Of a stretch of DNA of 32,772 nucleotides, positions 1-32,772 are shown piece by piece. The translations under genes were made by a program, and so were the position numbers. Below the pieces are notes generated by a model that worked only from the letters and a program-made list of their open reading frames with translations, was not told where the DNA came from and searched no databases. The DNA lies in the NCBI GenBank assembly GCA_018812525.1, contig JAHJDE010000184.1, positions 1 through 32,772 of the forward strand, in the 5' to 3' direction. Within the stretch, counting starts at the first letter, position 1. Each line of letters begins with the position of its first letter. This DNA is from Gammaproteobacteria bacterium (lineage in GTDB: Bacteria > Pseudomonadota > Gammaproteobacteria > Chromatiales > Chromatiaceae).

Positions 1-143
1 CGGATTTAGGTCAGATTGGGTCGAACCGATTGAGCAAAACCGCAGGCGTAGCAGTGCTACGTCGAGGAGTTTGCGATTGAGGTTCGGCCAAATGTGGCCT
101 GAAGACGAGATGCAAGATGTTCAAGTTATTCTTGCTCGACGGC
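1..143. repeat. Partial palindromic intergenic repeat (right-hand part), family copy at the window edge
   Basis: Seen directly: nested inverted repeats. The arms at 19–38 and 70–89 pair (GGTCGAACC... with ...GGTTCGGCC), and around 47–61 there is a perfect small hairpin, CGTAGC-AGT-GCTACG. The 20-base segment at 121–140 is the exact reverse complement of 32674–32693, so it is the terminal arm of the same element type whose other half begins near the window's right edge. The element ends at the stop codon of the neighbouring ferritin-like gene. It has no coding capacity and looks like a non-autonomous, MITE-like or REP-like palindromic repeat. Confidence 0.8.
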
Positions 144-647
144 TTATACCCCACCACCCCGATGGACGGTCTCGTAATAGAGCTTTTCCAGTTCCAGCTT
201 GTGCCTGGTCTCTTCGCTGGCAAGGAAGGTGAAGAGGTCGCGGATGGGTCCGGGTGGGGCGGTTTGGGCCAGTTCAGCGTAGTGGGTCATGGCGGTGTGC
301 TCGCGGCCCATGGCGTATTGGAGCACGGCTTGATCGTCGGGCCGATCGCCCAGGTCGGGCAGGTGGAGGCAGTCGGAGAATTTACTGTCGCTGGCGGTGC
401 GCTGGATCTCGGTCTGGATCTGTTCGCTGAGGTCGGTGCGTAGAGCCAGGGCACTGAACAGGTCGTAGTGGGCCTGCTCCTCGGCGGCCAGCCCTTCGAC
501 CAGGTAGCGGATGCGTTTGCTGACCTTGGGGATCAGGGCGCTGTAGAAGTCGCGGGCGCTCGCCTCGAAGCCGGTGGCGACTTCGAGGATCTCGCGCAGG
601 GTCGTTTTTTCGCGCAGTTGTTCGATGCCCTGGCTGCCTTCGGTCAT
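144..647 (-). CDS. Ferritin-like diiron protein (rubrerythrin-type, no rubredoxin domain)
   Basis: A 167-aa, mostly helical protein with two ferritin-like half-motifs. The first has E28 and the E-E-Q-A-H stretch around residues 56–60; the second has E116 in R-E-H and E-E-T-R-H around residues 145–149. This paired E...ExxH pattern is that of the ferritin-like diiron family including rubrerythrin and COG1633 proteins. The C-terminal rubredoxin Cys pairs are missing, so electrons would have to come from a partner. Such proteins typically handle peroxide or oxygen or bind iron. It is the last gene of the minus-strand operon; its ATG overlaps the flavoprotein stop in an ATGA arrangement, which suggests translational coupling and a role in protecting or servicing the FeS-rich complex (inference). 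The stop TAA abuts a palindromic repeat. Confidence 0.8.
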   Translation of the reverse strand: MTEGSQGIEQLREKTTLREILEVATGFEASARDFYSALIPKVSKRIRYLVEGLAAEEQAHYDLFSALALRTDLSEQIQTEIQRTASDSKFSDCLHLPDLGDRPDDQAVLQYAMGREHTAMTHYAELAQTAPPGPIRDLFTFLASEETRHKLELEKLYYETVHRGGGV

Positions 648-2443
648 TGCCTCTCCTTCATCGGATTCAATGCTGCGTGGATGCTGGCGGCGACCCGGTG
701 GCCATCGGCCACGGCGGAGACCACGTCGGGTCCGCGCACCATGTCGCCTGCGGCCCAGAGCCAGCTCTCGCTGGTGCGTCCGCCCAGATCGACCTGCAGG
801 CGGCCCCGGTTCCAGGCGAGTTGCTCGCTGAGGGCATCGCCCAGCAGGGCGGTGTCGGTCATTTGGCCGATGGACTCGACCACCATCTCGCCGGGGTGGA
901 ACTGTTCGTCGGTTTCGTCGTAGCTGGGGGCGAAGCGGCCCTGCTCATCGAAGATGGCCTTGACCCGCCAGGTCCTGAGCCCCACGACCTTGCCATCTTC
1001 GACCACCACCTGTTGCGGGCCGCGGGCGTCGAGAATGAGGATGCCCTCTTCGCCCGCCTCTTTCACCTCCTCGGGATCGGCGAGGAAGTGGGCGAAGTCC
1101 TCCAGGGCCGTCACGGTCACCCGGACCTCGCCATAGGCCAGTTTTTGCAGACGCGCCAGGGTGCGGGCGATGTCCATGGCGACGTTACCGCCGCCGATGA
1201 CCACGGCCTGGCGCGGGGTGCCGAAATCCTCGCAGGCCCTGGCCTGGCGCAGCAGATCGACGGACTTGCGTACATCGGCGTGGTCACTGCCGGGGATGCG
1301 GGTGGAGCGTCCCAGTTGCAGGCCGAGGGTGATTAGCACGGCATCATGGCCGTTGCGCAGGGATTTCAGACTGATATCCCGGCCGATGCGCTGATTGCAG
1401 CGGATGTCGACGCCGAGGGAACGGATCACCGCTACCTCCCGGTCGATGATGTCGTAGGGGAGACGGTATTCGGGGATGCCCCAGCGGGTCATGCCGCCCG
1501 GCTTGTCGAGGGCCTCGAATACGGTGACGCTGTGGCCCTGTTTCGCCAGATCGAAGGCTGCCGTCAAGCCCGCCGGTCCGGCACCGACGATGGCCACCCG
1601 CTTGCCGGTGGCCGGTGCCGGCTTGCCGACGATCTCCAGGTACTTCTCATGGGGTATCTGGTCGCAGATGTGGCGCTTGAGCCAGCGGATGGCGATCGGA
1701 TCGCCCTCGTGCCGCGCGGCGCAGGTGGTTTCGCACCTGTGGGTGCAGATCCGGCCGCAGATCTGGGAGAAGGGGTTGGTGTCGTAGAGCAGACGCAGGC
1801 CGCGTTCGTAATCGCCGTCGCGCACGGCGGCAATATAGTCGGGGATCGCCATGTGGGCCGGACAGGTGGCGACACAGAGGCCGCAGGCGACACAGCGGTC
1901 GGCCTCCAGCCGGGCCTGTTCGATGCTGTAGCCATGGACGATCTCATCGAACGAGCCGATGCGCGCCTCGGGGGCCATCTCGCCCATGTGCGCCCGTTCT
2001 CTCGGGGTGAGACGATGGTCCTCGGGGCGACGGTAGCCCCGTTCGGCATCGTCCCAATACTTCCTATCGACACCGGGGGTGAAGCGGAACAGGTCGGGGT
2101 CCGATTCCACCCACTTGTACGCGTTGGACATGGTCAAGGAGCCGGTCATGCAGACATCGACACAGAGGGCGCACCAGCAGCAGCGGCCGTAATCGATGCG
2201 CGGCCGCAGGCCGGAATCGCCCTGTTTGGTCTCGATGCCCTCCGCCGGGACCATGTCGATGGCGCCGTTCTGGCAGATGGTCTCGCAGGTGCCACAGCCG
2301 ATGCATCGCCCCACGTCATTCTGGTGAAAGCCGCGATAGCGTGCTGCGCCGGGGCGGTCGTTGAGCGGATCGCGGATGGTCACCGGGTCGAGGAAGAGGT
2401 TCTTCCAGGCGGTGAAGGGAGAGAGGACGTCACGTACGCTCAT
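644..2443 (-). CDS. Ferredoxin-domain / GltD-type FAD- and NAD(P)H-binding oxidoreductase
   Basis: A 599-aa fusion. Residues about 47–98 hold two 4Fe-4S ferredoxin motifs (CxxCxxCxxxC at 47–57 and 88–98), resembling NuoI. Residues about 184–241 hold the Cys clusters typical of the GltD (glutamate synthase small subunit) N-terminus. Residues from 281 carry the FAD dinucleotide motif (VAIVGAGPAG), later an NAD(P)-binding motif (VVIGGGNVAMD), and near the end the GD...GPDVVSAVADG FAD motif. It probably passes electrons between NAD(P)H and the NuoBCDH-like core, replacing the missing NuoEFG and NuoI (inference). The start at 2443 is preferred over the in-frame ATG at 2455 because a GGGG run lies about 7 bases upstream; a 161-bp repeat begins 13 bases upstream. 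Whether NADH or NADPH is used cannot be decided. Confidence 0.85.
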   Translation of the reverse strand: MSVRDVLSPFTAWKNLFLDPVTIRDPLNDRPGAARYRGFHQNDVGRCIGCGTCETICQNGAIDMVPAEGIETKQGDSGLRPRIDYGRCCWCALCVDVCMTGSLTMSNAYKWVESDPDLFRFTPGVDRKYWDDAERGYRRPEDHRLTPRERAHMGEMAPEARIGSFDEIVHGYSIEQARLEADRCVACGLCVATCPAHMAIPDYIAAVRDGDYERGLRLLYDTNPFSQICGRICTHRCETTCAARHEGDPIAIRWLKRHICDQIPHEKYLEIVGKPAPATGKRVAIVGAGPAGLTAAFDLAKQGHSVTVFEALDKPGGMTRWGIPEYRLPYDIIDREVAVIRSLGVDIRCNQRIGRDISLKSLRNGHDAVLITLGLQLGRSTRIPGSDHADVRKSVDLLRQARACEDFGTPRQAVVIGGGNVAMDIARTLARLQKLAYGEVRVTVTALEDFAHFLADPEEVKEAGEEGILILDARGPQQVVVEDGKVVGLRTWRVKAIFDEQGRFAPSYDETDEQFHPGEMVVESIGQMTDTALLGDALSEQLAWNRGRLQVDLGGRTSESWLWAAGDMVRGPDVVSAVADGHRVAASIHAALNPMKERQ

Positions 2444-2455
2444 GCAAAACCCCAT

Positions 2456-2616
2456 TTAACCGCAAAGGACGCAACAAAGAATATCGTAGGGGCGGGTTTG
2501 AAACCCGCCCGTACAAACCCGCCCGTACAAGGCATGGCCATTTACCCGGAAGGTGAATGTCTTGACGGAGATAATCCAGTGATTTCCTCGGTGTTCTTTG
2601 CGTCCCTTGCGGTTAA
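2456..2616. repeat. 161-bp MITE-like repeat, copy A
   Basis: Terminal inverted repeats are visible: TTAACCGCAAAGGACGCAAC at the left and the reverse complement of TTAACCGCAAGGGACGCAAA at the right. Inside is the palindrome GGGCGGGTTTGAAACCCGCCC-like core near 2492–2512. A near-identical copy of the same length is at 5043–5203, in the same orientation. It sits between the NuoD-like stop codon and the flavoprotein start codon, within the operon. A 55-codon reading frame on the minus strand is open in both copies, but I read this as a property of the repeat. No transposase is encoded. Confidence 0.85.
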
Positions 2617-2622
2617 TTGCAT

Positions 2623-3849
2623 TCATCGTTCGATCTCTGGCGGATAGGTGTGCAGCGAGACCAGCAGCCCGGCCACGTCGGCGATATTGCAGTTGACGAT
2701 CAGCCGCTCCATCAGCGCCATGGCATGGGTGTAGGAAGGGCCGCGCACGTTGACGCGGCGCGGGTAGCCGCTGCCGTCGGTGACCAGGTAGTAGCCGTAT
2801 TCGCCGCGCGAGCACTCGCCGCGAATGTAGGTCTCGCCGCGGGGGATCTTCCAATGGAGGACGTTGGGGATCTTGGCCATCAGCGGGCCTTCCTTTGGCA
2901 TCCGGGCCAGGATCTGGCGGACCAGGTCGATGGACATCAGCAGATCGCGGCGGCGTACATCGGCGCGGGTATAGACGTCCGAGTCCGCGCCGGTCACCGG
3001 CTCAAAATCGAGCTGGGGATAGACCAGGTAGGGCTGGTCCTTGCGCACGTCCTTGGCCACGCCGGCGGCGCGGGCGGGCGGTCCGGTGACGCCATAGGGT
3101 TCAATCAGCGCCGGGTCGATATAGCCGAGGCCGACGGCCCGTTTCTTGAACACGGCGTTGCGGAACATGACATCGAGGACATCGCTCATCACGCGCTCGA
3201 TTTCAACCAGGGTCTCCTCCATGCGCTGTTCGAAGCCATCGGGCAGGCCGTCGCGCACCCCGCCGGGGAGGATGAACATGTGATAGATGCGGGCGCCGCT
3301 CAGCTCCTCGAAGCGGTCGAGCATCAGGTCGCGGACATAGGTGGTCCACTGGCCGATGACACCCAGACCAAAGGCGCCCGCCTGGCCGCCCAGGTACATC
3401 AGATAGCTGTTGATGCGGCCCATTTCGAGGATGAGGGTGCGAATCCAATCGGCCCGTTCCGGCGACTGGATGCCGGCCAGCTCTTCCACGGCGGCGGCAT
3501 AGCAGTATTCGTTGAAATCGGGCTCGGGCACGCAGATACGGCAAACGATGGGGAAGCATTGGATGAAGGTGCGCCGCTCCATGAGCTTCTCGAAGCCGCG
3601 ATGGAGATAGCCCACGTGGGTCTTGCCCTCGACCACCTCGTCGCCACAGACGGTCAGTTCCAGCGACATGTTGCCGGTGATGCCGGGGTGGTTCGGCCCC
3701 TGCCAGAGCTTGAGGTATTTGCCCGAGGCCAGGTCGATATCGAGGCTGCCGACGCACAGGGCGGTGCTAGTGTCGCGGGAGGCAGGATGCCGGGAGAGAC
3801 CGTCGGGCCGTCGGGCCGGGTATTGGCTGCGATCGGGTTGATACGCCAT
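2623..3849 (-). CDS. NuoD-like (49-kDa / hydrogenase large-subunit-like) protein, Ehr-type
   Basis: A 408-aa protein of the complex I 49-kDa / group 4 hydrogenase large-subunit family. Seen: GPNHPGITG near residue 51, YLHRGFEKLME near 81, CRIC at 103–106, LPGGVRDGLP, ARAAGVAKDVRK, PRGETYIRGECSRGEYGYYLVTDG-type segments, and an end in ADVAGLL...PPEIER. Aligned by eye with complex I, the MDY segment that contributes the quinone-site Tyr is replaced by ICV. Aligned with hydrogenases, only the first Cys of RICGIC is kept and the C-terminal DPCxxC pair is absent. It therefore cannot bind a normal NiFe centre and is not a canonical quinone-reducing NuoD. It lies 1 base after the NuoC-like gene and its stop touches repeat copy A. 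Confidence 0.88.
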   Translation of the reverse strand: MAYQPDRSQYPARRPDGLSRHPASRDTSTALCVGSLDIDLASGKYLKLWQGPNHPGITGNMSLELTVCGDEVVEGKTHVGYLHRGFEKLMERRTFIQCFPIVCRICVPEPDFNEYCYAAAVEELAGIQSPERADWIRTLILEMGRINSYLMYLGGQAGAFGLGVIGQWTTYVRDLMLDRFEELSGARIYHMFILPGGVRDGLPDGFEQRMEETLVEIERVMSDVLDVMFRNAVFKKRAVGLGYIDPALIEPYGVTGPPARAAGVAKDVRKDQPYLVYPQLDFEPVTGADSDVYTRADVRRRDLLMSIDLVRQILARMPKEGPLMAKIPNVLHWKIPRGETYIRGECSRGEYGYYLVTDGSGYPRRVNVRGPSYTHAMALMERLIVNCNIADVAGLLVSLHTYPPEIER

Positions 3850-3850
3850 G

Positions 3851-4381
3851 TCAGGCCCCGTCCGGGTAGAGTTGATCTTTCATGTGCCTTGCCGGGTCCC
3901 AGGTCTCGCGGCCGGGACGTGCGACGAAATTTTCTTGGGCGAACTTGAGGGTATCGAAATCGCGCCGGTAAGGGGGGATATCGGTCCAGCCCTCCAGGAT
4001 GAACTCCTCGTTGATTCGTGGGCTGCCGGGGAAATCGATGCCGAACATCTCGCGCAGCTCCCGCTGATAGGTGGCGGCGGTGGGCCAGAGATCGTGGATG
4101 CTCTCCATCGATGCGCCGTCGCGGGGCAACATCAGCCGCAGGCCGATATCGCGTCCATTGGCGCGGTCGCTCAGCAGATAGCTGAGCTGGAATTGGCCCT
4201 CTTCGAGCCAATCGACCGCCGTCAGCAGCACCAGATGGCTGAATCCCTCCCGGTCCCGCAGATGCAGCAGCACGGGGCGCAGATATTCCGCCGTGAGGGT
4301 AATAAAGGCGAGATTGGAGCGTCGCTCGGTCAGCTCGCCGAGGGGGAAGAGCCTGTTTAGTTTTGCGTAGAGTTCGCGCAT
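3851..4381 (-). CDS. NuoC-like (30-kDa) subunit
   Basis: A 176-aa protein matching the complex I 30-kDa / hydrogenase accessory subunit family. The diagnostic stretch is QRELREMFGIDFPGSP followed by an EEFILEGW...PPYRRDFD segment (family pattern ERE-x-DMFGI-x-F-x-GHP ... LLP-x-x-WEG-x-PLRKDY). The start is set at ATG 4381; a TTG directly upstream is also in frame. It would be a peripheral-arm structural subunit next to the NuoD-like protein and has no cofactor of its own. It is separated by 6 bases from the NuoB-like stop and by 1 base from the NuoD-like start, so the three peripheral-arm genes are co-transcribed in the order B–C–D, as in complex I operons. Confidence 0.88.
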   Translation of the reverse strand: MRELYAKLNRLFPLGELTERRSNLAFITLTAEYLRPVLLHLRDREGFSHLVLLTAVDWLEEGQFQLSYLLSDRANGRDIGLRLMLPRDGASMESIHDLWPTAATYQRELREMFGIDFPGSPRINEEFILEGWTDIPPYRRDFDTLKFAQENFVARPGRETWDPARHMKDQLYPDGA

Positions 4382-4387
4382 CAATTG

Positions 4388-5029
4388 CTACCAGTTGTAA
4401 TCGGGCATATCCCAGTCGTGGATGACCTGCTTCTGGTTCATCTTGTACCAGTCGAAGTACTGGGCGTATTGATTGGCGCCTTCTCCCTTACCCGCGCGGA
4501 TGATTTCCTTCAGATCCTCGAAGCCCTGCAGCAGCGCCTCGGGGCGCGGCATACAGCCGGCGATGTAGAGATCCACCGGCAGGTAATAATCGAGCCGCTT
4601 GAGGGTGTTGTAGGAGTCCCAGTACATGCCGCCGTTGATGGTGCAGGAGCCGAGGCCGATGACATATTTCGGGTTCTGCATCTGCTCGTAGGAGCGGATG
4701 GCGCGTTTCAGGGTCTTCACGGAGAGGTAACCCGAGATGATGAAGAGATTGGCCTGGCGCGGCGTCGGCCGCCACTGGACGCCGTAGCGGTAGGCGTCGA
4801 AGCGCGGGGTCATCAGCGGCCGCATCTCGATGGCGCCGCAGCCGGTGCCGAAGCCGAGGATCCAGAGGGACTCGGCGCGCGCCCAGTTGAAGAAGCCCTC
4901 GACGATCTTGCTGTAGGCCGCCGGCATCACCGTCGGCGCCTCCTGACAATAATAATCCTGCAGCGGATCGACCTCGAATTCGATACCGTCGGGGCCTTTG
5001 ACGATGCGCTTCTCTAACTCTGCTTTCAT
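4388..5029 (-). CDS. NuoB-like (20-kDa, N2-cluster-type) subunit with an altered cysteine set
   Basis: A 213-aa protein of the NuoB / hydrogenase small-subunit family. Seen: FGTGCGAIEM at 60–69, PRQANLFIISGYLS, GSCTINGGMY (Cys129) and GCMPRPEALL (Cys159). In complex I the tetranuclear N2 cluster is held by a tandem CC plus two later Cys. Here the tandem pair is Cys64–Gly65, so one N2 ligand is missing by eye alignment. This supports a complex related to, but different from, complex I and group 4 hydrogenases. The start at 5029 follows an AACAGG-like weak ribosome site; the upstream ATG in the longer reading frame lies inside repeat copy B and is rejected. The repeat separates this gene from the NuoH-like gene. 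Confidence 0.88.
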   Translation of the reverse strand: MKAELEKRIVKGPDGIEFEVDPLQDYYCQEAPTVMPAAYSKIVEGFFNWARAESLWILGFGTGCGAIEMRPLMTPRFDAYRYGVQWRPTPRQANLFIISGYLSVKTLKRAIRSYEQMQNPKYVIGLGSCTINGGMYWDSYNTLKRLDYYLPVDLYIAGCMPRPEALLQGFEDLKEIIRAGKGEGANQYAQYFDWYKMNQKQVIHDWDMPDYNW

Positions 5030-5042
5030 TCGAATAACCTGT

Positions 5043-5203
5043 TTAACCGCAAAGGACGCAACAAAGAATATCGTAGGGGCGGGTTTGAAACCCGCCCGTA
5101 CAAACCCACCCGTACAACGCAGGGCCATTTACCCGGAAGGTGAATGTCTTGACGGAGATAATCCAGTGATTTCCTCTGCGCTCTTTGTATCCTTTGCGGT
5201 TAA
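5043..5203. repeat. 161-bp MITE-like repeat, copy B
   Basis: Same length, orientation and terminal inverted repeats as the copy at 2456–2616, with only scattered substitutions. It is bounded by TTAACCGCAAAGGACGC at the left and its near reverse complement at the right, and carries the same GGGCGGGTTTGAAACCCGCCC-type palindrome. It lies between the NuoH-like stop and the NuoB-like start, a few bases from each. Its repeated placement at gene junctions of one operon suggests insertion where it does not break genes, or an effect on mRNA processing between cistrons (inference). Confidence 0.85.
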
Positions 5204-5218
5204 TTGAATTCATGACAC

Positions 5219-6124
5219 TCACACCAGCACGATGGCGACGATGCCCAGGGGCAGGGCCCAGACCAGGAACCAGCGGATCGACTGCTCGACGCGGAAGCGG
5301 GGGAAGGCCACGCCGACGAACAGGGAGAACAGGTAGATCAGGAACACCTTGAGGAAGAAGACCGGCCAGCTTGCCGCCCCGCCGAAGAAGAGGTTCATGT
5401 AGATGACAATCTTGGCGATGGGAAAGATCACCCGGTTGGTCTGCATCAGGGCGAGATAGGAGGAGTGGTACTCGGTCGGCGGGCCGATGGGGATCTCCTG
5501 GGGCGCCAGCACCAAGTCGAAGGGCGGGCGCATCATGGAGCCGAGGAACGACAGCATCGCCGCTGCAACCGCGAAGGGATTGGTGAACAGGGTCCAATGG
5601 AGCACAGCCCCCTGCTGGGCCGCGACTATCTCGGTAATAGAGAGGGTCTGATACTGCAAGGCCACCGCAAAGACGGCGAGGGCGAAGGGCAGTTCAGCGG
5701 CGGTCATCTGCGACAGGCCGCGGCTGACGCCAATGGCTGCATGGGGATGGCCGCTCTCGCCGGCGCCGAGCGCCATGCCGAGCGCGCCGAAGAAGACGAA
5801 ATAGAGGGCCAGGATCAGATCGCCGGCAAAGGAGAGGTTGGAGAACATCACCGAGCCGTAGATGGTCGGCACGAATAAGAGCAGACCGACGCCGCCGGAC
5901 AGGCGAAAGACCGGGCCGAGGTAGAACATCACACCGTGGGTGATGGAACTGCGCAGGCCGTAGTTCTTGACCAGATCAATGTAGTTCTGCCAGATCGGGA
6001 TGCCGTAACGGCGGCCGACCCGAGCGCCGATCTTCTGCATCAGCGCGGTGAGCAGCAGGCCGTAGTTGACCACGATGAACAGGGTCAACAGCGAATAGGG
6101 GATCATCATCCATTCGAAATGCAC
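5219..6124 (-). CDS. NuoH-like membrane subunit
   Basis: A 301-aa polytopic membrane protein of the NuoH / HyfC / MbhM family. Family features seen: QKIGARVGRRYGIPIWQ near residue 30 (NuoH proteins have Q-x-R-x-GPN...G here), a long run of hydrophobic segments, and an acidic loop with DLVLAPQEIPIGPPTEYHSSY resembling the FDL-E-E---G-TEYSG motif that joins the Q-site or catalytic arm to the membrane. It would link the NuoBCD-like arm to the antiporter subunits. It starts 3 bases after the large antiporter stop. It is slightly shorter than the usual 320–345 aa. Function follows from family and context. Confidence 0.87.
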   Translation of the reverse strand: MHFEWMMIPYSLLTLFIVVNYGLLLTALMQKIGARVGRRYGIPIWQNYIDLVKNYGLRSSITHGVMFYLGPVFRLSGGVGLLLFVPTIYGSVMFSNLSFAGDLILALYFVFFGALGMALGAGESGHPHAAIGVSRGLSQMTAAELPFALAVFAVALQYQTLSITEIVAAQQGAVLHWTLFTNPFAVAAAMLSFLGSMMRPPFDLVLAPQEIPIGPPTEYHSSYLALMQTNRVIFPIAKIVIYMNLFFGGAASWPVFFLKVFLIYLFSLFVGVAFPRFRVEQSIRWFLVWALPLGIVAIVLV

Positions 6125-6127
6125 GGC

Positions 6128-9100
6128 TTAGACTCCCCTCGAAAGCAGGAACAGGACGACGACGAAGGCCAGGAAGTGGATGGCGTAGATCTGGGCGTTG
6201 CCGGTATAGAAGCGCCGGGCGACATCGGCGGCCGTGTGTAGCAGGTCGGTCAGGGTCTCCCAGAAGCCTGTCACCAGGGGCTGGGTCAGAAAGCCCAGCG
6301 CCTTGCGATAGGGGGCGAAGAAGTTCCAGGCGAAGTGGGTGGTCTCCGGGCGGAAGGGGCGTTCCCCCGCGAAGACGATGTTGAACTGCTTCACCTTCTG
6401 CGCTTTGCGGTTGACGAACAGCAGCCAGGCGAACAGGGTCATGAAGATGACGCCGACGACGACCATGATGGAGACCGGGCTCCAATAGCCGTAGTCGCTG
6501 GTGATGGTCAGACCCTCCCAGTTCAGCGCCCCCTGCGGGAAGAACTGGCTGATATAGGCGTCCACCCGGCGCAGGGCCAGTCCCGGCACCAGGGCAAAGA
6601 CCATCAGGCAGACGACGTAGATAAACTGTGGCAGCAGGATCCAGAAGGGGGCCTCCTTGATTTTGCGATGCTCATCCTTCAACTGGCCAAGGAAGATGGT
6701 GTGGATCAGCCGGAACAGGTAGAGGAAGGCGATGGGACCGGAGAGGAAGATCAGGATCATCGGCAGCCGGTATTCCGCCGTCATGATGGCGTTGTAGAAG
6801 ATCCAGCGGCCGCCGAAGCCCGACAGCGGCGGCACGCCCGACATGGCGATGATGCCGATCAGTACGGCGATGAAGGAGAGCGGCATCAGGGTGATCAGGC
6901 CGCCCATCTTGTACATCAACCTTGTTCCGGTACGTTTGGCGATACCGCCGACGGAGAGGAACAGCATCGACTTGTAGATGTAGTGGTTGATGACGAACAT
7001 CAGGGCCATCAGCCAGCCGAGGTGGTTCATCATCGCCAGGCCAAACAGGGCGTAGCCCATCTGGCCGATGGAGGAGTAGGCCAGCAGGCGCTTGGCGTCC
7101 TCCTGGAAGATCGCCAGCAGATTGCCGATCAGCGCCGACAGGGCGCCGATCCACATCAACACATGGGTCAGTTCGACGCCGTAGAGCTGCTGTTTGCCCA
7201 TGTGCATCAGCAGCATGAACAGACCGAACAGACCGGCCTTGAGCAGGATGCCGGAGACCATGGGCGAGACATCGGTCTCTGCCTCGGCGTGGGCGCCGGG
7301 CAGCCAGATGTGCAGGCCGATGGCGGCGGTCTTGGTCATGAAGCCGATCGCCAGCAATACAAACACCCAGGGTGCCAAGGGCTGCGCCACCTGGCGCAGT
7401 GCCTCAATGGAAAACTGCGAGTTACCCTGCGCGGCCAGGGCGAAACCAGCCAGAATCAGAAAGGCGCCGCCCAGGGAGAAGACGATATAAGAGAGCGCGT
7501 GGGGCTCCGAATGCTTGCCGCGCAGGATCAGGAAGTAGGAGCCGACAGTCAGCAGTTCCCAGGCGGCAAAGAAATTGAAGGAGTCCTTGGCGACGATCAG
7601 CATCGCCAGTCCGGCATACATCAGCATCGCCGAGGGGTAGAAGCCGACGCGGCGGCCCTGGGCATGATAGCTGGCCATCAGGATCAGCGCTCCGCCAAGC
7701 AGCATGATGGTAGCGAAGATCAGTTGCAGCGGATCGTAGCCCGGATAGCCGAGGATAAACCAAGCCACCAGGCCGGCGATGGCGAGGCTGTTCTTGATCC
7801 AAGCGGGCAGCCATTCCAGCAGCAGGAAGCCGAGGGCGAACAATAGCGGCAGGGTCTGCAGCAGGTTGTTGTGGGCCGAGAGCCCGCCCCACAGATAGCC
7901 GAGTGCCCAGCCGGCCAGGGCGGCGATCATTGCCACCGACAACTTGTGCCGTGCAGGGACAATGACCTCGGTGGGTTGCTCACCCTTGATGATGTAACCG
8001 AACCAGCGGAACAGGTAACCGGCCTCCAGCAGGGCGCCGAACAGAATCAGGGCCAGCAGCACGAGGCGTCCATGGCCCGCCAGCAGGTGGATCAGCTCCC
8101 ATTTGGCATAGAAACCGGGGAAGGGCGGCAGGCCGCTCAACATGGCCAGGAAGGTGACGAAGGCAAAGATCAGCAGCGGCTGACCGCGCAGGGCGCTCCA
8201 GTCCTGCAGGTTGCGGCCGGCAACCAGGCCCGAGAGCCAGAACAGCCCGGCCTTGGCGACGGCGTGGGAAAAGAGGATGCCGCCGGCGATGAATAGGGTG
8301 CTGTCGCCAAGGATGTCGCGCTGACCGAGCACGGTCAGGATCAGGCCGACCTGCCCCACCGAGGAGTAGCCGAGCATGCGCCGGTCGTTGGTTTGCGGCA
8401 GGGCCAGCAGATTGGAGGCGACGAAGCTGATGATGCCGATGGCCGTGGCCACCGGCAGCCAAGCCGGACCGCCGATCAGCAGCAGCTTGTCCACCGCGAA
8501 CAGGGAGGCCGAGGCCACCGCCGCCGAGAAGATGGCCGAGAAGGCGGGGTGCGCCGCTTCGTAGATATCCAGCGCCCAGCCGTTGGCGGGGACCGGTTTC
8601 AGCTCGGCCACCACGGCAATGAATATCAGGAAAAAGGCGAGGGAACCTCCCTTCAGCATGACCAGGGAAGCGGCCGCCATGCCGTCGATGTTGAGCGTGC
8701 CGGCGGCGTGATAGGCGAAGATGATGCCAATCAGCAGCAGGATCGTGATCAACTGCGACACGATCAGATACTTGAAGCCGGCTCCCAAGGCGTGCCGCTC
8801 CGCGGAGAGCAGGATCAGGCCGCCGGTGGAGATGACGATCAGCTCGAAGAAGACGAAGAGGTTGAACAGGTCACGGGTGAGGATGATGCCGCCCATGGCC
8901 ATGACAATGATCAGCAGTACCGCCATGGCGCGGCGGCCCAAGTGGGACAGGGTATCCTTCAGATAGACCGCCGACAGCAGGCCGGTGAGATTGGCCAGTA
9001 GCAGCAGGGCCGCCTCGGGCAGGCCCAGGCGTAGATTGATGGCGAAGGGGGCGGGCGTGCCGGCGGTAAGGATTTCGACCGGCGCGGCGCCATCGATGGC

Positions 9101-9253
9101 GAAGGCCCAGAGCCAGCCACCGGCAATCGCCGCCGTGCCGGCGAGGGCCGCGAGGGTCAGTCCATAGGCGGCAGCGCGCCATTCATCACGCAGCAACCCC
9201 AGCAGGAAGGCCGTGCCCAGTCCGGCCGCGATGATAAAAATGGGGCTCACCAT
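6128..9253 (-). CDS. Fused double NuoL/M/MnhD-type proton or sodium antiporter subunit
   Basis: A 1041-aa protein with two complete antiporter-type modules in tandem. Module 1 (about residues 1–480) has the TM5-type Glu in FNLFVFFEL, a Lys in VAELKPVP and a Lys in HAVAKAGLFW. Module 2 (about 500–960) has FNFFAAWELLTVG, MTKTAAIGLHIWLPGAH and HYIYKSMLF. The C-terminus (about 960–1041) adds hydrophilic and amphipathic segments and a final TM helix, recalling the lateral helix of NuoL or MrpA. Each module should contain an ion half-channel pair, so the protein supplies two pump units in one chain. It overlaps the MnhC-like gene by 7 bases. No stop or frameshift separates the modules, so this is a true fusion in the sequence as given. 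Confidence 0.88.
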   Translation of the reverse strand: MVSPIFIIAAGLGTAFLLGLLRDEWRAAAYGLTLAALAGTAAIAGGWLWAFAIDGAAPVEILTAGTPAPFAINLRLGLPEAALLLLANLTGLLSAVYLKDTLSHLGRRAMAVLLIIVMAMGGIILTRDLFNLFVFFELIVISTGGLILLSAERHALGAGFKYLIVSQLITILLLIGIIFAYHAAGTLNIDGMAAASLVMLKGGSLAFFLIFIAVVAELKPVPANGWALDIYEAAHPAFSAIFSAAVASASLFAVDKLLLIGGPAWLPVATAIGIISFVASNLLALPQTNDRRMLGYSSVGQVGLILTVLGQRDILGDSTLFIAGGILFSHAVAKAGLFWLSGLVAGRNLQDWSALRGQPLLIFAFVTFLAMLSGLPPFPGFYAKWELIHLLAGHGRLVLLALILFGALLEAGYLFRWFGYIIKGEQPTEVIVPARHKLSVAMIAALAGWALGYLWGGLSAHNNLLQTLPLLFALGFLLLEWLPAWIKNSLAIAGLVAWFILGYPGYDPLQLIFATIMLLGGALILMASYHAQGRRVGFYPSAMLMYAGLAMLIVAKDSFNFFAAWELLTVGSYFLILRGKHSEPHALSYIVFSLGGAFLILAGFALAAQGNSQFSIEALRQVAQPLAPWVFVLLAIGFMTKTAAIGLHIWLPGAHAEAETDVSPMVSGILLKAGLFGLFMLLMHMGKQQLYGVELTHVLMWIGALSALIGNLLAIFQEDAKRLLAYSSIGQMGYALFGLAMMNHLGWLMALMFVINHYIYKSMLFLSVGGIAKRTGTRLMYKMGGLITLMPLSFIAVLIGIIAMSGVPPLSGFGGRWIFYNAIMTAEYRLPMILIFLSGPIAFLYLFRLIHTIFLGQLKDEHRKIKEAPFWILLPQFIYVVCLMVFALVPGLALRRVDAYISQFFPQGALNWEGLTITSDYGYWSPVSIMVVVGVIFMTLFAWLLFVNRKAQKVKQFNIVFAGERPFRPETTHFAWNFFAPYRKALGFLTQPLVTGFWETLTDLLHTAADVARRFYTGNAQIYAIHFLAFVVVLFLLSRGV

Positions 9254-9603
9254 TTCAGCTCCCGGTAGTCGGCGATATCGAGGCTGCCCTTGGTCTCATG
9301 CAGCTTGTAGGCATAGGCCAGCATCAACGCGGTGATCCCCACGCCGATGACGATGGCGGTAAGCACCAGGGCCTGGGGCACCGGGTCGATGATGCGTGCG
9401 GCGGCCTCGGCGGCGGGTAGCGTGGCGTCCAGGATTGGCGCTGTGCGGCCGCGCAAATAGCCGACGGCGACGATCACCAGGTTCACGCCGGTATCAGCCA
9501 CGGTGAAAGAGACGATCATGCGCAGGATGTTGCGGTTGGTCAGGGCGCCGTAGAGCCCGATGAGAATCAGGATGAAGCCGGTCGCCAATGCAATATGGGC
9601 CAT
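9247..9603 (-). CDS. MnhC / NuoK-like antiporter subunit
   Basis: A 118-aa protein with three predicted TM helices, of the MnhC/MrpC–NuoK family. Seen: GLYGALTNRNILRMIVSFTVADTGVNL in helices 1–2, a short loop, and DPVPQALVLTAIVIGVGITALMLA in helix 3. The last matches the D-P-x-P-Q-A-L-x-L-T-A-I-V-I signature of MnhC. It would form part of the ion-conducting chain between NuoH and the large antiporter. Its start overlaps the upstream stop by one base (TAATG), and it overlaps the double antiporter gene by 7 bases. Confidence 0.9.
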   Translation of the reverse strand: MAHIALATGFILILIGLYGALTNRNILRMIVSFTVADTGVNLVIVAVGYLRGRTAPILDATLPAAEAAARIIDPVPQALVLTAIVIGVGITALMLAYAYKLHETKGSLDIADYRELKW

Positions 9604-10304
9604 TAGGAATCCTCTGTTTCAGACAGGCTGACCAGCATGGAACTGAACTCCGCACCGACCTTGAGGCCGATGAAGGAATAAATGACCGGGATGACGCCGG
9701 CCGAGAACAGTGATCCCAGGTTACCGATCGGCAGGATGCGGTTATCGAGGAAGCCACCAGCGAAAAAGACGCCGAGCAGGCCGATGCCGACGAAGACCAG
9801 GCCCGAGGTCGATTCCAGAGCGGAGATCAATCGGTGGCTGAAGCGCCGCAAAGGGTCGGTCAACAGCATCAACAGGATCGCCGAGGCGAGGATGGCCCCG
9901 CCCTGGAAGCCGCCGCCGGGGGTCAGGTGGCCGTTGACGAAGACATAGACGCCCAGCAGCAGGATCAGCGGCACCAGCAGACGGCTGCCGGTGGTCAGCA
10001 GTTCGCCGGAAGGGGGGAGTTCGCGCTGCTCTGTCCGGGTCCGCCGTCGTCCTCGGGCCAGGACCAGACCGACGATGGCGGCGGTCAGGAACAGCACAGT
10101 CACCTCGCCGAGGGTATCGAGGCCCCGGTAGGTGACGATGATGGCGGTGACGATGTTGGCCGCGCCGATATCCGGGGCCGTGTGATCGGCGTAGTAGCGG
10201 GCGGTGGCATTGAGTTCGCCGTCGGGCGAGTAGCCGAGCAGCAGGCCGGCGAACAGGGTGCCGACCCCGGCCAGCAGCAGGAGCACCGTGAAGCGTTTAA
10301 TCAT
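9603..10304 (-). CDS. MbhE/MnhB-like fused membrane subunit
   Basis: A 233-aa membrane protein in two parts. The first ~100 residues resemble the MbhE-type segment, with IVTAIIVTYRGLDTLGEVTVL, which matches the conserved N-x-V-T-A-I-L-x-D-x-R-x-x-D-T-x-G-E motif found at the end of MrpA or in MbhE. The remainder resembles MnhB/MrpB, with NGHLTPGGGFQGGAILA, a hallmark P-G-G-G-F-x-G-G motif, followed by hydrophobic helices. These domains build the Mrp-like sodium/proton translocation part of Mbh/Mrp complexes. It overlaps the MbhD-like gene by 8 bases. Confidence 0.87.
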   Translation of the reverse strand: MIKRFTVLLLLAGVGTLFAGLLLGYSPDGELNATARYYADHTAPDIGAANIVTAIIVTYRGLDTLGEVTVLFLTAAIVGLVLARGRRRTRTEQRELPPSGELLTTGSRLLVPLILLLGVYVFVNGHLTPGGGFQGGAILASAILLMLLTDPLRRFSHRLISALESTSGLVFVGIGLLGVFFAGGFLDNRILPIGNLGSLFSAGVIPVIYSFIGLKVGAEFSSMLVSLSETEDS

Positions 10305-10554
10305 GCTTGCTGTCTCCCCGCACGCGCCCCAGCACGAAGAAGAAGAGGAAGGTGGTCAGACCGCTGCCGATGGCGGCCTCGGTCATCGCCACGTCCGGCG
10401 CTGCCAGCAGTAGGAAGAGCACAGAGGCCAGCAGGCTCACCAGCCCGGCGGCGAGCATGGCGATCGGTACACTGTCGCCCCTTATCGCCACCAGGGCCGC
10501 GCCGATCATGGCGGCGGCCAGCAGCAGGGCCATGGGAAGCATTATCGTACTCAT
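10297..10554 (-). CDS. MbhD-like (DUF4040-type) membrane subunit
   Basis: An 85-aa protein with three TM helices. The segment LLAAPDVAMTEAAIGSGLTTFLFFFVL carries the A-P-D-V-A-x-T-E-A-x-x-G motif of MbhD and of the DUF4040 region near the C-terminus of MrpA/MnhA. Here this MrpA piece is an independent gene, as in Mbh-type hydrogenase operons. Both of its ends overlap its neighbours: ATGA with the MnhG-like stop, and 8 bases with the MbhE/MnhB-like start. The conserved Glu is probably involved in ion transfer (family knowledge). Confidence 0.87.
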   Translation of the reverse strand: MSTIMLPMALLLAAAMIGAALVAIRGDSVPIAMLAAGLVSLLASVLFLLLAAPDVAMTEAAIGSGLTTFLFFFVLGRVRGDSKHD

Positions 10555-10889
10555 GACTTGTCTCCCAGATCCTCGGCCAGCCGGTCGATCCGGGTCGCCG
10601 GTGCCTTGTCTTCACCGATGCGATGGGCCGCGCGGGCCAGCACCTGCGAGGAGAGCGGATTGGTGAAGAGCATGAAGAAACCGATCAGCAGCAGCTTTAA
10701 CAACCACTCCGGTCGGAGGCAGGCAACCCCGGCCAGGGTCAGCAGGGTACCCAAGGTCGTGGCCTTGGTGCCGGCCTGAATGCGGTTGTAGACATCCGGC
10801 ATGCGTATCAGGCCCAAGCCGCCAAGCAGCAGGAAGGCCGTGCCGGCCACCATCAACAAACCACCGATGATATCGAGGATGGCGCCCAT
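10551..10889 (-). CDS. MnhG-like antiporter subunit
   Basis: A 112-aa protein with three TM helices. Seen: LLLGGLGLIRMPDVYNRIQAGTKATTLG, the conserved G-L-x-R-x-P-D-x-Y-x-R-x-H-A-x-x-K-x-x-T-L-G signature of MnhG/MrpG, with Gln replacing the usual His. The start at 10889 (ATG, MGAILDIIGG) is chosen over the longer frame because family members start here and the ATG overlaps the MnhF-like stop by one base. It would be part of the MrpEFG module. The C-terminal ~30 residues are hydrophilic and charged, somewhat longer than usual. Confidence 0.88.
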   Translation of the reverse strand: MGAILDIIGGLLMVAGTAFLLLGGLGLIRMPDVYNRIQAGTKATTLGTLLTLAGVACLRPEWLLKLLLIGFFMLFTNPLSSQVLARAAHRIGEDKAPATRIDRLAEDLGDKS

Positions 10890-11149
10890 CAGAATCCCCG
10901 CTCCAGATAGCGTGCGATGACGATCACCCCGAGGAAGGAGAGCAGGGCGTAGACCAATGCCACGTCGAGGTAGATGGCGCGTCCCTCGGCCAGGGCGACC
11001 AGCACGATGCCGGTAATGGAGATGATGGTCAGGACATCGAAGGCAACCACGCGGTCCGTCGCCTTCGGTCCCTTGATGAAGCGCGCCAGGGCGAGCAGGA
11101 ATGCCACACCGGCAAGCGAGGCGGCCAGGTAAATCAGCCAATCAACCAT
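10889..11149 (-). CDS. MnhF-like antiporter subunit
   Basis: An 86-aa protein with three TM helices. Seen: RFIKGPKATDRVVAFDVLTI, matching the R-x-x-x-G-P-x-x-x-D-R-x-x-A-x-D signature of MnhF/MrpF, and AIYLDVALVYALLSFLGVIVIARYLE in the last helix. The start at 11149 (MVDWLIYL) gives the family's normal length and overlaps the MnhE-like end by 8 bases. The longer upstream extension is the antisense-like tail of the MnhE frame and is rejected. It is a small subunit of the Mrp-type module. Confidence 0.88.
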   Translation of the reverse strand: MVDWLIYLAASLAGVAFLLALARFIKGPKATDRVVAFDVLTIISITGIVLVALAEGRAIYLDVALVYALLSFLGVIVIARYLERGF

Positions 11150-11642
11150 ACATGACCTCAAGATAGTGCTCGAAACCGGCGACGATACGGGCCGTCGCTG
11201 CATCGATATCGGCCGACTCCATCCTGACCCAATGGACATAGAGCCATTCACCCTCGAGCTCGACCGTGAGGGTGCCAGGGGTGAGGGTGATGGAGTTGGC
11301 CAGCATCAGCCGCCCCATGCGGCTCTTCAACCGGGTGCGGACCTTGACGATGCCGGGGTCGATCGGCAGGCTGGGGGAGACGACGATCGCCGCCAGCGTC
11401 AGGTTCGACTTGACAAGCTCCTTGAGGAAGTACCCGTAATAGAGGAATCCGGCCAGGAAGGCCCGGGGTGTGGCACGGAATTCAGTGAAGAACGACAGGC
11501 CATCAGGGAACAGGAGGGCGATGACCAAAGAGGCCATTACGCCGACGATGAGGGTATCGGCCGCCAGCGACCCCATCAGCATCACCCAGAAGAGCAGCAG
11601 GGTCGCAAACAGCACCAGCGAGTCACGCAGCCTACGCATCAT
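11142..11642 (-). CDS. MnhE-like antiporter subunit, first gene of the operon
   Basis: A 166-aa protein of the MnhE/MrpE family: N-terminal TM helices, then a cytosolic domain with GRLMLANSITLTPGTLTVEL, the conserved L-A-N-x-I-T-L-T-P-G-T-L signature, and a short C-terminal segment with YVHWVRMESAD. Two ATGs lie in tandem at 11642 and 11639, preceded by GGGGGA. The first is used, but spacing favours the second slightly. It is the first gene of the minus-strand operon that runs to position 144, so the promoter for the whole complex should lie between this gene and the smc remnant. Confidence 0.87.
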   Translation of the reverse strand: MMRRLRDSLVLFATLLLFWVMLMGSLAADTLIVGVMASLVIALLFPDGLSFFTEFRATPRAFLAGFLYYGYFLKELVKSNLTLAAIVVSPSLPIDPGIVKVRTRLKSRMGRLMLANSITLTPGTLTVELEGEWLYVHWVRMESADIDAATARIVAGFEHYLEVMYG

Positions 11643-11674
11643 TCCCCCAAGATTCCGGCCTTTCAGCGCATAAG

Positions 11675-11702
11675 CATATACTAATGCGCAAAAATTTCCC
11701 AA
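11675..11702 (-). promoter_or_regulatory. Possible promoter of the Mrp/complex-I-like operon
   Basis: On the minus strand, TTGGGA (11702–11697) and TATATG (11680–11675) are separated by 16 bases, about 33 bases upstream of the MnhE-like start and in the most AT-rich stretch of the gap. The match to sigma-70 boxes is only moderate. No operator was recognised. Confidence 0.25.
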
Positions 11703-11810
11703 TGCTGTCCTGGGGCCGATTCAAGTCAAACGAACTCGCCATGGCGCGCATTCGCGGGAACCCCGATGGCTGATCGACACAGGGCGAAAAGCTGGGGCAA
11801 GGATCAGTGG

Positions 11811-11968
11811 TTCCCTTGTTGCTGTTCTGTAGTGCGGGTATCTTACGCCTCCATGCGCCTGAAAAAGATCAAGTTCGCCGGTTTTAAATCCTTCGTCGAT
11901 CCCACCACTGTCCACATGCCCTCCAACCTGGTGGGGGTGGTTGGTCCCAATGGGTGCGGCAAGTCCAA
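11811..11968 (+). repeat. Left direct repeat: copy of the smc promoter and 5' coding end
   Basis: This 158-base segment matches 23614–23771 without gaps at a constant offset of 11803; I count about 13 mismatches by eye. Seven of the 13 fall in the 17-base spacer between the putative –35 and –10 boxes. Upstream, the nonamer ATGGCTGAT occurs at 11766 and 23604, so homology may extend further left with a ~35-base insertion in this copy. The match stops abruptly just after the Walker A codons of smc (AAGTCCAA), marking the left island junction. Confidence 0.92.
11816..11844 (+). promoter_or_regulatory. Duplicated smc-type promoter, likely drives the island genes
   Basis: TTGTTG (11816–11821), 17 bases, TATCTT (11839–11844), then only 8 bases to the ATG at 11853. 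Both boxes and their spacing are identical in the copy before intact smc (23619–23647), although the spacer sequence differs at 7 of 17 positions. This conservation pattern is good evidence for a real promoter. The short distance to ATG implies a leaderless or nearly leaderless transcript. Confidence 0.6.
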
Positions 11969-11993
11969 TCCGCTCGGGGATCGATCAGATTAA
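11853..11993 (+). pseudogene. smc 5' remnant (46 codons)
   Basis: The frame encodes the SMC N-terminus ([14 protein letters not shown]...), including the Walker A loop GPNGCGKSN, then leaves homology and stops at TAA 11991–11993 after five unrelated residues. Compared with intact smc at 23656, it differs at three residues near the start (K4, F8 versus E4, L8, plus changes after the junction) and at several silent sites. It cannot form an ATPase head. It may still be translated, because its promoter boxes are kept, and could serve as a leader that feeds ribosomes into the overlapping radical SAM gene. Confidence 0.88.
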
Positions 11994-13269
11994 TCCCCCG
12001 AAATCCCAGCGTGTATTGCTAATTCACCCCGGCACGGAAGAGTCTGGGGGGCGCAGGGATTTTCCCCCATGGGGAATCATTTTTATCGGGCAGGCCCTCG
12101 TCAGAGGTGGGCACCAACCAAAAATCATGGATCTCAACGGTGAGTCGGATATCGAAGAAATCGTATCCGGTGTTGCCGATTCCTTTCAGCCCGACATCCT
12201 GGGCATAACAGGGAAGTGGGGGCGTGCGGCGCGACGGGCTGAACGCCTGTTTCGACTATTCGCCAACCGTTATCCAGAGGTTCGCCGCGTCCTGGGTGGG
12301 CCTTTGGCTTCGACTCTACCCAGTAATGCTGCGATAACGAAATTACCCCACGCCATCCTGGCCGGCGACGGGGAGACCTCGATGCTCCGATGGATCGATG
12401 CCGGGATGCCCGAAGAACGGCAATTGACACCCGCTCAGGACGCAGACCTTTCCCTAAACTCCTTGGTCACGGAGCCTCTATTCGACCTTGCCCCCTATGT
12501 CCGGCCAGGAGAGCGATCCGATCTGGGCGTGCCATCGCTCTACATATCCGGGGCGAGGGGGTGCGTAGCCCGTTGTTCATTCTGCTACACGCTTGCCCAT
12601 GCGCCAGCCGGTTTGCGTGAATCCCCCGCGAAGCGACTGGTTGAGGATATGGCATTACTCCATCGACGCTATGGCGTCGATGGGTTTTATTTCGTCGATG
12701 ATGGACTGGTTTCGCGCGGCCCTTGGCGAAGGGAGTTTTGTGAACGGATTAGCCGTCATGGCAATGGAATGGTCTGGGGCGTTGATTTGCGAACAGCCGA
12801 GGCCACGGATACCTGTCTCCGGGAGCTATGGGAGGGATGGTGCCGAGCGCTCTACATGGGTCTGGAGACAGCCGACGACGCATCCCATCAAACCCTGTTA
12901 CGCAAGGGTAGAACCACGGGGGGCGTGGGAAGCGCCATCGACCGCGCCCTCGGCATGGGTTTTCGCGTGCGGGCATCCGTGGTCATCGGCTGGCCAGGAG
13001 AGACACAGGCATCGGTCGAGCGTACCATCAGGGCGGTTGAGGCCCGCCCGGATTTGCTGGTGGATGTGTTTCGATACAATCCCTTACCGAATACGGCGCT
13101 TGCGCGGGAGCAGGCTTTGCGCTTAGGTTCAAACCACATTTATACCGAGTATGGGCCGGATGCGCCGAATGTCTCGGAGTGTTCGGATGTTTACCTTGAT
13201 AGGGCATGGACAGAATTGGCGCGCATCGCCAATGAAAGAAACGGTGCTGGTATCAAAACCATGGGCTGA
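11950..13269 (+). CDS. B12-binding-domain radical SAM enzyme
   Basis: 439 aa from the only upstream in-frame ATG. The N-terminal ~130 residues, starting at RVLLIHPG, look like a cobalamin-binding Rossmann domain ([31 protein letters not shown]), but without an obvious DxHxxG base-off motif. The radical SAM domain has the CxxxCxxC motif at Cys205, Cys209 and Cys212, then FVDDG and VVIGWPGET-type segments. The layout resembles the BchE/methyltransferase class of B12 radical SAM enzymes, so peptide C-methylation or ring modification is possible; the substrate is unknown. The start ATG at 11950 lies inside the smc remnant, in the +1 frame of its Walker A codons; a TTG at 12016 is the alternative. 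It is the first gene of the nine-gene island. Confidence 0.85.
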
Positions 13270-13289
13270 CATGAGCAGGAGAGGCGAGG

Positions 13290-14942
13290 ATGGCGGCGTG
13301 GAGCGATCAAATGCAGCGGTTTATCCAAGAACTTAATCGGACCGTCAATAATGCAAATGATATAAGGAATTTCTATGATGCTGCCAGTCAGGTGGCTGGC
13401 GAGATCGGTTTCCTGGCCTTGTTGGTGTCGCTGCTGGAGTACATTCAGAAGAATTCGGCATTCTTTGAGAGGGAACGTACAGATTTTGAAACTGCCCAGG
13501 GTAGAAGTTTTGAGCAATTCTCTTCTGATACTCTGAAAAAATGGATTATTGATAATCACGTCCTTGATCAGCTTGTACATGTTAAAGATGTTAAGTCGCA
13601 TCAGCAGCTCTTCACGCAGCTCTGGTCAATCGGTAATAAACAGGGTGTGACTGGAATAGCGCCAAAGCTGATTCTGCTATTCCGCCACATGTCACAGGCC
13701 TTGGCCGACAATTACCCATACGACTCTACCAGTAACCTACCAATCGTACTTTCGGTATCCGACCCCTGTGGGAACGCCTTTCTTATTGGAAAGGATCAAT
13801 CAATGCCCTTTGGTTCACTGAACTCTGGGGGTGCGATCCACGGCTTCCAATTTACCGATTGGAGGGCTGGGTTAACAATCATTCCCCAAAGCCTGGATGG
13901 GGCTTGCATCCATTGGGAGCACCTGAATCCAACCACTACCCGGCGAATGGATAGCTTCATGGAAAATCTGCGTTCCCAGGAGGGACAACAAAACCCTGTA
14001 ATCAAACTGGGGCTTTGGCCGATTTCACGAGACCTGAATATGAAACCGCAGGTATCTCCACCTCCCATAACCTGCCGAGGCCGGGGGCAGGCAAGTGTCT
14101 ATCGCATCATTCCGGAAAAAGGTCTGCATGGAAAAGTTAAACAATTCGGCAATGTGCTTGAGAAGTGTCAGGACGAGCAGATTGCCATTTTGCTCATCCC
14201 TGAGCTGACGATGAGTCCAGCGCTACTGGATGGGATTTGTAAGAAGCTGAGGGATCGCCATTTCGAAGCCGGGGGCAAGGGGGGCGATTATCCCTTGTTG
14301 GTCGTGGCGGGCAGCTTTCATGTGGACGAAAAGGGAGAGGAAAAGGCGAGTGGGGCGTTCAGCAACACCGCCGTAGTGCTCGATGGAGCCGGGGAGGTGC
14401 TCTGGCGAACACAGAAACGCCATCAATTTGTGCTGCGGGGCGATCAAATCCCTCGCATTGTCCCGAGGGTGTGGTCTGGGCTGGCTAAGTCGGGTTTCAA
14501 CTGCGAGCCAAGAACCATTGGAAGCACCATTGAGATCAGGGATACCCCATTGGGACGTACCTGGGTGACGATTTGCCTCGATTTCTTGAACACAGCAAAT
14601 CGAATGGCTGCCGGACCTGAATACCTGGGTATGGCAGACTGGATATTGATTCCGGCGGCCTCATGCCGGACGGATGACTTTGAATCCTCAGCAAAAAGGT
14701 TTGCGAACAGTAGTCAAATCGTGTCTGTCCTAGTGAATGCGTGCTGGCTCATCAAGCTGTTTTCCTGCGAGAAGATTGGGGTCGGTATGGCCTACGCCCC
14801 CCAAGGATTGGGCAAGATCGTGTGGGGTGAGCCCTGTGCAATCGGAAGCGCGGTTTGTGGGAACCCTCCACCGGCAAAGGGTGGCACTTGTACTGGGGGG
14901 TGTGATCAGTGCCTCTTGGTCCTTTCTGTTCCTTGTTCATAA
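13290..14942 (+). CDS. Large protein with C-terminal nitrilase-like (carbon–nitrogen hydrolase) domain
   Basis: 550 aa. The first ~270 residues are unrecognised: helical at the start (residues 1–150), then a region rich in loops. From about 270 the pattern is nitrilase-like: candidate catalytic Glu305 in LLIPELTMSP, Lys376 in LWRTQKRHQF and Cys429 in WVTICLDFLN, in the Glu–Lys–Cys order and spacing of that superfamily. These enzymes hydrolyse or form amide bonds on small molecules or peptides. The tail is Cys- and Gly-rich (CTGGCDQC), which is unusual. ATG 13290 is preceded by AGGAGAGGCGAGG, a good ribosome site, 20 bases after the radical SAM stop. It could act as an amidase tailoring the island's product or as an effector; not decidable. 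Confidence 0.7.
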   Translation: MAAWSDQMQRFIQELNRTVNNANDIRNFYDAASQVAGEIGFLALLVSLLEYIQKNSAFFERERTDFETAQGRSFEQFSSDTLKKWIIDNHVLDQLVHVKDVKSHQQLFTQLWSIGNKQGVTGIAPKLILLFRHMSQALADNYPYDSTSNLPIVLSVSDPCGNAFLIGKDQSMPFGSLNSGGAIHGFQFTDWRAGLTIIPQSLDGACIHWEHLNPTTTRRMDSFMENLRSQEGQQNPVIKLGLWPISRDLNMKPQVSPPPITCRGRGQASVYRIIPEKGLHGKVKQFGNVLEKCQDEQIAILLIPELTMSPALLDGICKKLRDRHFEAGGKGGDYPLLVVAGSFHVDEKGEEKASGAFSNTAVVLDGAGEVLWRTQKRHQFVLRGDQIPRIVPRVWSGLAKSGFNCEPRTIGSTIEIRDTPLGRTWVTICLDFLNTANRMAAGPEYLGMADWILIPAASCRTDDFESSAKRFANSSQIVSVLVNACWLIKLFSCEKIGVGMAYAPQGLGKIVWGEPCAIGSAVCGNPPPAKGGTCTGGCDQCLLVLSVPCS

Positions 14943-15154
14943 ACGGGAAATAGCCGCTGGCGTGCTGGGGGTGTCTGAAGTGCCCTGTTTAGGCCCGATG
15001 GATGCAAAAGACTGTCCTTTCCTATACATGTGACATAAACTTGAGATGCCATCTGCTTGAATGCATGCGCAAAGGACTTGGTGTTCAGAAGCCCTGTCTG
15101 CGCGTGAGCTCGGCATGCGATGAAATCGATAAAGAGGCAGAAAGGAGACAGAAA

Positions 15155-15883
15155 ATGTCTAGCGATACCAACATCGGGCCAGCAGCGGAGGGGGTTCTCA
15201 CTCACATCAGGGAATTGATCCATGCACAAGGGGCAGATCAGCTCCATGAGCCGACGAGAAGGTTGTTTTCTTATTGGTGCAGCGCGGTTTCTGAGCAGAG
15301 CAGGCCCCATTTGCGATTGATTACGGAATACTTGGAGCATGCCACCGACGAAGCCTTCCTCTTCGGTGAAGGCAGGAGACCGCAGTGGTCACTGACCGAT
15401 TGGGGCCATTGCTGGGAAACCGTTTCCTCGCTTGGGCGCTTTTTGCTTCGGCTAGATAAGGATGGTGTCCGCGACGATGACAAGCAAATGATTCAACAAT
15501 TTCCGAACGGACCGGCTTACATCAAGGCGTTTCTTGATGAGAAAGGTGAATCACGACCAATGTCGATCAAGGAGATTCGGGAGCGACTCTATCCCGATGA
15601 AGGAGATAAAGCCATCCAAAAGGTCTTCAATCAACTTGCCCGGCTCGCAAAAGCGGACTTGGTGCGGCGGACAGGTCATCAGCGTGGAATTTACGAACTG
15701 ACTTTACGTGGTCGGCGTGTTGCCGAGGTTTTATTCAATAAGGAGGATTTAAAAACTGAAAATGTTGTGAGTATGGAAAGCTTTTTGATGAGAAGGAATG
15801 GCAATAACCAAACCAAACAGGCCGGAGGATACAGTGAGTCCCATGATTGGGATTCCGTACACGCATTATCAGTGGAAGTGTAA
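15155..15883 (+). CDS. Winged-helix-domain protein of unknown function
   Basis: 242 aa from ATG 15155, which has AAGGAG 8 bases upstream; the longer reading frame back to 15002 has no such site. The N-terminal half (about 1–130) is helical and unrecognised. Residues about 136–197 (MSIKEIRERLYPDEGD...VFNQLARLAKADLVRR...GIYELTLRGRR) have the pattern of a winged helix-turn-helix, with a recognition helix around NQLARLAKADLV and a β-wing after it. It could be a DNA-binding regulator of the island or a protein-interaction wHTH. It is preceded by a 212-base gap, the largest inside the plus-strand block, where a second promoter could lie, though I see no convincing boxes. It ends 2 bases before the ATPase start. 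Confidence 0.65.
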   Translation: MSSDTNIGPAAEGVLTHIRELIHAQGADQLHEPTRRLFSYWCSAVSEQSRPHLRLITEYLEHATDEAFLFGEGRRPQWSLTDWGHCWETVSSLGRFLLRLDKDGVRDDDKQMIQQFPNGPAYIKAFLDEKGESRPMSIKEIRERLYPDEGDKAIQKVFNQLARLAKADLVRRTGHQRGIYELTLRGRRVAEVLFNKEDLKTENVVSMESFLMRRNGNNQTKQAGGYSESHDWDSVHALSVEV

Positions 15884-15885
15884 TC

Positions 15886-18372
15886 ATGTTTGTAACTTCG
15901 TTCTACTCATACAAAGGGGGTGTCGGGCGCACCGCCTGCCTTTTGAATACGGCTTGGCTGATGGCCCTTCGGGGGCGGAAGGTGATGATGCTCGATCTTG
16001 ATCTGGAGGCACCGGGTCTTTCTTCCGCGCATCTCAAGTCTTCTGGCGTTACTTTTGAGCCCTGTCCTCCTTCAAAAGGTTTCTGTGAACTTGTCTATGA
16101 TGCGACTCGGCACAATGGCTTTCCCCGGGGTTGGAACAGTACCTATATGCTTGAAGACCTTGGGCCGGATGGGCGAATGGGGTTGATGTCGGCTGGAGAA
16201 AAGGGGGCGAAATGGTATGAGCAGTTTATTCAGTCCTTTTCTTGGCGTGAGTTTTACTCCGGCAGCAGAGGCGATCTCTTCATGGAGGCGCTCCTCCGCG
16301 GATTTCATGCCCTAGGTTACGAGTATCTATTTATCGACGCCCGCACTGGTCATACTGATGTGGCCGATATTACGACGGTTCAACTTCCTGATCTCGTGGT
16401 TTTTGTTACGAACCTAACTGATCAGTCCGTGGATGGCATAGCCTCCCGAATCCGGACGGTTAATGAAAACAACAATATCTGCATCTCCGATCAGGGTTGC
16501 CCCAGTAGAAAGGCTGGCTTTGAAAAAGTACCTATCCAGAAACTTGTGGTTGCATCTCCCCTGCCGCGAGGAGAGCTTTCCTTGCGGCAGAGCATGGTTG
16601 AAAAGGCCAATGATAAGTTGGGCACAGAGGCGCGTATCGATGTTCAGGTTGACTATCTTGACTTGCTGGCCTTGGGGGAAAGGAACCAAATCGTTTTCCA
16701 ACAAATGAATCCCAAGCACCTTGAGGCCAATGATTTTTTCTCTGGCGTTTGTCGGCCATATCAGAGACTGGCCGATGAGATTTCACGTCGTAACCCAGGT
16801 GACCCAGAGAATCCGATCCATGATGGCAGCAATCTGATTGAGTTTGGACTTTGGCGTTTGGCTATGGCCCATCACATAGAAGCTATTGGACAGGTCGAAA
16901 AGGCGACACCGGACCGATTCATGAGCAACCCTGCGTATATTGCGGCTTCACTAGAGAAGATCCGTGCGCATCTTGAGGCCCTTAGTCCTGGTGAGGACAT
17001 GGGGGAACTTGAGGGACTTCAGGATTTGATCAAGGATGCCTCGCGGGATCAGCAGATCGACAATGCACGTTTGTGGCTGGCATTGTCTTGGCCCTTCATT
17101 CTGCTGAACCAATTCAAGGAGGCTGCGGAAACTGCGGGCAAGGCCGGCGATTTGGCCAAGGAATTGTTGGGCAAAGATGATCGTTGTGACCATGACCTCC
17201 TCGACCTTCAGGCCTTGGCCGCCCTCAGAGAGGGTTACGCTTATACCCTTTGCAGCGATTGGGAAAAGGCAAGGGAAAGGACGAACTATGCGCGAGAGTG
17301 CTACGAGAAGTTGGCGGCACGGCCACTGCTGCATGGTCTTTCTTTAACGCAATTGGCGCGCATCGAGTTGGTACTCGGAAACATGGACGAGGCGGCGCGT
17401 TGGCTGAGCGAAGCTGCCACTCGCTTCATTTCGGAAGGCGGCGAAGAATCCCCAGCTCCTCGTATCAATAGCAAACATGTCCAGGCCGATTATTTCCATG
17501 CTCTGGGGTTAATGCATTACGAACGCGGCAAGGGCAAAGAGGCCGCCGATGCTTTAGAAAAAGCACAATCGCTTTACTCCAAGGTGAATGACGATGTAGG
17601 GGAATTGGATCTTTTTGTTCTTCGTGTCTCACTGGCGATGCTTAGTCACCAAGATGTGGAATCGAAGATAAAAAAGGCGCGTGAGCTGCGGATTCCTGCG
17701 AGCGCGGGACGTCTAAACTTAAGAACGCTCGCTAACAAAGCACAGGGGCTGTCATCCAAAGACTTCGGGCAATTATTGGGAATCGTTGAATCGAACAATG
17801 AGCCAAATATTTTCAATGACGATGTAATCAACAGTGATATTAGAAAATATGACCCAGCCTATCCAGAGCTTGTGAGGCTGGATTACATTCGTCATCTTAT
17901 GACCGTTCCTAGCCTTACTGAGGGGCAAATCGGCGAGGCACGTACTTGGCTGGACTCCTGGCGCGGCGACTCAAATCCAACTGATCAACCCGGCATCCGA
18001 TACGAAATTGACCATCAGTTGCGGCTAACGAGGAGCATGTTTGAGCTGGCTTATGGTAACGGCGCCGATCAGACTGCTATAAGTGAATTGATTCAGTATT
18101 CCAGCGATATGGAGACAGAAGGTTATAGTTTACGTCGGGTACAGACGCTGCTCGCGCTGGCATTCATGGACCACGAGAATCAGACACAACCACTGTTGGG
18201 GGCTCTAGAAGGCCCCAACGCGGTTATTCAGAAATCCAGTGAGTGGAACTGGCTTCTTCCGCTTGCCTTTGTGTTTGTTAGCAAGAATCAGAAATTGAAG
18301 GATGCTTGTGATTCCTTTCGTGCTCGTCTAACCCCTTTCTTACCACAGAGCGCCGACGCAAGTGCATCTTGA
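15886..18372 (+). CDS. KGGVGR-type ParA/MinD-like ATPase with long helical (TPR-like) C-terminal region
   Basis: 828 aa from ATG 15886. The first ~280 residues form a SIMIBI-class P-loop ATPase: FYSYKGGVGRTA at residues 6–17 is the deviant Walker A with the signature Lys10, LDLDLEAPGLSS follows near 37–48, and YLFIDARTGHTD is the Walker B-like strand. From about 330 to the end there are many amphipathic helical pairs with TPR-like spacing (for example ALGLMHYERGKGKEAADALEKAQ). KGGVGR variants are found in large multi-domain ATPases of bacterial signalling or conflict-type loci (family knowledge from memory). It may act as an ATP-dependent scaffold or sensor for the neighbouring enzymes (inference). 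Its stop overlaps the PqqD-like GTG start by 11 bases. Confidence 0.8.
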   Translation: MFVTSFYSYKGGVGRTACLLNTAWLMALRGRKVMMLDLDLEAPGLSSAHLKSSGVTFEPCPPSKGFCELVYDATRHNGFPRGWNSTYMLEDLGPDGRMGLMSAGEKGAKWYEQFIQSFSWREFYSGSRGDLFMEALLRGFHALGYEYLFIDARTGHTDVADITTVQLPDLVVFVTNLTDQSVDGIASRIRTVNENNNICISDQGCPSRKAGFEKVPIQKLVVASPLPRGELSLRQSMVEKANDKLGTEARIDVQVDYLDLLALGERNQIVFQQMNPKHLEANDFFSGVCRPYQRLADEISRRNPGDPENPIHDGSNLIEFGLWRLAMAHHIEAIGQVEKATPDRFMSNPAYIAASLEKIRAHLEALSPGEDMGELEGLQDLIKDASRDQQIDNARLWLALSWPFILLNQFKEAAETAGKAGDLAKELLGKDDRCDHDLLDLQALAALREGYAYTLCSDWEKARERTNYARECYEKLAARPLLHGLSLTQLARIELVLGNMDEAARWLSEAATRFISEGGEESPAPRINSKHVQADYFHALGLMHYERGKGKEAADALEKAQSLYSKVNDDVGELDLFVLRVSLAMLSHQDVESKIKKARELRIPASAGRLNLRTLANKAQGLSSKDFGQLLGIVESNNEPNIFNDDVINSDIRKYDPAYPELVRLDYIRHLMTVPSLTEGQIGEARTWLDSWRGDSNPTDQPGIRYEIDHQLRLTRSMFELAYGNGADQTAISELIQYSSDMETEGYSLRRVQTLLALAFMDHENQTQPLLGALEGPNAVIQKSSEWNWLLPLAFVFVSKNQKLKDACDSFRARLTPFLPQSADASAS

Positions 18373-18622
18373 TCTACCGGGTGGACGTCTTGAGCGTAGC
18401 GCTGATGGCCATGCCTTTCTGTTCGAGGAGCGGTATGGCTTCATCTATCTGCTCAATGAGGTCGGTGAGTTTGTGACCCAAGAGCTGATGAATGCTGACC
18501 GATCCGAAGAAGAGTTGGTCGGCGCCATTAAACAGCGTTTCGAGGTGCAAGGCGGGAGCGATCCTATTGAAGATCTGAAGCAATTTCTCTCAAAGCTGCG
18601 CAGCTATGGCCTGCTGACGTGA
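18362..18622 (+). CDS. PqqD-like RiPP recognition element protein
   Basis: 86 aa with GTG start at 18362, overlapping the ATPase end. The fold pattern is β-rich at the start (residues 1–30), then YLLNEVGEFVTQELMNADRS, a run EEELVGAIKQRFEV and PIEDLKQFLSKLRSYGLL. This matches PqqD-family proteins (L-L-N-x-x-G-x-x-I-x-x-L-x-x-G-x-x-x-x-E-I...F-L-x-x-L-x-x-x-G-L-L). Such proteins are winged-helix peptide chaperones that bind the leader of a ribosomal peptide precursor and present it to tailoring enzymes. Direct translational coupling (GTGA) with the ATP-grasp gene supports their working together. Its presence implies a peptide substrate, for which the 66-aa product encoded at 19673 is the obvious candidate. 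Confidence 0.82.
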   Translation: MHLDLPGGRLERSADGHAFLFEERYGFIYLLNEVGEFVTQELMNADRSEEELVGAIKQRFEVQGGSDPIEDLKQFLSKLRSYGLLT

Positions 18623-19680
18623 ATGCCGAAGTAAATCAGCACGGAAATCCGGTTATTGCGGTTAGTGGCCTGCACGCGGTTGATAACCCCTCTCCTGGCG
18701 TCTCCGTGGCAAGGTGCCTCAAAAAGGCGGGGTACCCTGTTATAGGTCTTTGTTATGAACCCACGGATACTGGCGCATACATGGATGGTTTGTTCGATCG
18801 GGTTTATCGCATGCCCAAGCCGGAGCTAAATCCCGGAGGCTATCTGCGCCGGTTGGGCAGTATCTTTACCGAGACGAACGCGGGTTTCCTGATCCCGACA
18901 CTTGATCCCGAGGTGACCTTCTTCTCCCACCATTACTCAGGGTGCCAGGAGGCGGGTATTCGTTGCGTTGTCCCCTCGCCTGAAGTATTGCATCGGGTCG
19001 CTAAAAGCCATTTGGTTGCAATAGGTCGCGAATCAGGCTTCCGTGTTCCTCGCCTGTATGCTGTTACAACACAGAAAGAGGCGATAACGGCCGCTCAGGA
19101 AATCGGTTTACCCCTGATGATCAAAGGTGCCTTCTATGAGGCGCACAGAATCGAGTATCTCGATGAGATACCGCATTTTTTCCGCAAATTGACCCACCGA
19201 TGGGGCTTGCCTGTACTGCTGCAAGCTATTGTGACCGGCGTTGAGGCAGTCGTGGCTTGTCTGTGCGATCAGCCTGGCCGCCTTGCCCGAGCTGTTGGTA
19301 TGCGCAAGTTTGGGATGAGTGAGCAGGGGACGACATGGTGTGGCGTCACCTTCTACAATGAGCCGCTTTTCGATGCCTGTCGTGATCTGATGGACCGTCT
19401 GAAGTGGATAGGTCCCTGTGAGGTCGAGGTCAAAATTGATGAGCAATCGGGCATGTTGACACTTCTGGAGGTCAATACCCGCTTCCCCTCCTGGATCGGC
19501 ATTGTCCCGGAGCTGGGCAGCAACCTTCCGGATGATTTCATCCGAGTGATGGAAGGGAGAGATATTGGCCCCGATCCCGGTTTTAAAACGGGCGTCCTGA
19601 TGGTGCGTCAACACAATGACCGTGCCATTCCGCTTGCGCGCTTCATTGATTTGGCGTCTGGGGAGATGTCGGGTGGCTGA
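18619..19680 (+). CDS. ATP-grasp ligase
   Basis: 353 aa, GTG start overlapping the PqqD-like stop (GTGA). N-terminal pre-ATP-grasp Rossmann part (VIAVSGLHAVDN, GYPVIGLCYEP), then the ATP-grasp core with LPLMIKGAFYEAH near residue 170 (ATP-binding Lys) and LEVNTRFPSWIG near 283–294 (metal-binding Glu284 and Asn286, conserved Arg). The class resembles carbamoyl-phosphate synthase- or biotin carboxylase-like ligases, which activate a carboxylate as acyl-phosphate for attack by an amine, alcohol or thiol. With a PqqD-like protein next to it, a peptide-carboxylate ligation is likely (inference); it could add an amino acid or close a ring. The gene for the small candidate precursor starts 8 bases before its stop. 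Confidence 0.83.
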   Translation: MNAEVNQHGNPVIAVSGLHAVDNPSPGVSVARCLKKAGYPVIGLCYEPTDTGAYMDGLFDRVYRMPKPELNPGGYLRRLGSIFTETNAGFLIPTLDPEVTFFSHHYSGCQEAGIRCVVPSPEVLHRVAKSHLVAIGRESGFRVPRLYAVTTQKEAITAAQEIGLPLMIKGAFYEAHRIEYLDEIPHFFRKLTHRWGLPVLLQAIVTGVEAVVACLCDQPGRLARAVGMRKFGMSEQGTTWCGVTFYNEPLFDACRDLMDRLKWIGPCEVEVKIDEQSGMLTLLEVNTRFPSWIGIVPELGSNLPDDFIRVMEGRDIGPDPGFKTGVLMVRQHNDRAIPLARFIDLASGEMSGG

Positions 19681-19873
19681 TTCCAAGCCTATCTATTCCC
19701 CGCCGACGATTGAACGTATCGCGCCATTCTTTGCCACTTCGTCGGCAAAAATGCCTTCATTTTTTAATGCGCAACAGCCAAAAGCCAAACAGGGTTCTCC
19801 CTCTTCGTTCTCGGCGAACGATAAAACTCACCTGCCGACCCAGACTGATACTGAAAAAACGGGTAAGGGATAG
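19673..19873 (+). CDS. 66-aa candidate precursor peptide with YxPPxI leader-like motif
   Basis: GTG start 19673 has a strong GGGGAGA site 6 bases upstream and overlaps the ATP-grasp stop; its own stop TAG is directly followed by the decarboxylase ATG. Residues 8–22 read Y-S-P-P-T-I-E-R-I-A-P-F-F-A-T. This fits the Y-x-x-P-x-L/I-x3-G/A-x-F-x(2–3)-T pattern known for lasso-type leaders bound by PqqD-like RREs. The rest is Ser/Thr/Gln/Lys/Pro-rich and low in Gly and Cys (MPSFFNAQQPK..., ending KTGKG). There is no signal peptide or membrane segment. Location between ATP-grasp and decarboxylase genes fits a RiPP precursor. Which part would be the core is unclear. It is not a classical lasso core. 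Confidence 0.6.
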   Translation: MADSKPIYSPPTIERIAPFFATSSAKMPSFFNAQQPKAKQGSPSSFSANDKTHLPTQTDTEKTGKG

Positions 19874-21124
19874 ATGCGGTGGACCACCGCTTTTGATGCA
19901 TTGGGGTATGAAGCTGCCAGCCGCATTGCTGCCGCACAAGGCACCCCCTTCATCGTGATCGATGAGCGTTCTCTATGGGAACGATGGGAGGATCTGAGTA
20001 ACGCCCTTGCGGGGTCACGACTCTTTCTACCCTATAAATCCTGTCCTTTGTCGGCATTACGCGCCTATTTCCATCGTAAGGGAATGGGGGCGGAGGTGGC
20101 TTCTCATGTTGAATTACAAGCTGCGCTCACACAGGGGGTGATGGGGAGCAATATCCTGTTGAATCAGCCACTACGAGACGTTGAGGCCTTCCGCCTTGCG
20201 ATGAAGGTTGGGGCGATTCTGGTGGCCGATGGATTGGAAGATGTGGAAACCATATTGCGAGAGGCCAGCAACATAGATCAAATTCGAATGCTGTTGCGCA
20301 TCAACCCTCTCGGGGGGCAGGGGGCGGCCTGGACACGATTTGGAGTTTCATTGGATGATGAGGCGCTTGAGGCGATTCTTTATCGGGTCCGAAACGAGCC
20401 TAAGCTGGAAATGATCGGTGTCCATTGCCATCTGGGAACCAATCTGATTGATGCAAGCCTATATACCTCTGCGGTAAGTTGTCTCGCAGAGAGATGGGCA
20501 GAATTGGAACAAAGGTGTGGAAATACGTTGCGCGTGATGGATCTGGGTGGAGGATTTCCGACACCATCTTCCTGCCCAACATACCACCATCGGACCCAGT
20601 GGCGTCCTCTGTCGCCAGCCGAGATAATGAATAGTGTTCGGGACATACTCGATCGGAATCAACTTTCTTCGCGCGTGGAAACCTGGTTTGAACCTGGCCG
20701 GGTGTTGTTGGAGGAGGCCGGTGTCCTGGTTTCCCGCGTTCTCGATGTTCGAAATAGCCCCCTTGGTGCCCTGGTCACCTGTGATAGCGGAACCAATCAT
20801 GTGCCGACCGCCGCACATATCCGCCATCCGATAAGTCATCTAATCAACCCTTCAAATTATCCTGGCCAGGATAATGAATGCATTCTTTATGGTGCCTTGT
20901 GCATGCAATCAGATGTGCTGTCATCAAGCTGTATTTTTCCCGCTGATATTAAGCCAGGTGATTTAATAAAGATGGGTGCTGTTGGGGCTTATGACATTGC
21001 CTTCTCATTTCCCTTTATTCAAGGGCGTTGCCCGGTATTGATGCAGAAAATGGATGGTAGTGTCGAGATGATCCGTCGCAGAGAGGGGGTAGGCGATTTT
21101 GCGGCATTGGAATGGGGTCCGTGA
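19874..21124 (+). CDS. Fold-type III PLP-dependent decarboxylase (LysA/ornithine decarboxylase family)
   Basis: 416 aa, close to the usual length for diaminopimelate decarboxylases. Motifs in order: LFLPYKSCPLSAL with the PLP-binding Lys55, GMGAEVASHVELQAAL, GVHCHLGTNLID (His of the PLP ring), VMDLGGGFP (phosphate-binding glycines), FEPGR, then YGALCMQSDVL with the Cys of the C-terminal active-site half, and GAYDIAFSFPF. All catalytic landmarks appear intact. Substrate preference (DAP, ornithine, arginine, carboxynorspermidine or a peptide-linked amino acid) cannot be read. In this island it could make an amine that the ATP-grasp enzyme couples to the peptide, or decarboxylate a ligated residue (inference). 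ATG follows the small gene's TAG with no gap; AAGGGA provides a ribosome site. Confidence 0.85.
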   Translation: MRWTTAFDALGYEAASRIAAAQGTPFIVIDERSLWERWEDLSNALAGSRLFLPYKSCPLSALRAYFHRKGMGAEVASHVELQAALTQGVMGSNILLNQPLRDVEAFRLAMKVGAILVADGLEDVETILREASNIDQIRMLLRINPLGGQGAAWTRFGVSLDDEALEAILYRVRNEPKLEMIGVHCHLGTNLIDASLYTSAVSCLAERWAELEQRCGNTLRVMDLGGGFPTPSSCPTYHHRTQWRPLSPAEIMNSVRDILDRNQLSSRVETWFEPGRVLLEEAGVLVSRVLDVRNSPLGALVTCDSGTNHVPTAAHIRHPISHLINPSNYPGQDNECILYGALCMQSDVLSSSCIFPADIKPGDLIKMGAVGAYDIAFSFPFIQGRCPVLMQKMDGSVEMIRRREGVGDFAALEWGP

Positions 21125-22662
21125 GACACGCAATATTGTCCCATGTCCCTGCCGAGGCAAGGAGTTGGGTTGGGCAGCTATTGGCAAATGCAGATGAAGC
21201 ATCTTTAAAGCAATTCTTTCTATGGCACAGTTCGGAATCGTTACAAGGAATCTTTTCGTGGACCCCAAAGTGGGCGCCACCTGACTGGCGGGTCTTCATT
21301 CGACATGGCATTCCGGACTGGCCCCCAATTCTCCGTAATACCAATTGCTATCTTTCCTTGGCAGAGTTCAACACCCTTCGTGATATTGCAATCAGAGAAA
21401 TGGGGGACTCTGGCCCGGAAGAAGCGGCCTATCGCCTGTTTAGATTCGTAAATACTCACATCGAGTGGGGTCCTGTTTGGGGCTCATCCACGCCAACTGA
21501 GATATTAGCCAGGCGGCGGGGTGGATCATTGCATCTCGCCCAGGTTCTTGCTGCCCTGCTTCGCGCATTGTTTATTCCCGTTCGATTGGTCGAAGAAATA
21601 GCGTTGGCACCCGATGTTTGGAGAGAGCAAGCCCGTAATTCGTGGCATGGCATCCATCCCGTTGCCTGCGAATGGATGGGCGATGATGTTTTTTATCACC
21701 CTTTTTGCGAGGCTAGAATTGGTGCGACATGGGTGCCGATTGACCCTCAGCGGGGTCAGTTCGGTATCCGCGAATTTCAACAACATCTGCGCGTCCCCCA
21801 ATTGCTGAAGATTATAATTAGAACATGGGAAGACTATGGGCAAGGGATAGCAAGGACTCGGCGATATACCTTGGCGCCATTAGTGAAAGAACCGACTCCC
21901 CAAGGTCTTTCATTTAAACGCAACTTGCAATCTATCAACCTATTGTTGGGGCAGGAGATCGAGCGTGGTGGTGTAATATTTGATACACAGAAAGGCTTAT
22001 TGAGGAAGATTGAGGCAGAGGCCAGGGATCTATGGCTCAATGGGGGGGGGAATAGTCCATGCTTTTTATATACAGGGCAAGATTATGATCCAACTGTACA
22101 TCTTTTCTTCCAAGCCAGTATCCATGAACGACTGTATTTTGTTAATCCGTCCGACGACATCCTCCCTGTTACGGGGCAAACATGGATATTAACCGGTAGT
22201 GCCATATCTAGATTGACGAAGGAGGCGTATTGGATGTCAATAAAATCCGGTGCAAGGATTGCCGTTTTCTATGATTCATGGGGAGATGGCGAGGCCTGGA
22301 TAAATCATATACTTGAGCATATCGGCGGTTCCTTGGGGGACTGGATTATTCCTCCAAGGAAGTCGCTGGAGTTCACAGCGGTAACAGGTTATGGTCGGCT
22401 AAAGCGAGGTTGCCTGGTCCCATCCCAGTTGGATTTACGGCTAAGCCGCTCTCTTCGTGGCCTGCATGGTTGTGATGGGAAGGTGGTTGTTCATGCAAGC
22501 GGAGAGGGGCGAGAAGACCTGGTGGCTTGTACCCTGCCGGTTGGGAAAGGAAGGCTTACGCTAGCACCGATTGTAATTCCATCCCGTGCCGATCCCTATT
22601 CGGTCAGCGCCACTGCCGGTTGTCATCGGAGATTGCTTGGAGCCCTGCTTGGAATGGATTGA
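21112..22662 (+). CDS. Transglutaminase-like superfamily protein with Ser at the catalytic Cys position
   Basis: 516 aa. Residues about 90–215 match the transglutaminase-like (papain-like) core: RRRGGSLHLAQVLAALLRALFIPVRLV aligns with the R-G-x-C-x-x-x-A-x-x-x-x-x-L-L-R-x-x-G-I-P-A-R family segment, putting Ser139 where Cys is expected. HPFCEARIGATWVPIDP supplies His196 and Asp211. The remaining ~300 residues are unrecognised; part of it (VIFDTQKGLL..., VAVFYDSWGDG) hints at an additional α/β domain. Loss of the nucleophile would make it non-hydrolytic, or it may use Ser. In lasso systems the leader peptidase B2 has this fold. ATG 21112 is used; GTG 21121 (GTGA overlap) is equally possible. 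Confidence 0.65.
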   Translation: MGSVRHAILSHVPAEARSWVGQLLANADEASLKQFFLWHSSESLQGIFSWTPKWAPPDWRVFIRHGIPDWPPILRNTNCYLSLAEFNTLRDIAIREMGDSGPEEAAYRLFRFVNTHIEWGPVWGSSTPTEILARRRGGSLHLAQVLAALLRALFIPVRLVEEIALAPDVWREQARNSWHGIHPVACEWMGDDVFYHPFCEARIGATWVPIDPQRGQFGIREFQQHLRVPQLLKIIIRTWEDYGQGIARTRRYTLAPLVKEPTPQGLSFKRNLQSINLLLGQEIERGGVIFDTQKGLLRKIEAEARDLWLNGGGNSPCFLYTGQDYDPTVHLFFQASIHERLYFVNPSDDILPVTGQTWILTGSAISRLTKEAYWMSIKSGARIAVFYDSWGDGEAWINHILEHIGGSLGDWIIPPRKSLEFTAVTGYGRLKRGCLVPSQLDLRLSRSLRGLHGCDGKVVVHASGEGREDLVACTLPVGKGRLTLAPIVIPSRADPYSVSATAGCHRRLLGALLGMD

Positions 22663-22699
22663 GGGGTGGCTGAGTTCCCCCATTGGTCCGGCAGAATAT

Positions 22700-23437
22700 T
22701 CAAATTTCAACGAATTTCAGATTTTGAGGGTTGATCTCTGAATTACTGGCCAGGATTTTATTGTTCACCTCTGCAACATAAACAACGTCCTGAAAGTATG
22801 CTGCTTCCGCCTCCCTATGAATTCTTTGCATTTCCTTTATTAAAGCGGAACTGCCCCGATTGCCTGATACACCGAAATTGCAATTGGCAAGTCCTAACTG
22901 GACCTTTAATCTGCCTCTTGGATCATTATTAGTGGCATCAAGTGCTTTCTGATAGTAAGCCTTCCCATCTGAATACTGCTCTTCCCTAAAATAGAAATAT
23001 CCAACTTTCTCTGGATAACAACGCTCTACCATTGCTTTTGATGGAATTTGATCGGCCGCATTTCTATTATCCAGTTCGATCAATCGAGGCATCTCATGCA
23101 GGATCTCTCGCGCCAAATCGAATCGCTTAAATTCGAACGCCACCGCGTAGGCATCAGGAATCAGCATCATGGCCTCTCCGGTAAATGAGGCCGAAGCAGA
23201 AAACATCACACGAGCACGGGATTTCCATGTTAGGCCGCGTGCATAGTAGTTATTTTTATCACTTGCAATTTCTTTGGCTTGCCGGAATGCTGCTAACATT
23301 GCGTATCGGCAAATCTCCCCATTTTCTGCGCTCAGTCCATAAGGGCGTTTGTTTTGCCATAGCTCTTCTGTTAGCGCTAATAATTTCTTATCTTCTCTAT
23401 TAACGTAGAATCTACGGATTTTATCGAGCTCACACAT
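22700..23437 (-). CDS. TPR-like helical protein, unknown function
   Basis: 245 aa on the opposite strand, converging on the transglutaminase-like gene with a 37-base gap. The pattern is all-helical with TPR-like pairs, for example VGYFYFREEQYSDGKAYYQKALDATNNDPRGRLKVQLG. No catalytic motif, signal peptide or TM segment. The start ATG 23437 has an excellent site, AAGGAGA, 7 bases upstream. It is clearly more AT-rich than smc and belongs compositionally to the island. TPR proteins like this often serve as adaptors or regulators; being the only gene in reverse orientation, it may be an immunity, control or independent cargo gene. No function is assigned. Confidence 0.75.
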   Translation of the reverse strand: MCELDKIRRFYVNREDKKLLALTEELWQNKRPYGLSAENGEICRYAMLAAFRQAKEIASDKNNYYARGLTWKSRARVMFSASASFTGEAMMLIPDAYAVAFEFKRFDLAREILHEMPRLIELDNRNAADQIPSKAMVERCYPEKVGYFYFREEQYSDGKAYYQKALDATNNDPRGRLKVQLGLANCNFGVSGNRGSSALIKEMQRIHREAEAAYFQDVVYVAEVNNKILASNSEINPQNLKFVEI

Positions 23438-23613
23438 TTGTTTTCTCCTTCTGGAATATAAAATATGATGGAAAATCTGCTTCTAATCGTAGAGTGAATA
23501 CTTGATCGTCATTCACCTTAAATCTTTGCCCGAATTTATCACGGTTTGCGAAGAAAGCAACGCAACAGCAAAACCGATATGCGGCATAATGAAGCGCGTT
23601 GCAATGGCTGATG

Positions 23614-23771
23614 TTCCCTTGTTGCCGTACCCTTGTCCGAGTATCTTACGCCCCCATGCGCCTGGAAAAGATCAAGCTCGCCGGTTTCAAATCCTTTGTC
23701 GATCCCACCACTGTCCACATGCCCTCCAACCTGGTGGGGGTGGTCGGTCCCAATGGGTGCGGCAAGTCCAA
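23614..23771 (+). repeat. Right direct repeat: promoter and 5' end of intact smc
   Basis: Ungapped counterpart of 11811–11968. It includes the promoter boxes, the start codon and the first 38 codons of smc. Within the coding part (116 bases) only about five mismatches separate the two copies; three are third-position changes or otherwise silent. It marks the right island junction. Confidence 0.92.
23619..23647 (+). promoter_or_regulatory. smc promoter, probably leaderless
   Basis: TTGTTG (23619–23624), 17-base spacer, TATCTT (23642–23647); ATG of smc begins 9 bases after the –10 box, so transcription should begin at or within a few bases of the start codon. No ribosome site is present in front of the ATG. 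The boxes are identical in the duplicated copy at 11816–11844. Confidence 0.6.
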
Positions 23772-26700
23772 CGTGATCGACGCCGTTCGCTGGGTGATGG
23801 GCGAGAGTTCGGCCAAGATGCTCCGTGGCGAGTCCATGGCCGATGTCATCTTCAACGGCTCCACCTCGCGCAAGCCGGTGGGCACCGCCAGTATCGAGCT
23901 GATGTTCGACAACAGCGAGGGCCGCGCCAGCGGCCAGTACGCCAATTACCATCAGATCGCGGTCAAACGCACGGTATCGCGCGACGGCCAGTCCAACTAC
24001 TTCCTGAACGGGGTCCGCTGCCGCCGGCGCGATATCACCGACCTCTTCCTCGGCACCGGCCTGGGGCCGCGCAGCTACTCCATCATCGAGCAGGGCATGA
24101 TCAGCCGCCTGATCGAGGCACGGCCGGAGGACCTGCGGCACTTTCTGGAGGAGGCGGCCGGCATCTCTAAATATAAGGAGAGACGGCGCGAGACCGAGAA
24201 CCGCATCCAGGGCACCCGCGAGAACCTGGACCGATTGAACGACCTGCGCGAGGAGGTGGGCAAGCAGTTGCAGCACCTGCAACGGCAGGCGGAGACGGCC
24301 GAGAAGTACAAGGGCTACAAGCAGGAGGAGCGCCGCCGCAAGGCGGAACTGCTGGCCCTGCGCTGGCGGCTGCTGGCCGAGGAGGTGGGCTCCGACGAGG
24401 GGCTGCTGGCCCGGCAGGAGACGGCGCTGGAGGCGGCCCTGGCCGAGCAGCGCCGCCTGGAGGCCGACATCGAGCGGGACCGGGACGCCCACATCCAGGT
24501 CGGCGACCGCTTCAACGAGGAGCAGAGCCGCTTCTATGCCGTCGGGGCCGAGATCTCGCGCCTGGAGCAGAGCATCCAGTTCGCCCGCGACAACCGGACC
24601 CGGCAGGAGCGGGACCTCGCCCAGCTCGACGCGGGCCTGCGCGAGCTACAGGACCACCGCGCCCAGGACGAGGCCGGTCTGGAGGAGATCGCCCAACGCC
24701 TGTTCATGGAGGAGCCGGAGCTGGAGACCCTGCGCGAGATGGAGGAGGAGATCGCCGCCCGGCTGCAAGGGTCCGAGGGGGAACTCCTCGCCTGGCAGGC
24801 CGAGTGGGACGAATTCAACCGCAAGGCGGCGGAGCCCGCCCAGCGCGCCCAGGTGGAGCGCACCCGCATCAACCACTTCGACCAGCAGGATGTCCAGTCG
24901 CAACAGCGCCAGGGGCGCTTGCAGGAAGAGCTGGCGCGGCTGCAAACGGCCGAGCTGGAAGAGGCGGCGGCCGATCTCGCCATGCAAGAGGCCGAGGCCG
25001 GTGAGTTCTGCGCCGGTCACGAGGCGGCGCTCCAATCCATCCTCGGCGAGATCGAACCGTCGCGGGCACGGATCAAGCAGGCCGAGGGCGACCTCAATCA
25101 GGTCCAGGGGCGGATTCAGGAACTGCGGGGGCGCCGGGCGTCGCTTGAGGCCCTGCAACAGGCGGCCCTGGGCAAGCAGGCGGACCGGACCCGCGCCTGG
25201 CTGCGCGACCAGGGGCTCGACCGGGCCAAGCGCCTGGGCGAGGTCCTGCAAGTGGAACCGGCCTGGCGCGGCGCGGTCGAGGCGGTACTGGGGGCGCGCC
25301 TGCAAGCGGTCTGCGTCGATGACCTCTCCGGGCGGGGGGCTGCCGTCGCACAGTTGGACAAGACCCTGCTGGCCCTGTTGGAGAGCGAGCAGGCCCCGCC
25401 CGCGAATCTCCCCGGCGACAGCCTGGTCCACAAGATCGAACGACCGGCGGGGATCGCGACCCTGCTGGCGGGACTGCGTTGCTGCGGTTCCCTGGCACAG
25501 GCGCTCGGGCGGCGGGCGGAACTGGCCCCCCACGAGTGCTGGGTCTGCCCCGAGGGGGTTCAGGTCGGCCCCAATTGGCTGATCACCGGCGAGAACGACA
25601 CGGGGGCCGGGGTCCTCAAGCGGGAAGAGGAACTGCGCGAATTGGCCGAGGCCCTGGATTCCCAGGAGTCCGCGGCTGAGGAGCTGGCCGAGGCCCTGGA
25701 GCAGGCCCGCGAGGCCTCGCGGGGGCTGGAGCAGTTGCGGGAGCAACGGCAGCGGGAGTTCAACGAGGCCAACCGGCGTCTCTCCGAATCCCGTGCCGCC
25801 CTGAGCGGGGTGAAGGCCCGCATGGAGCACCTGGCCACCCGGCGCCGCCATGTGGAGCAGGAGATACAGGAGATCGGCCAGCAGATCGCCAGTGGCCGGG
25901 AGCAGCAGGCCGAGGCCCGCGAGCGTCTACACGAGGCCCTGACTGCCATGGAGACCCTGGCCCAGCGGCGCGAGTCCCTGGTGGCCCGGCGCGATCAGTT
26001 GCGCGACCGGGTGGAACAGGTCCGGCGCGAGCGCAACGAATCGCGGGCCAAGGCCCACGAGGTCGCGTTGCGGGTGGAGGCCATGCGCACCTCGCGGCGT
26101 TCCCTGGAGCAGTCGCTCTCCCGTTCCGCCTCCCAGCTCCAGCAGTTGCAGGGGCGCAAGGCGGAATTGGAAAAACAACTGGGCGAGGGCGAGGTCCCGG
26201 TCCAGACGCTCCGGGAAGAACTGGAGACCCAACTGGCCCAACGGCTGACGGTGGAGGCCCGCCTGGGCGAGACCCGCAATGCCCTGGAGACCCTCGACCG
26301 GCAACTGCGGCAACTGGAACAGCAGCGGGCGGTGGCCGAGCAGCAGGCGCAACGGCGGCGTTCCGAGCTGGAGCAGGGGCGTTTGAAGCTCCAGGAGCAC
26401 CGGGTCCGCTGGAGCACCCTGGAGGAGCAGTTGGCCGAGACCGGCTTCGACCGGGAGCTGCTCCTGCGCGAGATGCCCGCCGAGGCGGGGCAGGAGAAGT
26501 GGCAGGAGGAGCTGCAACGCATCGCCCGGCGCATCGAGGGGCTGGGCCGCATCAACCTGGCCGCTATCGACGAATACCGCGAGCAGGCCGAGCGCATGAA
26601 ATACCTGGACGACCAGCACGCCGACATCAGCCGCGCCCTGGAGGTGCTGGAGGAGGCCATCCGCAAGATCGACCGGGAGACCCGCACCCGCTTCAAGGAG

Positions 26701-27204
26701 ACCTTCGACCAGGTCAACGCCGGTCTACAGACCCTCTTCCCCAAGCTCTTCGGCGGCGGTCACGCCTACCTGCAACTGACCGGCGAGGACCTGCTCGACA
26801 CCGGCGTCTCCGTCATGGCCCGCCCGCCCGGCAAACGCAACAGCAGCATCCAGTTGCTCTCCGGCGGCGAGAAGGCCCTCACCGCCGTGGCCCTGGTCTT
26901 CGCCATCTTCCAGCTCAACCCCGCCCCCTTCTGTCTGCTGGACGAGGTCGATGCCCCCCTGGACGACGCCAACGTGGGCCGTTTTTGCCACATGGTGCGG
27001 GAGATGTCTGATAAAGTTCAGTTTATTTTCATCACCCATAACAAGGTCACCATGGAGATGTCCAATCAACTGATCGGCGTAACCATGAACGAGCCCGGCG
27101 TCTCCCGCATCGTCTCGGTCGATGTCGGCGAGGCGGCGAAACTGGTGGCGAATCTTACCGCTCCCAGCTCTCATCCCTCACCTCCATCCCTGGAGGCGAT
27201 GTAG
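23656..27204 (+). CDS. smc: Chromosome segregation ATPase SMC
   Basis: 1182 aa, full length for a bacterial SMC. N-terminal head: [19 protein letters not shown] and Walker [10 protein letters not shown] near 32–40, R-loop and [19 protein letters not shown]. Then a coiled-coil arm (about 170–500), a hinge (about 510–680, with [16 protein letters not shown]), the returning coiled coil, and the C-terminal head with signature [14 protein letters not shown] and Walker [17 protein letters not shown]. It condenses and segregates the chromosome, normally with ScpA and ScpB, which are not in this window. The start 23656 is preferred over the upstream frame start 23599 because SMC proteins begin with this M-x-L-x-x-I motif and the –10 box sits just upstream. 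It is followed 8 bases later by zipA. Confidence 0.97.
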
Positions 27205-27212
27205 CAGCAGCC

Positions 27213-31552
<4,340 letters not shown>

Positions 31553-31611
31553 CGGGAAATATGCGCTCGGTCATTGGCCTTTCGGCAATCCTGGACCACA
31601 CTTCTGAGGTG

Positions 31612-31696
31612 CTTGCAAAATGGTCATCCTGGCCATTTTGCAAGGCGGTTCATCCCTGAACCGCAAGAGGTTCTTGCAGTTTTGCAAGAACCTCTT
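31612..31696. terminator. Three contiguous perfect hairpins downstream of ligA
   Basis: Hairpin 1 (31612–31644): 12-bp stem CTTGCAAAATGG/CCATTTTGCAAG. Hairpin 2 (31645–31664): 8-bp stem GCGGTTCA/TGAACCGC with loop TCCC. Hairpin 3 (31665–31696): 14-bp stem AAGAGGTTCTTGCA/TGCAAGAACCTCTT with loop GTTT. They abut with no spare bases. No long T-run follows, so rather than a classical intrinsic terminator this may be a repeat element or an mRNA-stabilising end of the smc–zipA–ligA transcript. Confidence 0.7.
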
Positions 31697-31733
31697 CCTT
31701 GAGATGAAATCCTGACAGCGGGGGAGAAACCAC

Positions 31734-32378
31734 ATGAACGATGATCCTGACAAATCCGCCGGGAGCGGATTTGGGCCGCATAGCGACCCCGGAGGGGTGA
31801 AAGCCAGGGATGGTTTTCATCAAAAGAACGGTGCCGATCGATTGCCGTCGGCCTACGAAAAGATGCTCAAGCTGGTTCACGACAGCAAGGAGGCTGTCGA
31901 AAAGGATGCGCTGCCCCTTCTGCGGGAGCGCATGGGCCAGGCGCGCGAGAAGGTTGTGGAGATGGGCGAACTGACCCGCGAGGAGGCGGAGCATATCTCC
32001 GAGTACCTGGAGCGGGATATCCAGGACGCGGCGGCCTACCTCTCCAATACCGGCGACGAGTTCGTCAGTTGGCTGCGGACCGACATCACCCTGATCGAGG
32101 CCAAGCTGCTCGACATGTTCTCCCAAGTGGCCGATCAGACCAGCCTGCAACTAAAACAGTGGGCAGAGCAGGCACGCACCACTCCCTACCGCACCGGTGA
32201 GGTGACCGGCCCCGGTGTGCTGTTTTGCCGCAATTGCCGGGAGGAACTCCACTTCTACAAGGCCGGGCGGATTCCCCCCTGTCCCAAGTGCCGGGGCAAC
32301 GAGTTCCTGCGTCTGGAGGACTACCCGGAGGCACCGCTGGAAGAGGGGCAATCCCCCGAATCGGGTGAAGATAAGTAA
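31734..32378 (+). CDS. Zinc-ribbon protein of the YbeL (DUF1451) family
   Basis: 214 aa. The middle is helical (LREKVVEMGELTREEAEHISEYLERD, close to the family's K-T-G-E-L-T-x-x-E-V-x-x-L segment), and the C-terminus has a zinc ribbon, FCRNCREELHFYKAGRIPPCPKCRGNEF, with two CxxC pairs preceded by TGEVTGPGVL, as in E. coli YbeL. The first ~35 residues are a hydrophilic extension with no match. Function in the family is unknown. GGGGGAG lies about 7 bases before ATG 31734. The stop TAA is part of the inverted-repeat end of the element that follows, so the element's insertion may have supplied or preserved the stop codon. Confidence 0.85.
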   Translation: MNDDPDKSAGSGFGPHSDPGGVKARDGFHQKNGADRLPSAYEKMLKLVHDSKEAVEKDALPLLRERMGQAREKVVEMGELTREEAEHISEYLERDIQDAAAYLSNTGDEFVSWLRTDITLIEAKLLDMFSQVADQTSLQLKQWAEQARTTPYRTGEVTGPGVLFCRNCREELHFYKAGRIPPCPKCRGNEFLRLEDYPEAPLEEGQSPESGEDK

Positions 32379-32669
32379 CTATTCAGCCCCCCCTCCCTCC
32401 AGGAGGGGGTTGGGGGGAGGGTCAGCGTAGACCAGGCACCTATGCCCGAATCGACCTCTTACCCCCTCCCCAACCCTCCCCCTGCAAAGGGGGAGGGGGC
32501 AATTTCCGAAAAGGGGGTAGTCGATTAGCGCCTCCTGGAACAAGCCGTTGTCACCGAGCCCGTCACCGAAGCCGCGGTGACGCATGGCTATGAATGGTGA
32601 CCACAACATGTAGGGGGTGGAGGCGCTAACCGACTACCCCCTTTTTCCGAATTGAGCTGAATAGTTACT
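32374..32669. repeat. Composite nested palindromic element with 14-bp terminal inverted repeats
   Basis: AGTAACTATTCAGC (32374–32387) is the exact reverse complement of GCTGAATAGTTACT (32656–32669). Between them lie a G/C-run inverted pair (about 32386–32420 and 32459–32500, CCCCTCCC and GGGAGGGG types, each also able to fold on itself) and the TIR element at 32504–32651. This fills most of the 394 bases after the YbeL-like gene; no reading frame of note is present. The first G/C hairpin might also end transcription of the YbeL-like gene. Confidence 0.82.
32504..32651. repeat. ~148-bp MITE-like element inside the composite repeat
   Basis: Near-perfect terminal inverted repeats of about 32 bases (left 32504–32535, containing GGGGGTAGTCGATTAGCGCC; right 32619–32651, containing GGCGCTAACCGACTACCCCC). 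Inside are further inverted pairs, GTTGTCACC/GGTGACCACAAC-like and CCGTCACCG/CGGTGACG. No coding capacity. Confidence 0.82.
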
Positions 32670-32670
32670 A

Positions 32671-32772
32671 GGCGTCGAGCAAGAATAACTTGAGCAATAT
32701 TGCGCTCGGATTTAGGTCAGATTTGGTCGAACCGATTGAGCAAAACCGCAGGCGTAGCAGTGCTACGTCGAG
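32671..32772. repeat. Left-hand part of the palindromic repeat seen at the window start
   Basis: It begins with the terminal arm at 32674–32693 (reverse complement of 121–140), and its last 66 bases (32707–32772) match bases 1–66 with one mismatch (position 18 versus 32724). The element is cut by the window edge. Confidence 0.85.

Follow-up and report, generated by a model that had tools for sequence, protein, structure and literature searches.

In butirosin biosynthesis, the ATP-grasp enzyme BtrJ loads an amino acid on the carrier BtrI, and in the borosins the substrate is fused to its modifying enzyme. The daptides, a RiPP class named for peptides with two amino termini, may be compared with the locus described here in that the terms RRE and decarboxylase both occur in PMC10036551. 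For RREs of the PqqD, FusE, McjB and StsC groups, an excerpt of PMC12710340 gives the recognition sequence as W/Y/LxxP/L/I. According to the excerpted text of PMC7857480, the decarboxylases FigC, SbnH, AcsE, MccE and BtrK work on substrates that are conjugated or bound to a carrier. BtrK takes the carboxylate from glutamate held by a carrier of 87 aa, MccE decarboxylates a modified microcin C intermediate, and in FigC a Met stands in place of the acidic residue by which a free side-chain amine is bound.

We analysed a stretch of 32,772 nucleotides from a member of the Chromatiaceae (contig JAHJDE010000184.1 of a draft assembly of 215 contigs), called the window below. An earlier note on this DNA had described four overlapping or abutting genes for a PqqD-like protein, an ATP-grasp ligase, a 66-aa small protein and a decarboxylase, and all four are present as ORFs at the positions given here, together with their neighbours.

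11809..11968, + strand: 160-bp duplicate of the 5' end of an smc-like gene, left island edge (blastn)
11969..13269, + strand: B12-binding radical SAM gene, island edge (PF04055, PF02310)
15847..18372, + strand: KGGVGR-variant ATPase with TPRs (NF047398, 119 bits, cut-off 90)
18362..18622, + strand: PqqD-type RRE protein, 86 aa (PF05402, AlphaFold2 model, Foldseek)
18619..19680, + strand: ATP-grasp ligase, 353 aa, CPSase/PRK12767-like (PF15632, PF02786; 55 columns invariant with 12 relatives)
19673..19873, + strand: 66-aa leader-bearing small protein, apparent detached counterpart of the decarboxylase N-terminal tail (frame, codon use, motif tests)
19694..19711, + strand: YSPPTI, RRE-recognition-like motif (11.9 bits, 6-column profile)
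19871..19876, + strand: TAGATG junction, small-ORF stop followed by decarboxylase start in one frame, with an AAGGG-like site 5' of the ATG
19874..21124, + strand: alanine-racemase-fold PLP decarboxylase, 416 aa, without N-terminal tail (PF02784, PF00278)
21112..22662, + strand: transglutaminase-like protein, 516 aa, GGSLHLA (PF01841, 44 bits)

The family calls of the earlier note were upheld: the PqqD-like protein matches PF05402 at 35.5 bits (cut-off 23.4), the ligase matches PF15632 and PF02786, and the decarboxylase matches PF02784 and PF00278. The KGGVGR-ATPase gene overlaps the PqqD gene at one end of the group, and the transglutaminase-like gene overlaps the decarboxylase gene at the other. 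The AlphaFold2 model of the PqqD protein has a bbb-aaa fold (pLDDT 83.5), and its first six Foldseek matches in the PDB are lasso B1-leader complexes (6jx3, 5v1v, 5v1u), with TM values of 0.72-0.81 to the six B1 chains. The locus shares with lasso systems (B1 proteins such as TbiB1 and FusE) an RRE fold and a W/Y-x-x-P-x-I/L recognition sequence to which binding is predicted. Unlike the lasso case, however, the relatives of this locus carry the leader on an enzyme and not on a precursor peptide. As the note had also claimed, an asparagine-synthetase-like lasso cyclase is lacking, with no Pfam match among the eight window proteins scanned, and we reject a lasso cluster because no cyclase occurs among those proteins. 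As to the Cys protease B2 of lasso clusters, which has a transglutaminase-like fold, PF01841 matches the transglutaminase-like protein, and its GGSLHLA, read from the translation, has Ser at the position of the nucleophilic Cys in the canonical transglutaminase motif. Candidate assignments of the RRE protein to PQQ-biosynthesis PqqD (TIGR03859, 16.8 bits, cut-off 46), to lasso PqqD (NF033530, 26 bits, cut-off 70) and to the HPr-rel-A PqqD model (22.5 bits, cut-off 35) were rejected, each score being below its cut-off.

The ATP-grasp enzyme has at least 574 relatives, and judged from sequence the cassette around it appears to be common and widespread across many phyla; a description of it was not found in the open-licence papers searched (PMC). 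We examined 92 loci, 80 of them named loci from 19 phyla and 12 from the class of the window; L034 and L081 proved to be one locus, which leaves 91 distinct loci and 88 distinct tails among 89. The order in relatives is PqqD, ATP-grasp, leader-tagged decarboxylase and urea-transporter/M23 protein. Among the 80 named loci, PqqD lies upstream of the ATP-grasp gene in 77 (within 420 bases in 76, about 2.2 kb away in L080), a decarboxylase is in reach in 79, and a UT-profile match is found downstream in 71. The leader profile matches at the decarboxylase N-terminus in 91 of the 92 loci, the contig of the remaining locus stopping before the decarboxylase. For 78 of the 80 named loci the best full-profile match is in frame and just before the decarboxylase domain, the exceptions being L098, with the match in a shifted frame, and L084, whose contig has no decarboxylase. 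In these relatives the leader forms a flexible tail, about 45 residues long, at the enzyme's N-terminus, with the pattern [YW]xxPx[IL]xxxxxGxxNK[FY]G; in the AlphaFold2 model of an Aquificaceae decarboxylase, residues 1-30 have a pLDDT of 48-57, and most of the body is above 90. As a control, the profile gave 22-46 bits for 12 cassette decarboxylases and at most 4.7 for 16 other fold-III decarboxylases from the same genome set (17 of the 22 other matching rows were taken, and one was in the wrong frame).

These loci bear directly on the RiPP-type reading that the earlier note had proposed. Its pairing of a leader-type motif with a PqqD-type RRE is borne out, both by the Foldseek matches to lasso B1-leader complexes and by the motif itself. 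The motif is present on the decarboxylase tail in all 79 named loci where that gene is in reach, 77 of them identified by script and two (L060 and L098) by eye, and in 12/12 loci of the window's class. A free-standing precursor, in contrast, does not stand as the general design: in 91 of the 92 loci the leader is on the decarboxylase, and no separate ORF within the family range was found in those loci, two short frames reaching 16-17 bits where the family minimum is 24.5. In substance this is the finding that the note itself had named as refuting its proposal, namely homologous loci without a small ORF between the ATP-grasp and decarboxylase genes. Genome mining with RREs looks for precursor peptides in small ORFs, and a recognition sequence borne on an enzyme would escape it.

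Within the window itself the small protein is as the note described it, 66 aa from the GTG at 19673 with Y8-x-P-P11-x-I13-x3-A17-x-F19-x2-T22, and a GGGGAG-like site lies upstream of this start. A mechanical call of the ORF begins earlier, at ATG 19616, and gives 85 aa. The small ORF has the top codon-use score among its six frames (+0.066 bits/codon, with codons trained on the neighbouring genes), and it shares one frame with the decarboxylase, from which it is separated solely by a TAG and an immediate ATG. We scored it with a leader profile built from the 89 tails, of which 18 columns make up the full profile and 6 cover YxxPxI. On the 6-column profile it reaches 11.9 bits (family minimum 10.4), a score matched by 8 of 20,000 shuffles within the first 21 positions and by 16 of 20,000 anywhere. 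None of the 244 ORFs called mechanically in the window exceeds 9.7 bits in its first 21 positions; in this comparison the frame of the small ORF gets no credit, as its call from ATG 19616 places the motif further in.

Our expectation that the full leader profile would also recognise the small ORF failed. It scores only 2.6 bits on the 18 columns against a family minimum of 24.5. In the first 21 positions 144 of 20,000 shuffles do as well, another ORF of the window scores higher (3.6 bits), and in an HMM test 12 of 2,000 shuffles outscore it. The small protein retains YxxPxI and lacks the distal GxxNKFG block, its best distal score being -4.0 bits, equalled or bettered by 18,925 of 20,000 shuffles. 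Taken with the fact that this tail region has no relative for comparison, the full-profile and HMM results are what would be seen if the motif had arisen by chance in an ORF that is untranslated or unrelated to leader recognition. We consider this very unlikely and reject it on the shuffles for YxxPxI near the N-terminus; moreover, the motif stands at the position of the relatives' leader and in their frame. Frame, codon use and motif together indicate that the small ORF is, as far as sequence can tell, the detached N-terminal tail of the decarboxylase, and in the window itself it could possibly serve as a stand-alone precursor or carrier.

The decarboxylase had been labelled LysA-type, which is misleading. 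Its best PDB sequence matches are 7kh2, the N-citrylornithine decarboxylase FigC (110 bits), and then BtrK (94), with diaminopimelate (DAP) decarboxylases at 86 or less. FigC/FslC is the closest solved structure for both the window enzyme and the cassette family, and Met follows the catalytic Cys, as in FigC, in 52 of the 53 rows of alignment A3, the window included. The link to FigC and BtrK is not uniform across window and family, and this counts against our main reading below: for the family FigC comes first, but DAP decarboxylases rank above BtrK, and NCBIfam's LysA model scores higher than the FslC model both for the window enzyme (155 vs 125 bits) and for L039 (226 vs 214). FigC also differs in that its match to the leader profile begins after the YxxP part, and in that it pairs with an NIS synthetase and not with an ATP-grasp enzyme, according to the excerpted text of PMC7857480.

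That the window enzyme is a diaminopimelate decarboxylase of ordinary lysine biosynthesis would fit the LysA model TIGR01048 being its top NCBIfam match. We nevertheless regard this as extremely improbable and rejected a plain LysA, the 155 bits being below the curated cut-off of 297.9 (the FslC model NF041039, with a cut-off of 500, is likewise missed). The Met after the catalytic Cys and the best solved structures speak against it as well, as does a second fold-III decarboxylase in the genome, at C175:37455, whose score falls among those of the canonical paralogues. In a tree that leaves out the wrong-frame rows L155 and L160, the window and 27 cassette decarboxylases fall on one side of a branch from 8 canonical paralogues (100/100), with the placement of the window enzyme unsure because of its very long branch (6.4 changes per column). 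The invariant columns of the family are kept in the window, including K55, E273-x-G-R276, C343, D347 and Y373.

A long branch, a single TAG within one frame, the loss of the distal leader block, the Ser in place of Cys in the transglutaminase-like protein and the 215-contig draft assembly would all suit a degenerating cluster, in which the tail carries a nonsense codon through mutation, readthrough or assembly error. Such decay or misreading seems to us quite unlikely: an ATG with an AAGGG-like site stands right after the TAG, the large ORFs stay open and overlap tightly, the decarboxylase keeps its family-invariant columns, and the codon score of the small ORF tops its six frames.

As the most likely reading we suggest that the PqqD-type RRE, the ATP-grasp enzyme and the FigC/BtrK-related decarboxylase form a ligase–decarboxylase unit organised by the RRE, with the tail split off in the window, and we hold the case for this to be about evenly balanced. 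In this scheme PqqD would bind the YxxPxI of the tail and bring the tail to the ATP-grasp enzyme; the ligase would then join an amino acid to a partner through an amide bond; and the decarboxylase would strip the carboxylate from the conjugated amino acid, its presumed substrate, to leave an amine. The missing distal block in the window and a split found in one genome only both weigh against it. If the tail does no more than tether the decarboxylase, the split should also end that role, unless the other end of the small protein binds the enzyme.

Alternatively, the leader segment could itself be the substrate, a peptide carrier or precursor on which the ATP-grasp enzyme loads an amino acid and the decarboxylase processes the loaded residue. 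This carrier would be fused to the enzyme in relatives and free as the 66-aa peptide in the window, where it might be a genuine RiPP precursor on which the radical SAM and transglutaminase-like proteins act as well. BtrK, with its carrier-bound glutamate, and MccE, with its modified microcin C intermediate, are precedents in the excerpted text of PMC7857480. Conservation of the 89 tails extends past the RRE site (G in 85, N in 76, K in 82 and G in 78), and a leader acting in trans would naturally have a start and an RBS-like site of its own, as the split form does. However, the window protein lacks the distal block, no PP-binding match was found among the eight window proteins scanned, and the split is a single instance; an obligatory Lys carrier is doubtful because Lys is present in only 82/89 tails. 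We think this alternative somewhat unlikely. Broadened to pan-phylum pathways in which a ribosomal leader takes the acyl-carrier role, presented by the RRE, loaded by the ATP-grasp enzyme and turned by the BtrK-like decarboxylase into a tethered amine, with the carrier mostly the decarboxylase's own tail and here a free peptide, the idea is unlikely.

The RRE-organised unit would show RRE-leader pairing outside peptide natural products, and the carrier alternative would be new peptide-carrier chemistry; since the window split separates leader from enzyme, it allows docking and carrier function to be tested directly against each other. Among described systems, butirosin BtrJ/BtrK/BtrI likewise combines an ATP-grasp enzyme with a decarboxylase, and among solved structures BtrK comes second, after FigC, as a match to the window enzyme; unlike butirosin, the locus has an RRE and a leader peptide in place of an acyl carrier, none being found here, and DAP decarboxylases come before BtrK in the ranking for the cassette family. 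Graspetides also have an ATP-grasp ligase beside a small ORF that bears a leader, but the best NCBIfam matches of the window ligase are PRK12767-like and CPSase-related, all below cut-offs, and the examined loci do not carry the leader on a precursor ORF. Borosins likewise join a recognition or substrate segment to an enzyme, but the enzyme is a different one, and here the segment is an N-terminal tail and the RRE a separate protein.

The window locus appears to be a divergent, horizontally acquired version of the cassette, a view that we hold jointly with the RRE-organised unit and at the same even balance. As in the cassette, its PqqD gene is directly upstream of the ATP-grasp gene, but the leader-like tail is a separate ORF in the same frame and not fused to the decarboxylase, and downstream a transglutaminase-like gene takes the place of a UT/M23 gene. 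Its ATP-grasp enzyme has a best identity of 38% to the 80 named loci. The split version was seen in one genome among the matches listed, since searches for relatives of the window version gave no second instance. The transglutaminase-like protein had no full-length match among 397 other genomes of the phylum set (two short weak matches), none in plasmids, and none in viral contigs by an exact-peptide search that reaches close relatives only. The window ATP-grasp enzyme likewise had no match in viral contigs and had five in plasmids, the best of them in a region of a Streptomyces plasmid where no gene name mentions PqqD or a decarboxylase. PADLOC gave partial matches only, the best being PDC-M28B (60 bits), which covers 49 residues of the KGGVGR protein.

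The whole cluster lies inside a low-GC island. The 5' end of a gene that we take from its recognisable sequence to be smc-like is repeated, with the left copy at 11809..11968 and the right copy from 23613, and blastn between the window and L135, from the same-genus genome G657, gave 87.5% over 160 bases for this repeat. The B12-binding radical SAM ORF opens inside the repeat, and its 5' end may be truncated.

A PqqD-type RRE, an ATP-grasp ligase and a leader-tagged decarboxylase form a conserved unit, and the window carries this unit in a split form. The gene positions that the earlier note gave for all four genes proved correct when we re-read the window, and Pfam bore out its domain naming: PF05402 for PqqD, PF15632/PF02786 for ATP-grasp and PF02784/PF00278 (Orn_Arg_deC) for the decarboxylase. 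The split lies between two genes.

19673-19873, + strand: small ORF, GTG 19673 to TAG 19873, 66 aa, reading V/M-ADSKPIYSPPTIERIAPFFATSSAKMP...
19874-21124, + strand: decarboxylase (PF02784/PF00278), its ATG directly after the small-ORF TAG and in the same frame

ATP-grasp relatives were sought in 274 genomes of the window's class, and strong ones (E at most 2.6e-46) were present in 11, including the window's own genome, where contig C212 carries another copy, of canonical form. Each of the 12 loci taken from the class for comparison has the decarboxylase and, downstream of it, a protein belonging to a single blastp cluster; PqqD lies upstream in 11, the contig of the twelfth (L038) ending at that point. 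In these loci the decarboxylase begins about 45 residues earlier, where the window carries the small ORF, and in most of the 12 this earlier-starting enzyme bears W/Y-x-x-P-x-I/L...G..NKFG. The small ORF occupies both the place and the frame of this tail.

The cassette is found well outside the class. When a named genome collection was scanned with the ATP-grasp alignment, at least 574 stretches encoded relatives, and the best 80 were kept; this sample is not random, because it was chosen by match to the window protein. By record titles, these 80 comprise Bacteroidota (30), Myxococcota (8), Ignavibacteriota (7), Pseudomonadota (5), 15 further phyla and five loci without phylum assignment. PqqD lies upstream in 77 of the 80 (within 420 bases in 76), a urea-transporter (UT) profile match downstream in 71, and a decarboxylase within reach in 79, the contig of L084 ending. 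All 79 of these decarboxylases have the tail motif, 77 by script and two by eye: L060, whose tail runs into the end of the ATP-grasp, and L098, where it lies in a shifted frame. Across 89 aligned tails, the register-defining columns (Y/W, P+3 and I/L/M/V+5) are invariant by construction; the others read G+11 in 85, N+14 in 76, K+15 in 82 and G+17 in 78.

An all-frame scan of the 80 named and 12 class loci found the full profile at more than 14 bits in all but one of the 92, with the top match at the decarboxylase N-terminus; two other short frames scored 16-17 bits. Four pairs among the 92 loci are at least 95% identical, and one of these (L034/L081) is a single locus, leaving 91 distinct. L034 comes from genome G052 of the class set and L081 is named Ectothiorhodospiraceae, which points to Gammaproteobacteria as the class searched. 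Among the named loci the best match lay in frame, just ahead of the decarboxylase domain, in 78 of 80, the exceptions being L098 (shifted frame) and L084 (no match). On the tail profile 12 cassette decarboxylases scored 22-46 bits, whereas none of 16 other fold-III decarboxylases exceeded 4.7 and the window decarboxylase itself scored -2.4. The 16 controls came from 22 other matches in 11 genomes; loci were available for 17 of them, and L158, which was read in the wrong frame, was left out. In a variant cassette from Rokuibacteriota (L088), PqqD and the tailed decarboxylase flank two ATP-grasp matches, and the UT match is only weak.

The window's small ORF keeps the RRE part of the leader motif. 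Its YSPPTI scores 11.9 bits, matched by 8 of 20,000 shuffles within the first 21 positions and by 16 of 20,000 anywhere. The distal leader block was absent in a profile comparison with the relatives, and the full leader profile (2.6 bits) or the HMM on its own would miss the small ORF: 144 of 20,000 shuffles equal the 2.6 bits near the N-terminus, one other window ORF reaches 3.6, and 12 of 2,000 shuffles outscore it on the HMM. By codon use its frame is the best of six (+0.066 bits per codon). The PqqD, ATP-grasp, decarboxylase and transglutaminase-like genes average +0.12 to +0.14; most of these were also used for training. From the motif Tyr to the conserved enzyme Gly there are 43 residues in the Aquificaceae locus L120 (Y5 to G48) and about 80 in the window, which has therefore gained a stretch of about 40 residues, with many Ser, Thr, Gln and Lys.

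The AlphaFold2 model of the window PqqD (40-row alignment, pLDDT 83.5) has the order bbb-aaa, given as the strict RRE order in PMC12710340. Its top six Foldseek matches in the PDB are all structures of lasso B1 proteins together with leader peptide, the best being 6jx3 (E 8.7e-4, TM 0.80), the only one with E below 0.001. The L120 decarboxylase model (AlphaFold2, 53-row alignment) has a confident body and first 30 residues at pLDDT 48-57, which suggests that the leader segment is a free tail. We infer that the RRE binds the leader.

Against PDB sequences, the window decarboxylase scores 110 bits with the N-citrylornithine decarboxylase FigC/FslC, 94 with BtrK and 86 or less with DAP decarboxylases. 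A 13-row family profile again places FigC first (305 bits), followed by decarboxylases of DAP and of D-Orn/Lys, at 229 to 168 bits, and then BtrK (163); a fold search of the cassette decarboxylase likewise puts these over BtrK. With NCBIfam the window protein scores 155 bits for LysA versus 125 for FslC, both far under cut-offs; LysA is also ahead for L039, and FslC leads for L043. Met directly follows the catalytic Cys in 52 of 53 rows of a chosen subset, the window included. In alignments, Thr stands in FigC, the window protein and the family consensus at the position of the DAPDC 'MMRP' Arg, which we take to be the distal-carboxylate Arg. According to PMC7857480, this Met stands in FigC in place of an acidic side chain that would hold a free amine of the substrate side chain, FigC has also exchanged the Arg with which DAPDC binds the distal carboxylate, and FigC, SbnH, AcsE, MccE and BtrK use conjugated or carrier-bound substrates. 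From these FigC-like pocket residues and conjugate-using relatives we infer ligation followed by decarboxylation: the ATP-grasp ligase would make an amino-acid conjugate, on which the decarboxylase would then act.

The window is the informative case, because docking, carrier and decay differ in what the split implies. If the leader merely tethers the decarboxylase, the split is hard to explain unless the small protein binds the enzyme otherwise; if the leader is a carrier, the split form is natural; and if the gene is decaying, neither argument applies. We rate the locus as a new variant of RRE-dependent systems, and the carrier reading, if true, would make it categorically new. A search of the open-licence literature found no description of the unit.

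The conserved fourth cassette gene of the relatives encodes a urea-transporter domain joined to an M23 peptidase domain.

L039:2088-4271: UT + M23 fusion (PF03253 + PF01551), the L039 member of the downstream blastp cluster

HxGxD-like and HxH patterns occur together in only 5 of 71 UT-profile cassette proteins, so peptidase activity is uncertain. In L036, L037, L039 and L042 the PqqD domain forms the C-terminus of a longer protein of 255-273 aa, with a weak, below-cut-off SlmA (TetR-type) match at the L039 N-terminus. OmpR/CpxA-like two-component genes lie upstream of the cassette in L036, L037 and L042, and in L036-L039 and L042 it is followed by a TPR protein and by a conserved protein that matches no Pfam family.

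The window's cluster lies inside a low-GC island that spans 11969-23612, about 11.6 kb. Its GC is 48-55% between 13 kb and 23 kb and 59% in the first kilobase, compared with 59-72% outside.

11809-11968: duplicated 5' end of an smc-like gene (160 bp), marking the left edge
11969-13269, + strand: B12-binding radical SAM ORF, opening inside the smc repeat
23613 onward: full copy of the smc-like gene (named from its sequence), right of the island

Because it opens inside the repeat, the radical SAM ORF may have lost its 5' end at the island edge. The same-genus genome G657 has a single smc-like copy and no island at that place, its sequence upstream of smc has no match to the window's left flank, and its one ATP-grasp relative is elsewhere. 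Nine + strand genes form an operon-like run: radical SAM, nitrilase-like and winged-helix-like (both weak matches), KGGVGR-TPR, PqqD, ATP-grasp, leader protein, decarboxylase and transglutaminase-like. The last sits where relatives have UT/M23 and, by motif reading, has Ser in place of the nucleophilic Cys. Directly upstream of PqqD, 13290-18372 encodes the weakly nitrilase-like and winged-helix-like proteins and the KGGVGR-variant ATPase with TPRs, a gene set that we take to resemble those of conflict systems.
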